NCBI GenBank assembly: GCA_021202635.1
Contig: JAJQCQ010000093.1
Location: forward strand, 62,001 to 126,000
Length of the DNA stretch: 64,000 nt
Direction: 5' to 3'
From: Lachnospiraceae bacterium
Lineage (GTDB): Bacteria > Bacillota > Clostridia > Lachnospirales > Lachnospiraceae
Below are positions 1-64,000 of this stretch, in pieces; the first letter of the stretch is position 1; each line of letters opens with the position of its first letter. Below the pieces are notes generated by a model. The model was not told the DNA's origin. It ran no database searches and worked only from the letters and a program-made list of their open reading frames with translations. The translations under genes and the position numbers were made by a program.

Positions 1-514
1 TGCGCCATAGAAGCATCATCTACTTCCCACTCGATCCCGGCAATCTCACTATCTACGTCAATATTTTCATTTTCACACCATAATCTTCCTTCAAGGGTTA
101 CAGTGTCACCTACCAGGCAACATTCAACATTTGTTGCTGAAGCTCCAGTTCCACCAAAGAAAAGGCGCAATTCTCCTTCTACAGCAACGCTAACTTTCAC
201 ACGTACCCCTGTTGGCGAAACAAAGGTCAAGGTATATGTGCCGCCGGTTTTCAATGTTCCAGTGGAAGAAATATAATACGTTACAAGACTGCCATCTTCA
301 TTAGCGGCATAGGGGCCTAAAGCAGAAGTAGAATCTATAGTAATCGCGTCACATACTTCATCGTCAGAATCAGTGCATACCCAATCAGAATTGCTGAAAG
401 TCAAAGCTCCTAACTCAGATGATACAGTTACTTCCACGCCAAAAGAAACGTCATCATTTACCATCAGTTCATCATATTCACTGGTATATCCGGCAATTGA
501 CGAATCATATTTTT
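1..514 (-). pseudogene. Downstream -1-frame continuation of the LRR surface protein (partial)
   Basis: No start codon with a ribosome site was found here. Read in the -1 frame from the A-run at 510-515, the minus strand is open to position 1 and continues the LRR product sensibly (KKYDSSIAGYTSEYDELM and onward). The encoded stretch is beta-rich and acidic and contains a motif like GGTYTLTFVSPTGVRVKVSV, as in extracellular Ig-like modules. I read it as the C-terminal half of the gene starting at 1372, separated by a one-base change. The end of the gene lies outside the window. Confidence 0.6.
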
Positions 515-1372
515 TATCTCGATATTTGTAAGACTGCATTGACCATACTGGAGTACATCAGTTAAACAGGAATTACTGGATCCAATTGTGAGATCGCCTT
601 CCGTTCCGGGATAAAAAGCATAAGAAAGGCTAGTACAACCAGAAAATGCTTCTTTGACAATATTGGTAACTGAAGCTGGTATAATGATACTGGTCAAATT
701 TTTACAATTGTAGAACAAACCGTTTGATATACTGGTAATATTATTAGAAAGCACAATAGATGTCAGACCCTTACAATTAAAAAATGCTAAATAATCAATA
801 AATGTGACACTGTCTGGTATTTCAATAGAGGTTAGGCTATTGCAACTCATAAAGGCTCTACCACCAATGGATGTAACACTATCTGGTATGGTGATTTTTT
901 CTAAGTAAAACATATAATAAAATGCCAAAGCACCAATAGATGTAACACCATCTTCGATTTCTATTTCTGTAACATATCGACGTATATAATCTACAGGTGT
1001 ATTACCAGGAATAGAATAGTCTTCCATGTCTCCTGTGCCAGAAATAGTCAATTTTCCCGTATCATCCAGAGTATATGTTACATTGTCTCCCCATGTACCA
1101 CTTGCAACTATACTTACAGCCGCTGGTTCATCCGATGGGTCATCTGCTTCTTCTACAGACACAATAAAGTTTTCTTCTGCCTGTACATCCTCTGTTTCAG
1201 ACTCTGCTGTCGATTCCGTTTCATTTGAAACCGCTTCTTCCGTTTCCACTTCGTCTTCTACAGACAGTACAGCATCATCTTCAACAATAACCGCATCATT
1301 CGCAAGTGACACACTCGCAGGTGTTGTAAGCAGCATTACAGTTGCCATGAATAGTAACAATTTCTTTTTCAT
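464..1372 (-). CDS. BspA-like leucine-rich-repeat surface protein, N-terminal part (frameshifted)
   Basis: The product starts with a signal peptide (KKKLLLF followed by a hydrophobic stretch), then an acidic Glu/Ser/Thr-rich spacer to about residue 90, then LRR_5/BspA-type repeats with the recurring pattern 'IPDSVTSIG..AF..C..L' (about residues 130-270). Such proteins are secreted and bind surfaces or other cells. The start is the ATG preceded by GGGAGG. The frame ends at 464, but the -1 frame stays open from there to the window edge, so this is probably the front part of a longer protein broken at a six-A run (510-515). The specific ligand is unknown. Confidence 0.75.
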   Translation of the reverse strand: MKKKLLLFMATVMLLTTPASVSLANDAVIVEDDAVLSVEDEVETEEAVSNETESTAESETEDVQAEENFIVSVEEADDPSDEPAAVSIVASGTWGDNVTYTLDDTGKLTISGTGDMEDYSIPGNTPVDYIRRYVTEIEIEDGVTSIGALAFYYMFYLEKITIPDSVTSIGGRAFMSCNSLTSIEIPDSVTFIDYLAFFNCKGLTSIVLSNNITSISNGLFYNCKNLTSIIIPASVTNIVKEAFSGCTSLSYAFYPGTEGDLTIGSSNSCLTDVLQYGQCSLTNIEIKNMIRQLPDIPVNMMN

Positions 1373-1410
1373 AAGCTTATCCTCCCTCTTTGATAGTGTT
1401 TTTATTAATT

Positions 1411-1447
1411 TGTAACACTTACATCCATTCTAAATGCAAGTGTTGCA
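1411..1447. promoter_or_regulatory. Dyad over the LRR promoter, candidate operator
   Basis: TGTAACACTT (1411-1420) and AAGTGTTGCA (1438-1447) form an inverted repeat with one mismatch in ten around a 17-base centre. The dyad covers the -10 box and the spacer of the LRR gene promoter. A small XRE regulator is encoded divergently 70 bases away and is an obvious candidate ligand, but that link is inference. Confidence 0.4.
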
Positions 1448-1455
1448 AAAGTCAA
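1427..1455 (-). promoter_or_regulatory. Sigma-A type promoter for the LRR protein gene
   Basis: On the minus strand TTGACT (1455-1450) and TAGAAT (1432-1427) are separated by 17 bases and lie about 55 bases upstream of the start codon at 1372. The match to consensus is good. Confidence 0.65.
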
Positions 1456-1514
1456 CTGAATATCCCATAATTTCCAGGTTTTTTCGGGAACTATCATAAG
1501 ACGGGAGGTTCACT

Positions 1515-1733
1515 GTGATCGACTATACTCCATTCTGGGCGACACTGAAAAAATCATCTGAGACAACCTATACTCTCATAAATGAGCGTCATATTTCCAG
1601 CGCCACCATAGACAAGCTTCGCAAAAATAAACCGATGAATACGACGACCCTTAACGATCTTTGCCGCATCCTGGATTGCCAGATACAGGACATTTGCCAA
1701 TATGTCCCATCTGAAAACGACCAAATGTTGTGA
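1515..1733 (+). CDS. XRE-family helix-turn-helix regulator (small)
   Basis: The 72-residue protein is a single Cro/CI-type HTH domain of the short class: 'SSATIDKLRKNKPMNTTTLN' is the recognition region and 'LCRILDCQIQDICQYVP' the final helix. It starts at GTG with GGGAGG seven bases upstream. It is transcribed away from the LRR surface gene, with a dyad in the shared region, so local autoregulation or control of the neighbour is plausible. The target is not known. Confidence 0.8.
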   Translation: MIDYTPFWATLKKSSETTYTLINERHISSATIDKLRKNKPMNTTTLNDLCRILDCQIQDICQYVPSENDQML

Positions 1734-1831
1734 TTGCGGCTGATCCGCCTTGATATCATCTTACAAAATCAAACAGGATACGGCTTGCCGCAAACACTCT
1801 GCCTGGCTCTGCGCCTAAAACCAAGACTGCA

Positions 1832-1868
1832 AAAAGCCGCCCTCCCACTTGACCGGGAGGACGGCTTT
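1832..1868. terminator. Bidirectional intrinsic terminator
   Basis: AAAGCCGCCCTCCC pairs with GGGAGGACGGCTTT around an eight-base loop, with one mismatch. On the minus strand it is followed by five T, serving hpf. On the plus strand it is followed by a T-rich tract, serving the XRE gene. Confidence 0.75.
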
Positions 1869-1954
1869 CTTCATTTCTTTTTTCTATTCGTTTTATGCCT
1901 TATGCCATGTTCCGTTTTACCGGATTCTATTTTTTATCACGAACCGCCCAGCTC

Positions 1955-2482
1955 TCAATACTCTGGCTCGATCAGTCCGTAGGTGCCGCCTTTTCTCTTA
2001 TAGACGACGTTCACCTCTTCTGTCTCCGCGTTCCGGAATACATAGAAGCTGTGTCCGAGGAGCTCCATCTGTACGCAGGCGTCTTCCGGATACATGGGCT
2101 TCATGCCGAAATGTTTGGTGCGGATGATCTTTACTTCTTCTAACGGCTCGGACTCTTTGTCGATGAACTCCTGGCGGAAGTTGCTGCCGCCCTGGTGACG
2201 GTCGATGATTTTTTCCTTGTATTTGCGAAGCTGGCGCTCGATGACTTCTTCCACAAGGTCGATGGAGACGTACATGTCGTTGCTGACCTGCTCGGAGCGG
2301 ATGATGTTGCCCCGTACCGGGATGGTCACCTCTATTTTCTGTCTTTCCTTCTCAACGCTCAGCGTGACGATGATTTCGGTGTCGGAAGTAAAATAACGCT
2401 CGAGTTTTCCAAGCTTTTCCTGAATGGTGATCCGTAAATTGTCAGATACCTCAATATTTTTTCCACTGATAATAAACTTCAT
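1955..2482 (-). CDS. hpf: Ribosome hibernation promoting factor, long form
   Basis: The N-terminal S30AE/YfiA domain (about residues 1-100: KFIISGKNIEVSDNLRITI...) binds the decoding region of the 30S subunit. The C-terminal domain (about 115-175, KHFGMKPMYPEDACVQMELLGHSFYVF) dimerises 30S subunits, giving inactive 100S ribosomes in stationary phase. The length of 175 residues fits the long HPF of Firmicutes. I chose the ATG at 2482 because AAAGGAG lies nine bases before it, whereas the ATG three codons upstream abuts the ribosome site. It is a single gene with its own promoter and terminator. Confidence 0.93.
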   Translation of the reverse strand: MKFIISGKNIEVSDNLRITIQEKLGKLERYFTSDTEIIVTLSVEKERQKIEVTIPVRGNIIRSEQVSNDMYVSIDLVEEVIERQLRKYKEKIIDRHQGGSNFRQEFIDKESEPLEEVKIIRTKHFGMKPMYPEDACVQMELLGHSFYVFRNAETEEVNVVYKRKGGTYGLIEPEY

Positions 2483-2514
2483 ACTGTCCATCTCCTTTAC
2501 TTGATGATAGGGTC

Positions 2515-2542
2515 ATTATACCATATCTTTCGGATTTTACAA
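2515..2542 (-). promoter_or_regulatory. Promoter for hpf
   Basis: TATAAT (2520-2515, minus strand) has TTGTAA 16 bases upstream (2542-2537), and the hpf start is about 30 bases downstream. The surrounding region is very AT-rich. Confidence 0.6.
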
Positions 2543-2680
2543 TAAAAATTTCCAATTTTTTCAAATAATTCAAAATCTTATTGTGTATTCTCTACAATTT
2601 TTTGAAAAATCCTGGCAGAAGAGACGCAGTCTTTCGCACACGGTGCTCTGTCTTTTTCGCTTCTTCGTTTTCCACGGCAA

Positions 2681-3457
2681 TTATTTGTTGCAGATTTCCA
2701 GAATTTTCTGATAGGAAAGCGCTCCGCCGAACAGGTCAAGGGCGCTTCCGACCGTCACATCCACGCGGTCTTTGCCCGCTTCACGCAGCAAGCGCAGGTC
2801 CTCGTAGCTGCCGACGCCGCCCGCATAGGTGACAGGCCGTTTTCCCCAGTTTCCAAGCAGTTCTGCCACCGGAAGCTCGATTCCGGCGGATTTCCCTTCT
2901 ACGTCTGCCGCATGCACCAGGAACTCATCACAGTATCCAGACAGATCATCGAGCGTCTGCCGATTCAGCGGGACGTCCGTGAAGTTCTGCCAGCGGTCAG
3001 TCACGATATCATATTCTCCCTCTTTTTTGCGGCAGCTCAGATCCAGTACCAGATGCTCTTTCCCGATCTCGCGGACAAGACGCTCCAGATTGTCATATTG
3101 GATGCGGCCCTCCCGAAAGACATAGGAGGTTACAATCACGTGCGATGCTCCGGCATCGAGAAAAAAGGCCGCATTTTCAGCGGTGACACCGCCGCCAAGC
3201 TGCAGTCCGCCCGGATAGGTCGCCAGGACCCGCAGCGCCTGTTTTCGCGTAGCTTCATAATAAGGAGAGGAAACCGGATTGAGGAGAATCACATGACCGC
3301 CCTTCAATCCATCTTTTTGATAAAGGCTCGCATAATAGTCCGCATCCTGCCCGGAGACAAAGTTTTCACTGGCCTGATCTCCCTGATCCCGCAGGCTGCC
3401 GCCTACAATCTGTTTTACTTTTCCGTTATGTATATCTATGCATGGTCGAAATCTCAT
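2681..3457 (-). CDS. hisA: HisA, ProFAR isomerase of the eukaryotic/fungal type
   Basis: This is a (beta/alpha)8 barrel enzyme that isomerises ProFAR to PRFAR in histidine biosynthesis. It begins MRFRPCIDIHNGKVKQIVGG and has LQLGGGVTAENAAFFLDAGA and VTYAGGVGSYEDLRLL phosphate-binding loops. The insertions and HVILLNPVSSPYYEAT segment match the eukaryote-like HisA form found in some Clostridia rather than the usual bacterial HisA. I start at 3457 (259 residues): homologues begin here and AGGAC precedes the ATG. No other his gene lies in the window. Confidence 0.85.
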   Translation of the reverse strand: MRFRPCIDIHNGKVKQIVGGSLRDQGDQASENFVSGQDADYYASLYQKDGLKGGHVILLNPVSSPYYEATRKQALRVLATYPGGLQLGGGVTAENAAFFLDAGASHVIVTSYVFREGRIQYDNLERLVREIGKEHLVLDLSCRKKEGEYDIVTDRWQNFTDVPLNRQTLDDLSGYCDEFLVHAADVEGKSAGIELPVAELLGNWGKRPVTYAGGVGSYEDLRLLREAGKDRVDVTVGSALDLFGGALSYQKILEICNK

Positions 3458-3612
3458 GATGTCCTGTTGTCCTTTCTTTTGCCCTGCTATACTCTGCATT
3501 CCCTTTGCCAGAGATCTGTTGACAATCTTTTCTTCTCTCTTCTTTGCAGGATAAAAATCCGTTTGATTGTTTCCTTTTTCTTCACCAGACCAGGAATTCT
3601 CATAAGCATCCG

Positions 3613-5274
3613 TCACTGTACATTCTGCACGACTTCAATTCTGCAACGATGTTCCTTCTTCTTTTTGTCATACCCAATTCCAACCAGCAGCACCCGTCCG
3701 GTGTGACGTTTTCTTTCCGCCATCTTTCCCTGAAATTTCAGTATATACTTCCGATCTTTGATCTGAGCGATCGCCGTCTCCGGCGTGTCATCCACTTTTA
3801 GTTCTAGAATGATTCCATCATCACCCGTTCTTTCCGGATAAAAAATAAAATCCGTATAACCTTCTCCCGCCTTATTTTCTCTTTCTACATAATACGAGTC
3901 ACGCGCTGCCAGATAAACGAGATTCACGATCGCGGTCAGTTCGGTCTCATCGTTGTAGTCCAACAATGGAGTTTCTGTATCGTGAGCAAACTGCAGAATC
4001 TCCTCCATCGTCTTCGTATCGCCTTTCATCGTGGCATTCAACATACGTTCTGACTCCACCGCCAGGCGATTGATATAGCCAAGATTCTCCCTCTCCCGGA
4101 TAGTCTTCGCAAATTCATCCATCAGCTCCCGGTTCGGGATATGAACCTTACCGTCCTCATAATTCAGAAACCCATAGACCACCATCGCGGAAAGTATCTC
4201 ATTACGCGTGGTCAGGTTCATCGATGTAGCCGCAAACTCCTCGACTCTTGCAGACACTGCTTCCCCAGCCACCATAAGCGCCACATCCTTTTTTACATCG
4301 GCGCGGTCATTCATGATGTAAGTGGAAATCTCGCCATAGGTGCCTGTTGCTGTCCAGTAGCTTCGAATCCGGTTGCGCGTCAGCGCTTCTACCACAGATC
4401 GCGGATTATACATTCGCTCCTGGGACGGGGTATGGTAACCGTCATACCACGCCTTCAAATCCTCTCTTGATATCTCGCAGTTCGAGGTTCGTTTCCGATA
4501 TCTGGCATAAAGCTCATCGACTTCGGTTTCCGTAAAACCAAAATATTCACTAAACAGGTCATCCGTAGCCATTGTATATTCCTGAAAGTTATTGATCGTA
4601 GACCCACTCGAATACTTCGCAATCGGGAGCACACCTGTCATATAGCTTAGCGCGACATAACCCGTATCCTTTGTCATGGCCGCAAGCCAGTTGATAAAAC
4701 TTTTCCTGTCCTCATTCGATGTATAAGATTTGTGAAAGATACAGTCCCATTCGTCAAATATTAAAATAAACTTTTCCTGTGTATCTGCATAGATCAGTCC
4801 CAGAAAATCAACAAGAGAAAGGCCTTCCCAGTAATCTGTATCCGGAAAGCGTTTTCTTAAATCCCGGATCAAAAAAACTTCTATGCTGTTTATAAATTCG
4901 TCATAGCTTTTACTTATATTAGCAGGTTTAATAAAATTAATATAAATCACATTGTACTGATTCATATGCTCCCGATAGTCCAACCGTTTATTGACTGGCG
5001 ATACCTCCGTCATACCTTTCTCAGAAGCCTGCGCTATTTTTAAAGAATCAAAAATACAGCTGCTGTCAACTCCCTTACTAAAGAAAGCCCCAACCATCGC
5101 CGCCATTACAGACTTGCCAAAGCGTCTCGGTCTGGTGATGCAGATATGATTATTTCCTTCTGCCACGAATGGAATCAACACTTTCAACATAACAGTTTTA
5201 TCTACAAAATATGGTTTTTTTGTCTCACTTTCATAAAGAGAATACGCCTGCGTACTATTCAGATAATACCCCAT
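3613..5274 (-). CDS. AAA-ATPase-like protein with C-terminal PD-(D/E)XK nuclease-like domain
   Basis: The N-terminal part (residues about 1-290) is the PF09820-type AAA-ATPase-like domain: it has the typical FVDKT opening, a P-loop-like RPRRFGKSV and a Walker B-like FILIFDEWD. The C-terminal part (about 430-550) is the PF08011 PD-(D/E)XK-like domain, with YTDFIFYP and GIILELKV supplying the D...ExK residues. The 553 residues equal the family length. The family is abundant and often multicopy in gut bacteria, and its function is unknown; a role in mobile-element biology or defence is speculation. It lies downstream of a truncated RhuM gene. The start at 5274 has GAGGAGG upstream. Confidence 0.85.
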   Translation of the reverse strand: MGYYLNSTQAYSLYESETKKPYFVDKTVMLKVLIPFVAEGNNHICITRPRRFGKSVMAAMVGAFFSKGVDSSCIFDSLKIAQASEKGMTEVSPVNKRLDYREHMNQYNVIYINFIKPANISKSYDEFINSIEVFLIRDLRKRFPDTDYWEGLSLVDFLGLIYADTQEKFILIFDEWDCIFHKSYTSNEDRKSFINWLAAMTKDTGYVALSYMTGVLPIAKYSSGSTINNFQEYTMATDDLFSEYFGFTETEVDELYARYRKRTSNCEISREDLKAWYDGYHTPSQERMYNPRSVVEALTRNRIRSYWTATGTYGEISTYIMNDRADVKKDVALMVAGEAVSARVEEFAATSMNLTTRNEILSAMVVYGFLNYEDGKVHIPNRELMDEFAKTIRERENLGYINRLAVESERMLNATMKGDTKTMEEILQFAHDTETPLLDYNDETELTAIVNLVYLAARDSYYVERENKAGEGYTDFIFYPERTGDDGIILELKVDDTPETAIAQIKDRKYILKFQGKMAERKRHTGRVLLVGIGYDKKKKEHRCRIEVVQNVQ

Positions 5275-5333
5275 TTCCTGCACCTCCTCATTTTCGAAGT
5301 ATCGGACATTCCGTCTTCCTCTTTACAGATATT

Positions 5334-5846
5334 TTACCACTTAGCAGGTACCTGTGTCGATAAGGAAAAGCCTAAAATAGATGAAAAACGCTTTATCACC
5401 TTTTCAGAAGAACGAATGTCCCGTATGCGGGCCAGCAACTCATCAAAGTAATTGCCCCCGCCCAATCGCTTCAGCCGATCATCGTCCAGCGCAAATCCTT
5501 TTTTCATGTACTCTTTCAGGATGCCACTCGCCCACATGCGGAACTGCGTCCCTCGCAGGGATTTCACCCGATAACCGACAGAGATGATGACATCAAGATT
5601 ATAATATTCGACTTGGTAAGTTTTTCCGTCAGTAGCAGTTGTTGCAAATTTTGCAACAACTGCCGGTTTGAAAAGCTCGCCCTCAGTAAAAATGTTTTTA
5701 ATATGTCGGGATATGGTCGATTTGTCTCGCTGAAACAGTTTTGCCATCTGATCAATAGACAGCCAGACCGTATCCTCATCAAAGGTTGCCTCTATCTTTG
5801 TCAACCCATCTTCCGTTGTATACATAATCAGATTTGATTGGCTCAT
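5334..5846 (-). CDS. RhuM-family protein, C-terminally truncated
   Basis: The N-terminal part matches the virulence-associated RhuM family: 'VWLSIDQMAKLFQRDKSTISRHIKNI', 'YYNLDVIISVGYRV', 'FRMWASGILKEYM' and 'ARIRDIRSSEKV'. Family members usually have about 330 residues, whereas this one stops after 170. After RSSEKV the residues no longer resemble RhuM, and no other frame restores it, so the second half is missing rather than shifted. Its ATG overlaps the stop of the upstream small XRE gene (ATGA). It is likely a decayed remnant; the function of RhuM is not well defined. Confidence 0.75.
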   Translation of the reverse strand: MSQSNLIMYTTEDGLTKIEATFDEDTVWLSIDQMAKLFQRDKSTISRHIKNIFTEGELFKPAVVAKFATTATDGKTYQVEYYNLDVIISVGYRVKSLRGTQFRMWASGILKEYMKKGFALDDDRLKRLGGGNYFDELLARIRDIRSSEKVIKRFSSILGFSLSTQVPAKW

Positions 5847-6043
5847 TGCTCGTTTGCCTCCCTGTGAATGTTTTCCATTTGAATGTAATAGGCCAGCAAA
5901 CGAATCACATATTCCGGTGCGTGTCTGTTGCCCAGTTCCCAGTCTGTGACCGTCCTATAAGGAATTTGAAAGAATTCACAAAAGTCCTTTCGGTTCATAC
6001 CTGTACTTTCTCGCAGCTCTCTGATTCCGTTTTTATTTTCCAT
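5843..6043 (-). CDS. Small helix-turn-helix protein upstream of rhuM
   Basis: The 66 residues fold as a compact XRE-like HTH: 'IRELRESTGMNRKDFCEFFQ' and 'IPYRTVTDWELGNRHAPEYV' are the two halves. Proteins of this type are common next to mobile genes in Clostridia. It has GGAG upstream of the ATG and overlaps the rhuM start by four bases, so the two were co-translated. A partner role with RhuM is inferred only from position. Confidence 0.75.
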   Translation of the reverse strand: MENKNGIRELRESTGMNRKDFCEFFQIPYRTVTDWELGNRHAPEYVIRLLAYYIQMENIHREANEQ

Positions 6044-6108
6044 GTCGTTTCTCCGTTCATCTCCGCTGCAAAATCTGCCGCCGGCAGCGCTCTCCGTATG
6101 TTAAAACA

Positions 6109-6250
6109 GAATCCCGCCTTGCGGGATTCTCGCGCTGCCGCGCGTCTGCGCCAGCAGACAATTTTCTCTGGCGCGGCATATGCATCCCCCGGAGTTTTTT
6201 GTCCAACAGGGAAGTTCGGAGGACTTTTCTACTGGATAAAAAATGCGTTG
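6109..6250. repeat. Composite dispersed palindromic repeat (families A and B)
   Basis: A hairpin GAATCCCGCC/GCGGGATTC is followed by a CGCGCTGCCGCGCG block and by ATGCATCCCCCGGAG, TTTTTTGTCCA and a pairing TGGATAAAAAA. The first half has the layout of the family A repeats (for example 6811-6900). The second half closely matches the family B copy at 48024-48086. Confidence 0.55.
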
Positions 6251-6317
6251 CGTATCTATCATAGCATACGCCAGACAAATACGCAACGCATAAATTCAGT
6301 AAATCAGGCTGCCCGCC

Positions 6318-6782
6318 TCAGTCATTCGTCTCATTCCCGGTGAGCGCGTCACCGACATCTTCCACGCCATCTATGACATCTTTGCCCGCGTCGCCGACAC
6401 CATCCACGATATCGTCTCCCGCATCGCCCAGATCATCCGCAATGGTTCCGTCCTCATTGGCCGTGTTGTTTTCATTCGTTCCATCCGTACCGTTGGTTCC
6501 TGCATCTGCATCGGTTCCGCCGGTTCCGTTTTCGTCTCCCGTCGCGTCATTTACGAGGCCGTTCTCATCGGTTCCATCGTCTGCCGTACCATCTGCTGCA
6601 CCATCATCGAACCCGCTGTTCGTATCCGCATCATCCCGGACATCCTCCGCGTCACTCTCATCCGTGTTGGCTGACTCCTGCGTTGTGTTATCGTCGACAG
6701 CATCATCCGCGCCGCACCCGGCCAGCATGGCCATACAGCACACACAGGCAATACACAATACGTACTTTTTCCAGAGTTTCAT
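6318..6782 (-). CDS. Acidic, Asp/Thr/Asn-rich lipoprotein
   Basis: A short basic N-terminus and hydrophobic stretch end in the lipobox LAGC (Cys23), so the protein should be lipid-anchored outside the membrane. The remaining 130 residues are low-complexity and highly acidic (repeats such as GDAGDDIVDGVGDAGKDVIDG), without a recognisable domain. A disordered spacer or cation-binding role is possible, but nothing in the sequence proves it. The start has AGGAG nearby. Confidence 0.75.
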   Translation of the reverse strand: MKLWKKYVLCIACVCCMAMLAGCGADDAVDDNTTQESANTDESDAEDVRDDADTNSGFDDGAADGTADDGTDENGLVNDATGDENGTGGTDADAGTNGTDGTNENNTANEDGTIADDLGDAGDDIVDGVGDAGKDVIDGVEDVGDALTGNETND

Positions 6783-6810
6783 TTTTTCTTTCTCCTTTAC
6801 ACTTTTATCA

Positions 6811-6900
6811 AATCGAGCAGGGAGTTTTTCTCCCTGTTCGCCCGCGCTGGCCGCGTCTGGCGTTAGCCAGAAATATTCCCTGCGCGGCCGTGCGCATTAT
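6811..6900. repeat. Family A dispersed palindromic repeat
   Basis: It begins AATCGAGCAGGGAG, folds back with CTCCCTGTTCGCCCGCGC, continues with a second hairpin (CTGGCGTTAGCCAG) and ends in TGCGCATTAT. The same start and end occur at 9242, 15664 and 25541. Confidence 0.65.
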
Positions 6901-6989
6901 AACCGCAAACGAACGAATGTCGTTTACTATAATATGTACATTTGAAAGATTTTTTATTCTGATTCCGTAAAGAAGCATTGCTCTTTTTT

Positions 6990-7093
6990 GGTAACAGTTC
7001 AGAACAGTAGGCGGTCTGCGGCCTGCTGTTCTGAATAATTACTTTTTTCGCAGCACCTGGCTTTTCTTTTCGATGTTATTCTGAACAGTTACC
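6990..7093. repeat. 104-bp element with 15-bp inverted ends and a nested hairpin
   Basis: GGTAACAGTTCAGAA (6990-7004) is repeated inverted at 7079-7093 with one mismatch. Inside, CAGAACAGTAGGC (7000-7012) pairs with GCCTGCTGTTCTG (7021-7033). The structure is like a MITE. With the family A copy it fills the 381-base gap between the lipoprotein and FMN-like genes; I see no gene in that gap. Confidence 0.55.
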
Positions 7094-7163
7094 AATTTGG
7101 CGCATAAAATAAGTCCTTCCTGAAATATACTGTACCAACAAGTCCTGTACGTGAGGAAAGCTT

Positions 7164-7829
7164 ATGAGTTCCGGTCCGAAAATCATGGTTTTTAAGCTGA
7201 GAGAAATTGTATACACACTGATTCTGGCGTTTTTTGTGATTACACTGCTCCTCTGTCTGATCCTGATGTTTACGAAGAAGAGTAGCGGCGATGCCGGAGA
7301 AGCACAGACAAATACGAATGTCACGCAAAGCACAGGCACAGAGCAGGAGAACACAAATGGGATTCTGAATTCCGAAGCTGCGCAGAGCAATTCGGATGAG
7401 ACGCAAACACAGAGTAATTCCACCGAAGCACAAATGCAGGGCAATTCCGCCGAAACGCAAACGCAGAACGGTTCGGACATCACAGAAACCGCCTCGGTAG
7501 AAGCAAATCCCACGTCAGTATCCGGCAGCAGTCCCTATATCGCCGGGGTCTACACCTCCTCTGTCAGGCTGGGCGACGCGGAAGCGGATGTACAGGTCAC
7601 GGTGAGCTCTGACCGGATTCTGGCAATTGAGCTGGTCAACCTGAGCGAAGCGACGGAAGCAGCCTATCCGCTGGTGCCCTCTGCTCTGGAAAATCTCGCG
7701 TCCCAGATTCTGGAAAAACAAAAGCTGGACGGCATCACCTGCTCTGCACAGACCAGGTATACCTCCCAGCTTTTATTCAATGCTGTCTCAAAAGCACTCT
7801 CCGTCGCCAAAGCGACGGAAAGCTCATAA
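7164..7829 (+). CDS. Membrane-anchored protein with degenerate FMN-binding-like domain
   Basis: Residues 11-35 form one transmembrane helix, followed by a Gln/Thr/Asn/Ser-rich linker (about 45-115). The C-terminal 100 residues (YIAGVYTSSVRLGDAEADVQ ... RYTSQLLFNAVSKAL) have the layout of the extracytoplasmic FMN_bind domain, to which FMN is covalently joined through the final Thr of SGAT-x-TS. Here that motif reads AQTRYTSQ, so the usual SGA is missing although Thr/Ser remain. It may be a non-flavinylated paralogue. The start has GAGGAAA upstream and it is converging with the DUF1576 gene. Confidence 0.65.
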   Translation: MSSGPKIMVFKLREIVYTLILAFFVITLLLCLILMFTKKSSGDAGEAQTNTNVTQSTGTEQENTNGILNSEAAQSNSDETQTQSNSTEAQMQGNSAETQTQNGSDITETASVEANPTSVSGSSPYIAGVYTSSVRLGDAEADVQVTVSSDRILAIELVNLSEATEAAYPLVPSALENLASQILEKQKLDGITCSAQTRYTSQLLFNAVSKALSVAKATESS

Positions 7830-7839
7830 AACGGTTGCA

Positions 7840-9216
7840 CTATTTTCCCGCTGCTTTCCGCGCCGCCAGCCGCTCTTCCTTTGTCTTCCAGTAGCACTCG
7901 AAGACCGGAATGATCAGGAACGCGACGATGCCGCAGGTGAAGCCGCCGTTGTACAGGCAGAACCCGCCGTGCAGCAGAGGAACACTCATGACGAGCGTCG
8001 CGTGCAACGCTCCGGCAATGACGCCGCCCCAGAAGCCGTATTTTCCGGAGACCGGCGCGAGGCCGCTTGCGAAGCACATGCCCACCAGGATGGCCTGTGT
8101 CGTCAGTGTCCAGTTCTGGACGTCGGTCACGCCGCCCACATACATGAAAAACGGGAGCAGCGAGGCGATCGCGTAGCCGACCATGATCGGAAATACCGTC
8201 CGCGGCTGGGCGCCCTGCGCACAAAACGCGTACATACACATAATCGCGCCCATGGTCGCGCCGGTAAACTTCGCACCGGTAAAGACAATCTGCCCGTCGG
8301 TCATGGTCATTCCCTGTACTACATTGTAGTAAAGCAAAATAAACAGACCGTAAACGGCCATATTGACCAGCGTCGCCGGCATACCGAACACAGCGGTATA
8401 GTCTGTCTTATAACCATCGCTGGCCCAGAGCTTTTTGTACAACTTCAGACAGTCGTGATCCAGCACCCAGGCTGCCGCGAAGCACAGCAAAAATACGATG
8501 ATAAAGAATACATTGACAAACAGTCGGTGGCCGTCTCCCAGATTTGTGTTGGAAGGAACCTCTACCCCCGGGGAACGATATAATACGCAGTATACCAGAA
8601 ATGCCAGAAATCCGGCGGCCGGTCCTGCGTTATAAAGATCATATCCTTTGTGAAATGCCGGTGCGTGCGCGCACAGGGACGGCATCGCGCAGCCAACCAC
8701 AACGCCAAGCACGATCGCCAGCAGCAGTCCCACAAAGCTGAAGCCGCTGGTCTCCAGGTTCGGATAGCGGAACATCAGTTCCATCGCAAACGGCGCCAAA
8801 GCGGTGGAAAACATGGCCATGTTGGCCACGCTGCCAAAAGAAACCTTCTTGATTCTGGAATACACCCACACGCCGAAGAAAAACGGCCAGATGCTGACAA
8901 ACGTCATACCGAAGGTAGCGAACCCCACATTCAGCCAGTAAGCAGCCACCGTCAGACCAGTGCATTTCGCTTTTGTAAAATAAAGGAGTGCGCAGCAACC
9001 CAGCCCCACCATGCCGGTATTCAAAAACGAGCTTCCCAGTCCGCCAAGCACGAAATAATCCATCGTAAACTGGGACGGTCTGGTATTGATCGTGATAAAT
9101 CCGGGAATCAGATTTCTGATGTCCCCGGCAAAAAGAGAGCCGATGATAAACGCAATGGAAAAGCCAAGCAGAATCTTAAAAATCAGGCTGCTGTTATCTT
9201 CCTCTTTAATCTTCAT
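7840..9216 (-). CDS. DUF1576 integral membrane protein
   Basis: The 458-residue protein has about ten to twelve hydrophobic helices and begins with a short charged tail (MKIKEEDNSS) and ILLGFSIAFIIGSLFAGDIR. Gly-rich helices such as VLGGLGSSFLNTGMVGLG and a repeat-like C-terminal half (YGFWGGVIAGALHATLVMSV) fit the DUF1576 family. These look like transporters or channels, but no substrate is known. The start has AAAGG upstream. A family A repeat separates it from fhs. Confidence 0.8.
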   Translation of the reverse strand: MKIKEEDNSSLIFKILLGFSIAFIIGSLFAGDIRNLIPGFITINTRPSQFTMDYFVLGGLGSSFLNTGMVGLGCCALLYFTKAKCTGLTVAAYWLNVGFATFGMTFVSIWPFFFGVWVYSRIKKVSFGSVANMAMFSTALAPFAMELMFRYPNLETSGFSFVGLLLAIVLGVVVGCAMPSLCAHAPAFHKGYDLYNAGPAAGFLAFLVYCVLYRSPGVEVPSNTNLGDGHRLFVNVFFIIVFLLCFAAAWVLDHDCLKLYKKLWASDGYKTDYTAVFGMPATLVNMAVYGLFILLYYNVVQGMTMTDGQIVFTGAKFTGATMGAIMCMYAFCAQGAQPRTVFPIMVGYAIASLLPFFMYVGGVTDVQNWTLTTQAILVGMCFASGLAPVSGKYGFWGGVIAGALHATLVMSVPLLHGGFCLYNGGFTCGIVAFLIIPVFECYWKTKEERLAARKAAGK

Positions 9217-9241
9217 TTCTTATCACTCACCTTTTTAAAGA

Positions 9242-9336
9242 AATCGAGCAGGAGGCGCGCCTTCTGCCTCCTGTTCGCCTGCGCCAGGCGGGTGCGGCGC
9301 AAGCCGCGAATTTCCACACCCGCCTGTGTGCATAAA
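9242..9336. repeat. Family A dispersed palindromic repeat
   Basis: AATCGAGCAGGAGGC folds onto GCCTCCTGTTCGCC. A second block, GGCGGGTGCGGCGCAAGCCG then a pairing CACACCCGCC, ends in GTGCATAA. The second block is nearly identical, inverted, to 42467-42518. The rest of the gap up to the fhs stop holds only GC-rich palindromic fragments. Confidence 0.65.
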
Positions 9337-9479
9337 AGAGCCACGCTGTCGCACATTTGCCACAGCGCGGCCCGTCTTTTTCAATTATTAACTTCCAAGA
9401 AGAGCAAGCCCCGCCGGGCGGCATCCTCGTCCAACAGACAGGATATTCCCGTCCCCCACAGGGTTACAGTCAACTAAAA

Positions 9480-11165
9480 TCAGAACAGTCCGGAAATCTT
9501 TCCTGTCTCATCTACATCGATACGCTCTGCAGCCGGTACCTTCGGCAGACCAGGCATGGTCATGATGTCGCCGGTCAGTGCCACGATAAAGCCTGCACCT
9601 GCAGAGATCTTAAGGTTGCGAACCGTAACCTCAAAATCAGTCGGTGCGCCGAGCTTGTTCGGATCATCTGTCAGAGAGTACTGGGTCTTCGCTACGCAGA
9701 TCGGGCAATTGCCATAGCCCATATCCTCGAGCTGCTTCGCCTGCTTCTTCGCTTCCGCCGTCAGGACTACGCCCTTGCCGCCGTAAATTCTCTGAACGAT
9801 GGTGTTCAGCTTGTCTTCGATGCTGCCTTCCAGCTCATAGCTGAAGGAGAAGTCGTTCGGCTCTTCTACCAGACGGATTACTTCCTCTGCCAGCTTGATG
9901 CCGCCTTCGCCGCCCTTTGCCCATACCTCGGACAGAGCCACGTTTACGCCCAGCTCACGGCACTTGTTCTCAACGAGATCCAGCTCCGCCTTTGTATCGG
10001 TCGGGAATGCGTTGATCGCAACTACGCACGGAAGCTTGTATACGTTCTTAATGTTGCTGACATGTTTCAGCAGGTTCGGAAGACCCTTCTCCAGCGCTTC
10101 CAGGTTCTCCTGATTCAGATCCGCCTTCGGAACGCCGCCGTTGTACTTCAGCGCACGAACCGTCGCTACGATAACGACCGCGTTCGGATGCAGGCCAGCC
10201 ATGCGGCACTTGATGTCCAGGAACTTCTCAGCGCCCAGGTCTGCACCGAAACCAGCCTCTGTGATCGTGTAATCCGCGAGCTTGAGAGCGATCTTCGTCG
10301 CCGTTACGGAATTGCAGCCATGCGCGATGTTTGCGAATGGTCCGCCGTGAACGATGGCCGGTACATGCTCCAGCGTCTGTACCAGGTTCGGCTTGAGGGC
10401 ATCCTTCAGAAGAGCTGCCATCGCGCCCTGTGCATGCAGGTCGCCGGCAGTCACCGGTTTCTGCTCTGAAACCTTGCCATAGGTATAGCCAACAATGATT
10501 CTGGAAAGACGCTCTTTCAGGTCTGTGATATCGCTTGCCAGGCAAAGCACTGCCATGATCTCGGAAGCTACCGTGATGTCATAGCCATCCTCTCTCGGTA
10601 CACCATTGGTCTTTCCGCCAAGGCCGTCTACCACAAAACGAAGCTGACGGTCGTTCATATCCACGCAGCGTCTCCATGTGATCTTGCGCGGGTCAATGTT
10701 CAGCGCGTTGCCCTGATAGATATGGTTATCCAGCATAGCCGCCAGCAGGTTATTCGCTGCGCCAATCGCATGGAAATCGCCTGTGAAGTGAAGGTTGATA
10801 TCCTCCATCGGAACAACCTGTGCATATCCGCCGCCGGCAGCTCCGCCCTTTACACCAAATACCGGTCCGAGAGACGGCTCACGCAGCGCTACCATAACAT
10901 TCTTGCCAAGCTTCTGAAGGCCATCTGCCAGACCAACGGTCGTCGTCGTCTTGCCCTCGCCAGCCGGCGTCGGGTTGATTGCTGTCACGAGAACGAGCTT
11001 GCCATCCTTCTTATCTGTCTCACGAAGCAGGTTGTAGTCGATCTTTGCCTTATACTTGCCATACTGCTCCAGATACTTCTCGTCAATCCCTGCCTTTGCC
11101 GCGATCTCCGTAATCGGGGACATCGGTGTTTCCTGTGCGATTTCAATGTCAGATTTAAATCCCAT
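9480..11165 (-). CDS. fhs: Formate--tetrahydrofolate ligase
   Basis: This cytosolic enzyme makes 10-formyl-THF from formate, THF and ATP, feeding purine synthesis and one-carbon metabolism. The 561 residues show the P-loop [18 protein letters not shown] (about 67-84), the family block [20 protein letters not shown] and the C-terminal [18 protein letters not shown]. Length and start match the family, with GGAGAGGAG upstream of the ATG. It is preceded by a 500-base leader containing what I read as two riboswitches, so expression is probably tied to purine precursors and folate. It appears to be transcribed alone. Confidence 0.97.
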
Positions 11166-11306
11166 AGCTAAAAAATCTCCTCTCCTTATAAATACCAGTG
11201 GTGAAAATGAAGAAAGACGTCAGCCAGAGCCCTGCCCTGGTATTCCCGCGACATGTCTGTGAAATGGCTCTTATCCGAAAAGTCGAAAAGAAGCTTAAAA
11301 AGGCAC

Positions 11307-11376
11307 AAAAAACTGCGCAGGGAATTATTTGCCATGATATCTAATGATATCTGGCACGCCATCCTTCTGAACGCAG
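11307..11376 (-). terminator. Candidate terminator of the THF riboswitch expression platform
   Basis: On the minus strand CTGCG (11376-11372), which overlaps the 3' strand of the aptamer closing stem, can pair with CGCAG just before six T (11312-11307). An inner GCCA...TGGC hairpin with a GATATC core lies between. Mutual exclusion with the aptamer stem would give a folate-controlled switch. The pairing is by eye only. Confidence 0.45.
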
Positions 11377-11470
11377 TAGTGGAAGCGATACCGTAACGCG
11401 GAATAACTCCTTCGTTCACAACAAAGACCTTCCCATCATGTGACACTTAACGTACCGTATCTACTCTACC
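11373..11470 (-). ncRNA. Tetrahydrofolate (THF) riboswitch aptamer
   Basis: The minus strand reads GAGTAGATACGG, then the highly conserved GTTAAGTG, a TCACA/TGTGA stem enclosing GATGGGAAGG, then ACGAAGGAG, and closes with GTATC and CTACT complementary to the start. The order and the invariant bases (GUAG, CGUUAAGUG, GGGA, CGAAG) match the folT/THF motif as I know it from Clostridia. It lies about 210 bases upstream of fhs, a folate enzyme. Confidence 0.85.
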
Positions 11471-11550
11471 TGTAACCTCCCATGACCTCTCTTTTCAGCC
11501 GGTCCTGAGAGCATTACCCGTAACAATATAGAATTATTCGCGGAGGTTCT

Positions 11551-11593
11551 GAAAAGAAAAAGGACAGCATAATAGAAATGAATCATGCTGTCC
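11551..11593 (-). terminator. Intrinsic terminator behind the ZTP-type aptamer
   Basis: GGACAGCAT (11593 side) pairs perfectly with ATGCTGTCC across a short loop and is followed by TTTTTCTTTTC on the minus strand. Its 5' arm is the conserved CTGGACAGC segment of the aptamer, as in ZTP riboswitches, where ligand binding blocks terminator formation. Confidence 0.75.
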
Positions 11594-11665
11594 AGACGGT
11601 CGACAAAATTATTATTTTGATTACCTTGTGGTGCTCCACTGGTCCGTCAGCAATCAAAGCCTCTC
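11588..11665 (-). ncRNA. ZTP (pfl-motif) riboswitch or close variant
   Basis: The closing stem is TTTGATT/AATCAAA. Between its arms are CTGACGGACCA and a small GTGG/CCAC hairpin, matching the family's CUGGCGAACA plus P2 layout. Downstream comes GACCGTCTGGACAGC, the counterpart of GACCGCCTGGGCA. The pseudoknot pairs GACGG with CCGTC instead of GGCG/CGCC, which is a compensated change. The usual GGGGAGC after P2 is reduced to AAGG, so I call it a variant. ZTP riboswitches are known upstream of fhs and purine genes. Confidence 0.65.
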
Positions 11666-11676
11666 ACTTGCCACTC

Positions 11677-11705
11677 ATTATACCAAACCAAAAAACATTT
11701 GTCAA
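11677..11705 (-). promoter_or_regulatory. Consensus promoter of the fhs leader
   Basis: TTGACA (11705-11700) and TATAAT (11682-11677) are perfect consensus hexamers with a 17-base spacer on the minus strand. The transcript would start near 11670, just before the ZTP-type aptamer. Confidence 0.85.
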
Positions 11706-11746
11706 GAAAATATCAAATGTTTTTCCGGCTGTTTTTTGGATTTTTT

Positions 11747-12610
11747 TCAGTACATCTGACGAAGCAGGCAATTCACGAGGATTGCACAGATCTCCCGCAA
11801 AGCGTTGTGGGGCAGCATACCGATATCGGACGTGGCCGAAAGGCCATATACATCCGTATAGCCCTGCTCTCTGGCATACCAGAGCGCCCGGTAAATATGA
11901 AAATTATTCGTGATCACGCCAACCGAACTGCTTACTTCCTCTGCTGCATCACTTCCGGATAATCGTCGTATGACAGCGGCAGAGTACTTCAGATTCTCCT
12001 GGGTGCTAGTCGATTCCTCCTCCAGGATCAGCCGGTTTTCCGCAATCCCGGCTTCCGTCAGATAACGGTACATACACTCCGCTTCCGAAATATCTTCGTC
12101 CGCTCCCTGTCCCCCGGAGAGAATCAGAAGCGTATCCGGGTGCTCTCTGGCGTAAGCAGCCGCGCGTTCCAGCCGATTTTTCAAAGCACGGGAGGGAGTA
12201 GTCCCGCGAACCTGCGCCCCGAGTACCACCAGATACTCCAGCTCCTCTTCGGAAGCAGAGTAAGCCAGTGGCGGCAGAGGATTTTGTTTTCCCTCGTCAA
12301 AACCCGCGGCTGCGAGCGAGTAGCTGCCATCCGTGCGCATGGCGGAAAATACGCGGCTGCCGATTACCAGAACAACCACAAGCGCCAGCAGCAGCAAGGC
12401 AGACACCGCTCCTGTCGCAAAACGAAGAAGGCTCCCCGGATGTTTTTCCAGGTAATGCTCTCCCCCGCACAGCAGGAGCAGAATCGCACCGCCCAGAACC
12501 CAGATCCAGGCAAAGCTTGTCGAGAGCCCGGCATAGGATACGATTCCGGCATAATACAAAAAGCAAAGGATGCCTAAACTTAAGCATCCTATCTCAAAAG
12601 CATGTCTCAT
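11747..12610 (-). CDS. YdcF/SanA-family (DUF218) membrane protein
   Basis: Three or so transmembrane helices fill the first 90 residues. The DUF218 domain follows (about 125-285), with LVVLGAQV, NRLERAAAYA, LILSGGQGADEDISEAECM and VITNNFHIYRA, the characteristic family blocks. Members are implicated in envelope or peptidoglycan barrier functions, though the reaction is uncertain. I prefer the ATG at 12610 with AGG upstream; a GTG 15 bases earlier would overlap the SEC-C gene but lacks a ribosome site. It is in one direction with, and directly after, the SEC-C gene. Confidence 0.82.
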   Translation of the reverse strand: MRHAFEIGCLSLGILCFLYYAGIVSYAGLSTSFAWIWVLGGAILLLLCGGEHYLEKHPGSLLRFATGAVSALLLLALVVVLVIGSRVFSAMRTDGSYSLAAAGFDEGKQNPLPPLAYSASEEELEYLVVLGAQVRGTTPSRALKNRLERAAAYAREHPDTLLILSGGQGADEDISEAECMYRYLTEAGIAENRLILEEESTSTQENLKYSAAVIRRLSGSDAAEEVSSSVGVITNNFHIYRALWYAREQGYTDVYGLSATSDIGMLPHNALREICAILVNCLLRQMY

Positions 12611-12614
12611 ATGA

Positions 12615-13115
12615 CTACCTGCCACAACAGTATTTGTATTTTTTGCCGCTTCCGCAGGGACACGGATCGTTCCGGCCGACCTTTTTCCCTTTCACAACGG
12701 TGTTCATCTTCTTGGCCTCGATATACAGCGCATGCCGTTTGTCCGCGTCAAAAATATTCTCCCACGCCGGGATGTTGTACAGCCAGTCTGCTCTCGCGTC
12801 TACCATATTTTTATAGAGCATCTCATTATCAAAATCCAGACTGACAGCGGTATCCTCATCCATCTCCTCGATGGGATTCGGCTGCTTCAGGCTCTCATTT
12901 ATGCCATCCAGAAAACCTGTCATCTCCATCACGGTCACATGGTACTTTTCCGCCAGCTCCTTCACCGTACCGGTGACTGCTTCCTCCGGATTTTCAAGAA
13001 GCTGCTCATAAATCGCTTTTTCCTTTCGAAAGTAATCCGACCAGAATCTCTGAAGCGTCTTCTTGTCCGTCTCCTGTGAATAGGCTGTGTTTCTCCAGGT
13101 TTCCAATAATCCCAT
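12615..13115 (-). CDS. SEC-C metal-binding domain protein
   Basis: The last 20 residues ([19 protein letters not shown]) are the SEC-C zinc-binding motif known from the SecA tail, with ligands CxCx8CC. The rest (about 140 residues) is helical and acidic without another recognised domain. The same arrangement occurs in uncharacterised Clostridia proteins. It is probably co-transcribed with the YdcF-like gene, whose likely start lies five bases after this stop. Confidence 0.8.
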
Positions 13116-13146
13116 AGCTGTTTACCATCCTTTTCTTTCCCATTGA

Positions 13147-13194
13147 ACGCCAGGAACCCCTGGCGTCAGCTTTCATATTTTCTCTGCGCATTAT
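13147..13194. repeat. Short family A-like repeat
   Basis: An eight-base perfect hairpin ACGCCAGG/CCTGGCGT (13147-13166) is followed by CTCTGCGCATTATA, the family A end. It sits in the gap between the SEC-C and L,D-transpeptidase genes. Confidence 0.45.
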
Positions 13195-13222
13195 ATACCA
13201 CTTTTCGAAATATGGCAAGTGT

Positions 13223-14728
13223 TCACTCACGCATATAAATAATAATCGGATATCCGGCAGTGATGGTATTGTAGATCGTCGCCGCCGCCGCAAGCGGAAG
13301 GTTTATGCAGCCATGGCTGCCGTTGGTCAGATACACATTGCCCCCAAAGGAGCTGCGCCAGGTCGCGTCGTGAAGTCCCTGTCCGTTCGCGAATGGCATC
13401 CAATAGGTGACTTCCGTCTCGTACCCGTAATATTCGCTGCTCAGCGTATACGGACTGGCCTTATAGGCAATGGCAAAGGCTCCCTGCAGCGTCTCCCGCT
13501 CTTCCTCTGTCGATTTTCCGCTGACGATGTCCGTCTCGACAACCAGCGTATAATCCTTATAAAGCCACAGATGCTGCTTGTCCAGGCTGACCTCAATGTA
13601 GCTGCCAGCCAGGTCGTCCGTCCCATTCCTCGTCAGGCCGGACTCACTGTATACCGGTTCCCGCTCAATGGTCGTGCCGCTCTCCAGGTCCTCGCAGAGC
13701 TGCTCAAACTCCGCGTCCTTGTCAATCCGGTATCCGTATTCATTATTGCTGACCGTGACCGTATCGCCAGCCGTGGTCTTAAAGTAACGGGTATTGTACT
13801 TCGTATTATAGGTGGAAGAAAGTTCGTCAATATACGTCCAGATCAGCGACTCATTCAGCTCCACCCCGTCATCCGTAATCTCCAGCCAGGAGCAGATCGT
13901 ATCGGAGTCCAGGACCTCCGTCACAGACCCGAAGGTATATACGATCGAGGTGGTCTGATAATTCGCAAGGCTCTGATTCAACTGCTCCAGACGTTCATTC
14001 AGCTCTTCGGAATTTTCCGTCACCTCCACCGTCTGGTACGAATTCACATCAATCTTCACCGTAATGGATTTGCGGAACAGTCCGTCTTCGAAGCTTTCGT
14101 TCATCGTCTGTTCCACTACTTCACGAAGATTATCCGCGTCTATGACATCCCCCTGCCAGCTCGGCACAATCACAAACTCGCCTTCCTCACTGTCATATTC
14201 CAGATAAGCATCCGTTGATTCCGTCCGCTCCAGCTCCACCTCAAAATTTTCCGCAGAAAAAGCCTGTGCCAGCTTTTCCTCATCTGCAAGCACAGTATAT
14301 TCGATTTCGATATTTTTTCCTGTCTCAATCAGGCCTCTCTCGCTTAAGGTTTCTGCCTGTACCCTGGACAGCTCCTCCCGCAGGGCATCTCCATCCAGAT
14401 AATAGCCGGCCTCACCCAGGGTCGTCCGGTAAAGCTCCTCCCCATTCTCCGTAAAAATCAGCTCGGTCTCTTCAAATTTCTTTTCGAGCTTCTGCGCCGC
14501 TTTTTCCGTCGTCATGCCTGATACACTGACTCCATAAATCGAAAGCCAGTGCGCCATATGTGTCTGGTCAGACAGAAAATCCCCCAAAAAAACACAAATC
14601 ACAAAAAGAACCACAACCAGAACCGCCGCCTGCTTCGTAAGGGTCTTTTTGCGCTTTGCCTCAATCTCGGATTGTCTTCTCTGATATTCCCGTTCTCTCC
14701 TGTAATAAGAATGTCTGTCCTGATTCAT
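13223..14728 (-). CDS. L,D-transpeptidase (YkuD) with peptidoglycan-binding domains
   Basis: The protein has a short cytosolic tail rich in Arg/Lys, one membrane helix (about 33-52), two PG_binding_4-like domains (about 70-340) and a C-terminal YkuD catalytic domain. The catalytic motif is SHGCINLP near residue 475, with Cys as nucleophile. Such enzymes form 3-3 cross-links or attach proteins in peptidoglycan outside the membrane. All key residues are present. The start has GAGG upstream. Confidence 0.92.
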   Translation of the reverse strand: MNQDRHSYYRREREYQRRQSEIEAKRKKTLTKQAAVLVVVLFVICVFLGDFLSDQTHMAHWLSIYGVSVSGMTTEKAAQKLEKKFEETELIFTENGEELYRTTLGEAGYYLDGDALREELSRVQAETLSERGLIETGKNIEIEYTVLADEEKLAQAFSAENFEVELERTESTDAYLEYDSEEGEFVIVPSWQGDVIDADNLREVVEQTMNESFEDGLFRKSITVKIDVNSYQTVEVTENSEELNERLEQLNQSLANYQTTSIVYTFGSVTEVLDSDTICSWLEITDDGVELNESLIWTYIDELSSTYNTKYNTRYFKTTAGDTVTVSNNEYGYRIDKDAEFEQLCEDLESGTTIEREPVYSESGLTRNGTDDLAGSYIEVSLDKQHLWLYKDYTLVVETDIVSGKSTEEERETLQGAFAIAYKASPYTLSSEYYGYETEVTYWMPFANGQGLHDATWRSSFGGNVYLTNGSHGCINLPLAAAATIYNTITAGYPIIIYMRE

Positions 14729-14752
14729 CCGTGATACCTCGGTGCTGTGTTT

Positions 14753-15364
14753 TTACGCTACACAGCCGTGCACCCATGCTGCCTGGCTTTCCTCTCCGCA
14801 TACCATCCGGCTAAGGACAGCCCCGGCACAGAAGCAAACCTCCGTGATCCACCGGCAGTCGCCAAGTACGGAATGGTATGGTTCTTTCATGTAAGCCTCG
14901 TGTGCGTTCTCGATATATGTAAACAGCTGCTCCGACGTGCGGATCTGCTCTGCCGCAAGCCGCTGTGTCTCGAATGACGCCCTCGACTCAGAGGTACACA
15001 GATACGCACGGAGCAGATATTTCAGCTCGCTCTCATACATACAGTGGTCGCGCAGGCTTCCGTGATAACAGGTATTATGCGGGAATGTAAAATAATCCGC
15101 CAGATAATGCAGCACAACGCCGGTCTGTGTCCAGATGGCGCGCCTGCTGCAGTCCTCATCGCACGTCTCAGCCTCAATCTGTAAAATCAGTTCCCGGACC
15201 TTTTCCCAGCTGTCATCAAACTGGTGCGGTTCTGAAAACATTTTCGGATTCAGATCCGGCTGAATCGATCCAAAATAAAAGGCTTTCCTGTACAGGTCCA
15301 GTTCCGCAAGCCGCAGTTCAGCCACCAAAAAAACAGACAAAGCTATATGTGATTTTTTTCGCAT
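14753..15364 (-). CDS. Zinc-dependent phospholipase C family protein
   Basis: The PF00882-type fold is indicated by an N-terminal His (KKSHIALS), FGSIQPDLNP and the metal-binding helix VVLHYLADYFTFPHN (H-x3-D-x5-H). The 203 residues are short for the secreted toxins, and there is no signal peptide, so it belongs to the small cytosolic group of unknown substrate seen in Clostridia. It lies just upstream of, and in line with, the L,D-transpeptidase. GGGAG precedes the ATG. Confidence 0.8.
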   Translation of the reverse strand: MRKKSHIALSVFLVAELRLAELDLYRKAFYFGSIQPDLNPKMFSEPHQFDDSWEKVRELILQIEAETCDEDCSRRAIWTQTGVVLHYLADYFTFPHNTCYHGSLRDHCMYESELKYLLRAYLCTSESRASFETQRLAAEQIRTSEQLFTYIENAHEAYMKEPYHSVLGDCRWITEVCFCAGAVLSRMVCGEESQAAWVHGCVA

Positions 15365-15453
15365 AAAATTCTCCCTTTTCTGCCGTGGAGTGATTCTCTA
15401 TCTTTTCCATCATGACAGGTCTGCCATCCCCGTAATAAAGCCTGCCGCATGCC

Positions 15454-15480
15454 CCGGCCACACTGTCAGTGTGTGGCCGG
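15454..15480. terminator. Strong hairpin between carB and the phospholipase-like gene
   Basis: CCGGCCACAC pairs perfectly with GTGTGGCCGG around a seven-base loop. There is no T tract on either side, so termination of the carAB transcript is possible but not certain. The remaining 340-base gap holds nothing else apart from the family A copy next to carB. Confidence 0.45.
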
Positions 15481-15663
15481 AGTGCGAACTATAATCCTGC
15501 TGCAGATCCTGCCCGGCTTTTCTATAATTGTGCAGCAAAGCCGCTGCATATTCGATTTTCTATCCACGTGCATTGTACCGCTTTCCAGGGCATTATGCAA
15601 GAAAAATAGTGTAAAATCGAGGTGAAACACCCCGGTAAATTCTGCCGTTTCTCCGATCAGCCG

Positions 15664-15707
15664 TAATCGAGCAGGAGGCTCGTCGGCTCCTGCTCGCCCG
15701 CGCATTA
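15664..15707. repeat. Family A dispersed repeat overlapping the carB stop codon
   Basis: AATCGAGCAGGAGGC is followed by GGCTCCTGCTCGCCCGCGC and ends CATTAC. The last bases supply the carB stop codon (15705-15707). Confidence 0.6.
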
Positions 15708-18700
15708 CATCCGTCTGTCGATTGCCGCAATATCCACCAGCGTCAGGCCATGAATGTTATTGTTTTCCAGGCTGGTGATCAGCGCGTTCGCCGTATCCAG
15801 CGAAGTGAGAACGTTTACACCGGTCTCAATCGCATTCCGCCGGATAATGAAACCATCCTTTGCATGCCCCACGCCCTGTGAAGGCGTATCGATGACCAGA
15901 TCAATCTCATGGCCCAGGATCAGGTCCAGAATGTTCGGTGACTCCTGCTCCACCTTGCGGGTCATACGCACCTGTATATCCTCTTCCATCAGGGCACGCG
16001 CCGTTCCCTTGGTCGCGAAAATATTGTATCCCAGCGCCTCAAACCGCTTCGCGATATCGATCACATCAAGCTTGTCCGAGTCACGCACGGTGATGATCAT
16101 ATTTTTGTATTTGGGCAGATTAATGCCCGCACCAAGAAACGCCTTATACAGCGCCTCATCGAAGGTCGCCGCGATGCCGAGACATTCTCCGGTCGACTTC
16201 ATCTCCGGCCCCAGGCTGATGTCCGCGCCCTGGATTTTCTCAAAGGAAAATACCGGCATCTTGATCGCGAAATAGTCCGCTTCCGGCTGCAGTCCCGGCT
16301 CAAATCCCAGGTCACGGATGGTGGCGCCAAGAATTACCTTCGTCGCAAGCGGCACGATCGGGATCCCCGTCACCTTGCTGATATACGGCACGGTACGGCT
16401 GGAGCGCGGGTTTACCTCAATCACATACACCTCATCATTGCTGACAATAAACTGAATATTAATCAGTCCGATGACATGCAAAGAGCGGGCGAGCTTGCGC
16501 GTATAATCCTCAATGACACGCTTAATCTTCTTCGAGATACTCTGTGCCGGATACACCGAGATGCTGTCTCCGGAGTGAATCCCCGCGCGCTCGATGTGCT
16601 CCATGATACCCGGAATCAGGACATCGGTGCCATCGCAGACGGCATCGACCTCAATCTCCTTGCCCATCATGTATTTATCTACCAGAATCGGATGTTCCTG
16701 GGCAATCCGATTGATCACACCGATATACTGCTCCACATCCTCATCGTTGATCGCAATCTGCATCCCCTGTCCGCCAAGTACATAGGAGGGGCGCACCAGC
16801 ACCGGATACCCCAGCTCATTGGCCGCCTTTTTCGCCTCTTCGGCCGTAAAGACGGTATGTCCCGCCGGCCGCGGAATATTGCATTTCTCCAGAATCTCAT
16901 CAAAGAGCTCCCGGTCTTCCGCCGCGTCCACATTTTCGGCGGAGGTACCAAGAATCGGCACACCCATCTTCATCAGCGATTCCGTCAGCTTAATCGCCGT
17001 TTGTCCGCCAAACTGTACCACCGCGCCGTCCGGATTCTCCAGACGCACAACATTTTCTACATCCTCCGGGGTCAGCGGCTCAAAATAGAGCTTATCCGCA
17101 ATGTCAAAGTCCGTGCTGACTGTCTCCGGGTTGTTATTTATGATAATCGTTTCATAGCCTTCCTTTTCAAAGGCCCAGGTACAATGCACAGAGCAGAAGT
17201 CAAACTCGATCCCCTGCCCGATCCGGATCGGGCCGGACCCAAGAACAAGCACCTTTTTTCTGCGCGAAGCGGTTTCCCTGGCACAGTCCGAATCCGTTTC
17301 GGCCGCAGCGTTTCCGGCAAGCTCCCCCGATGCCTCGTTTTCACTGCCAAACACCGAGTAGTAATAAGGTGTCGTCGCGGCAAACTCTGCCGCACAGGTG
17401 TCTACCATCTTGTATGCGGCAATGATCCCGTGGGAATAGCGCAGCTGCTTAATCTCTTCCTCGCTCCTTCCGGTCAGGCGGGCGATCACGTTATCCGGGA
17501 ATTCCACCCGTTTTGCTTCTTTTAACAGCTCAACCGTAAGCTCCTCTTTGCGCAGGCGCTCCTCCATCTCTGTCAGAATGGCAATCTTATCGATAAACCA
17601 GATATCAATCTTCGTCAGCTCATGGATTTTTTCATAGGAAAACTTCCGCCGCAGCGCCTCCGCGATCACCCAGATCCGCCGGTCGTCCACAACCGCAAGC
17701 TGCCGCAGCAGCGCGTCGTCATCCATGCCGGAAAAATCATAGGACAGCAGGCAGTCTACATGCTGCTCCAGCGAACGGATCGCTTTCATAAGGGCACCTT
17801 CAAAATTGGTACAGATGCTCATAACCTCGCCGGTCGCCTTCATCTGCGTGGTCAAGCGACGGCTTGCACTGATAAATTTATCGAACGGCAGGCGCGGCAT
17901 CTTAACCACACAATAGTCCAGCATAGGCTCAAAGCTCGCGTAGGTCTTTCCTGTGATCGCGTTTTTGATCTCGTCCAGCGTATACCCCAGCGCAATCTTC
18001 GCCGCCACCTTCGCAATCGGATAGCCGGTTGCCTTGGAAGCCAGCGCGGAGGAACGGCTCACACGCGGATTCACTTCTATCACACAGTATTCAAAGCTGT
18101 CCGGATGCAGCGCAAACTGGACATTACAGCCTCCGGTAATTTTCAGCTCACTGATGATATTCAGCGCAGAGGTGCGCAGCATCTGGTATTCTTTATCTCC
18201 CATGGTCTGAGACGGAGCTACGACAATGCTGTCGCCGGTGTGTACGCCGACCGGATCGATGTTTTCCATGTTGCAGACGGTAATCACATTGCCTGCGCCA
18301 TCGCGCATCACCTCGTACTCAATCTCCTTCCACCCGGCGATGCAGCGTTCCACAAGCACCTGTCCGACACGGCTCAGCCGGAGACCATTTTCCAGGATCT
18401 CCACCAGCTCCTCATAGTTGTGCGCAATGCCGCCGCCGCTGCCGCCCAGCGTATAGGCAGGGCGCAGCACGACCGGATAGCCGATCGTCCGGGTAAAAGC
18501 TACGCCTTCTTCGACGGACTCTACGACCTTCGACGGAGCCACCGGCTCCCCGATTTTTTCCATTGTATTTTTGAATTCCTGGCGATCCTCTGCCTTTTTG
18601 ATGGTCTGAGCAGTCGTTCCGATCAGGCGGACACCGTTTTTCTCCAGAAATCCCCGCTCTGCCAGCTCCATCGCCAGATTCAGGCCCGCCTGGCCGCCCA

Positions 18701-18968
18701 GGGTCGGGAGCACACTGTCCGGCCGCTCCTTTAAAATCAGCTGCTCAACCACTTCCACGGTCAGCGGCTCAATATACACGTGATCTGCGATGTCTTTATC
18801 CGTCATGATGGTCGCCGGATTCGAATTCAGCAGCACAACCTCAATCCCCTCCTCATGAAGGGCACGGCAGGCCTGCGTGCCTGCATAGTCAAACTCTGCA
18901 GCCTGTCCGATCACGATCGGGCCGGAACCGATGACCAGTACCTTCTTAATATCCGGATTCTTTGGCAT
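15705..18968 (-). CDS. carB: Carbamoyl-phosphate synthase large subunit
   Basis: Two homologous ATP-grasp halves (KVLVIGSGPIVIGQAAEFDYAG at the start and KVLVLGSGPIRIGQGIEFDF near residue 565) use ammonia from CarA, bicarbonate and two ATP to make carbamoyl phosphate for pyrimidines and arginine. The C-terminal MGS-like domain binds allosteric effectors. At 1087 residues it is slightly long because of an Ala/Glu/Ser-rich insertion between the halves (about 545-563). It overlaps the carA stop by one base (TAATG), so the two are translationally coupled. Confidence 0.97.
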   Translation of the reverse strand: MPKNPDIKKVLVIGSGPIVIGQAAEFDYAGTQACRALHEEGIEVVLLNSNPATIMTDKDIADHVYIEPLTVEVVEQLILKERPDSVLPTLGGQAGLNLAMELAERGFLEKNGVRLIGTTAQTIKKAEDRQEFKNTMEKIGEPVAPSKVVESVEEGVAFTRTIGYPVVLRPAYTLGGSGGGIAHNYEELVEILENGLRLSRVGQVLVERCIAGWKEIEYEVMRDGAGNVITVCNMENIDPVGVHTGDSIVVAPSQTMGDKEYQMLRTSALNIISELKITGGCNVQFALHPDSFEYCVIEVNPRVSRSSALASKATGYPIAKVAAKIALGYTLDEIKNAITGKTYASFEPMLDYCVVKMPRLPFDKFISASRRLTTQMKATGEVMSICTNFEGALMKAIRSLEQHVDCLLSYDFSGMDDDALLRQLAVVDDRRIWVIAEALRRKFSYEKIHELTKIDIWFIDKIAILTEMEERLRKEELTVELLKEAKRVEFPDNVIARLTGRSEEEIKQLRYSHGIIAAYKMVDTCAAEFAATTPYYYSVFGSENEASGELAGNAAAETDSDCARETASRRKKVLVLGSGPIRIGQGIEFDFCSVHCTWAFEKEGYETIIINNNPETVSTDFDIADKLYFEPLTPEDVENVVRLENPDGAVVQFGGQTAIKLTESLMKMGVPILGTSAENVDAAEDRELFDEILEKCNIPRPAGHTVFTAEEAKKAANELGYPVLVRPSYVLGGQGMQIAINDEDVEQYIGVINRIAQEHPILVDKYMMGKEIEVDAVCDGTDVLIPGIMEHIERAGIHSGDSISVYPAQSISKKIKRVIEDYTRKLARSLHVIGLINIQFIVSNDEVYVIEVNPRSSRTVPYISKVTGIPIVPLATKVILGATIRDLGFEPGLQPEADYFAIKMPVFSFEKIQGADISLGPEMKSTGECLGIAATFDEALYKAFLGAGINLPKYKNMIITVRDSDKLDVIDIAKRFEALGYNIFATKGTARALMEEDIQVRMTRKVEQESPNILDLILGHEIDLVIDTPSQGVGHAKDGFIIRRNAIETGVNVLTSLDTANALITSLENNNIHGLTLVDIAAIDRRM

Positions 18969-20119
18969 TACAAACGCACCTCCCTCTCATGATCTGGTTC
19001 TGGCATTTCTTTTCCGCCCTCATCCGCCGCAGCGCTTTTTTCTGCCGCAGCTTCCGGGCGCATCATTCCCATAAAACGGTCAAACAGATATCCCGAATCC
19101 AGCGGACCGGGCGACGCCTCCGGATGAAACTGAATTGTAAAAATATTCTTTCCGGTGTAAGCAAGACCCTCATTCGTCCCGTCATTGACGTTTTCAAATG
19201 CCGGCACTGCAATCGCCGGGTCCATATGCTCCGCGTCCACCACATAACCGTGGTTCTGTGAGGAAATATAGACGCGTCCGGTCGCCAGATCACGCACCGG
19301 ATGGTTGCCTCCGCGATGACCGTACTTCATCTTATACGTATCGGCGCCGTTTGCGAGCGCCATCAACTGGTGTCCCAGACAGATCGCAAAAATCGGAACA
19401 TCCGACGCGTACAGCTTTTTAATCTCCTCAATCATCGCCGTGCATTCCTTCGGGTCTCCGGGGCCATTGGAAAGCATGATGCCATCCGGGCTGGCTGCAA
19501 GGATCTCCTCCGCTTTGGTCAGTGCCGGATAGACCGTCACCTCACAGCCCCGCTGATTCAGGCAGCGCGCGATGTTCCGCTTTGTCCCAAGGTCAAGCAG
19601 TGCGACTCTGGGGCCATCCCCCTGAAGCACATACTTCTCCCGGCAGGTAACTTTTTCAACTACTTTTCCGGTTGTATAAGCGGCGAGTCTGGGAAGGATT
19701 TCTTCTAACTGATAATTCTCATTCGTGGTGATGCAGCCATTCATAGTGCCTTTCTCACGAAGAATTTTTGTAAGTGCGCGGGTATCAATACCGGCGATTC
19801 CTGGAATATCATATTTTAACAGAAAATTCTGAATCGTATCTTCGGAACGGAAATTACTCGGGATACGGGAAAGCTCCCGGACAATAAATGCGTCAAGCCA
19901 GGGTCGTTCGGACTCCATGTCCTCATAACAAATCCCATAATTACCAATCAGCGGATACGTCATCACCACCGCCTGTCCGGCATAGGACGGATCCGTCAAC
20001 ACTTCCAGATAACCAGTCATCGATGTATTAAATACAATCTCACTCACCACCTCACGCGGTGAGCCAATACTGGTACCCGCAAATACTGTGCCATCTTCGA
20101 GTATCAGAAACGCTTTCAT
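18968..20119 (-). CDS. carA: Carbamoyl-phosphate synthase small subunit
   Basis: The N-terminal CPSase domain (KAFLILEDGTVFAG, TSMTGYLEVLTDPSYAGQ) is followed by a class I glutaminase domain. The nucleophile is in FAICLGHQLMALA (about 243-255) and the catalytic His/Glu are in TIQFHPEASPGP. It releases ammonia from glutamine for CarB. The C-terminal 25 residues are an extra charged tail. GAAAGGAG precedes the ATG. First gene of the carAB operon, with its own promoter and a leader hairpin. Confidence 0.96.
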   Translation of the reverse strand: MKAFLILEDGTVFAGTSIGSPREVVSEIVFNTSMTGYLEVLTDPSYAGQAVVMTYPLIGNYGICYEDMESERPWLDAFIVRELSRIPSNFRSEDTIQNFLLKYDIPGIAGIDTRALTKILREKGTMNGCITTNENYQLEEILPRLAAYTTGKVVEKVTCREKYVLQGDGPRVALLDLGTKRNIARCLNQRGCEVTVYPALTKAEEILAASPDGIMLSNGPGDPKECTAMIEEIKKLYASDVPIFAICLGHQLMALANGADTYKMKYGHRGGNHPVRDLATGRVYISSQNHGYVVDAEHMDPAIAVPAFENVNDGTNEGLAYTGKNIFTIQFHPEASPGPLDSGYLFDRFMGMMRPEAAAEKSAAADEGGKEMPEPDHEREVRL

Positions 20120-20182
20120 ATGAATGCCGCACTCCTTTCTGCTGTCGAATTATCTGTCTGTATACCACTACTTGTAAAAGCT

Positions 20183-20214
20183 GATTGCTCCGTTCCTTCG
20201 GAACTCCCGCAATC
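20183..20214 (-). promoter_or_regulatory. Hairpin in the carA leader
   Basis: GATTGC/GCAATC enclose GTTCC-gaa-GGAAC in the carA 5' leader. It could be a regulatory stem, but there is no clear T tract and I do not see the PyrR-binding consensus. Confidence 0.4.
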
Positions 20215-20229
20215 ACCGTAAATCGCTCA

Positions 20230-20258
20230 ATTTTACCATATCTTTTTTTATATTTCAA
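20230..20258 (-). promoter_or_regulatory. Promoter of carAB
   Basis: TTGAAA (20258-20253) and TAAAAT (20235-20230) on the minus strand have a 17-base spacer, about 110 bases upstream of carA. Confidence 0.6.
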
Positions 20259-20357
20259 CTTGTTTTGAATGGAATCGAAAAAAAGCAAACGCAGAAAGCA
20301 CCTGTTTCTGATCAGGGGAATATTCTAAAATAAGGAGACACATGAGGTTTTACAGAT

Positions 20358-21635
20358 ATGAACAACCGCTCTTTCAACGGAAAACTCCGGGCCGCACAGA
20401 CAGGCGACCTGCCAGATACCGGAACACTGAAGGTTACGGTCCTTTCCGAGCAGAACCTTCCACTTTCGGATGCAGTGGTGGCGTTTTCTTTTACCGGAGA
20501 TCCGGACAGCCAGATTGAGGAAATACACACGGACCAGAACGGCCAGACAGAACCGGTGACGCTCGCCGCCCCGCCGGTGGAATATTCTCTTGAACCATCG
20601 GAAGAACAGCCTTACGCGGAATATACCATCCGGGTATCCGCCCCGGGATACGAGCCGGTCACAGTCAGCGGAGCAGAGCTTTTTAGCGGCCAGCTTTCCC
20701 TGCAGAATGTCACTCTGCGGCAGTCGGCCCCCGGAGAACAGCCGGATACCATAGTCATTCCGGAGCACACTCTTTACGGCTATTATCCACCCAAAATCGC
20801 GGAAGCGGAAGTAAAACCAGTCCGCGAAAACGGCGAAATCGTGCTCAGCCAGGTAGTCGTACCGGAATACATTGTTGTACACGACGGAACGCCGCAGGAT
20901 TCTACCGCACGCGACTATTATGTGCAGTACAAAGACTATATCAAAAACGTCGCGAGCAGTGAAATCTATTCCACCTGGCCTTATGCAACGCTGGTCGCGA
21001 ACATTCTGGCCATTCAGTCCTTTACCCTGAATCGGGTCTATACGGAATGGTACCGCAATAAACGATATGATTTCACCATTACTTCTTCCACCGCCTATGA
21101 CCAGAAATGGGTCTATGGGAGAACCATTTTTGAAAGTATTTCCGAGGTGGTCGATGACGTGTTTCAGAATTACCTTTCCCGGCCAAATGTAAAACAGCCG
21201 ATCCTGACCCAATACTGCGACGGTTCCCGGGTAACCTGCCCGCAATGGCTCTCGCAATGGGGCAGTGCAGCGCTCGGTGAGCAGGGCTATACGGCCTCAG
21301 AGATCATCCGCTATTATTATGGAAACGATATGTACATCAATTTTGCCGAGCAGGTCTCCGGCGTTCCGTCCTCCTATCCGGGTTACCCGCTCTCTGTCGG
21401 TTCGGTCGGCGCAGATGTGCTGAAAATCCAGGAGCAGCTCAATGCCATCTCCGGCAATTACCCGCTGATCCCCAGGCTCGTGCCGGACGGCATCTTCGGC
21501 GAAGCGACACAGGAGGCCGTAAAAGTTTTCCAGTCCGTCTTCGGTCTGACACAGGACGGCATCGTCGGCAACCGCACCTGGTATAAGATATCGGACATCT
21601 ACGTCGCAGTGACACGGATCGCGGAGGGCGCATGA
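20358..21635 (+). CDS. Peptidoglycan-binding protein with SpoIID-like region
   Basis: An N-terminal carboxypeptidase-regulatory-like beta domain (about 15-110) precedes a SpoIID/amidase-enhancer-like region (about 200-330: AIQSFTLNRVYTEWYRNKRY, QPILTQYCDGSRVTCPQWLSQ, SEIIRYYYGNDMYI). A C-terminal PG_binding_1 domain follows (VGADVLKIQEQLNAISGNYP ... DGIFGEATQEAVKVFQ). This arrangement is recurrent in spore-forming Clostridia and probably concerns the cell wall or spore cortex. No signal peptide is visible. The start is uncertain: an ATG at 20341 has a better ribosome site (AAGGAG) but is in another frame. Confidence 0.8.
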   Translation: MNNRSFNGKLRAAQTGDLPDTGTLKVTVLSEQNLPLSDAVVAFSFTGDPDSQIEEIHTDQNGQTEPVTLAAPPVEYSLEPSEEQPYAEYTIRVSAPGYEPVTVSGAELFSGQLSLQNVTLRQSAPGEQPDTIVIPEHTLYGYYPPKIAEAEVKPVRENGEIVLSQVVVPEYIVVHDGTPQDSTARDYYVQYKDYIKNVASSEIYSTWPYATLVANILAIQSFTLNRVYTEWYRNKRYDFTITSSTAYDQKWVYGRTIFESISEVVDDVFQNYLSRPNVKQPILTQYCDGSRVTCPQWLSQWGSAALGEQGYTASEIIRYYYGNDMYINFAEQVSGVPSSYPGYPLSVGSVGADVLKIQEQLNAISGNYPLIPRLVPDGIFGEATQEAVKVFQSVFGLTQDGIVGNRTWYKISDIYVAVTRIAEGA

Positions 21636-21686
21636 AGATGCCGCCAGAGGTCCGCTCCTGCCGCATAATGCCCGCCGTTTTCCGCT

Positions 21687-22136
21687 TTATTCCAGGAACT
21701 TCTTCAATTCCTCCATGAAAGTATTGACATCCTTGAATTCCCGATACACGGACGCGAAGCGCACATACGCTACCGCGTCCAGCTCCTTCAGCTTTTCCAT
21801 CACCATCTCACCGACCAGCTTGCTGGCGATCTCTTTTTCTTCCATATTAAAAAGATCCATCTCGATCGCGTCGACCGTCTCCCGAATCTCCCGGATCGGG
21901 ATCGGGCGCTTGTAGCATGCACGCAAAATACCTGCCTCCAGCTTATTCCGGTTGTACTGCTCTCTGCTCTGGTCTTTCTTAATCACGATAAGCGGAATCG
22001 ACTCCACCTTCTCATAAGTCGTAAAACGCTTGCCGCAGGCATCACACATCCTGCGCCGGCGGATGGATGCGCCATCGTCCGCAGGTCTCGAATCTACGAC
22101 ACGGGTATTATCCATATTGCAAAATGGGCATTTCAT
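21687..22136 (-). CDS. nrdR: Transcriptional repressor NrdR
   Basis: A zinc ribbon ([18 protein letters not shown] ... [17 protein letters not shown]) is followed by an ATP-cone domain (about 49-139). NrdR senses dATP/ATP and represses ribonucleotide reductase genes. The 149 residues match the family. I start at 22136, where AGAGGAG precedes the ATG and homologues begin. It follows lepA on the same strand. Confidence 0.96.
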
Positions 22137-22174
22137 GGTATCTCCTCTTCTTTCTTTTCCTGTATGAGAGTTTC

Positions 22175-22196
22175 CCTGCCGGAAAATTCCCGGCAG
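22175..22196. terminator. Hairpin between lepA and nrdR
   Basis: CCTGCCGG pairs perfectly with CCGGCAGG across six A/T bases. No clear T tract follows on either strand, so it may be a weak terminator or a processing stem. Confidence 0.35.
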
Positions 22197-22268
22197 GCCA
22201 GCCAGATTCATGGGCATTCCGAATAACTGGCCGCCGGTCTGCGCTTCGGTCGGAACGGTTGCCAGGCT

Positions 22269-24080
22269 TCAGTCATCATCCAGCTTCAGCACACTCATAA
22301 ACGCTTTCTGCGGAATCTCTACGCTGCCAAACTGACGCATGCGTTTCTTGCCTTCCTTTTGCTTTTCCAGCAGCTTCTTTTTTCTGGAAATATCACCGCC
22401 ATAGCATTTTGCAAGCACGTCCTTGCGCATCGCCTTCACTGTCTCACGCGCAATAATCTTGCTGCCAATCGCCGCCTGAATCGGAATCTCAAACAGCTGG
22501 CGCGGAATCTCCTGCTTCAGCTTTTCACACATCCTGCGCCCACGCTCGTAAGCCGTATCTGCATGAACGATAAAGGACAGCGCATCGACTTCTTCTTTAT
22601 TTACAAGGATATCCAGCTTCACCAGCTCGGAACGCAGATAGCCTTTCATCTCGTAATCAAAGGACGCGTACCCGCGGGACCGGGACTTAAGCGCGTCAAA
22701 GAAATCGTAGATAATCTCATTCAGCGGCAGCGTATATTTCAGTCGCGCACGCGTCTCTTCCATGTATTCCATACCTTCGTAAATGCCGCGCCGCTGCTGG
22801 CACAGCTCCATGATTGCCCCCAGATATTCGGTCGTCACCATAATCTCCGCCTCGACAACCGGCTCTTCCATATAATCAATCTCCGACGGGTCAGGCAGAT
22901 TGGTCGGATTGGTCAGCTCAATCATTGTCCCATCTGTCTTATAGACTTTATAAATCACACTCGGAGCAGTTGTAATCAGGTCCAGGTTATACTCCCGCTC
23001 CAGCCGCTCCTGTATGATCTCCAGGTGCAGCAGGCCAAGGAAACCGCAGCGGAATCCGAACCCCAGGGCTACAGAAGTCTCCGGTTCAAACTGAAGCGAC
23101 GCGTCATTCAGCTGCAGCTTTTCCAGCGCGTCCCGCAGATCCGGATATTTGGCCCCGTCCACCGGATACATGCCGCAGTATACCATCGGATTCACTTTTT
23201 TATACCCCGGAAGCGGTTCTCCACATGGGCGCTCCGCATCCGTCACCGTATCGCCCACCCGTGTATCCTTCACATTCTTCAGGCTGGCTGTCAGATAGCC
23301 CACCATGCCGGCGCTCAGCTCCTCACAGGGAATGAACTGCCCCGGCCCGAAATACCCCGCCTCCACGACCTCGGCTTCCGCGCCGGTCGCCATCATGCGG
23401 ATCCTTGTACCCTTTTTCACGGAGCCATTCATCAGGCGGATAAAAATAATCACGCCTTTGTAAGAATCATACACGGAATCAAAAATCAGCGCCTGCAGAG
23501 GTGCGTCCGGGTCGCCGGTCGGCGCAGGAATCTTTGTCACCACCTGCTCCAGCACCTCATGCACATTCTGTCCGGTCTTCGCCGAGATCTGCGGCGCGTC
23601 CTCTGCCTCGATGCCAATCACATCCTCAATCTCATGGATCACGCGCTCCGGCTCCGCGCTCGGAAGATCAATTTTATTAATAACCGGCATGACATCCAGG
23701 TCATGGTCAAGTGCCAGATACACGTTCGCCAGCGTCTGTGCCTCAATGCCCTGCGCCGCGTCCACAACAAGGATCGCTCCGTCGCAGGCCGCCAGTGAAC
23801 GCGACACCTCATAGTTAAAATCGACATGCCCAGGCGTATCAATGAGGTTAAAAATATACTCTTCCCCGTCATCCGCCCTGTAAATAATCCGGACCGCCTG
23901 CGACTTAATCGTAATGCCGCGCTCCCGCTCCAGATCCATATTGTCCAGCACCTGATCCTGCATCTCGCGGCTGGTCAAAAGACCGGTCATCTCAATGATC
24001 CGATCCGCCAGCGTTGATTTTCCATGATCGATGTGCGCAATAATACAAAAATTCCTGATTTTGCTCTGATCTACCGTCAC
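22269..24080 (-). CDS. lepA: Elongation factor 4 (LepA)
   Basis: This translational GTPase acts on stalled or initiating ribosomes. The G domain has [14 protein letters not shown] (G1), DTPGHVDF (G3) and NKIDLPSA (G4). EF-G-like domains and the LepA-specific C-terminus ([39 protein letters not shown]) follow. I start at the GTG at 24080, giving 603 residues as in the family, with GGAGG nine bases before it. The spoIIP-lepA order is typical of Firmicutes. Confidence 0.96.
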
Positions 24081-24215
24081 TCTTTTCTTCCTCCCCGGTT
24101 CCCCCGGTCTTTCTGTATTTCTTCTCTTTATATGCCTGCTTTCGCGCCTTCCATAACCGGACAATCAGCGCCGCGATGGAGGCGGATGCCTGCTGCGGGC
24201 ACATTGTTTCAAGCT

Positions 24216-24243
24216 AGTATAACACAAACCGGCAGTCAGGCAA
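24216..24243 (-). promoter_or_regulatory. Promoter for lepA
   Basis: TTGCCT (24243-24238) and TATACT (24221-24216) are 16 bases apart on the minus strand, in the gap between spoIIP and lepA. Confidence 0.5.
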
Positions 24244-24313
24244 AACAGAAATTAAGGAAAATTGGAAAATTTCGCCGGAAAAACCCGAACTGCTTCCAAA
24301 CCGTTCCAGCCAT

Positions 24314-25525
24314 TCATTCCAGAATCTGCCGGATCAGATTCGCAACAGGCGCCATCGCGTTTTTTTCTTCCTCCACCGTGTTCAGCTGTGTCCCGGCTTC
24401 AATCAGCAAAGAGCGCGCGCGCAGATGCAGATTGTAGCGCTCCGCCTGCAGATAGATTTTGCGGGCAAAGCCGGGGTACTCCACGTTGGCAAGCACCTGC
24501 AGCTGCAGGGAAAAAGCAAGATTCTCTGTCAGGTATTCATTCGGCAGCCAGGTGAGGGCTTCGCCGCCCGCATTGCGGGACAGTCCGTTAAAAAACATAA
24601 TTCTCGAGACAGCCTCCCCGTCGATCTCCGTCACAAAATCCTCCCGGTCGCCTTCCACTCCATCCCGGTGCAGGTCAATCAGCACCTCTATGGTCGGATT
24701 TTCCTCCAGAATCGCCTCAATTGCCTCCCGGGCATAATCATAGGCCGCACTCCGGTCAAGGACTCCATCGACCAGATCATATACCCCCGTATCGTGAATT
24801 ACATTGTAGCCGTAGCCGCGCAGCTCATCCGCCAGAATCTCGCCCATCCCTACCACCGTATCGCACACCTCACCCTCGGCTGAGTCTGCAAAAGCCTCCT
24901 GGGAATGTGTGTGATAAATCAGAATCTGCGGAACAGAGGAATCCTGCTCCAGCGACAGGTCCATCCCAAGCAGTTTTTCCGCGTCAAAGAGCTCCGCATC
25001 CGCCGCGGTATCCTCATCCACCGTATAATAATTCGTCACAAGATAAGAAAAGTCCGTCAGAAGAGGTAAGGCCTGTGAGAAAATGCTTCCTGCAGATACC
25101 TCCTGAATCGCATCATCCTCTGCGGCTGTCTGCGTCTCTTCCTCAGCTGCTGTTTCGGCCTGCATCTCTGCAATTGTCCCGCTCTGTGTCTCTGCCGCTG
25201 TCTCAGATTCCTTCTCTGCTTCCGTCTCACTTTGCGCCAGAGCTTGTCCTTCTTCTTCCGCTACGTAGCTTAATACCGGCACCACCTGTTCAAACCATGT
25301 GCTCAGCCATCCGCTGAGCTTCTTTCCTTCCACTGCCGCCGTATAGGCAAGAGACCAGGTGCGCATCGCGGTATCCTCAGCAGACTGCTGCACACTCCCG
25401 GCCTCCGTCTTTTTCTGCATCTGATTACACGCCGCCAGGAGAGCGCCGCTTTTATACATAATATAAGCTCCCAGTACAGCCATCACGCCATAGAGCAATT
25501 TTTGCAGCCAGCTGTTTTTCCGCAT
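24314..25525 (-). CDS. spoIIP: Stage II sporulation protein P
   Basis: SpoIIP is a membrane-anchored peptidoglycan amidase/endopeptidase that works with SpoIID and SpoIIM in engulfment of the forespore. There is a membrane helix at about residues 8-28, a long Glu/Thr/Ala-rich linker (about 95-145), and the catalytic domain with ILIYHTHSQEAFAD, VLIDLHRDGV and an essential-looking LIEAGTQLNT near the end. The gpr protease gene that often precedes spoIIP is not here. GGGAGG precedes the ATG. Confidence 0.94.
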   Translation of the reverse strand: MRKNSWLQKLLYGVMAVLGAYIMYKSGALLAACNQMQKKTEAGSVQQSAEDTAMRTWSLAYTAAVEGKKLSGWLSTWFEQVVPVLSYVAEEEGQALAQSETEAEKESETAAETQSGTIAEMQAETAAEEETQTAAEDDAIQEVSAGSIFSQALPLLTDFSYLVTNYYTVDEDTAADAELFDAEKLLGMDLSLEQDSSVPQILIYHTHSQEAFADSAEGEVCDTVVGMGEILADELRGYGYNVIHDTGVYDLVDGVLDRSAAYDYAREAIEAILEENPTIEVLIDLHRDGVEGDREDFVTEIDGEAVSRIMFFNGLSRNAGGEALTWLPNEYLTENLAFSLQLQVLANVEYPGFARKIYLQAERYNLHLRARSLLIEAGTQLNTVEEEKNAMAPVANLIRQILE

Positions 25526-25540
25526 AGATCCTCCCGGGAC

Positions 25541-25634
25541 ATCGAGCAGGAAGCGGCTTGCCGAATCCTGCTCGCCGCGCGGGGCGCATCCAGCGCCAGC
25601 TGGAAAACTTCCCTATGCGCCCCTGCGCATCATT
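25541..25634. repeat. Family A dispersed palindromic repeat
   Basis: ATCGAGCAGGAAGCGGC pairs with the ATCCTGCTCGCCGCGC block. Then come GGGGCGCATC, an AGCGCCAGCTGG stem and the end CTGCGCATCATTAC. It lies directly upstream of the spoIIP start. Confidence 0.6.
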
Positions 25635-25638
25635 ACGA

Positions 25639-25669
25639 AACCCCACACCTGACAGGCAGGTATGGGGTT
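25639..25669. terminator. Hairpin downstream of the DUF-like membrane protein gene
   Basis: AACCCCACACCT pairs with AGGTATGGGGTT (one mismatch) around a seven-base loop. The following bases are moderately T-rich on the plus side and TTTCG on the minus side. It probably ends the minus-strand transcript from 26208. Confidence 0.45.
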
Positions 25670-25764
25670 CTCCTATTTTCCCTATTGTAACCGTTCCTTT
25701 TTCACAGTTACCCCTTATTTACTCTATGCGTTTTTTTCTTTCTTTAGAACCGGAATCGCTTCTG

Positions 25765-26208
25765 TCAAAGCGCGGCCGCTACCTCCTGATAGAGCTCGTC
25801 GCCCTCCGGAATCTTATAAACCTTTCCATCCTCCTCGGAATAGCAAAAATAGTCATCGCCTTCCTTTGACAGATAAATCTGATGAGAACCACCCTTCTTA
25901 TCATTCACCTGGATCTCCAGATCCCCCTTATGCGGCCGAAATTCCTCTTCTCCTGATTCAGCCGGAGCGCTCTCACGACTGTATTCGTCGAGCAATCGGA
26001 CGATTTTTTCCTTTCTTGCCTGATCCGTCAGATCAATCTGCTCCATCTCATCGTTTGTCCATGTCACCTTCACACTGTCCGCGACAAGCTCCTCTGACAC
26101 CAGTGAATCATACCTCGAATACAGAACCAGCCCCGTCAGCACCAGAATGCCTGCCAAAACAGCCAGCAAAACTGCTGCCCTTCTCCCCTCAGGCTTCAAC
26201 ATTCGCAT
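25765..26208 (-). CDS. Membrane-anchored hypothetical protein
   Basis: I do not recognise the family with confidence. A basic tail and one membrane helix (about 12-30) anchor a 115-residue external domain with a beta pattern (ADSVKVTWTNDEMEQIDLTD, DLEIQVNDKKGGSHQIYLS, DDYFCYSEEDGKVYKIPEG). The layout recalls small DUF5301-like proteins of Lachnospiraceae. The ATG at 26208 is chosen because GGGGAGGTG lies just before it; the frame extends 18 codons further up without a better site. Confidence 0.65.
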   Translation of the reverse strand: MRMLKPEGRRAAVLLAVLAGILVLTGLVLYSRYDSLVSEELVADSVKVTWTNDEMEQIDLTDQARKEKIVRLLDEYSRESAPAESGEEEFRPHKGDLEIQVNDKKGGSHQIYLSKEGDDYFCYSEEDGKVYKIPEGDELYQEVAAAL

Positions 26209-26321
26209 GCACTGCACCTCCCCTTCCTGTTGAAAAAATATAGTGATATGTGCATTATACAACAGGGGGACTCAAAAAATGCAAAGCTTTTCTTAATATT
26301 TCTTAAGCAATTCTATAAGTT

Positions 26322-26582
26322 TTATCCTTCCACTACTAAATATTTGCCATCGGGCAGTACAAACACTTCTGCCTGCTCCAGTACTTCCTCTTTTGTCATG
26401 CCGGAAATGTCTCCGCCATTCTCTTTAAAGTATTTTTTCAGTTCTTTATAATTATCGAGAACAACCGCCATACACTCTTCCAGGAATTCGTCTGCATCTT
26501 CCAGTGTTTCCGCGACGGATTCATCAAAAAGCTGTCCCTGATTTTTTAAGAAAACCTCCAGATATTCTTTTTTATATGTCAT
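26322..26582 (-). CDS. Small acidic hypothetical protein
   Basis: The 86-residue protein is acidic and mostly helical, with no membrane segment and no family I recognise. It ends 'VFVLPDGKYLVVEG', a probable beta hairpin. A clear GGAG lies seven bases before the ATG, which supports real translation. Confidence 0.6.
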   Translation of the reverse strand: MTYKKEYLEVFLKNQGQLFDESVAETLEDADEFLEECMAVVLDNYKELKKYFKENGGDISGMTKEEVLEQAEVFVLPDGKYLVVEG

Positions 26583-26697
26583 ACAATCTCCTTTTCCTGT
26601 CCGCAGCCTCCTGAAGCGCTATGCTCTGCCAGCGAGTCAGGATTCTGTCAAAATAAAACGATCGCTTCTGGTCTGGAAATGCCAGGAAAAGTCGCAA

Positions 26698-27066
26698 TCA
26701 GAGCTCACAGGCGTCAAGCGCCTCTCCGATCCCTTTCTTTCCGACCGGAAGATGACCAAAACAGGTAAGCTTCATAGAATCCGAGTATGCCTCGTTTTCC
26801 GGTTCAGAGAACCAGAGCATTCTTGCCTCCCAGTTGTTCTCCCGAATCTGCATCGCTTTTTTTCTTCCCTGCTGGCCATAGGTCACAACTACCATAATCA
26901 AACATGGATTCCGGCGTACAAAATGCAGGAATGGAAGCAGTTCGTTTTCGCCAATATACGTATGGATCAGGGGCCACTCCCCCCGTTCCCGCACCGCCTC
27001 ACGAAGCAGACTGGCATACTCATTGACATCTTCTTTTTTATCCGCGTACATGACGAACCGGACCAT
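26698..27066 (-). CDS. Hypothetical protein, possibly receiver-like
   Basis: The 122 residues alternate beta strands and helices (VRFVMYADKKEDVNEYASLL, NPCLIMVVVTYGQQGRKKAM, EARMLWFSEPENEAYSDSM). This resembles the alpha/beta order of response-regulator receivers, but there is no acidic pocket or phosphorylatable Asp at the expected place. A degenerate receiver or an unrelated fold are both possible. GGAGGTG precedes the ATG at 27066; the frame extends upstream without a better site. Confidence 0.55.
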   Translation of the reverse strand: MVRFVMYADKKEDVNEYASLLREAVRERGEWPLIHTYIGENELLPFLHFVRRNPCLIMVVVTYGQQGRKKAMQIRENNWEARMLWFSEPENEAYSDSMKLTCFGHLPVGKKGIGEALDACEL

Positions 27067-27191
27067 TGCCTCACCTCCTGTTCTCTCTGATTTATGATGA
27101 TCCATACACCAAACATACCCTGTTTTTTTATAATAATATACGCCAGGAGGTTTTTTTTCAATAGAATTCAGTTGAACGGTCGTTTTTTCAG

Positions 27192-27755
27192 TTAAACGGT
27201 AATCCGGTCTGCCATAATCTCGTGAAACTGTCCGCCACAGCGCTCAACTTCACCAAGGACGGTGTCGATTCCGGACCGGGTCTGATGCCAGGTCTGGCGG
27301 CTGATTCCATCAACCACCACCGGGCAGACAAGAAAGTCCGTATCCGGAAACTGCTGCTGGTAATACATGAGACTGCGTCTGGCGTGAAAGGCCTTGCAGC
27401 AGAGGATCGCCCGACGAACAGGCAGCTGCGCCGCCTCCGTCACCCGTCTGGAATAAATGGCGTTCTCCCAGGTAAAGGTCGCCTCCGGCTCCCGGAGAAT
27501 GGCCTGCTGCGGAACACCTTCCGCGCGCAGAATTCCGCCGAGAAAATCGGATTCCGTTTCCCTGTCATAGATGGAAGCATTCCCCTTTATGCTGTGTTTT
27601 CCGGAAGGCAGAATATAAGGGGCATAGCCCTCATGATAAAGGCCGGCTGCCCGTCTCGCCAGCTCCGGCCGAAAGCTTCCGGGAATAAAAATAATGTCCG
27701 CTTTGCGCGGCTCATCCTCCACAAAAATAAACTCCGTGATCGCATCGTAGAACAT
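27192..27755 (-). CDS. YdcF-family (DUF218) protein
   Basis: This soluble member of the DUF218 family has IIFIPGSFRPELARRAAGLYH, 'TENAIYSRRV'-like TWENAIYSRRV and AILCCKAFHARRSLMYYQQQ. The usual Gly-Gly of the first loop is changed to PGS. Its function is unknown. The ATG at 27755 overlaps the stop of the MocR-type regulator by one base (TGATG), so translation is coupled and the two may be functionally linked. A second DUF218 protein is encoded at 11747-12610. Confidence 0.75.
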   Translation of the reverse strand: MFYDAITEFIFVEDEPRKADIIFIPGSFRPELARRAAGLYHEGYAPYILPSGKHSIKGNASIYDRETESDFLGGILRAEGVPQQAILREPEATFTWENAIYSRRVTEAAQLPVRRAILCCKAFHARRSLMYYQQQFPDTDFLVCPVVVDGISRQTWHQTRSGIDTVLGEVERCGGQFHEIMADRITV

Positions 27756-29179
27756 CAGTCTCCTCCCATCTCCAGCCATGCCGTCCGCAGGCGGCCAGCT
27801 GCAGCCCGGATCTCCTGCTCCGAAAGGTTCGCATAGCCGAGGATAATCGTATTTCCCGCCGTATTTCTGGCATCCCCGACGTAATAACCGGACAGGCCAT
27901 AAACACGAACGCCCTGCGCAGCCGCGCGGCGGATGGCTTCCTCCTCGGTCATGCCGTTCGTAAAGGTCAGCAGCAGGTGCACTCCTGCGTTTTCCCCGCT
28001 CACCTGGCAGATTTCCCGGAAGGATTTCAGCTCCTCCAGCAGCACATCATGGCGGCTGCGGTATACCGCGCGCATGCGGTTCAGGTGGCGCTCGTAATAG
28101 CCCTTGTTCAGAAAACCGGCAATCAGCATCTGATCCACACGGGAAACCGTACTGGAGATATTTCTCGCCCTGTCATTGTACAAACCCATCAGCCGCTCCG
28201 GAAGCACCAGATAGCTGACACGGATCGAAGGCGCGATGGATTTTGAAAAGGTTCCGATATAAATCACACGGTTGTCCTCATCATAGCCCTGAAGCGCCGG
28301 AATTGGTTTGCCCTTATAGCGGAATTCACTGTCGTAATCGTCCTCTATAATATAGCGCTCTTGCCCGTCTTTTCCGGATTTGGCCCAGCGAAGCAGCTGC
28401 ATCCGGCGCTTCACCGGCATGACCGTTCCCAGCGGATACTGGTGGGACGGCATCACATAAGCCAGCCAGGCTCCCGTCTGTTCGAGCTGATCGACCCGCA
28501 TTCCGGATTCATCCATTTCCACGATGCGCACATCATTGGAGAGATTGCGGAACAGATCATACGCTTTGCGGTATGTCGGACTTTCCATCGCGATCTTCAT
28601 ACCGCCGCCGAACATGCTGCAAAGCAGCAATAGAAGGAAATCGTTCCCCGCGCCGACTACAATCTGCTCCGGGCGCGCGTTTCCCCCACGCGCCTGGTGC
28701 AGATAAGCTGCGATCGTTTCCCGCAGCTCCCACTCGCCCTGCGGATCTCCCAGACGAAACAGATATTTGTCTTCCTCCAGCAGCAGCTCTTTCGAAAGCT
28801 TTCTCCATGCATGATGCGGAAAGCTGTTCAGGTCGACACCGTGGGGAGAGAAGTCAAACGGACAGGCTTTTTCTCCCGGCATCTGTTTTTCTGTGGTCTG
28901 CGCAATTACCGGCTTTATGCGGACAATCCCCTCCAGGTCACACACAAAATATCCCCTGTTTGGCACTGCCTCGATAAAGCCTTCCGCGACCAGCTGATCA
29001 TATGCCATATTCACCGTCGTTCTGCTTACCTGCAGATAATCTGCCAGTTTTCTCGAAGAGGGCAGCCTTTCTTTAAAAGGCAGCCCTCCGCTCTGAATTT
29101 CATTTTTGATATAATTGTAAATCTGTTCATACAAAGGAGTCGAAGCATGGACATCCAGGCTGATGGTCAGGTCATTCAT
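27755..29179 (-). CDS. MocR/PdxR-family GntR-aminotransferase regulator
   Basis: An N-terminal GntR winged helix (LPFKERLPSSRKLADYLQVS ... TTVNMAYDQLVAEGFI, about 35-75) is fused to a class I aminotransferase-like domain. The PLP lysine is in YIGTFSKSIAPSIRVSYLVL and the Asp in IIEDDYDSEFRY. MocR regulators use PLP as effector and often control vitamin B6 or amino-acid genes, usually from a divergent promoter. Here the likely partner is the downstream YdcF gene, joined by a TGATG overlap. The true target is unknown. Confidence 0.9.
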   Translation of the reverse strand: MNDLTISLDVHASTPLYEQIYNYIKNEIQSGGLPFKERLPSSRKLADYLQVSRTTVNMAYDQLVAEGFIEAVPNRGYFVCDLEGIVRIKPVIAQTTEKQMPGEKACPFDFSPHGVDLNSFPHHAWRKLSKELLLEEDKYLFRLGDPQGEWELRETIAAYLHQARGGNARPEQIVVGAGNDFLLLLLCSMFGGGMKIAMESPTYRKAYDLFRNLSNDVRIVEMDESGMRVDQLEQTGAWLAYVMPSHQYPLGTVMPVKRRMQLLRWAKSGKDGQERYIIEDDYDSEFRYKGKPIPALQGYDEDNRVIYIGTFSKSIAPSIRVSYLVLPERLMGLYNDRARNISSTVSRVDQMLIAGFLNKGYYERHLNRMRAVYRSRHDVLLEELKSFREICQVSGENAGVHLLLTFTNGMTEEEAIRRAAAQGVRVYGLSGYYVGDARNTAGNTIILGYANLSEQEIRAAAGRLRTAWLEMGGD

Positions 29180-29195
29180 GACGCATGTTCTCCCC

Positions 29196-30947
29196 TTACT
29201 CCGCTTTCGGCAAACGGAAGGAGCTCTTTAAGGAAACAATCCGGTTGAATACAAGCGCCCCCTCTTTGGAGTCCTTCGCGTCTACACAGAAATACCCCTG
29301 GCGCACAAACTGAAAGCTGTCATACGGTCTGGCAAAGCACACCGCGCTTTCGCAGGCCCCGGCGGTCTCTGCCGTCAGGTCAGGCCGGGAAGGCATCGTC
29401 ACCAGCTTCGCATCCCCAAAGGCCGGCTCAATCGGACAGTCATTCAGGACTGTCAGGGAATTCGGATTCAGGTTCAGAGAGCCATCCTCATTGTATACCC
29501 CCTTAGACTCATCGATGATATTTTCATACAGGCGCACCGTCGCGCGAAGCGCAGTCTTTGCCGCTACCCAGTGAATCGTCCCTTTGACCTTGCGCCCTGT
29601 AAACCCGCTGCCGCTCTTTGTCTCCGGATCGTAGGTGCAGTGAATCACCGTCACATTTCCGTCCGCATCCTTTTCCATGCCTGTGCATTTCACAAAGTAT
29701 GCACCCATCAGACGTACTTCATTGCCAGGAAACAGGCGGAAATATTTTTTCGGCGGATTCTCCATAAAGTCCTCACGATCAATATAAAGCTCCCGGCCGA
29801 ATGGAACCTTACGCGTACCGAGCTCCGGATTTTCCAGATTCAGCTCTACATCCAGATACTCGATCTGGTCTTCCGGATAATTGTCAATCACCAGCTTTAC
29901 CGGATCCAGTACGGCCATCATACGCGGCCGCTTCATCTTCAGGTCCTCACGGATGCAGTATTCCAGCATCGCATAGTCCACGGAGCTCTGGCTCTTGCTG
30001 ATCCCGCACAGGTCCACAAACATCTGAATCGACTCCGGAGTAAAGCCGCGCCGCCGCAGCGCCGCAATGGATACCAGCCGCGGGTCGTCCCAGCCATCCA
30101 CAATGCCCTCTTCCACAAGCTTTTTGATATAGCGTTTGCCGGTCACGACATTCGTCAGATACAGCTTCGCGAATTCGATCTGCTTCGGCGGATGCTCATA
30201 TCCGACCTCCCGCACCACCCAGTCATAAAGCGGCCGGTGGTCCTCAAATTCCAGCGTACAGATCGAATGCGTCACACCCTCAATCGCGTCCTCGATCGGA
30301 TGCGCAAAATCATACATCGGATAAATGCACCATTTATCTCCGGTATTGTGATGCGACATATGCGCCACACGGTAAATGACCGGATCCCGCATATTGATGT
30401 TTGGAGAGGCCATGTCAATTTTTGCGCGGAGTACCTTTGCGCCGTCTTCGTACATCCCATTCTTCATGTTCTCAAACAATTCCAGGTTTTCCTCTATGCT
30501 GCGGTTCCGATAAGGGCTCTCCTTCCCCGGCTCCGTCAGTGTACCGCGGTAGGCGCGGATCTCCTCAGCGGAAAGGTCACAGACAAAGGCCTTTCCCTTT
30601 TTGATCAGCTTCACCGCCGCCTCATACATCTGATCAAAATAATTCGATGCAAAAAACAGCCGGTCCTCAAAATCCGCCCCCAGCCATTTTACATCTGCGA
30701 TAATCGAATCCACAAACTCCGTCTTTTCCTTTGTCGGGTTGGTATCGTCAAAGCGGAGATTGAATTTCCCGCCATATTTCCTTGCCAGGCCGTAATTCAA
30801 AAGAATGGATTTCGCGTGGCCGATATGCAGGTAGCCATTCGGCTCCGGCGGAAACCGGGTGCAGATGGTCTCATATTTGCCTTCTGCAAGATCCGTATCA
30901 ATGATCTGCTCAATAAAATTCCTCGAAACTGCCGATTTTTCTTCCAT
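29196..30947 (-). CDS. glnS: Glutamine--tRNA ligase
   Basis: A class Ic aminoacyl-tRNA synthetase: [15 protein letters not shown] carries the HIGH motif, FDDTNP follows, and the KMSKS position reads [15 protein letters not shown], a variant seen in Clostridia GlnRS. The C-terminal anticodon-binding beta barrels (about 340-575) include [14 protein letters not shown]. The 583 residues suit GlnRS. It charges tRNA-Gln directly, so the transamidation route may be partly dispensable. AGGAG precedes the ATG. Confidence 0.93.
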
Positions 30948-31020
30948 AATATTCTCCTCCTGTCACCTGGTTTTCTCCCTTTTCCGGCATGACATATACG
31001 CAAGAATAGCACAAAAAACC

Positions 31021-31908
31021 TTAGTTATCAAGGCCGACTTTTTTCAGCATCTCTGCCACTGCCCGGATGTATTCCGGCGTCGTGCCGCAGCAGCCGCCGA
31101 TAATCGAAGCTCCGGCTTCCACCAGGTCCCTCATATACCGTGCAAATTCCTCTGCCCCCATGCTGTAAACCGCTTTCCCGGAATCATCGATCTGCGGCAT
31201 GCCCGCATTTGGCTTGGCAATCACCGGCACCGTTACATGTTCCCGGATATTGCGGATCACAGAAACCAGCTGATCCGGCCCTACCGAGCAGTTCACACCG
31301 ACCGCATCCGCGCCCGCGGCTTCAAAGGACATCGCTGCTTCCGTTGCATTGCCGCCGGTAAAAATACTGCCATCCGCCTCTACCGTCACCGTACAGAGAA
31401 TCGGCAGATCGCAGACACTGTGTGCCGCATCAATGGCCGCCATGGTCTCCTCAATCTGGTACATGGTCTCCACCGCGAGCAGATCCACCCCGGCCTCCGC
31501 CAGATAGCGCACCTGTTCCTGATAGATTTCAAACGCCTTCTCATAGGTCATATCACCCATGGGCTGCATCATCCTTCCGGTCGGACTGATATCCCCCGCC
31601 ACCAGCACGCCATCCGTCGCGATCTCTCTGGAAAAACCGGCAAGTGTCAGATTCATCTCACGGATCTGGTTCTCCAGACCATGCTTTGCGAGATTACAGC
31701 GGTTTGCTCCGAACGTTGGCGCGTAGATCACGCGGCTTCCGGCTTCGATAAATGCCCTCTGAAGACGCTGAAGCACCTCCTTATGCTCCAGGACCCAGGC
31801 CTCCGTGCAGACGCCGCGCGGCATTCCCATCGCCATCAGATTCGAACCGGTCGCTCCGTCTACCAGCAGAAGATTTTGGGCAAGCCTTCGAAATTCGTCT
31901 CTCGTCAT
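31021..31908 (-). CDS. Homocysteine S-methyltransferase family protein
   Basis: The 295-residue barrel resembles the N-terminal homocysteine-binding domain of MetH. It opens with LLVDGATGSNLMAMGMPRG and carries the zinc ligands in VGVNCSVGP and IIGGCCGTTPEYI. It could transfer methyl groups from S-methylmethionine or form a split methionine synthase with proteins elsewhere. No cobalamin or pterin domain is present. The ATG has AAGGAAG upstream and the gene follows the hydrogenase by 28 bases. Confidence 0.87.
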   Translation of the reverse strand: MTRDEFRRLAQNLLLVDGATGSNLMAMGMPRGVCTEAWVLEHKEVLQRLQRAFIEAGSRVIYAPTFGANRCNLAKHGLENQIREMNLTLAGFSREIATDGVLVAGDISPTGRMMQPMGDMTYEKAFEIYQEQVRYLAEAGVDLLAVETMYQIEETMAAIDAAHSVCDLPILCTVTVEADGSIFTGGNATEAAMSFEAAGADAVGVNCSVGPDQLVSVIRNIREHVTVPVIAKPNAGMPQIDDSGKAVYSMGAEEFARYMRDLVEAGASIIGGCCGTTPEYIRAVAEMLKKVGLDN

Positions 31909-31936
31909 CGTCTCTGTCTTCCTTCCTGTCTTGAAT

Positions 31937-33541
31937 TCAGTCTTTCGGCGGAGCTACCAGCTTCTCCCGCTCTTCGAGGTCCTCCAGCAGCTCTTTGTAG
32001 GTACTCTGCAGCGCCACCTTCGCTGTGGTCTGCTTTTTGATCTGTCCGACGGACGCAGCTGACTTCACGATTGGCTGGCGCGTCCCGGCTCCGGCCACAC
32101 AGCCGCCCGGACAGGCCATCCCTTCCAGCAGATAGCCATTGTATTTTCCGGCTTTTGCGAGGGAGAGCAGCTTCCGGCAGTTTTCCAGTCCCTCCGCACT
32201 CTCTGTTTTTACCTCCAGATCCGGGTAAAGCTCTCTGATGCAGTTCACCACCGCGCCCGCTACGCCGCCGCTCACGGCAAAGCCGCGCCCATCCGCGCTC
32301 GCTTCCTGCGGAAGCGGCTGCTCCTCTAATGCGGAAAAATCAACCTCTTTGGCCTCAAACATGCCCATCAGTTCCTCAAAGGTCAGGACAAAATCCACAT
32401 CGCTGCGAATCGTGCGCCGTCCGGCTTCCAGCTTTTTCGCTGCACATGGACCAATAAACGCTACCTTACAGCCCGGATGCTGTTTTTTGATCAGACGCCC
32501 GGTCAGCACCATCGGCGTCAGCGCCATCGAAATACATTCAGAATACTGTGGAAACAGCTTTTTCGCCATCACCGACCACGCCGGACAGCAGGAGGTCGCC
32601 ATAAACGGAAGCTTTTTCGCTGTTTCCTGCTCCCTGCCGTCGGCCGCCGCAGTTCCCTCAGGAGAGACGCCCATCACCTCCTGTGCGAAATCCTTTGCCT
32701 CCTCGATTGTACAGAGATCGGCACCGATCGCCACCTCTACCACATCCTCAAAGCCCAGAGCCTGCAGCGCCGAACGCATCTTTCCCGGTGTAAGCGCAGG
32801 GCCAAACTGTCCCGCTATTGCGGGGGCGATTGCCGCATACACGGGAGTATCACTCTTTATGGCCTGAATCGTCTGAAAGATCTGCGCCTTGTCCGCAATT
32901 GCCCCAAATGGGCAGTTCGCCAGACACATCCCGCAGGAGACACATTTCTCCTGATCAATTTCCGCGCGCCCATATTCATCAGAGCCAATCGCTTTCATCC
33001 CACAGGCCTTTGCGCAGGGGCGTTCCAGCTTTAAGATTGCTCCATAGGGGCAGGCGCTCAGACATTTTCCGCATTTCACACATTTTTCCTGATCAATCAC
33101 AGAGCACCCATTCACAAAAGAAATCGCCCCCTTCGGGCAGACCTCCCGGCACGGATGGGCCAGACATCCCTGACAGGCATCTGTTACCTTCATCTCATTA
33201 TCCGGACATTTGTGGCAGGCAAATTTGATAATATTGATCAGCGGCGGCTGATAGTATTTTTCCGGCTTGACGCATTCCTCCGCCCCGGTTGACACCGGTG
33301 CGTGCTCCGATGCGGACCGCAGATTCAGTCCCATCGCGAGACGCATCCGCTCCTTTACAATCGCGCGCTCCAGAAAAACACTTTCCCGATAAGTAGACAC
33401 TTCCCCCGGAATCACGCGGTAGGGAATCAATTCCATCTGAGAGAGATCCCCATCCTGGTAATCATAGGAAAGTCTGGCGACCTCCGCAAATACGCGCTTG
33501 CGGATATCATTTACTGATGTGTAAATTCCTCTCATTGCCAT
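31937..33541 (-). CDS. Monomeric [FeFe] hydrogenase, group B-like, with ferredoxin domains
   Basis: The H-cluster motifs are present: L1 TSCCPAW (about 313), L2 FIGPCAAKKLE and L3 EGMACPGGCVAGAG. Upstream are two 4Fe-4S units, CVKCGKCLSACPYGA and CVSCGMCLANCPFGA, plus extra Cys in CHKCP and CQGCLAHPCREVC. The N-terminal layout and lack of a small-subunit tail point to group B enzymes common in gut Clostridia, whose physiological role is unsettled. It probably takes electrons from ferredoxin. AAGGAG precedes the ATG. No maturase genes are in view. Confidence 0.9.
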   Translation of the reverse strand: MAMRGIYTSVNDIRKRVFAEVARLSYDYQDGDLSQMELIPYRVIPGEVSTYRESVFLERAIVKERMRLAMGLNLRSASEHAPVSTGAEECVKPEKYYQPPLINIIKFACHKCPDNEMKVTDACQGCLAHPCREVCPKGAISFVNGCSVIDQEKCVKCGKCLSACPYGAILKLERPCAKACGMKAIGSDEYGRAEIDQEKCVSCGMCLANCPFGAIADKAQIFQTIQAIKSDTPVYAAIAPAIAGQFGPALTPGKMRSALQALGFEDVVEVAIGADLCTIEEAKDFAQEVMGVSPEGTAAADGREQETAKKLPFMATSCCPAWSVMAKKLFPQYSECISMALTPMVLTGRLIKKQHPGCKVAFIGPCAAKKLEAGRRTIRSDVDFVLTFEELMGMFEAKEVDFSALEEQPLPQEASADGRGFAVSGGVAGAVVNCIRELYPDLEVKTESAEGLENCRKLLSLAKAGKYNGYLLEGMACPGGCVAGAGTRQPIVKSAASVGQIKKQTTAKVALQSTYKELLEDLEEREKLVAPPKD

Positions 33542-33595
33542 GATTTTTCTCCTTCCATTGTGTATGCCACACTATACTCTATGGAACTGGACAGA

Positions 33596-34156
33596 TTACA
33601 ATTTTCTTCTCAGATATTCCGCACGCCCCGCTTCGTACAGATTATTCCCTTCCCTGTCAATGATCACAACCAGAGGCATATCCTCCACATACAATTTCCG
33701 CAGCGCCTCTGCGCCCAAATCCTCATATGCGATCAATTCCGCTTTTTTGATACACTTCGCGAGCAGAGCGCCCGCGCCTCCGATGGCGCCAAAATACACA
33801 CCGCTGTATTGTTTCATAGCTTCCACGACCTCCGGCAGGCGTGCGCCCTTGCCAATCATCCCGCGTGCGCCGGCACGCATCAGGGTCGGCGCATATGCAT
33901 CCATACGCCCACTCGTGGTCGGTCCGGCGGAACCGATCACCTGTCCGGGCTTCGCCGGCGCCGGTCCGACATAATAAATGGTCGCGTCTGTCGGATCAAA
34001 TGGCAGCGGCTCCCCCTTCGCAAGCGTCTCGCACATTCTCTTATGCCCCGCATCGCGGGAGGTATAGACCGTGCCTGTCAGAAGCACCTGATCCCCCGCG
34101 TGAAGGGTACGTGCAAGCTCCTCCGTGAGCGGCAGTTCCACGCGTCTTCTTTCCAT
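33596..34156 (-). CDS. Class I fumarase beta subunit
   Basis: This is the C-terminal half of Fe-S fumarate/tartrate hydratase: YYVGPAPAKPGQVIGSAGPT, TSGRMDAYAPTLMRAGARGM and YFGAIGGAGALLAK are family blocks. With the alpha subunit it hydrates fumarate to malate in the cytosol. Fumarate versus tartrate cannot be decided from sequence alone. It lies 99 bases after the alpha gene, with a repeat between. AGGAGG precedes the ATG. Confidence 0.92.
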   Translation of the reverse strand: MERRRVELPLTEELARTLHAGDQVLLTGTVYTSRDAGHKRMCETLAKGEPLPFDPTDATIYYVGPAPAKPGQVIGSAGPTTSGRMDAYAPTLMRAGARGMIGKGARLPEVVEAMKQYSGVYFGAIGGAGALLAKCIKKAELIAYEDLGAEALRKLYVEDMPLVVIIDREGNNLYEAGRAEYLRRKL

Positions 34157-34189
34157 AATAAAATCCTCCTGTCAGCCTTCCACAATCAC

Positions 34190-34240
34190 GTACCCGTGCA
34201 CAATCTGACCAAATCTGCCTCTGCAGGTGTGACCGATAAC
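34190..34240. repeat. Short (51-bp) family C repeat between the fumarase genes
   Basis: It starts GTACCCGTGCAC and ends CTCTGCAGGTGTGACCGATAAC-like. The right half matches the 62-bp family C copies at 39616, 48736 and 50321; the left half is shortened. Confidence 0.5.
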
Positions 34241-34255
34241 AGCATAGCCGCACGC

Positions 34256-35098
34256 TCAGATAACCGCCGTCTTATGCCGGGTCACATGGCAGCTGATGTT
34301 TACCGCGCACGGCATTCCCGCAATGTGTGTCGGCATTGTCTCAATATTCAGTCCGATCGCCGTCGTCCTGCCTCCAAAGCCCTGCGGGCCAATTCCCAGA
34401 GCGTTAATCCTTTCCAGCATCTCTGTTTCCAGGTCCGCGTAAAATGGATCCGGATTTCTCTCATCCAGCGGCCGCATCAGCGCTTTCTTCGCCAGCAGCG
34501 CACATTTATCGAAGGTGCCTCCGATACCGACACCAACGACCATCGGCGGACAGGGATTCGGCCCGGCCGTCTCGACCACCTCCAGAATAAAATCTTTAAT
34601 CCCCTGCAGGCCCGCAGAAGGCTTAAACATGCGGATCATGCTCATATTCTCACTGCCAAACCCCTTCGGTCCCACGGTAATCCGGACATTTTCGCCCGGG
34701 ACAATCTCTGTGTAAAGCATCGCAGGCGTATTGTCTCCCGTATTCTGACGACGAACCGGGTCTTTTACCACAGATTTTCTCAGATATCCGTTCACATACC
34801 CGCGGCGGACCCCTTCGTTTACTGCCTCCGTCAGGTCGCCTCCCGTCAGATGCACATCCTGTCCGATTTCCAGAAACACGCAGGCCATTCCCGTATCCTG
34901 GCAGATCGGCACCTGCCCGGCATCCGCAATCTCAAAATTTTCAATGATATCATCCAGAACGCTTTTTGCGAGTTCCCCATCCTCACAGGCACGGCAGCTT
35001 CTCAACGCACACTGCACATCCTCCGGCAAATGTTCATTCGCCTCCACACAAAGCCGTTCGATCACCTCGGTAAGCTCTCTGACCGGAATCTCACGCAT
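34256..35098 (-). CDS. Class I fumarase alpha subunit
   Basis: The N-terminal half of two-subunit Fe-S fumarase. Cluster ligands are expected in the PICQDTGMACVF, 'CPPMVVGVGIGGTFDKC' and nearby segments. The LQGIKDFILEVVETAGPNPC and TTAIGLNIETMPTHIAGMPC blocks are typical. The 280 residues fit the family. GGAGG precedes the ATG, and the gene lies 15 bases after trhP in the same direction. Confidence 0.93.
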   Translation of the reverse strand: MREIPVRELTEVIERLCVEANEHLPEDVQCALRSCRACEDGELAKSVLDDIIENFEIADAGQVPICQDTGMACVFLEIGQDVHLTGGDLTEAVNEGVRRGYVNGYLRKSVVKDPVRRQNTGDNTPAMLYTEIVPGENVRITVGPKGFGSENMSMIRMFKPSAGLQGIKDFILEVVETAGPNPCPPMVVGVGIGGTFDKCALLAKKALMRPLDERNPDPFYADLETEMLERINALGIGPQGFGGRTTAIGLNIETMPTHIAGMPCAVNISCHVTRHKTAVI

Positions 35099-35113
35099 CT
35101 GTTATCGCCTCCT

Positions 35114-36409
35114 TCATACGCCACGCGGCGCGTCCTCTGCTCTGCGCAGAATATCGTATTTCCCGGCTTCGCACTCCAGCCTGACCCACAGCTTCTGCTG
35201 CGGATGCGGCGCACATTCCATCGGTACTCCATCCTGGGTACAGATGCCCAGCACCAGCGTCTGCAGGTTTCTGCCGTCCGGCTTCATCACTTCGATGCGC
35301 TCACCAACAGAAAATTTATTGCGCTGCTCAATGGAATACCAGTCCCCTGCCTGATGGCTCTCCTCTTTTTCGAGAAGGTTTCCGCCCGGCATTTCCTCTT
35401 CTGTCCGGGTATCTCCGATCGTTCCCAGATAGGTATATTCTTTTATATAGGTATTGCTGTCATAGATCTGGGATTCCTGGTTCGGTTTTCCATAGAAAAA
35501 GCCGGTCGTGAACTGCCGGTACGTGCAATTGGATATCTGCTCCCGGTACCAGGGCAGGTTTTCCTCATACAGAGCCGGATCCCGCAGGCAGTCATCAATC
35601 GCCTTGCGGTAAGTGCGCGCTACCGTCGCGACATAGAGTGCGGTTTTCATTCTTCCTTCAATCTTGAAGCTGTCAATTCCCGCCTCCAGCAAATCCGGAA
35701 TGTGTTCGATCATACACAGATCCTTCGAATTAAAAATATAAGTGCCGCGCTCATTTTCCTCAATCGGAAGATACTCTCCCGGCCGCGTTTCTTCTGCAAC
35801 TGCGTATTTCCAGCGGCATGGGTGGGTACAGGCTCCCTGGTTCGCGTCCCGGCCGGTAAAATAATTGCTGAGCAGACAGCGCCCGGAATAAGAAATGCAC
35901 ATGGCTCCGTGCACAAACGTCTCAATCTCCATCGCCGAAGGAAGCTTCGCGCGCAGTTCCCTGATTTCCGCAAGAGAAAGCTCTCGCGCGGTGACAATGC
36001 GTTTCGCCCCCAGCTCCCACCAGAAACGGCAGGTCTCATAATTCGTATTGTTCGCCTGTGTGCTGATGTGCCGCTCAATCTCCGGACAAACGCGTTTCGC
36101 GATCTGAAATACGCCTGGATCCGCGATAATCAGCGCATCCGGGCGCAGCTCTTTTAATTCCTGAAAGTAGCGTTCTACGCCTTCCAGATCGCGGTTATGC
36201 GCCAGAATATTGGCCGTCACATAGACCTTCACCCCGTGCGCATGTGCAAACGCGATTCCCTCCGCCATCTGCGGCATCGTAAAATTCTTCGCCTTTGCCC
36301 GCAGGCCGTAGACTTCTCCGCCGATATACACCGCATCGGAGCCAAACATCACTGCTGTCTTCAAAACCTCCAGGCAGCTCGCCGGAATCAATAACTCTGG
36401 ATGTCTCAC
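35114..36409 (-). CDS. trhP: U32 peptidase family protein, tRNA hydroxylation protein TrhP
   Basis: The N-terminal barrel begins ELLIPASCLEVLKTAVMFGS and includes YVTANILAHNRDL. The four-Cys cluster region is MCISYSGRCLLSNYFTGRDA followed by ACTHPCRW, and the U32 signature DSFKIEGRMKTALYVA is present. Members make ho5U34 in tRNA from prephenate-derived chemistry, with TrmR adding the methyl group. GTG start; GTGA overlaps the trmR stop, and GGGAG lies upstream. This coupling supports the TrhP call over a peptidase. Confidence 0.9.
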   Translation of the reverse strand: MRHPELLIPASCLEVLKTAVMFGSDAVYIGGEVYGLRAKAKNFTMPQMAEGIAFAHAHGVKVYVTANILAHNRDLEGVERYFQELKELRPDALIIADPGVFQIAKRVCPEIERHISTQANNTNYETCRFWWELGAKRIVTARELSLAEIRELRAKLPSAMEIETFVHGAMCISYSGRCLLSNYFTGRDANQGACTHPCRWKYAVAEETRPGEYLPIEENERGTYIFNSKDLCMIEHIPDLLEAGIDSFKIEGRMKTALYVATVARTYRKAIDDCLRDPALYEENLPWYREQISNCTYRQFTTGFFYGKPNQESQIYDSNTYIKEYTYLGTIGDTRTEEEMPGGNLLEKEESHQAGDWYSIEQRNKFSVGERIEVMKPDGRNLQTLVLGICTQDGVPMECAPHPQQKLWVRLECEAGKYDILRRAEDAPRGV

Positions 36410-37113
36410 GAATCAGTCTCCCTCTCTTTTCTCACAAAATCAGACCGTTCTTCCCGCATCATGGGCGTTTCCGCCTGTTTTACCGTGACTGCCGCGCCAT
36501 CCCCGACTGCAACGATCGAGGTCAGAAGGCCCTGCGTGTGCTTCAGCACATACAGATATTCCCGCATCCGTTTGTAGATCGTGCGATCGCGCTGCTCAAT
36601 CGCATAATGCGATTCGATGATATCGCCGTCCTGCAGCACATTATCAGAGACCAGTACGCCATCCACACGCAGCAGCCGCAATACCTCCGGCAGAAAGTGG
36701 ATATACTGCCCCTTTGCCGCATCCATAAAAATAAAATCAAAGGATTCCCTCAAAGACGGCAGAATTTCCTTTGCATCCCCGGGTAAAAGCGTAATTCGCT
36801 CCTCCATCCCGGCCCGTCTGAAATTTTCCCGCGCAAGCGGAATCCGCTTCTCATAGTTTTCGATAGTGGTAATCCGGCATGCCGGATCCGTATTTGCGGC
36901 CATCAAAAGTGCCGAAAATCCGACCGCCGTGCCAACCTCCAGGATCCGGCGCGGCTGATAAATGGCCAGGAGTACCTTCAGAAAGCTCTGCATATCCGGC
37001 CGGATGACCGGCACGTGATTTTCGATCGCAGAGCGTTCCAGGTCATCCAGAAACGCTCCGTTCCCGGTATCCAGTGAGTTGATATAAGCGGACATCCGCT
37101 CTGGTATGATCAT
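36406..37113 (-). CDS. trmR: tRNA 5-hydroxyuridine methyltransferase TrmR
   Basis: A SAM-dependent O-methyltransferase of the YrrM type, with ILEVGTAVGFSALLMA (motif I), ITTIENYEKRIPLA and FDFIFMDAAKGQY (metal-binding Asp). In B. subtilis YrrM methylates ho5U34 to mo5U34 of tRNA, and its gene stands before the U32 genes as here. The 235 residues include a 25-residue charged tail. AAGGCG precedes the ATG. Confidence 0.9.
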   Translation of the reverse strand: MIIPERMSAYINSLDTGNGAFLDDLERSAIENHVPVIRPDMQSFLKVLLAIYQPRRILEVGTAVGFSALLMAANTDPACRITTIENYEKRIPLARENFRRAGMEERITLLPGDAKEILPSLRESFDFIFMDAAKGQYIHFLPEVLRLLRVDGVLVSDNVLQDGDIIESHYAIEQRDRTIYKRMREYLYVLKHTQGLLTSIVAVGDGAAVTVKQAETPMMREERSDFVRKERETDS

Positions 37114-37138
37114 AATCTTCGCCTTATGCCTTTATATA

Positions 37139-37483
37139 CTACTCCAGAACCGCATCCAGATCCAGGTCAATCGCGTCCGCCAGTTCAAACGCCGTCTTCT
37201 GGATCATCCGGCAGATATGCAGTTCCACCTTCAGATACTCATCTACCAGTTCATTTTTCCGAAGCTCAGCCGCGTCCATCCCCAGGCGGGCCTGTTCACT
37301 GTAATAGTCCAGTGTCTCATCCGAAGTCTGCGCCTGATACACGCGTCTGCGGAACGCATTCAGCTTTCCGCGCAGCTCGGCATCTGCCTCTACGATGATC
37401 CGCAGCTTCTGATAGCGCTGATATTCCTCTGTATTCTGAATGCTTTGGATCAGTTCCTGCGTACTTTCTTCAACTGTTCTCAT
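37139..37483 (-). CDS. YlbF/YmcA-family regulator
   Basis: The 114-residue, all-helical protein matches the Com_YlbF family (TQELIQSIQNTEEYQRYQKL, LRGKLNAFRRRVYQAQ, MDAAELRKNELVDEYLKVEL). In B. subtilis YlbF, YmcA and YaaT form a complex that controls RNase Y cleavage. Here it directly follows rnj, another mRNA decay factor, in the same direction, which supports a role in RNA turnover. It could equally be the YmcA paralogue. Confidence 0.85.
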   Translation of the reverse strand: MRTVEESTQELIQSIQNTEEYQRYQKLRIIVEADAELRGKLNAFRRRVYQAQTSDETLDYYSEQARLGMDAAELRKNELVDEYLKVELHICRMIQKTAFELADAIDLDLDAVLE

Positions 37484-37523
37484 ATTCCGATTTCCATTGT
37501 TTCTTTTTACAATTCCTTTGCAT

Positions 37524-39206
37524 TTATTCGACTTCCATTATAATGGGAAGTATCATCGGCCTTCTCTTCGTTCGCTTCCACAGGAATTCACCGAGGGAAT
37601 CCCGAATGGCATTTTTCATCTTCGCCCAGTCCAGAATGCGGTGGGAATTGCAGTATTCCATCGCTTCCTCCACAACCGCGCAGGCCTCTTCCATCAGGTC
37701 TTCTGCCTCCCGGACATACACAAAGCCTCTGGATACGATATCCGGTCCGGAAAGGATCTGACCGCTGTATTTTTCCAGCGTCAGCACGGCAATGACAATG
37801 CCGTCCTCCGCCAGATGCTGGCGGTCACGCAGCACGATATTGCCGACATCACCGACGCCAAGTCCATCGACCAGAATAGACCCTGTCTGTACCTGTCCGG
37901 TCACCGCCGCAGAATCCGCGTCAAGCTCCAGCACATCCCCGGCTCTGAGCATCAGAATGTGATCCTTAGGGATGCCAAGCTCCTCCACCAGCTCCGCCTG
38001 CGCTTTCAGGTGGCGGTACTCGCCGTGCACCGGAATCGCATATTTCGGTTTTACCAGAGAATAGATCAGCTTGATATCCTCCTGGCAGGCATGGCCGGAA
38101 ACATGGGTATCCTGGAACACCACCTTGATTCCTTTTTCGGAAAGCTCATTGATGACCTTGGAAACCGCTTTCTCGTTGCCCGGAATCGGGTTCGAGCTGA
38201 AAATCACGACGTCATTCGGATGAATCGCAATTTTTTTATGCATATTCGCGGCAATCCGGGAGAGTGCAGCCATCGGCTCGCCCTGGCTGCCTGTCGTAAT
38301 CAGAACGAGCTGCTCATCCGTGTAGTTTTTCATTTCATCCAGATCGATCAGCGTATTCTGCGGAATATTGATATATCCCAGCTCAGACGCGATCGATATG
38401 ACAGTCACCATGCTGCGCCCCTCGATCACGACCTTTCTGCCATATTTATAAGCCGTATTGATGATCTGCTGCACGCGGTCCACATTAGAAGCAAACGTCG
38501 CAATGAAAATCCTGCGATTCACATTCTCCGAAAACAGATGATCAAAGGTCTTGCCCACCGTCCGCTCTGACGCAGTAAAGCCCGGATTCTCTGCATTCGT
38601 GCTGTCGCACATCAGAGCCAGCACACCTTTTTTGCCAAGCTCCGCAAAGCGCTGCAGGTCAATGGCATCGCCAAAAACCGGCGTATAATCCACCTTAAAG
38701 TCGCCCGTGTGTATCACAATCCCCGCCGGTGAATAAATCGCCAGCGCCACCGCGTCCGCAATGCTGTGATTGGTGCGGATAAATTCCACACGGAAATCGC
38801 CCAGATTGATCATCTGCCCCTGTTTCACCACCTTGCGTCTCGTGGTGCGCAGCTGGCCGCTCTCTTCCAGCTTGTGTTCAATCAGCCCCATCGTCAGTTT
38901 CGTCGCGTATAACGGTACATTCACATCATTCAGAATATAGGAAATTGCCCCGATATGGTCTTCATGACCGTGCGTAAACACGAACCCCTTTACCTTCTCC
39001 AGATTCTCTTTCAGATAAGTGACATCCGGAATGACAAGATCCACCCCGAGCATGTCTTCCTCCGGAAATGCCAGACCGCAGTCCACAACAATAATGCTGT
39101 CATTATACTCAAATGCCGTGATATTCATACCGATCAGGCCAAGTCCGCCAATCGGTATAATTTTTAATCTCCCCGTATTGTTCTGTCTGTTCTGTTCTTT
39201 TTTCAA
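37524..39206 (-). CDS. rnj: Ribonuclease J
   Basis: This metallo-beta-lactamase/beta-CASP nuclease matures and degrades RNA. The zinc motif is FVFTHGHEDHIGA, with further ligands in RTNHSIADAVAL, HTGDFKVDYTP and IPVHGEYRHLKA. The full length is 560 residues, with the RNase J C-terminal domain. I start at the TTG at 39206, which gives the family start KKEQNRQN and has AAAGAGG upstream; the frame extends 11 codons to a GTG. Confidence 0.95.
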   Translation of the reverse strand: MKKEQNRQNNTGRLKIIPIGGLGLIGMNITAFEYNDSIIVVDCGLAFPEEDMLGVDLVIPDVTYLKENLEKVKGFVFTHGHEDHIGAISYILNDVNVPLYATKLTMGLIEHKLEESGQLRTTRRKVVKQGQMINLGDFRVEFIRTNHSIADAVALAIYSPAGIVIHTGDFKVDYTPVFGDAIDLQRFAELGKKGVLALMCDSTNAENPGFTASERTVGKTFDHLFSENVNRRIFIATFASNVDRVQQIINTAYKYGRKVVIEGRSMVTVISIASELGYINIPQNTLIDLDEMKNYTDEQLVLITTGSQGEPMAALSRIAANMHKKIAIHPNDVVIFSSNPIPGNEKAVSKVINELSEKGIKVVFQDTHVSGHACQEDIKLIYSLVKPKYAIPVHGEYRHLKAQAELVEELGIPKDHILMLRAGDVLELDADSAAVTGQVQTGSILVDGLGVGDVGNIVLRDRQHLAEDGIVIAVLTLEKYSGQILSGPDIVSRGFVYVREAEDLMEEACAVVEEAMEYCNSHRILDWAKMKNAIRDSLGEFLWKRTKRRPMILPIIMEVE

Positions 39207-39330
39207 TATCTCATACCTCTTTCCTGCGTTTTCACGCACAAATAGTAAGGTGTCCTTAAAGGCACCAATTCATGTAACCGTTTTCATTTTATGGCAGGCA
39301 CAAACCATTCCACCCGCCTCTTTTATCTGT

Positions 39331-39597
39331 TCAGAGCTGTATGTCCACGTCCTCCAAAAGCTCTGCAAAGATCTTTGATAATACTTCCAGCTCGTTTTCA
39401 TCCTCTACGAACTCATAAGCAGCGTCCGCTTCTCCGTCTTCCGATGTGTCTTTCAGGATGTAAACCTCCGCATCCTCTTCCTCATCCTCGGACTCTGTCA
39501 CCAGCAGGTAGGAAACGCCGTTAATCCTGGTCTCTTCCAGAACATAAAACCAGATCGCCTCTCCGTCTTCTGCCGGGCGAAATGCTATTTTTTCCAT
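39331..39597 (-). CDS. DUF1292 protein (YrzB-like)
   Basis: The acidic 88-residue protein matches DUF1292: EKIAFRPAEDGEAIWFYVLE, ETRINGVSYLLVTESEDEEE and AEVYILKDTSE. The function is unknown, but it is encoded after ireB and ruvX across Firmicutes, as here. The ATG at 39597 fits homologue starts. A 62-bp repeat and 40 further bases separate it from ruvX. Confidence 0.9.
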   Translation of the reverse strand: MEKIAFRPAEDGEAIWFYVLEETRINGVSYLLVTESEDEEEDAEVYILKDTSEDGEADAAYEFVEDENELEVLSKIFAELLEDVDIQL

Positions 39598-39615
39598 ATT
39601 CTCCCTGTCCTTATT

Positions 39616-39677
39616 GTTATCGGTCACACCCGGACCAGATTCGCCTTATTTTTACCTCTACAGGAGTGCCCCATAAC
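39616..39677. repeat. Family C 62-bp palindromic repeat, copy 1
   Basis: Starts GTTATCGGTCACACC, contains CCAGATT and TTATTTTTACC, and ends CATAAC. It is exactly as long as the copies at 48736 and 50321. Confidence 0.7.
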
Positions 39678-39715
39678 TCTTATTTGCCATATGCCGCCCG
39701 CCAGGCCAGCCGTAC

Positions 39716-40183
39716 TTAAACGTTTTCGTTCGTTCCCGCACTTTCCTCTCTTCCGCTCTTGCACTGTTTCAAATCCAGGTATCCCTGAAGGATGTACACA
39801 GCGGCAATCATATCCACGTACTCTTTGCGATTTTCCCGCCGAACACCGCTTTCCATCAGTGTCCGGTTCGCCGCGACAGTCGTCAGGCGTTCGTCCCACA
39901 TGACGACAGGCAGCCCTGTCCGTCTTTTCAGCATCTCACCAAATTCCAGTGATTTCTCTGCCCGCTCCCCGACAGTATTATTCATATTCTTCGGATAGCC
40001 AAGCACAATCTCCGTCACACCATACTGTCCGACAAGCTCTTCTATGCGCGCAAGCGTCCTGCGCAGCTTATTCTCCTGTGTCCGTGTAATAGTCTCTATG
40101 CCCTGCGCCGTCAGTCCCAGCGGATCGCTTACCGCAACACCGACTGTCTTAGAGCCATAGTCCAGTCCCATAACGCGGATCAT
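39716..40183 (-). CDS. ruvX: RuvX/YqgF Holliday junction resolvase-like protein
   Basis: The RNase H-like fold is shown by [45 protein letters not shown] and [14 protein letters not shown]; the acidic residues are in place. Members act in 16S rRNA 5' processing (YqgF) and may cut Holliday junctions. The ATG at 40183 overlaps the ireB stop (ATGA) with GGAGAG upstream. The C-terminal 12 residues are extra. Confidence 0.93.
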
Positions 40184-40455
40184 TCGTCTCTCCGCTCCCA
40201 TGATTTATTCCTGATGTATTCCCGCAAAAGCTCTTCAACAAGCTCGTCTCGCTCCACTTTCATAATCATGCTGCGCGCGTTATTATGGCTGGTAATATAA
40301 GTCGGGTCACCTGACATAATATAGCCAACGATCTGATTGACCGGATTATACCCCTTCTCCGCCATCGCGTTGTAAACCACATCCAGCACTGTCTTCACGC
40401 GTGTCTCCGGATCCGTCGTATATTTAAAGTACTGTGTGTTATTAATCTCTGCCAT
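40180..40455 (-). CDS. IreB-family regulatory phosphoprotein (UPF0297)
   Basis: The 91 residues match the family from the start ([20 protein letters not shown]) to [20 protein letters not shown]. In Enterococcus IreB is phosphorylated on Thr by the Ser/Thr kinase IreK and affects cephalosporin resistance. The ireB-ruvX-DUF1292 order is the usual one in Firmicutes. Confidence 0.93.
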
Positions 40456-40550
40456 CTTTTCACGTCCTTTGTACCCACATTTCTAGACTTTTTTATTCTA
40501 ATATATCTGACGAAATAATTCAACCCTTTTTAAAAAAGATTCGCAAACTT

Positions 40551-41945
40551 TCAGTTTTCGTGCATTAGCAAATAAATATGTGGCGAGATCTGCCTTCCCA
40601 GTTTTCCGGTCAATATCCGGTTGGTGAAATCCTTCTCCGCCAGAACTGCCGCCCGGATATATTCCCTTGTGTACCCAAGAAAATACGCCGTCCCGTCAAT
40701 CTCTTCTTTTTCCTCAAAAAGCACTTCCACCGTTTTTCCGGCACATTCAGCTTCAAACCGGCTGCGATTCCGCTCTCCGAGCTCCATAAGGATATCACTG
40801 CGCACTCCCTTTTCTGCTTCCGCAAGCTGCCCCGGCATGGCCGCCGCGCGCGTTCCCTGCCGTCTGGAATACTTAAAAATATGCGTTTCATACAAATGAA
40901 GCTTCTCTAAGAAGCTCACCGTCGTATCGAATTCCTCCTGCGTCTCCTGCGGAAAACCAACAATCACATCGGTCGTAATTGCGGGACGATCAAATACCTT
41001 CCGCAGGATCCTGCATTTTTCCTCAAATTCCTCTGCGGTATACCGACGGTTCATTCGCTTTAAAACAGAAGTGCAGCCGCTCTGCAGGGAAAGATGAAAA
41101 TGCGGGCAGACCTTTGGCAATGCCCGCAGAGCGGCTGCAAATTCTTCCGTAACAATCCCAGGCTCCAGGGAACCCAGACGAATACGGGTGATTCCCGGCA
41201 CCTCATGCACCGCCTGAATCAGGCTAAGAAGAGACATCCCGCCATTGCTGTCACAGGAACCATACGAGCCGGAGGCCACATCAAAATCACTGCCATAGGA
41301 GCTCAGATGAATCCCCGTCAGAACCACCTCGCGACAGCCGTTTTCCGCCAGAATTCCGACTTCACGCAGAACCTCCTCCGGCCTGCGGCTCCTCACACGG
41401 CCGCGTGCGTACGGAATAATACAATAGGTGCAAAACTGATTGCAGCCGTCCTGCACTTTAATATAAGCGCGTGTATGTTCCTCCGTACAGGTAATGGAAA
41501 GGTTCTCATATTCGTGATTATGATTGATGTCGATCTTTCCGACTACCCGGCCATTCACTGTTTCAAACTCAGGAGCTGCGGATTCCTTTCCTTCCCGCGC
41601 TGCCTCAAACATCCGCAGAGCTTCCAGCAGATCCTTTTTGCAATTATTTCCAAGCACCAGGTCCGCCATACCGTCCTCTTCGACCGGGTGCTCCGCTGTC
41701 TGCACATAACAGCCTGCCGCCACTATGATCGCATCCGGGTTCATTTTCCGGGCTTTGTGCAGCATTTGCCGCGACTTGCGGTCCGCAATATTCGTTACTG
41801 TGCAGGTGTTAATCACATACACATCCGCGCCCGGCGCGAACGGCACAATCTCATATCCCGCTTCCTCCAGAAGCTGCCGCATGGCTTCCGTCTCATATGC
41901 GTTTACCTTACAGCCCAGATTGTGAAGCGCTGCTTTTTTTCCCAT
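40551..41945 (-). CDS. mtaB: tRNA t6A37 methylthiotransferase MtaB
   Basis: This radical-SAM enzyme turns t6A37 into ms2t6A37. The N-terminal UPF0004 domain has HNLGCKVNAYETEAM and further Cys in NTCTVTNIADRKS and AAGCYVQTA. The radical SAM motif is CNQFCTYCIIPYARG, and a TRAM domain is at the end. I start at 41945 (464 residues), where GAGG precedes the ATG and homologues begin. Confidence 0.94.
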   Translation of the reverse strand: MGKKAALHNLGCKVNAYETEAMRQLLEEAGYEIVPFAPGADVYVINTCTVTNIADRKSRQMLHKARKMNPDAIIVAAGCYVQTAEHPVEEDGMADLVLGNNCKKDLLEALRMFEAAREGKESAAPEFETVNGRVVGKIDINHNHEYENLSITCTEEHTRAYIKVQDGCNQFCTYCIIPYARGRVRSRRPEEVLREVGILAENGCREVVLTGIHLSSYGSDFDVASGSYGSCDSNGGMSLLSLIQAVHEVPGITRIRLGSLEPGIVTEEFAAALRALPKVCPHFHLSLQSGCTSVLKRMNRRYTAEEFEEKCRILRKVFDRPAITTDVIVGFPQETQEEFDTTVSFLEKLHLYETHIFKYSRRQGTRAAAMPGQLAEAEKGVRSDILMELGERNRSRFEAECAGKTVEVLFEEKEEIDGTAYFLGYTREYIRAAVLAEKDFTNRILTGKLGRQISPHIYLLMHEN

Positions 41946-42085
41946 AGTCAATTCCTCTTTTCGATCGCCGGCCCTGCTCCATATAGGCATCTTGCTCCCA
42001 TCTTCCCGCAGTGAAACGGTAATTTCACGTAAAACAGCCGTCATATTTTACAAAGAATACATCAGAACTTCCGCTGATTTATTCT

Positions 42086-42114
42086 TGACTTTTTGCGCGC
42101 CAGACAGTAAGATA
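42086..42114 (+). promoter_or_regulatory. Promoter for the HPr-like gene
   Basis: TTGACT (42086-42091) and TAAGAT (42109-42114) with a 17-base spacer, about 43 bases before the start codon. Confidence 0.65.
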
Positions 42115-42156
42115 AGAAAGGTTCCATCATTAAAAACTACATGGAGGGGTGATATT

Positions 42157-42390
42157 ATGAAAACAGTACAGATTTCTTTAAATTCAATTGATAAAGTAAA
42201 ATCTTTCGTAAATGACATTACGAAGTTTGACAACGATTTTGATCTCGTGTCCGGCCGCTATGTCATTGATGCAAAGTCTATCATGGGGGTCTTCAGCCTG
42301 GATCTTTCCAAACCGATTGATCTGAATATCCATGCGGAAGATAATATCGATGAAATCCTGACTGTACTTGACGCATACATTATCCAGTAA
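42157..42390 (+). CDS. HPr-like protein lacking the active-site histidine
   Basis: The 77 residues align with HPr over the whole length: the region around Ser46 is kept (DAKSIMGVFSLDLSKPIDL), and the helix after residue 16 is similar (FVNDITKFDNDFDL). The GxHARPA motif with the phosphorylated His15 is absent; the corresponding stretch is LNSIDKVKSF. It therefore cannot carry phosphate from enzyme I and may be a regulatory, Crh-like form using the Ser site. GGAGGGG precedes the ATG. It is the only plus-strand gene between 22 and 54 kb. Confidence 0.82.
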   Translation: MKTVQISLNSIDKVKSFVNDITKFDNDFDLVSGRYVIDAKSIMGVFSLDLSKPIDLNIHAEDNIDEILTVLDAYIIQ

Positions 42391-42432
42391 TGCGGTCACA
42401 GAGCAGATTTTCGTAAATAAAAATGAAGTTTC

Positions 42433-42466
42433 GGAGACGGCGGGCAGCCGTCTCCCTTTTCTTTTC
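42433..42466 (+). terminator. Intrinsic terminator of the HPr-like gene
   Basis: GGAGACGGC pairs with GCCGTCTCC around a five-base loop and is followed by CTTTTCTTTTC. Confidence 0.85.
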
Positions 42467-42518
42467 TATGCGCACGGGCGAGCATGGAAATTTGCGGCTT
42501 GCGCTGCACCCGCCCTGA
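42467..42518. repeat. Inverted partial family A repeat next to thiI
   Basis: The sequence from TATGCGCACGGG through GGAAATTTGCGGCTTGCGC to CACCCGCC is the reverse complement of 9286-9336 with few changes. It abuts the thiI stop codon. Confidence 0.6.
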
Positions 42519-42519
42519 A

Positions 42520-43698
42520 TTATTCTACCCGTATCGTCTCTGCGGTCTCGATGGCCGTCTCCACCATCTGGTCAATCTTATCCTGCAGCTTCAGCTCCGA
42601 ACGCTGGATCACCTTCCGGTTTGGTTTTGTCACCGGATGCTTCGCCACAAAAATTGTACAGCAATCTTCAAATGGCAGGATCGATGTCTCAAAGGTATCG
42701 ATTTTCTTTGCAACCTCGACGATCTCCTGTTTGTCAAAGCCAATCAGTGGGCGGAAGACAGGCAGGTCGCATACCTCGTTTGTCGCGGCAAGGCTCTGAA
42801 TGGTCTGGCTTGCCACCTGGCCAACACTTTCGCCCGTGATCAGAGCCATAGAGCCGTCCAGCGCGGCAAAGCGCTCCGCGATCCGCATCATATAGCGCCG
42901 CATAATGATTGTCAGCTCATCGTGCGGACACTTCTCGTAAATGTAAAGCTGTATCTCTGTGAAATTCACCACGTGGAGGCGGATTGGGCCGGTATATCTC
43001 GCCACAAGCTTCGCCAGATCCACTACCTTTTGCTTCGCTCGGTCACTTGTGTAAGGCGGCGCATGAAAATAGACTGCGTCGATTACCACGCCGCGCTTGC
43101 CAATCATATACCCGGCTACCGGGCTGTCAATCCCGCCGGAGAGCAGCAGCATCGCCCGCCCGCTCGTGCCAACCGGCATCCCGCCGGGACCCGGGATGAT
43201 TTTGGAATAAATATAGATCTTTTCCCGAATCTCAACATGAAGCAGAAGCTCCGGGCTGTGGACATCCACCTTCATTTCCGGAAACGCGTCCAGGATCCGG
43301 CCGCCCAGCTCGCTGTTGACCTCCATCGAATCAATGGGAAAGCTCTTTTTTGCCCGGCGCGTCACCACCTTGAAGGTCTGATGATGCGTCTCGTATACCT
43401 CCGTGAGGAAACGGACGACGTCATTGCCAAGCTCATCCAGACCGTTATCCTCCACTTTCATCACCGGACAGAAGCCGACAATTCCAAAGACACGCTGCAG
43501 AGCTTCGACGACCTCGTCATAATCGTAATCGCTCTCACAATCCACATAAATTCTGCCCTGCTCCCGCGTCACCAGAAAATCTCCGTCCACCTTCGAGAGC
43601 GCATGGCGAATCTGTTTTACCAGCGCTTCCTCAAACAGGTGACGATTCTTTCCCTTGATCGCGATTTCTCCATATTTAATCAAAAATGTTCTGAACAT
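42520..43698 (-). CDS. thiI: tRNA 4-thiouridine synthase ThiI
   Basis: A ferredoxin-like NFLD and THUMP domain (about 1-165) precede the adenylating PP-loop domain with MLLLSGGIDSPVAGYMIG. It thiolates U8 of tRNA with sulphur from a cysteine desulfurase and may also serve thiazole synthesis. No rhodanese domain is present, as usual in Firmicutes. The ATG at 43698 has AAAGGA upstream. It follows the desulfurase gene, which fits a dedicated sulphur relay. Confidence 0.94.
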   Translation of the reverse strand: MFRTFLIKYGEIAIKGKNRHLFEEALVKQIRHALSKVDGDFLVTREQGRIYVDCESDYDYDEVVEALQRVFGIVGFCPVMKVEDNGLDELGNDVVRFLTEVYETHHQTFKVVTRRAKKSFPIDSMEVNSELGGRILDAFPEMKVDVHSPELLLHVEIREKIYIYSKIIPGPGGMPVGTSGRAMLLLSGGIDSPVAGYMIGKRGVVIDAVYFHAPPYTSDRAKQKVVDLAKLVARYTGPIRLHVVNFTEIQLYIYEKCPHDELTIIMRRYMMRIAERFAALDGSMALITGESVGQVASQTIQSLAATNEVCDLPVFRPLIGFDKQEIVEVAKKIDTFETSILPFEDCCTIFVAKHPVTKPNRKVIQRSELKLQDKIDQMVETAIETAETIRVE

Positions 43699-43816
43699 AT
43701 TTTTCCTTTCCCCTTGCATGATTCCCCTGCATTCGGAGGTTCGCCGTTTTGTGACCTTGTTCCGGAAAGCATGTTTCGCAATCCTGTGAGCCTTCCGCAC
43801 ATTTGCACATGGCTTC

Positions 43817-44974
43817 CTACCGTCTCGTAAACCGCCGCAGCATCGGCAGCAGCTCTCTCAGAGCATCCAGACAGTAATCAATCTCTTCTTCCGCAGTGAA
43901 CCGGCTGAAGCTGAACCGCAGGGTAGACTCCAGCTGTTCTTTGGGCAGATGCATTTCCTTTAACACCCCGCTGACCGGTGTTTTTTTATTCGATGAACAG
44001 GCGGAACCGGCAGAGACATAGATCTCCCGTTCTTCCAGTGCATGCAGAAGGACCTCACTGCGCACTCCCACAAAAGCTGCGCTCACGATATGCGCCGCAC
44101 TCTTTTCGCCCATCTCCGAATGGATCACCACATCCGGCAGGTCAGACAGACCATGCATCAGCTTTTCTTTGAGAGCAAGCATGTGCGCATGATCCTGCTC
44201 CATCGTCGCAAACGCGTCCGCCGCCGCCTGCGCAAGTCCCGCCGCCCCCGGCACATTATCTGTCCCGGAACGCATTCCTCTTTGCTGTCCGCCCCCGAGA
44301 ATCAGCGGATGCAGCTTCACCTTCTCACCGGCATACAAAAAGCCGCTGCCCTTCGGCCCATGCAGCTTATGTCCGCTCACCGAGAGCAGGTCTATCCCCA
44401 TGCGCCTCGGATAAATCGGATATTTGCCATACGCCTGTACCGCATCCACATGAAACAGGGTATTCGGATTTTTCTTTTTAATCAACGCCCCAGCCTCCGC
44501 GATCGGCTCAAGGGTGCCAACCTCGTTATTTACATACATGATGGATACCAGGATCGTCTCCTCACAGACCGCGTCCGCCAGCTCCTCCAGAGAAATGCAT
44601 CCCTTCGCATCCACTGGCAAAACCGTCACGCGAAAGCCCTGTTCTTCCAGATACCGCATCGGCACCCGCACTGCCGCATGCTCCACCGCAGACGTGATGA
44701 CATGCAGCCCAGCGCGCCGGTTTGCCGCAGCCGCCCCGAGGATCGCCCAGTTATCCGACTCGGTTCCGCCTGAAGTAAAATAAATCTCCTTCTCACTGAC
44801 CTTCAGTGTCTTCGCAATCGTCTCCCGCGCGTCCCGCAGATAGCGCTCTGCCTCCATCCCTTTTCGATGCCTGGACGAGGGATTTCCAAAATCCTCTGTC
44901 ATCGTCCGCACCACCACGTCCCGCACCGAATCCGTCACACGGGTGGTAGCGGAATTATCCAGATATGCTTCCAT
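43817..44974 (-). CDS. Cysteine desulfurase (IscS/NifS class)
   Basis: A PLP enzyme of 385 residues: AYLDNSATTRV at the start, FTSGGTESDNWAILGAA, the PLP lysine in SVSGHKLHGPKGSGFLY and the catalytic Cys in YVSAGSACSSNKKTP. It supplies persulphide sulphur, here most likely to ThiI just downstream. I use the ATG at 44974, where homologues begin. The frame stays open 62 codons further up and includes a hydrophobic segment (see findings). Confidence 0.93.
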   Translation of the reverse strand: MEAYLDNSATTRVTDSVRDVVVRTMTEDFGNPSSRHRKGMEAERYLRDARETIAKTLKVSEKEIYFTSGGTESDNWAILGAAAANRRAGLHVITSAVEHAAVRVPMRYLEEQGFRVTVLPVDAKGCISLEELADAVCEETILVSIMYVNNEVGTLEPIAEAGALIKKKNPNTLFHVDAVQAYGKYPIYPRRMGIDLLSVSGHKLHGPKGSGFLYAGEKVKLHPLILGGGQQRGMRSGTDNVPGAAGLAQAAADAFATMEQDHAHMLALKEKLMHGLSDLPDVVIHSEMGEKSAAHIVSAAFVGVRSEVLLHALEEREIYVSAGSACSSNKKTPVSGVLKEMHLPKEQLESTLRFSFSRFTAEEEIDYCLDALRELLPMLRRFTRR

Positions 44975-45261
44975 ATCCGCGCCGCCTTTCTGATCGGACA
45001 AAAACGATTCCGATCTCTCTTGTAGTAACAATTGTGTATCCCGGCGTACCCTTATTTCCGCGAAAACTGTAACATTGTTACAGGCCACGACCAGAAGAAT
45101 CACACCTGCTGCCATCAGAAAAGCTTCGATACTGTAACTGTCACCCATTTTTTCTCCCACAAGCCGGTATTGAGCTTCTCTTCATGCTTCATCGGTATGT
45201 TTTAAAATCCTCAATTTCGTCTCTGCATGTGCGAAAATACAAGCTGATAAAACTCTGTATG

Positions 45262-45573
45262 TCAAACCTCTTGGGCTACATAATCCAGGCATGCGCGGTC
45301 ACACACATACGGCCGCACATAGGTATCCGCTACCGCTACATGTGCCGGATGGTTCCCGTACACGGCCACATCCTCCGCCTTTTCCATGGTCGTCACCAGG
45401 GCAATCTCATGCGTGCTCGACGGGAGCGGCTCCTTCACAAAATCCACCGTCAAAAGCCCCGGCACCTTTCCAACCAGAGACCCCAGCTGCTTTTCCATCT
45501 CCGCTTTCAGCTCCGGTTTTTTCTCTTCCGGGATTTCCTTCTTAAAATTCCACATTACAATATGATGTACCAT
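45262..45573 (-). CDS. Dabb-family (stress-responsive A/B barrel) protein
   Basis: The 103-residue ferredoxin-like A/B barrel protein shows MVHHIVMWNFKKEIPEEKK, PGLLTVDFVKEPLPSSTHEI and VAVYGNHPAHVAVADTYV, all typical. Members form dimeric barrels; few have a known reaction. GAGGAGG precedes the ATG at 45573. Confidence 0.88.
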   Translation of the reverse strand: MVHHIVMWNFKKEIPEEKKPELKAEMEKQLGSLVGKVPGLLTVDFVKEPLPSSTHEIALVTTMEKAEDVAVYGNHPAHVAVADTYVRPYVCDRACLDYVAQEV

Positions 45574-45602
45574 ATCTGTACTCCTCCTCATTTGAAATCA
45601 TT

Positions 45603-45881
45603 TTAGCAAAAATACCGTATCTCTCCGAAATAATCAAGCCATTTCTGCTCGATTTCCTCGCTTCGGGCTTCTATCATGCGCATAATATTTCTAAGTGTAT
45701 GTGATGGTATCTTTGAATTGTTATTACATAAATAGCATTTTCCTGCTTGCGTAATCCATATTTTCGTGCCATTCGCTACCGGACTGCCCTTTGAAACATG
45801 TACATGCACTGGTTCAAGCGGTTTATTCTCGTTTGTCCAGAAATAAACCCAGTAAGAGCCCAGTTTAAAAACCTGAGGCAT
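45603..45881 (-). CDS. DUF4160 protein
   Basis: The small protein fits DUF4160: an initial MPQVFKLGSYWVYFWTNENK and the HVHV-type motif PVHVHVSKGSP. Later KIWITQAGKCYLCNNNSKIP and a helical tail follow. DUF4160 genes often stand beside a second small gene in toxin-antitoxin-like pairs. Here it overlaps the preceding hypothetical gene by 17 bases. The ATG at 45881 has AAGGGGG upstream. Confidence 0.8.
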   Translation of the reverse strand: MPQVFKLGSYWVYFWTNENKPLEPVHVHVSKGSPVANGTKIWITQAGKCYLCNNNSKIPSHTLRNIMRMIEARSEEIEQKWLDYFGEIRYFC

Positions 45882-46137
45882 TCTCAAATCCCCCTTCTTT
45901 TGAAAATTCCATAATCAAATGTGCCATGGATTTGATAATTCCCAGAAAATATTCAATTTCCTCCTGTGAGAATTCATAAATATCTTCCCATCTGTAATCC
46001 GGAAGCATGCATGTCGCATGCCGAAAGCCATATTTTTCATCCGGTCTTTCAATATATACTTTTACGCTTCCATCTTCTCTCATTTCTGAATGCACAATTT
46101 CCGTATTGTCGTTCAAAGTCATAAACGGATACATCAT
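45865..46137 (-). CDS. Hypothetical protein, partner of the DUF4160 gene
   Basis: I do not recognise the family. The 90 residues have an N-terminal beta part (TEIVHSEMREDGSVKVYIER, HATCMLPDYRWEDIYEF) and a C-terminal helix. It resembles in position, not clearly in sequence, the DUF2442-like partners of DUF4160. Its ATG overlaps the rsmE stop (ATGA) with AAGGAGG upstream, so it is translated with rsmE. Confidence 0.65.
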   Translation of the reverse strand: MMYPFMTLNDNTEIVHSEMREDGSVKVYIERPDEKYGFRHATCMLPDYRWEDIYEFSQEEIEYFLGIIKSMAHLIMEFSKEGGFENASGF

Positions 46138-46908
46138 AATAAAAGACCTCCTTCATTCTTTCTGACCGGATTCTCTTCCAGAAGAAACATCAAAACTGAC
46201 AACACCGTCATCCCCGCTGTCTCTGTGCGCAGAATCCGCCGGCCCAATGTGATCGGCAGGACTCCGGCCTCCCCGGCCAGCGCTGCCTCCTGCTCATCAA
46301 AGCCACCCTCCGGGCCAATCATGACCGCAATGGAATCTCCCGGAGCAATGGCTCCGAATGCTTCCCTCGTGGCCTCCATCCCTCTGGCCAGCTCGTAAGG
46401 GATAAATTTTCGGTCAAAAGACTCTGCATAGCGCACCGCTTCCTCAAAGGTCATAACCGGCTTTATCTCCGGGATCATCGTCCGCTTTGCCTGCTTCGCC
46501 GCACTCTCCGCGATCGCGCTCCACCGCTTCTGCTTCGCCTCCGCCTTTTTTTGCGTCCAGCTTCACCACCGCGCGCCTGGTCGCCATGGGAACGATCTCA
46601 CTGACCCCCAGCTCCACGGTTTTCTGGATAATCAGCTCCATCTTGTCTGCTTTGGGAAGTCCCTGAAACAGCACAATCTTCGATGGCAGCTCCGTATCCG
46701 CCTCCTGTGACCATAAGATTTTCGCAGTTACCAATACTTCCTCTGTCTTTGTCACCTCACAGCGATAGGTAACCGCATCCGGACTGCTCACCGTAATCTG
46801 CTCGCCCGGACGAATCCGCAGGACGTTTCGGATGTGATTGACGTCGCTGCCGGTAATCCAGATCTCTTTCTCCCTGATCTGATCTTTATTTACAAAGAAA
46901 TGATGCAT
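46134..46908 (-). pseudogene. rsmE: 16S rRNA m3U1498 methyltransferase RsmE, frameshifted
   Basis: The N-terminal PUA-like part (MHHFFVNKDQI ... ITGSDVNHIRNVLRI) and SPOUT domain start (IVLFQGLPKADKMELIIQKT) are in one frame up to VVKLDAKK. From there the RsmE sequence continues in another frame (AEAKQKRWSAIAESAAKQA, then MIGPEGGFDEQEAAL and TLGRRILRTETAGMT). A run of seven A (46546-46552 as T) with one A removed restores a complete protein. SAM and rRNA binding residues are intact, so this is more likely a sequencing error than decay. It lies between prmA and the DUF4160 pair. Confidence 0.88.
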
Positions 46909-46979
46909 TTCTATCCACCCTGGCCCGAACAAGCCGGAACCAATCTTTTACCATTTGCGCAAAAATGTTTTAAGTATCT

Positions 46980-47933
46980 TCAGTTTTTCCGCGCCGTCAC
47001 CGACACCCAGTCGTTCTGGTGCGTCACTTCCAGGACTTCCAGCCCTGCCGCTTTCACCGCATCCACGACGACCGTCTCCTTCTCCTCAATAATCCCCGAT
47101 GTGATATAGATCCCGCCAGGCTTCAGCTGGTTCACAATCACCGGCGTAAGCGGCACCAGCACCTCCGCAAGGATATTCGCGACCACAATGTCATATTTTC
47201 CATAGCCGACGGCGTCCTGCACCTTCTGGTCATCAATAATATTTCCCAGCAGAACCTGCATCGCGCCATCCGGCACCTCGTTTGCCTCCAGATTCTCCCG
47301 CACTGCTGAAATCGCACACGGGTCGAGATCGGTGCCAATGGCATGCTTTGCACCCAGCTTCAGCGCAGCGATGGAAAGAATCCCGCTGCCCGTACCGACG
47401 TCCAGCAGCTCCGTCTGCCCGGTTACATATTTTTTCAGCTGACGCAGGCAAAGCTGCGTTGTCTCATGCATCCCCGTGCCAAACGCGGTGCCCGGATCAA
47501 TATGGATGATCATTTTATCCCGATCCTCATCCCTGACTTCCTCCCAGGAGGGAATAATCAGAATATCATCCACATAAAACTGATGAAAATACTCCTTCCA
47601 GTTATTGATCCAGTCCTTATCCTCTGTCTGTGATACCGCAATGGAGCCTTCCCCGATATCCAAAAACATCCGCAGGTCCTCCAGCTCCTGCCGCACGTTG
47701 GCCAGTATGGTCTCTGTATCTGCATCCTCCTCCAGATAAAAACTTAACCAGGCAATGCCGTCATCCTCCGGCCCGTCCGGCAGGATGTCGACAAACATCT
47801 GCTTTTTATCCTCCTCGGAAAGAGGAACCTTATCCTCAATCTCCACTCCCTCAACGCCGATCTCAGCAAGAGTAGCAATCACGATATCCTCCGCCTCCGA
47901 GCGTGTCTTTATTGTAAATTTATTCCAGCGCAT
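46980..47933 (-). CDS. prmA: Ribosomal protein L11 methyltransferase PrmA
   Basis: An N-terminal L11-binding domain (about 1-120) and a Rossmann methyltransferase domain with LLDVGTGSGILSIAALKLG and the PrmA signature VANILAEVLVPLTP. HIDPGTAFGTGMHETTQLCL is also typical. The enzyme trimethylates ribosomal protein L11. The dnaJ-prmA-rsmE order is widely kept. GAGGAAA precedes the ATG. Confidence 0.95.
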   Translation of the reverse strand: MRWNKFTIKTRSEAEDIVIATLAEIGVEGVEIEDKVPLSEEDKKQMFVDILPDGPEDDGIAWLSFYLEEDADTETILANVRQELEDLRMFLDIGEGSIAVSQTEDKDWINNWKEYFHQFYVDDILIIPSWEEVRDEDRDKMIIHIDPGTAFGTGMHETTQLCLRQLKKYVTGQTELLDVGTGSGILSIAALKLGAKHAIGTDLDPCAISAVRENLEANEVPDGAMQVLLGNIIDDQKVQDAVGYGKYDIVVANILAEVLVPLTPVIVNQLKPGGIYITSGIIEEKETVVVDAVKAAGLEVLEVTHQNDWVSVTARKN

Positions 47934-48023
47934 ACCATTTCCTCATCACTTTGTAAAAATACAAAACAGCATTTCAAACTGCTGTTTAGATTACCACTAT
48001 ACCTGAAACTTTTCAACCAAAAA

Positions 48024-48086
48024 ATATGTGCATCCCCCGAAGGTTTTTGTCCAGGGAAGGTTTGGAGAACTTTCCCTGGACAAAGA
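48024..48086. repeat. Family B repeat with a perfect 13-bp hairpin
   Basis: After ATATGTGCATCCCCCGAAG, TTTGTCCAGGGAA (48046-48058) pairs perfectly with TTCCCTGGACAAA (48072-48084). The same leading block and stem, less perfect, occur at 6170-6245. Confidence 0.6.
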
Positions 48087-48088
48087 AA

Positions 48089-48124
48089 CCGGGCAGTAAT
48101 TCCTTCCGGAATCTATCTGCCCGG
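48089..48124 (-). terminator. Terminator after the 148-residue hypothetical gene
   Basis: CCGGGCAG and CTGCCCGG form an eight-base stem with an inner TTCCGGAA. On the minus strand TTTCTTTG follows. It lies about 50 bases after the stop at 48173. Confidence 0.6.
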
Positions 48125-48172
48125 CCATTGTTTACAAAAACTGACCAGTAACTGGAAATAACCTGCTTCCCG

Positions 48173-48607
48173 TCACAAATAACAGCGCAGCCCTTCGCAG
48201 AGCTCTTCTTCTAAGGATGACAGTCTCCTGCAAATATTTTTTGACGTATCGTCCGCATCAGAATACTGGTTCAGATATTTGTGCAGAGATTTGACACCCA
48301 TGTTGCAGCCATCGGTAACCAGACCGGCAATCGCCGCATCACTCTCATCCATAGCTGTTTTCACATTTGTCTTCACCCACGACATTCCTTTCGCTATCAC
48401 GGCCGGATCCTTTTCGGAAGCTTCATGCTCGTTCAAAAGTCCATGTATTTCCCCGCCCAAATCCTCATGGCAGCTGCGGCTCTCAGTGAGAAGCTGCTTC
48501 AGGCCCTCATCACTGACCTTCTCCAGTACGCCATTGATTGTAGATACCGCCATTTTTGTTCCGGCGTCGCATTCCTTTAAAAGATGAACTGTATCATTTT
48601 CACTCAT
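48173..48607 (-). CDS. Helical hypothetical protein (ferritin-like/DUF2383-type bundle)
   Basis: The 144 residues are almost all helical and read as a four-helix bundle: VHLLKECDAGTKMAVSTING, GLKQLLTESRSCHEDLGGEI, KGMSWVKTNVKTAMDESDAA, GCNMGVKSLHKYLNQYSDAD. This resembles DUF2383/ferritin-like proteins, but the Glu/His pairs for a di-iron site are not evident. It sits between dnaJ and prmA, where most genomes have nothing, and has GGAGG before the ATG at 48607. The role is unknown. Confidence 0.65.
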   Translation of the reverse strand: MSENDTVHLLKECDAGTKMAVSTINGVLEKVSDEGLKQLLTESRSCHEDLGGEIHGLLNEHEASEKDPAVIAKGMSWVKTNVKTAMDESDAAIAGLVTDGCNMGVKSLHKYLNQYSDADDTSKNICRRLSSLEEELCEGLRCYL

Positions 48608-48735
48608 AGTGTCCTCCATCTGCTGCCCTATGCAGCCTGTTATGACTCACAGCGGTTCATTCCCTTCCCGCTTACGAATCTACACTATAGGATACCCATT
48701 CATCCTTTTTTTTACGCGCAGTTGACGCACCGATC

Positions 48736-48797
48736 ATTACAGGTCACACTCCTGCCAGATTTACGTTGTTTTAACCTCTGCAGGGGTGAACAGTAAC
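48736..48797. repeat. Family C 62-bp palindromic repeat, copy 2, after dnaJ
   Basis: ATTACAGGTCACACT ... CCAGATTTACGTTGTTTTAAC ... GGGGTGAACAGTAAC. It ends seven bases from the dnaJ stop. The segment from CCAGATTTACG to TTTTAACC is nearly identical to copy 3. Confidence 0.7.
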
Positions 48798-48803
48798 CAT
48801 TGA

Positions 48804-50000
48804 TCATTCTTCAAACATTTCCTTCAGTTTTTCGCCAAAGCCCTTCTTTTTCTGTTTATCCGGTCCTTTTTTCCCCGGATCGCCGGAGACAGGTGACTCA
48901 AGGCTGCCGCCAGAAACGGCGTCGAACGCCCGCAGAGCTTCCTTTGCCTCTTCACTCAGCTTCGTGGGCACCTGTACGTTCAGAGTCACATAATGGTCGC
49001 CGCGCTGGTTTTTATTTCGCAGAGACGGCACACCCTTGCCCTTGAAGCGAACCTTTGAGCCGGTCTGTGTTCCCGGCTTTACGGTATAAACGATATCGCC
49101 GTCCACCGTGCTGATACGGACGTCTCCGCCAAGCGCCGCCTGGGCAAATGAAATCGATACATCCGAATAGATATTCATATCCTGGCGGGTAAACGTCGCA
49201 TGTCTGCCGACAATCACCTCGACCAGCAGATCTCCGCGCGGCCCGCCGTTGCTTCCCGGCTCGCCCTTCTCACGGATGCGGATACTCTGGCCATTGTCGA
49301 TACCGGCCGGAATGGATACCTTGATTTTCTTTTTGCTGGACGTATAGCCCGTGCCATAGCAATTCGGACATTTTTCTTTGACAATCTTGCCGCTGCCATG
49401 ACATTCCGGACAGGTCTGCACATTCTGTACCGTGCCAAACAGGGACTGCTGGGAAAACACCACCTGCCCCCGGCCGCCGCACTTCGGACAGGTCTCCGGG
49501 GACGTCCCCGGCTTTGCTCCGGTGCCATGACAGGTCGTACACTCATCCTTCAGATTCAGTTCAATCTCTTTTTCACAGCCAAAAACGGCCTCTTCAAATG
49601 TAATGCGAACGCTGGTGCGGACATTCGCGCCCTGCATCGGTCCCTGAGAGCCGCCGCGCCGCCGGCCGCCGCCGCCTCCAAAGAAATCACCGAACAGATC
49701 CCCAAAGATATCGCCCATGTCGCCAAAATTAAAGCCATCAAAGTCAAAGCCGCCGCCACCGGCTCCGCCCTCAAACGCGGCATGGCCAAACTGGTCGTAC
49801 TGGCGTCGTTTTTCCGGATCACTCAGGACGGCATAAGCCTCAGACGCTTCTTTAAATTTCTTCTCGGCTTCGGCATCACCCGGGTTCATATCCGGGTGAT
49901 ATTTTTTTGCGAGTACACGGTACGCTTTTTTCAGCTCCGCGTCGTCCGCATTTTTATCCACACCCAGAACCTCGTAATAATCCCTTTTATTTTCCGCCAT
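48804..50000 (-). CDS. dnaJ: Chaperone protein DnaJ
   Basis: The J domain carries HPD in [12 protein letters not shown] (about 32). A Gly/Phe-rich region, four zinc motifs ([32 protein letters not shown]) and the C-terminal substrate domains follow. It stimulates DnaK ATPase and delivers substrates. The C-terminus has an added Lys/Gly-rich tail. GAGGAG precedes the ATG. Confidence 0.97.
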
Positions 50001-50078
50001 AACTTACTCCTCTTTATACAGCCTGTATTTATCTGAATATCGAACCGTCACCCAGGCTACTTTTTCAAAATAGCCAGG

Positions 50079-50220
50079 AATCAAGCAGGAGGCGGCTCGC
50101 CGTCTCCTGCTCGCGCGCACGGTTGCTGCGTGCCAGTGGCACGCGTTTAGCAACGACCGAAGCAAAGCGTAGACGGGTGCGGCATAAGCCGCAAAACACC
50201 TTGCCCGGCCCAGCGCATGT
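50079..50220. repeat. Family A repeat, extended form, between dnaJ and dnaK
   Basis: AATCAAGCAGGAGGCGGC pairs with GCCGTCTCCTGCTCGC. Then TTGCTGCGTGCCAGTGGCACGC forms a second stem, and GACGGGTGCGGCATAAGCCGC matches the 9286-9310 block. With the family C copy it fills the 392-base gap; no gene is seen. Confidence 0.6.
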
Positions 50221-50320
50221 CATGAGAATGCCCCTGAGGCATCTTCCCGTCCCCAGGGGTATCTCATGGCCGACGTTCGACCTGCCTGTATCACTCGTAC
50301 TGTTTCGTATTTCTGCGATC

Positions 50321-50382
50321 GTTACGGGTCACACCATAACCAGATTTACGTTATTTTAACCACTACAGGTGTGACCGGTAAC
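50321..50382. repeat. Family C 62-bp palindromic repeat, copy 3, after dnaK
   Basis: GTTACGGGTCACACC (50321 onward) is the near-complement of GGTGTGACCGGTAAC at the other end (to 50382). The centre has CCAGATTTACGTTATTTTAACC. It ends 10 bases from the dnaK stop. Confidence 0.75.
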
Positions 50383-50392
50383 TTGCGATTCC

Positions 50393-52318
<1,926 letters not shown>

Positions 52319-52425
52319 CTAAAGATTTTACAGCTCCTCTATTTTCAAACCGCGCATGCAGTGCGTCGGTCGATACCAGATATTATATCTGAAAGCTTCC
52401 GTTGGAATACTGCCATCCGGTCAGA

Positions 52426-53133
52426 TCAGTTCGCCACCTTCACCATACTGTGCCGAAGCACATTGTCACGGTACATATAGCCTTTCTGGAATTCCTCTAC
52501 GACTACATTCTCTCCGGCTTCCTCATCCTCCACATGCATCACCGCATTGTGGAAATTCGGGTCAAACGGCTGTCCGACCGCTTCGATCGGCTTAACACCA
52601 ATCCCTTCGAGTGCCGTCAGCAGCTGGCGGTAAACCTTTTCCATGCCCTGCGCGAAAGCGTCCTGCTTCTGTTCTTCACTCAGATTCGCAAACCCGCGCT
52701 CGAAATTATCAACCGTAGGAAGTATTTTTTCAAGAACGCTCTTTGCTCCGACCTCGAACATTGCAGATTTTTCTTTCTCGGAGCGCTTACGGAAGTTGTC
52801 AAACTCCGCCATCTGACGCTGTACCCGATCCGTCAGCTCTTCGATCTGCTGGTCGCGCTTATCCTTTTCTTTTTTCTTCTTACTGAAAAATCCTTTTTTC
52901 TCAGATTCCCCGGACGCGGGGTCTCCCTTCGCGGTATCCGCTTTCATGGCATCCGCTTCCTCCGGCTTTTTCTCTTCTCCGTCATCCTTTACGGAATCTG
53001 TATTCGCTGTTCCGGAAGATTGATTCGAAGCAGTATCCTGATCTGAAATCTCTTCCGTGGAAGTCGTCTCCGACCCGGCCGCTTCATTCTGAATCGTCTC
53101 GTTCTGAACTTCTTCGTCCCTGATCTCTTCCAA
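52426..53133 (-). CDS. grpE: Nucleotide exchange factor GrpE
   Basis: An acidic, disordered N-terminus of about 75 residues is followed by KKKKEKDKRDQQIEELTDRV and the long coiled coil. The GrpE signature is in VGQPFDPNFHNAVMHVEDEE to GYMYRDNVLRHSMVKV. It releases ADP from DnaK. The start is uncertain: I prefer the TTG at 53133, 20 bases after hrcA, because GGTGGAG lies six bases before it. A GTG at 53145 and a TTG within hrcA (53196) are alternatives. Confidence 0.92.
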   Translation of the reverse strand: MEEIRDEEVQNETIQNEAAGSETTSTEEISDQDTASNQSSGTANTDSVKDDGEEKKPEEADAMKADTAKGDPASGESEKKGFFSKKKKEKDKRDQQIEELTDRVQRQMAEFDNFRKRSEKEKSAMFEVGAKSVLEKILPTVDNFERGFANLSEEQKQDAFAQGMEKVYRQLLTALEGIGVKPIEAVGQPFDPNFHNAVMHVEDEEAGENVVVEEFQKGYMYRDNVLRHSMVKVAN

Positions 53134-53152
53134 TGGCTTCTCCACCTTTCTG

Positions 53153-54229
53153 CTACTTATCTTTGTCTTTCTTATAAATCTGATCCAGCTGAGCAATCAG
53201 GTCTTTTAACGTACCGATCACCTTATCATAATCCATCCGCTTCGGACCAACCACGCCAATCCGCCCGTACATCCCTTCGCCCAGCTCATAAGTGGCTGTC
53301 ACTACACTGCAGTCCTGCATGGACGCAACCGGCGACTCCTGACCGATGTACACCTGAATCCCGGTTTCCTGATTCTGATCATCGGAGGTGATCAGACCAG
53401 CCAGATCCCGCTTATTCTCAAAGGTACTGATCAGCTCGCTCGCTTTCTCACTGGTAGAAAGCTCAGGATAGCGGAAAATGTTCGTCGCGCCGCTGGTATA
53501 AATCTCCACCTCATTGTCTGACTGAATCGCTTCCGCGACTGCATCCAGCACCCGGTTCACCACCTCGCTGTGCGTACCTGCCTGCTCCTTCAATTTTGAA
53601 ATCGTACCGAGATTGATCTGCTCCAGGGTCAGTCCGTTCAGGGCGCTGTTCAGAAGAATATTCAGCTCCAGGATCGTCTTCTGATCCAGATCATGCTCCA
53701 TATCCAGCATTTTATTCCGGACTACGTTTGCCTCCGTGACAACCGTCGCCAGAATCTGCGATTCGGAGACAATCGAAAGCTGGATGAACTTCAGCTTCGT
53801 CTGGTGGATCTTTGGCCCGGAAATCATGGCTGCGTAGTTCGTATTCGAAGCCAGGATCTGTGCCATCTGCCGCAGGATCAGTTCCATCTTATCCTGCCTC
53901 TGAAGAACGAGCTTGCGCATCTCGGTGACCTCCTGTTCTTTCTCAGCCACCTCCTGCTCTTTCTCAGAAACCTCGCGCTCTTTCTCCTCCATCATACGGT
54001 CCACATATAAGCGATAACCGGCATCCGACGGAATCCTGCCCGCTGAGGTATGCGGCTGAAGAATCAGCCCCATCTCTTCCAGATCAGACATCTCGTTGCG
54101 TATCGTGGCGGAACTCAGATTCAGGTCGGCGTACTTCGAAATCGTACGGGAACCGACCGGTTCGCCTGTCTCAAGGTAGGTCTTGATGATCGCTTTTAAT
54201 ATTGTCCATTTTCTCTCATCAAGCTGCAT
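53153..54229 (-). CDS. hrcA: Heat-inducible transcription repressor HrcA
   Basis: The winged helix is at the N-terminus (LDERKWTILKAIIKTYLETG, GSRTISKYADLNLSSATIRN). The GAF-like dimerisation domain and conserved VTATYELGEGMYGRIGVVGP follow. HrcA binds the CIRCE operator and is kept active by GroEL. An unusual Glu/Gln-rich insertion with repeated 'EKEQEV' (about 80-100) forms a predicted coiled coil. It is the first gene of the operon and directly downstream of its own CIRCE. GGGAGG precedes the ATG. Confidence 0.96.
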   Translation of the reverse strand: MQLDERKWTILKAIIKTYLETGEPVGSRTISKYADLNLSSATIRNEMSDLEEMGLILQPHTSAGRIPSDAGYRLYVDRMMEEKEREVSEKEQEVAEKEQEVTEMRKLVLQRQDKMELILRQMAQILASNTNYAAMISGPKIHQTKLKFIQLSIVSESQILATVVTEANVVRNKMLDMEHDLDQKTILELNILLNSALNGLTLEQINLGTISKLKEQAGTHSEVVNRVLDAVAEAIQSDNEVEIYTSGATNIFRYPELSTSEKASELISTFENKRDLAGLITSDDQNQETGIQVYIGQESPVASMQDCSVVTATYELGEGMYGRIGVVGPKRMDYDKVIGTLKDLIAQLDQIYKKDKDK

Positions 54230-54259
54230 CTGAACTCCTCCCTGTTTTGTTTTCTTTTG

Positions 54260-54286
54260 TTAGCACTCTTCAGATTTGAGTGCTAA
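54260..54286 (-). promoter_or_regulatory. CIRCE operator
   Basis: TTAGCACTC, nine bases, GAGTGCTAA: a perfect match to the HrcA operator. It lies between the promoter and hrcA. Confidence 0.97.
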
Positions 54287-54301
54287 CACCTTACGTTGCC
54301 T

Positions 54302-54330
54302 ACTATAATACGCGTTTTCCCTTTTGTCAA
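54302..54330 (-). promoter_or_regulatory. Promoter of the hrcA-grpE-dnaK-dnaJ operon
   Basis: TTGACA (54330-54325) and TATAGT (54307-54302) with a 17-base spacer on the minus strand, immediately upstream of CIRCE. Confidence 0.85.
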
Positions 54331-54431
54331 TAGCTTTTTTTGAAAAAATCTGGTATATTTTCTGATATCGTGGTAAAACAAAAACGAAAAGAATATTTAA
54401 GATTAATGGAAAGAGAAGGAATTTTAAAGGC

Positions 54432-55352
54432 ATGAAAAAAGGAACGATTGCGGCAATCACCACTGCACTCCTGTTAATCGCAGGACTGATTGGCCTTGCG
54501 GGCTACCTGACGGTCAGCTGGCAGGCCGATCAAGCTGCTTCTGAAGAGGAAAATACGCAGGCTGGGCAGGATGTAGATGCGCTGCTGCAGGAGCTCAGTG
54601 TCCTTCAGGACGGCGTTTCCGGTTCAGCTGAAAGCGAATCTCCGGGCGCCGACAGAGACAATCCGGGCGCCGAAACTTCGGCACTGTCTGCAGAAAGCAA
54701 TGCTTCGGCTGAGGAATATGAGAAAAACTCTGATTCACAGCTCTCAGAAGAAGACTCCAACCACACCATCCTTCTCCATGGCGAAGAGGAGACGGACAGG
54801 GAATCAGAGACGGAACCCGACACGGAATGGGTGCTGGAGCTTCTCGCAATCGAAGATACGCCAGTCATCTGGGTCGGCGATTCGCGCACCGTAGGCATGC
54901 AAAAAGCCCTCGGCGCATACACGGATGACCTATTCATCGGAGCGGCCGGCGAGGGCTATTCCTGGCTATGTGAAACCGGCATTCCCTTTTTGAAGTCAGC
55001 GATCAGCGACTACCCGGATCGTCCGGTTATTTTCAATATGGGAGTCAATGATTACGAAAACCTCTATAATTATATGGTACTCTACGCAGAAGTCACCGCC
55101 GAATATGCAGACACGGTTTTCTACTTTCTCTCTGTAAATCCGGTCGATGATGAAGCGGGGCTCTATGTTACGAACGCAGATATTGAAGATTTTAACTCAC
55201 ACCTTGAGAACACCTACCCGGATACGTATCTGGACAGCTACAGCTGCCTGCTGGAATCCGGCACAGAGACCATTGACGGGATCCACTACTCAGAAGAGGC
55301 CTACCGGCAGATTTATCTGTTTGTAAAAGATGCCCTCAAATCGGAAGCATAA
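54432..55352 (+). CDS. Membrane-anchored SGNH/GDSL-type hydrolase
   Basis: One membrane helix (about 7-30) and an acidic, Glu/Ser-rich linker (30-135) lead to an SGNH domain. Block I is IWVGDSRTVGMQ (Ser), the Asn is in VIFNMGVNDYENL, and the Asp/His pair is in TETIDGIHYSEEAYRQ. Such enzymes deacetylate or de-esterify cell-wall polymers or glycans outside the cell. The exact substrate is unknown. AAAGG precedes the ATG, and the gene is divergent from hrcA. Confidence 0.85.
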   Translation: MKKGTIAAITTALLLIAGLIGLAGYLTVSWQADQAASEEENTQAGQDVDALLQELSVLQDGVSGSAESESPGADRDNPGAETSALSAESNASAEEYEKNSDSQLSEEDSNHTILLHGEEETDRESETEPDTEWVLELLAIEDTPVIWVGDSRTVGMQKALGAYTDDLFIGAAGEGYSWLCETGIPFLKSAISDYPDRPVIFNMGVNDYENLYNYMVLYAEVTAEYADTVFYFLSVNPVDDEAGLYVTNADIEDFNSHLENTYPDTYLDSYSCLLESGTETIDGIHYSEEAYRQIYLFVKDALKSEA

Positions 55353-55357
55353 ATCAG

Positions 55358-55377
55358 GCAGGGGATTTTCCCTGCCC
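55358..55377. terminator. Hairpin between two convergent genes
   Basis: GGCAGGG and CCCTGCC form a perfect stem around GATTTT, six bases after the SGNH gene stop and before the serine hydrolase stop. The T tract is weak. Confidence 0.5.
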
Positions 55378-55421
55378 GTTCCATGTCTGCTGCGAGTGAC
55401 AAAGCCACCGCATTCCTTTCT

Positions 55422-57008
55422 TTAATTCAGGTATTCATATACCGTACTGGATATGCTCTTAATCCCCCGGATCGCCGTATACTCGCTCACGCCGGAGGAA
55501 AAGACGCAGATCACATAATCCGTCTTCTCTCCAAATACAATCGCGATATCGTGCTGTGTCGTCGAGGTCTCCCCCGTCTTATTCGCAACTTTAATGCCGG
55601 ACGGAACCCCTGCCGGAATCTTATAGCGCCTCTCCTGTGCCAGAAGCAGATTCAGCATTTTCTGCGAATAGGCTTTTGAGACACAGGTTCCATTATAGAT
55701 TGCTTCCAGAAGCAGGCCGCAGTCTTTCGCCGATGAGACGTTCTTGCTGCCATCGCTCGTGCTGGAGGAGGAGGAAGGGTGCAGCGTATGATGAACTGCC
55801 GTACTGGTGTAGCTATTCGCTTTCAGATAGCTGTTAACGACAGCCGCGCCATTCAGAAAGCTGCTGCCGGAGGAGCTCTGTCTGCGCACCAGCTCATTAT
55901 ATGCCTCATTGCTGCTGACTGTAATCATGGATGTCAGCAGGCTTGTAATCGTCGAAGTTTCCGACATACGTCCATTCGCGATCTCATTATAGACGGATGC
56001 CATCACAAACACCTTGATTGTACTGGCCGGATACATGGTGCAGTCATTCACGCTCAGGACATCCCCTGTCTCCAGATTCTTTACATAGACCGACCAGGTG
56101 CCGCCATACGAACTGACCATGGAGGAAATGGTCTTCTTCAGACTGCTCAGTACCATCTCCTCCGCTTCGCATTTGCGTCCATCCGAGTCCACGTAGGAGC
56201 CATCCGCTACCTGCCGGCTTTTCGCAATCCTTCCGTTCGATAACAGATAATAACCATCCTGCCAGCAGTCTGTCAGCATCTTTCCATTTGAATCAATATA
56301 ATATTGATACCCATTATAAGTAATCCACCCCGCCTGCCGGATGAGGACGCCGTTCGTGCCGCCGAAATAATATTTTCCATTAAAAGTCACAGAGCCGACT
56401 GTCTGCGATACCTGATGAAACTTCTGTGTCGTGTTCAGCTTCCCGCTGCTGTTGAAATAATAATAGCCGTTAAACGTCACGCCATCGACCTTTTTATTGG
56501 AAAACAGGCGCACCTGCACGCCGGAGGTATTCAGCTTTCCGTATGCCTGCACATAATAATAACCGCTAAAGGTCTTTGCATTACAGGTCTGAGTGGAAAT
56601 CTTTGTCAGTCCGGCCGCAGTCTTCGGGAACCGCCCATTGCTGTTGGTATAATAATACCCCTTAAACGTTACGCCGTTCACCGTTGTTTTCAGATAATAA
56701 ACCGCTTTTTTCCGGATCAGCTTTCCGTTGCTGTCAAACATATAATATCCGCTCTGCAGCACCTCATTCTTTTTGATCGACAGATACTGGAGACCGGTCA
56801 GCGCGTTTCCATCCGCATCCCGCAGATACCACCGCTCGCCCTTCTGCACCAGATAGCTGCCGCTTCCGTCCCTGAAAGAATACACGGTCCGCTCCGAAGA
56901 AGCGGTCGCACTGTCTGCGGCCCGCACAGGAATGCCATACAGCATCCAGAAGGACATGAAAACTAAAACGCATAACACTGCCCACAGGGATTTTTTCCCA
57001 CACGTCAT
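55422..57008 (-). CDS. Secreted serine hydrolase (beta-lactamase-like) with cell-wall-binding repeats
   Basis: A signal peptide ends near VRAADS. Residues about 45-280 are choline-binding-type repeats (GYYYFNSSGKLN-like units about 20-25 long). The catalytic domain (about 290-525) is class A beta-lactamase-like: SxxK in YPASTIKVFVMAS, SSNEAYNELVR as SxN-like, and KTG in VANKTGETSTTQHDIAIVFG. It probably acts on or near peptidoglycan; antibiotic hydrolysis is not implied. GGGAGG precedes the ATG. Confidence 0.87.
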   Translation of the reverse strand: MTCGKKSLWAVLCVLVFMSFWMLYGIPVRAADSATASSERTVYSFRDGSGSYLVQKGERWYLRDADGNALTGLQYLSIKKNEVLQSGYYMFDSNGKLIRKKAVYYLKTTVNGVTFKGYYYTNSNGRFPKTAAGLTKISTQTCNAKTFSGYYYVQAYGKLNTSGVQVRLFSNKKVDGVTFNGYYYFNSSGKLNTTQKFHQVSQTVGSVTFNGKYYFGGTNGVLIRQAGWITYNGYQYYIDSNGKMLTDCWQDGYYLLSNGRIAKSRQVADGSYVDSDGRKCEAEEMVLSSLKKTISSMVSSYGGTWSVYVKNLETGDVLSVNDCTMYPASTIKVFVMASVYNEIANGRMSETSTITSLLTSMITVSSNEAYNELVRRQSSSGSSFLNGAAVVNSYLKANSYTSTAVHHTLHPSSSSSTSDGSKNVSSAKDCGLLLEAIYNGTCVSKAYSQKMLNLLLAQERRYKIPAGVPSGIKVANKTGETSTTQHDIAIVFGEKTDYVICVFSSGVSEYTAIRGIKSISSTVYEYLN

Positions 57009-57086
57009 ATCTGTTTCCTCCCTTTTCTTTTCTGACGCATAACCAAAAACAGGTGAAACAGTACCCGTTTTCCAGTCATATAAAAT

Positions 57087-57115
57087 ATAATAACGTATCC
57101 GTTTATGAATTACAA
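57087..57115 (-). promoter_or_regulatory. Promoter for the serine hydrolase gene
   Basis: TTGTAA (57115-57110) and TATTAT (57092-57087) on the minus strand with a 17-base spacer. The rest of the 322-base gap is AT-rich and holds only this and the terminator below. Confidence 0.5.
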
Positions 57116-57210
57116 GAAAAAGATAAGGAAAAGATAAGAAAATAATAAGGAATTGATTCTCGTTCCTGAATAATTCAAAAAGACTTTTTTATATAAAAAT
57201 ACGGGTACGG

Positions 57211-57255
57211 GAAAAGAAAACAGGTGCCAGAGATCCCTGAGAACCTCTGACACCC
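57211..57255 (-). terminator. Terminator of the large surface protein gene
   Basis: GGTGTCAGAG pairs with CTCTGGCACC (one G-T or mismatch) and TGTTTTCTTTTC follows on the minus strand. Confidence 0.7.
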
Positions 57256-57330
57256 GTTCTGTCGCTGCTTTGCTGTTCTGTTTTTTTATCAGACTGGGGA
57301 CCTATTCGGAGCAGTTACTCAGACTGCTTT

Positions 57331-60300
57331 TTATTCCGCATTCGTATACAGCTGACCAGCCACTACCAGGAAAGTGGCACCGTCATATTCGATCGTCCCA
57401 TTATAGCCGGATGCGAGGACGCCGTTGACGACATAGAAGAATTCTCCGTCGTACAGCGCTACCTGTGTCACATTCTGCACCTGGCCGGCCGCAAGGAAAT
57501 ACCACTGGTTGTCTCCGCCGACCGCCACATCATTCAGCCACAGTCCGTTGTAATCCAGAACCAGTCTGCCGGCAGCTACAAGGAAGGTGGCCCCATCATA
57601 AGGAATCAGACCATTCACCTCTGTATCCAGAATGCCGTCCGTGATATAGAACCACTCGCCGTCATACAGAGCCAGTCCCGTGTACTGCAGCTGAACCTGT
57701 CCGTATGCTACAAAGTACCAAACATCCTCATACAGGCAAAGCCCGTTTGCGTCCTTGTCAACCAGATTTCCGTTGATAAAGAACAGGCTTCCATCATAAG
57801 AAACCACGCCGCTGTAATTGCCTGAGCATACACCATTCTCATAGTAACGGAACACATTATCGCTGTCCAGGGTCAGACCATCCTTTACCTCTGCTGAAGA
57901 AGAGGAAGAGGATGACGAGGAAGAAGACGCTTTTTCAATTGTAAACGTCTCGGTAAGCGTTCCGCCGTAAGTACCGGTGCCAACAATCGTAACCGTAGCT
58001 GTGCCGACAGAAACATTGTCGCTGTAATAAACGACATAGTCTGTTCCCTCAGTCAGAACCGTGCCGTCCGCCGCAGTCACGGTAACCTCCGGTGTCTGCG
58101 CCGTTCCGTCATAGGTATAGCTGGTCTCGGAAAGCTCCACCGTACAATCGCTGAGGTCTGTCTGCCAGGAAAGTCCGCCGTAGTATGCCTCAATATCCGC
58201 GTAATTCGAGCTGCCAATCGTGACCGTCGGAGCCACTGCGTCTCCATTTTCGTCTGTCTCAGGAACCGCACTTTCCAGGGTAAAGCTTAACGTGCTGCCA
58301 ATCGTCGTCTCCGAGAGCAGGGTATAGGTTGTACGCCCAACCTTATACGTAATCGTGATCGTCGCGTCCTGAATATCTGAAGGTATTTCACTGTCCAGCG
58401 TGAACACAGAATTCTCCTCGCTGAACATGCCGCTGATGGCGGTCTCCGTGTAATCCGGCTTTACGTAAATACCATCCGCGAAGCTGTATACATAAGAGGC
58501 ATCCGGTACAATAAAGGTCACGGTGCTGATCGTTTTTCCAACCAGCCCGGCCGTATTGGCGTCATCCGCATTAAACGCGAACTCATAAGTCTGTACCCAG
58601 ATATTGTTCATATGGGTCAGTCCATAGCTGGCACCGTCTGTCGTCGTCACAAGGATTCCAAGGATGTTCGAGCCAACCGCAAAGCCCTCATCACTTCTTG
58701 TGTTTCTCAGATAAGAGGTGCTGCTCTCGGTAATCGCTACCAGATAATCTCCCCAGTTGCTGCTTGTGCTTAGCTCCGCCGTCGCATCTGTCACCGTTGC
58801 CGCCACACTCAGAGTAGTCGCGATAACGCCATTCGCGTTCACCGTCCAATACTGTGCCGGGATATCCGCGTCTTCCTCATTCGCGGTGATCAGTGCTTTC
58901 TGTTCGGATGTTACGCTCGGAAGTACCTTTACCGGAACGTTTGTCACACCATAAATCGTATAGCCGTCATCCGTCACTTCCGATGTTGACTCATTTGCAA
59001 ACATAGTACTTTTTCCGGTGGTCGCGGAGCTTACCGCGTCAACCGAAGAAGCGTCATCTACGAGGAAGGAGTAAAACTCCTCATACGTCAGGGTCATTGT
59101 GCCGTAATACGGTGTCGCGGCTTCGATCAGCTCTGTCAGTTCGGAGATGATATCCGCGGCTTCCGAAGCGCTGCCATTGTTATTCAGGATCTCCTGCCCC
59201 TCTTCCGCATGAGCGGCCAGAGTCTCGTATCTGTACGCCGGGTCCTCGGCAGTGGTTACCAGCTCGTTCGCCTCAGCAACAAGCGCCGTCAGCTCCGTCT
59301 GCTGCCAGTCAAACATCGGATAGCTGACCGTGATATCTGAATAGGTGGAGCTGCTGATCGTAACGGTCGGCACTGTCTCATCCGGTACGCTTTCGTCCGA
59401 AAGAGCCGTGCCCAGCGTAAAGGTTCTGCTGGTTCCCACTTCAGTCGCACTCAATAAGGTATACGTCGTGCGGCTGACTTTGTAAGTAATACTGATCGTC
59501 GCGTCCTCGATGGAAGAGGAAAGCTCAGCATCAAGCGTAAACTGCGTTCCATCGGAGTTAAAGCTGCCAGTGATCTCATCAGCTGCCGCCGGTTTTACAT
59601 AGATGCCGTCCGCAAAGCTGTATACATACAGTCCTTCCGGCACAATATAGGTAACTGTGCTGATGGTCTCGCCCACCAGTCCCGCCGTGTTCGCGTCGTC
59701 TGCGTTGAACGCGAACTCGTAGGTCTGCACCCAGATATTATTCATGTGAGTCAGACCATAGCTGTTGCCTTCCTCCGTCGTCACCACGATTCCCATAATA
59801 TTGGAGCCAACCGCGAAGCCCTCATCGCTTCTCGTATTTCTTAAGTTTGATGTGCTGGTCTCTGTGATCGCTACCAGATAATCGCCCCAGTTGCTGCTCG
59901 TACTGAGGGTCGCCGTCGCATCCGTCACGGTCGCTTTCGTCTCCAGAGAAGGCGCTGTCACGGTGCTTCCGCTCACTGTCCAATACTGTACTCCATCCTC
60001 AGCTGTTTCCGGATCCTCATTGAAGGTAACAGACGCCAGCAAAGCTTCTGACGCTCCTTCTTCTACATACACCGGCACCTTTACGCCATAAATCGTATAG
60101 CCGCTCTCCGTCACCTCCGACGTATACTCGTTCGCAAACATCGCGCTCTTTCCGGTTGTCGCGGAGCTCACCGCATCTACAGAAGAGACGCCAAACCCAA
60201 GCATGGAATAAAACTCCGCGTAAGTCATGGAAAGCGTACCATACCCGGAGGTCACCGTTTCAGCGATTTCGGTCTCTGTTTCAGTTTCTGTTTCAGTCTC

Positions 60301-60696
60301 TGTTTCCAGTTCTGTTTCGGAAGCCGCATCAATCAGCGCTTCTGTATCCAGATCATCTCCTGTGTATTCTTCCACAGACACAACAAGAGCCACATCCGAA
60401 CTTCCGCCATCTGCCTCTCCATCCGTATACGCACCCTCATCAGCGGAATCATTCACAGCATCCGCCTCTGTGATCTCATCCATACCTGTGTCCTCAGACT
60501 CATCAGCCGCCGATGCGGCCGCATCGTCCGCCTCTGCCGCCGCATCCTCTTCCGAATCCAGAATCACTTCTGTACCTGCATCCAAAATCTCACCGGACAA
60601 GTCTGCTTCCGCCGCCAGTGACGGGCAGCCAGACAGTACCATAGACGCCGACAGGATCACGGCCGCCGTCTTTGCTGCAAAATTTCTTTTTCGCAT
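57331..60696 (-). CDS. Large secreted surface protein with duplicated Tp47-like modules and wall-binding repeats
   Basis: The signal peptide (to about SLAAEA) is followed by an acidic stalk (30-145). Two tandem modules of about 390 residues follow (about 148-540 and 545-930), both with SSVDAVSSATTGKS, LSTSSNWGDYLVAITE, TRSDEGFAVGSN and YGLTHMNNIWVQTYEFAFNA; the last block resembles the Treponema Tp47 lipoprotein. An Ig-like domain (SYTYDGTAQTPEVTVTAADG), a run of Ser and about eight wall-binding repeats (VALYDGEFFYVVNGVLASGY) end the protein. The lack of LPxTG suggests non-covalent attachment. Function unknown. AAAGGAG precedes the ATG. Confidence 0.8.
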   Translation of the reverse strand: MRKRNFAAKTAAVILSASMVLSGCPSLAAEADLSGEILDAGTEVILDSEEDAAAEADDAAASAADESEDTGMDEITEADAVNDSADEGAYTDGEADGGSSDVALVVSVEEYTGDDLDTEALIDAASETELETETETETETETEIAETVTSGYGTLSMTYAEFYSMLGFGVSSVDAVSSATTGKSAMFANEYTSEVTESGYTIYGVKVPVYVEEGASEALLASVTFNEDPETAEDGVQYWTVSGSTVTAPSLETKATVTDATATLSTSSNWGDYLVAITETSTSNLRNTRSDEGFAVGSNIMGIVVTTEEGNSYGLTHMNNIWVQTYEFAFNADDANTAGLVGETISTVTYIVPEGLYVYSFADGIYVKPAAADEITGSFNSDGTQFTLDAELSSSIEDATISITYKVSRTTYTLLSATEVGTSRTFTLGTALSDESVPDETVPTVTISSSTYSDITVSYPMFDWQQTELTALVAEANELVTTAEDPAYRYETLAAHAEEGQEILNNNGSASEAADIISELTELIEAATPYYGTMTLTYEEFYSFLVDDASSVDAVSSATTGKSTMFANESTSEVTDDGYTIYGVTNVPVKVLPSVTSEQKALITANEEDADIPAQYWTVNANGVIATTLSVAATVTDATAELSTSSNWGDYLVAITESSTSYLRNTRSDEGFAVGSNILGILVTTTDGASYGLTHMNNIWVQTYEFAFNADDANTAGLVGKTISTVTFIVPDASYVYSFADGIYVKPDYTETAISGMFSEENSVFTLDSEIPSDIQDATITITYKVGRTTYTLLSETTIGSTLSFTLESAVPETDENGDAVAPTVTIGSSNYADIEAYYGGLSWQTDLSDCTVELSETSYTYDGTAQTPEVTVTAADGTVLTEGTDYVVYYSDNVSVGTATVTIVGTGTYGGTLTETFTIEKASSSSSSSSSSSAEVKDGLTLDSDNVFRYYENGVCSGNYSGVVSYDGSLFFINGNLVDKDANGLCLYEDVWYFVAYGQVQLQYTGLALYDGEWFYITDGILDTEVNGLIPYDGATFLVAAGRLVLDYNGLWLNDVAVGGDNQWYFLAAGQVQNVTQVALYDGEFFYVVNGVLASGYNGTIEYDGATFLVVAGQLYTNAE

Positions 60697-60833
60697 ATTC
60701 TCTCCTTTCTCTCAATAAAAATCCCGGTTTTGATCGGTCATCCATATGACAATATACGTCCAAACACCGGAATAAAAATATGTGCCTTAGTAAGTTTCCT
60801 CTTATTTCAGTTAGAGATAACTTACCGAAAGAT

Positions 60834-60862
60834 ACAATATACCCATCTTTCCATTCTGTCAA
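60834..60862 (-). promoter_or_regulatory. Promoter of the surface protein gene
   Basis: TTGACA (60862-60857) and TATTGT (60839-60834) on the minus strand with a 17-base spacer, giving a leader of about 130 bases. Confidence 0.6.
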
Positions 60863-60987
60863 GAAATTTTTTCCATGAGAAAAACAAAAGAAGAAATAGT
60901 AGAAATGGGATCACTTTCCTATTGGACAAAAAATCGGTCTCCGCCGCACGAGCGAAGACCAATTGCCAGTCATTTATCAAGTCGTAA

Positions 60988-61998
60988 TTACATCAGACCT
61001 TTACCACAGATTTCATCAATCCGCCGCAGCTCTTCCGCCGTAAAATCCACACGTGCGGTAATGGAAACATTCTCTGTAATCTGCTCCGTGTGGGAAGCAC
61101 CGATCAGGACCGAACACACCTCATCGTCCTTCAGAATCCAGGAAAGCGCCATCTGCGCGAGGGTCTGCCCACGTCTCTGTGCCAGTTCATTTAAGGCCCG
61201 GATCTGATTCAGACGTTCTTCGGTCAGGTCATCCGCCCTCAGAAACCGCCCATCCCGGGCAATCCGGCTGTCCGCTGGAATCCCCTGAAGATATTTGTCC
61301 GTCAGAAGCCCCTGCGCCAGCGGACTGAACGCGATGATCCCCAGTCCGGCCTCTTTGCAGCATGTTTTTACGCCGTCCTCCTCAATCCCGCGGTCGAAGA
61401 TGGAATACCGCCGCTGGTTAACGATCAGCGGGCAGTGAAGCTCGTCCATGATCGCCTTCGCGCGGAGCGTATACTCCTCATTATAATTGGAAATCCCGGC
61501 GTATAGCGCCTTGCCGCTTCGCACAATCGATGCGAGTGCTTCCATCGTCTCCTCAAGCGGCGTCCCGGGATCCATGCGATGATGGTAAAAAATATCCACA
61601 TAAGGAAGTCCGAGTCGTTTCAGACTCTGATCAATACTTGCGGTGAGGTATTTTTTACTCCCCCAGTCGCCGTACGGTCCCGGCCACATATCATAGCCGG
61701 CCTTTGTCGTGATGACAAGCTCATCCCGGTAGGGCACAAAATCTTCGCGCAGAATCCTGCCAAGGTTCTCCTCCGCGCTGCCATAGACCGGCCCGTAATT
61801 GTTCGCCAGGTCGAACTGTGTGATGCCCAGATCAAAGGCCGTGCGGCACATGGCTTTCATGGTGTCGTAATTGTCTTTGCTGCCGAAGTTATGCCAGAAG
61901 CCAAGAGATACGGCCGGAAACTTCAGGCCACTTCGACCCACACGGTTGTATTTCATCGTTTCATAGCGGCGGTCACTCGCCACGTAAACATCTGCCAT
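60988..61998 (-). CDS. Aldo/keto reductase, L-glyceraldehyde-3-phosphate reductase-like
   Basis: The TIM barrel has the AKR tetrad: Asp in FDLANNYGPVYGSAEE with Tyr, Lys in ELVITTKAGYDMWPGPYGDW and His in YVDIFYHHRMDPGTPLEET. NADPH binding is suggested by SVLIGASHTEQITENV. The WPGPYGDWGSKKYL segment is typical of the YghZ/Gpr branch, which reduces L-glyceraldehyde 3-phosphate or methylglyoxal. The 336 residues match. GAGGAGG precedes the ATG. Confidence 0.9.
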   Translation of the reverse strand: MADVYVASDRRYETMKYNRVGRSGLKFPAVSLGFWHNFGSKDNYDTMKAMCRTAFDLGITQFDLANNYGPVYGSAEENLGRILREDFVPYRDELVITTKAGYDMWPGPYGDWGSKKYLTASIDQSLKRLGLPYVDIFYHHRMDPGTPLEETMEALASIVRSGKALYAGISNYNEEYTLRAKAIMDELHCPLIVNQRRYSIFDRGIEEDGVKTCCKEAGLGIIAFSPLAQGLLTDKYLQGIPADSRIARDGRFLRADDLTEERLNQIRALNELAQRRGQTLAQMALSWILKDDEVCSVLIGASHTEQITENVSITARVDFTAEELRRIDEICGKGLM

Positions 61999-62375
61999 GA
62001 TATCCTCCTCTTCTCATGAAACACTCCGCCTCCCGCAGCAAGTGCGTAGTGCGGGTCTGACCAGCAGCCTTCCCACACTTGACCCTCCCGCAGGCGGTTC
62101 CGGAATCTTCTCCGCGCAGCGATCGCTTTCCCCATTCCATGCGCCTGCGGGATTTCTTAAGATTCTTTATCTTTCTTTCATTTTCCTTTCACACAATTTC
62201 CACATCCCCCTGTTAGACTGTCACCATCAAAGGAAGTCACCCGGGTGGTTGCAATACAGAGAATCATGTGGACTGGCTTCAACAAAAAACTCTCCCGGCC
62301 GCGGTTACCGGACTTCATAACATATGGCGGCAGCAGACGGCAGGGTTCACATACACCTTCTTATCCATGTTTTCC
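61999..62375. other. Gap without a recognisable gene
   Basis: The region between the activase and aldo/keto reductase genes has a GC-rich palindromic part (62025-62160, with CTCCCGCAG and CTGCGGGA inverted blocks) that resembles the family A repeats loosely. It then has an AT-rich stretch and an unassigned plus-strand segment ending in a terminator. Open frames here lack ribosome sites and conserved residues. Confidence 0.4.
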
Positions 62376-62402
62376 GGACACCCAGATCGGGTGTCCGTTT
62401 TC
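62376..62402 (+). terminator. Orphan plus-strand terminator
   Basis: GGACACCC and GGGTGTCC form a perfect stem around AGATC, followed by GTTTTC. There is no plus-strand gene upstream, so it may end a small RNA from about 62215 or serve the minus strand as a hairpin. Confidence 0.55.
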
Positions 62403-62434
62403 ATGTGCCCAGCCGTGCCGGATGCTGTTACAGG

Positions 62435-63507
62435 TTACACCGCTTTGCGGTGCATCACGTCGCCTCTCTCGCAGCGGTTCCCCCACCCGTCGATCAGGGT
62501 TCCATCACGGTAAACACAGATGATCTCGCAGTTATTCGAACAGCGGCCACACTTCGCCTCACGGGTTTTAAACTCCACATTTTCCATGGAAAAATCGAAT
62601 TCCCGGCGGTCACTGCCGCTTTTAGCGAGGAGTGCCGCGCCGATCGCACCCATCAGATGGCCGTTTTCATCGACCCTGACCTTACAGCCGAGCGCCTTTT
62701 CAAAGGCAGCGACCACGCCGATGTTTTTACTGACTCCGCCCTGAAAGACCACCGGGGAGACGATGCGCTTGCCTTTCCCGACGTTATTCAGATAATTGGC
62801 CACCACCGCCTGGCAGAGTCCCGCGACAATGTCTTCTTTGGAATGCCCCATCTGAATCTTGTGCACGAGATCAGACTCCGCAAATACAGTACAGCGCGCG
62901 GCGATCTGGGTCGGATGCTTTGACTGCAGAGCAAGCTCCCCCATCTCTTCGACCTCCAGTCCCAGCCGGCGGGACTGGCTGGAAAGAAACGCACCGGTGC
63001 CGGCCGCACAGAGCGTATTCATCGCATAATCAACGGCGACGCCATTTTCTACAAGGATAATCTTCGAATCCTGGCCGCCGATTTCCAGGATCGTACGTGT
63101 TTCCGGGTAAAAGGATGTCGTGCCGACCGCATGGGCGGTGATCTCATTTTTACCATGGTAGCACCTGTAATGGTACCTGCCAGACGGCGCGCGCTGCCGG
63201 TCGTACCGGTTGCAACCACGCGGTACGAGGTCTTGTCAAACTGCTGCTCCAGAAGAGAGACCAGCTGCTTGACCGCACCAATCGGATTGCCCTCCGTCCA
63301 GATATAAGCGCTGGCAAGGATTTCCTTCTTATCATTTAAAATCACACCCTTGGTGGAGATAGAGCCAACATCAATCCCCAGGTATGCGTCCCGTTTCCGG
63401 CCCTCCGCTGCATTTTGTACCAGATCATTCCTCCAGCCGGCCACAGCCTTACCGTCTGCTGCGCCGCTGACCAGATCGGCAGTAAGACCATTCATTGGTT
63501 TGCTCAT
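62435..63507 (-). pseudogene. 2-hydroxyacyl-CoA dehydratase activase (BadF/BadG/HgdC-type), frameshifted
   Basis: The first part (YLGIDVGSISTKGVIL, then GTTGSARRLAGTITGATMVK) and the second part (YAMNTLCAAGTGAFLSSQSR, VFQGGVSKNIGVVAAFEKAL, CGRCSNNCEI) are both ASKHA-ATPase activase. They are joined by one extra A at a run of five (63147-63151 as T), giving NEITAHAVGTTSFYPETRTI in between. The Cys of the bridging 4Fe-4S cluster are present. Activases hand an electron to the dehydratase at ATP cost. The ATG at 63507 overlaps the preceding stop (ATGA). Probably intact in the living cell. Confidence 0.85.
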
Positions 63508-64000
63508 CGAATTACCTTCTTTCTCATGCTCAACATATCGTAAAAGGCTTCCAGCCTGGTCATCAGTCCCGTATCGCTGGTCTGCGAATCGTAGGTCAGA
63601 TACAAAATCGGGATTTTGTAATCCGTGCCGATATTCTGAAGCACCGGCATGATATCGATCTCCGGCGTGCATCCGGCAGACTTCACATGGATGATCCCGT
63701 CAAACCCGCGCTCCGCATAGTCTCTGGCACACCAGATATTCGCCGTAGAGGTCGGTCCCATCTCATAGCGGCAGAGATCCCGGATCCGCACATTCAGGTT
63801 TTTTTCTCCGCTGTAGTGCAGGTTTCGGTGGGAAATATTCATCCACCGATGCACCTCCACCCCCATGTCACAGAGCTTCTGCTCCAGCTCCAGATTGGAA
63901 AAATCATCCTGCACCGTAAAATACTCGCCGATCAGTCCCACCCGGATGGGCTCCTCTTTTTTCAGCGGGATGTCATGGAACGCACTTTTCACACGCTGAT
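63504..64000 (-). CDS. 2-hydroxyacyl-CoA dehydratase-like protein, C-terminal part (partial)
   Basis: Only the last 165 residues are in the window; the frame is open to the edge, so the GTG at 63992 is internal. RVGLIGEYFTVQDDFSNLEL, GFDGIIHVKSAGCTPEIDIM and DSQTSDTGLMTRLEAFYDML match the C-terminal domain of HgdB/DUF2229-type D-component proteins. The neighbouring activase supports this. The substrate cannot be told; these stand-alone pairs may not be classical 2-hydroxyglutaryl-CoA enzymes. Confidence 0.75.
   Translation of the reverse strand, partial: QRVKSAFHDIPLKKEEPIRVGLIGEYFTVQDDFSNLELEQKLCDMGVEVHRWMNISHRNLHYSGEKNLNVRIRDLCRYEMGPTSTANIWCARDYAERGFDGIIHVKSAGCTPEIDIMPVLQNIGTDYKIPILYLTYDSQTSDTGLMTRLEAFYDMLSMRKKVIR

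Follow-up and report, generated by a model that had tools for sequence, protein, structure and literature searches.

The gene for formate--tetrahydrofolate ligase (fhs; identified by profile matches to PF01268, 1.1e-275, and NF010030, 941 bits) is preceded by a leader of ~505 nt, running from a probable transcription start at about position 11670 to the ATG at 11165. We analysed this leader in the window, by which we mean the whole 64 kb stretch of DNA from a gut-type Lachnospiraceae bacterium. The earlier note had read in this leader a ZTP aptamer followed by a THF aptamer, with one promoter and two terminators, and this reading was borne out by Rfam matches, by the promoter sequence and by folding z-scores, its coordinates also fitting ours (Table 1). 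The neighbours of fhs, both on the minus strand, are a DUF218 (ElyC-like) gene upstream (11747-12625) and a DUF1576 gene downstream (7840-9216).

Table 1. Features of the fhs leader, in window coordinates
Feature	Positions	Strand	Basis or remark
Sigma-70-type promoter, TTGACA-17-TATAAT	11677..11705	-	12/12 consensus, TG before the -10
ZMP/ZTP aptamer (pfl motif, RF01750), pseudoknot GACGG/CCGUC	11583..11664	-	Rfam, full length
Terminator 1: stem-loop 11593-11562 and U-rich tail	11552..11593	-	5' arm is the 3' strand of ZTP helix P3
Linker between the ZTP and THF switches	11471..11561	-	
THF-I aptamer (RF01831); helix P1 GUAG 11469-11466 / CUAC 11379-11376	11375..11470	-	Rfam, full length
Terminator 2: ACUGCG...CGCAGU stem 11377-11312 and U-tract to 11307	11307..11377	-	
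Shine-Dalgarno-like AAGGAGAGGAG	11177..11187	-	Sequence
fhs, formate--tetrahydrofolate ligase, 561 aa	9480..11165	-	PF01268, NF010030

We compared the whole window with all Rfam models at their curated cut-offs, and the only two matches above cut-off were the two aptamers of this leader: the ZTP aptamer, with 50.7 bits against a cut-off of 39 (E 2.6e-5, model positions 1-86), and the THF-I aptamer, with 58 bits against a cut-off of 36 (E 1.8e-10, model positions 1-99). The covariance-model search that the earlier note had proposed as a check thus recovered both families at full length. The two aptamers lie 112 nt apart behind a single promoter and on the strand of fhs, the ZTP aptamer being 5' of the THF-I aptamer in one leader of a folate one-carbon gene. 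The pseudoknot that RF01750 places between the P1-P2 junction and the P3 loop is formed by GACGG/CCGUC. This pairing, together with a lost GGGGAGC, had been taken as the sign of a variant ZTP aptamer, a candidate that we rejected, since in our family sample GACGG/CCGUCU is the commonest pseudoknot (13 of 24 scorable ZTP loci) and GGGAGC is present in only 11 of the same 24 loci.

That two chance matches merely resemble a tandem is next to impossible, given that both are full length and exceed curated cut-offs, and this reading is refuted by conservation: the ZTP-THF order recurs in 20 of 40 genomes from the window's genus, and the gene that follows is fhs in all 20 (coordinates were paired by hand, requiring the ZTP match 5' of the THF match, on one strand and within 400 nt). 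The identity of the locus as a ZTP-THF tandem is therefore virtually certain. Across the same 40 genomes, ZTP matches were found in 36 and THF matches in 35. Some leaders hold one half of the arrangement. The THF aptamer stands alone before fhs in congeners G257, G261, G262, G274, G286 and G287, whose sequences are similar, and in G272 (G252, G258 and G276 were left out of this list, as a contig ends near the aptamer or the gene was not reached), while other fhs leaders carry the ZTP aptamer alone (L006-L009). Beyond the genus, a family sample of about one genome per genus contained the tandem in 8 of 250 genomes, six of them before fhs (two in the window's genus, four outside it) and two before a folT-like gene. 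A class sample contained it in at least 2 of 291 genomes, one of these tandems, in G406, preceding a folT-like gene. Both of these scans used stricter filters, and low-scoring THF matches of the class sample are not all listed, so that their counts are lower bounds. One further fhs leader (L013:2872-2989) has neither ZTP nor THF but another cis-regulatory RNA, FTHFS (RF02981).

The rest of the leader was compared among the relatives as well. A promoter can be read just upstream of the ZTP aptamer in seven tandem loci whose sequences were inspected, and the distance from the end of the ZTP aptamer to the start of the THF aptamer ranges from 56 to 283 nt. Reading of the linker and of the region 3' of terminator 2 revealed no third conserved element, lengths and sequences there varying among relatives. 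In the window, an inverted repeat, ATACCAG/CTGGTAT (11243-11237 and 11198-11192, minus strand), lies downstream of terminator 2, with its 3' arm near the ribosome-binding site, and an extra fold is possible there.

The genome that holds the window contains two ZTP and two THF matches in all, and the single switches sit where they would be expected, which we count as support for the tandem reading. The second ZTP match (L238, G000:C19:66000-70000, about 2367-2445, minus strand) lies before a split purH-like pair, one gene being IMP cyclohydrolase-like (PF07826) and the other of AICAR transformylase type (PF01808). The second THF match (L239, G000:C30:61500-65500), which has a long insertion (156 nt), precedes a folT-like gene for an ECF transporter S component (PF12822).

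Having both aptamers in place, we examined the terminator that follows each. Terminator 1 folds at -17.5 kcal/mol (z -6.95, with 0 of 200 shuffles as good), and its 5' arm, GGACAGC, begins with the 3' strand of ZTP helix P3, the overlap expected of transcriptional ON members of this class. A clear stem with the same starting point was found in 24 of 27 tandem loci, and among these loci the arms change in pairs (GGACAGC/GCUGUCC and GGGCAGC/GUUGCCC types). Known transcriptional ZTP ON switches have this same P3/terminator arrangement, and a published covariation model describes their aptamer together with the platform (PMC13273304). The ZTP half is thus structurally clear as an ON switch, and we consider it very likely to work as one, presumably by binding ZMP/ZTP. 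When ZMP/ZTP is absent, terminator 1 would capture the 3' strand of P3 and transcription would stop; when 10-formyl-THF is short, ZMP/ZTP should accumulate and bind, P3 and the pseudoknot would be held, and RNA polymerase would read past terminator 1. Single ZMP/ZTP riboswitches are known before fhs, purH, pfl, glyA and folD (PMC2864571), and the window shares with them the full-length aptamer, the terminator over its 3' region and the association with fhs, while its leader adds a second aptamer and a second terminator.

Past terminator 1, polymerase would meet the THF aptamer and terminator 2. A simple terminator scan found terminator 1 and missed terminator 2 because the loop of the latter is long and branched. 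Its stem nevertheless folds at -26.2 kcal/mol (z -4.19; none of 200 shuffles folded as well), and the ACUGCG...CGCAGU stem with its U-tract recurs in 34 of 36 fhs-type THF leaders, whose loops differ greatly. In these leaders the 5' arm starts within the 3' strand of P1, CUAC(U), and in the window A11377 and C11376 belong to both helices. Since the arm starts inside P1, P1 and the terminator base exclude one another by 2-3 pairs. An overlap of this kind is the geometry of an ON switch, while an OFF switch needs an antiterminator. It raises the alternative that both halves are ON switches, in which bound THF would hold P1, its 3' strand would be withheld from the terminator 2 base, and the full terminator would be blocked, so that expression of fhs would require both a shortage of 10-formyl-THF (ZTP high) and available THF, an output that would make metabolic sense, as THF is the enzyme's substrate.

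Several comparisons argue for such an AND gate. Blocking the P1 strand weakened terminator pairing in 20 of the 22 fhs terminator leaders that were read automatically and strengthened it in none. The automatic platform finder was misled by a false Shine-Dalgarno sequence in several fhs leaders. That of the window was one of them and is hence absent from these 22, but it showed the same geometry in a separate comparison of fhs leaders. Of 83 other THF leaders, only 11 showed direct overlap of P1 and terminator, and at least 2 of these 11 are fhs leaders truncated by a contig end. In most loci, a fold in which P1 is forced to form is less stable than the complete terminator 2, by about 2-5 kcal/mol.

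No clear antiterminator, which would speak for the opposite sign, was found. In truncated transcripts the 5' arm of terminator 2 often pairs with the 3' half of the aptamer, in many loci, and GCG ranks among the best of the 8 G/C triplets for this pairing (mean rank 1.7; best or second-best in most loci). Both results speak for an OFF switch, the ranking amounting to about one observation since the loci are related. Three loci, G263, G253 and G267, seemed to offer a persuasive local antiterminator (aptamer ...UAUCGCUUCC-GC with GCG..AAG/GAAG-GAU), a candidate that was rejected when the pairing of aptamer 3' half and terminator 2 5' arm proved no better than in shuffled sequences, with means of 3.7 observed and 3.7 shuffled pairs over 33 loci and a mean z of 0.18; only G253, G263, G267 and G270 exceeded most of their shuffles. 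A second candidate, core mimicry, in which the 3' arm of terminator 2 would pair with the aptamer core CGU[UA]AAG, was rejected as well (mean z -0.15, with only G105 strong).

Against the AND gate, the overlap spans just 2-3 nt, and terminator 2 may work without those nucleotides. THF leaders before folT-like genes are, moreover, regarded as feedback OFF switches. For this very tandem, the published prediction is likewise that THF turns expression off (PMC9481103). The evidence on the sign of THF thus conflicts. Because the overlap is small and the published prediction is OFF, we kept an OFF switch as somewhat the likelier sign for the THF half, and regard the AND gate as possible yet rather unlikely.

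A different alternative is that terminator 2 is a constitutive attenuator on which THF has no useful action, control resting with ZTP alone or with THF acting at translation. It is consistent with the predicted formation of terminator 2 with a probability near 1 in most loci when no ligand is present, and with two tandem fhs leaders, of which one (L146, G204) has lost terminator 2 and the other (L148, G179) its U-tract. We consider it improbable, as aptamer and terminator are kept together in the 34 leaders mentioned above, among them those of congeners that do without the ZTP half. In both L146 and L148 the two aptamers and CUACUGCG are retained, and the THF half may act differently there.

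To summarize, with the aptamers, the terminators, the P3/terminator 1 overlap and the conservation in relatives in hand from computation, we read the locus as a ZTP-THF-I tandem of known kind that probably acts as an A AND NOT B gate: bound reduced folate would most likely favour terminator 2, and fhs would be expressed only at high ZTP and while folate is not yet abundant. The earlier note had proposed that ZTP permits and THF restrains; the two-input gate is supported and had already been predicted (PMC9481103), and a restraining THF is plausible and agrees with that prediction, though our sequence tests point both ways.

This arrangement has a history. A 2022 survey of tandem riboswitches lists ZTP followed by THF-I as 'A AND NOT B', with a count of 10 (Table 2 of PMC9481103), and recounts that it was noted when both classes were validated, upstream of 10-formyl-THF synthesis genes (citing Kim 2015 and Ames 2010). 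The window matches it in order, classes, 10-formyl-THF gene context and proposed logic, with no established difference; what sets our analysis apart is the doubt that the sequence casts on the sign of THF. Compared with other THF-I riboswitches (RF01831), it shares the full-length aptamer and the folate gene, and differs in a direct overlap of 2-3 nt between terminator and P1, which most of the non-fhs THF leaders compared lack. The ZTP/glycine tandem of Bacillus and Oceanobacillus (PMC9481103) also places a second aptamer behind a ZTP ON switch, the second ligand there being glycine.

The tandem in the window is therefore real, conserved and already described (2010-2022), a further example whose arrangement a riboswitch specialist would find unsurprising. 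New here are its genus-wide conservation, the leaders that hold one half only, and the question over the sign of THF in fhs leaders. Our 27 tandem genomes compare with the 10 examples of the survey (PMC9481103), two sets that may overlap, and add well-conserved examples of a known natural two-input RNA gate. The sign of THF, which the survey gives as a prediction (PMC9481103), can be tested with a clear either/or outcome. Should the AND gate prove true, THF-I would work as an ON switch before fhs in this genus and its relatives, the tandem would compute ZTP AND THF, and a single aptamer class would have one sign upstream of fhs and the opposite sign upstream of folate-transporter genes.
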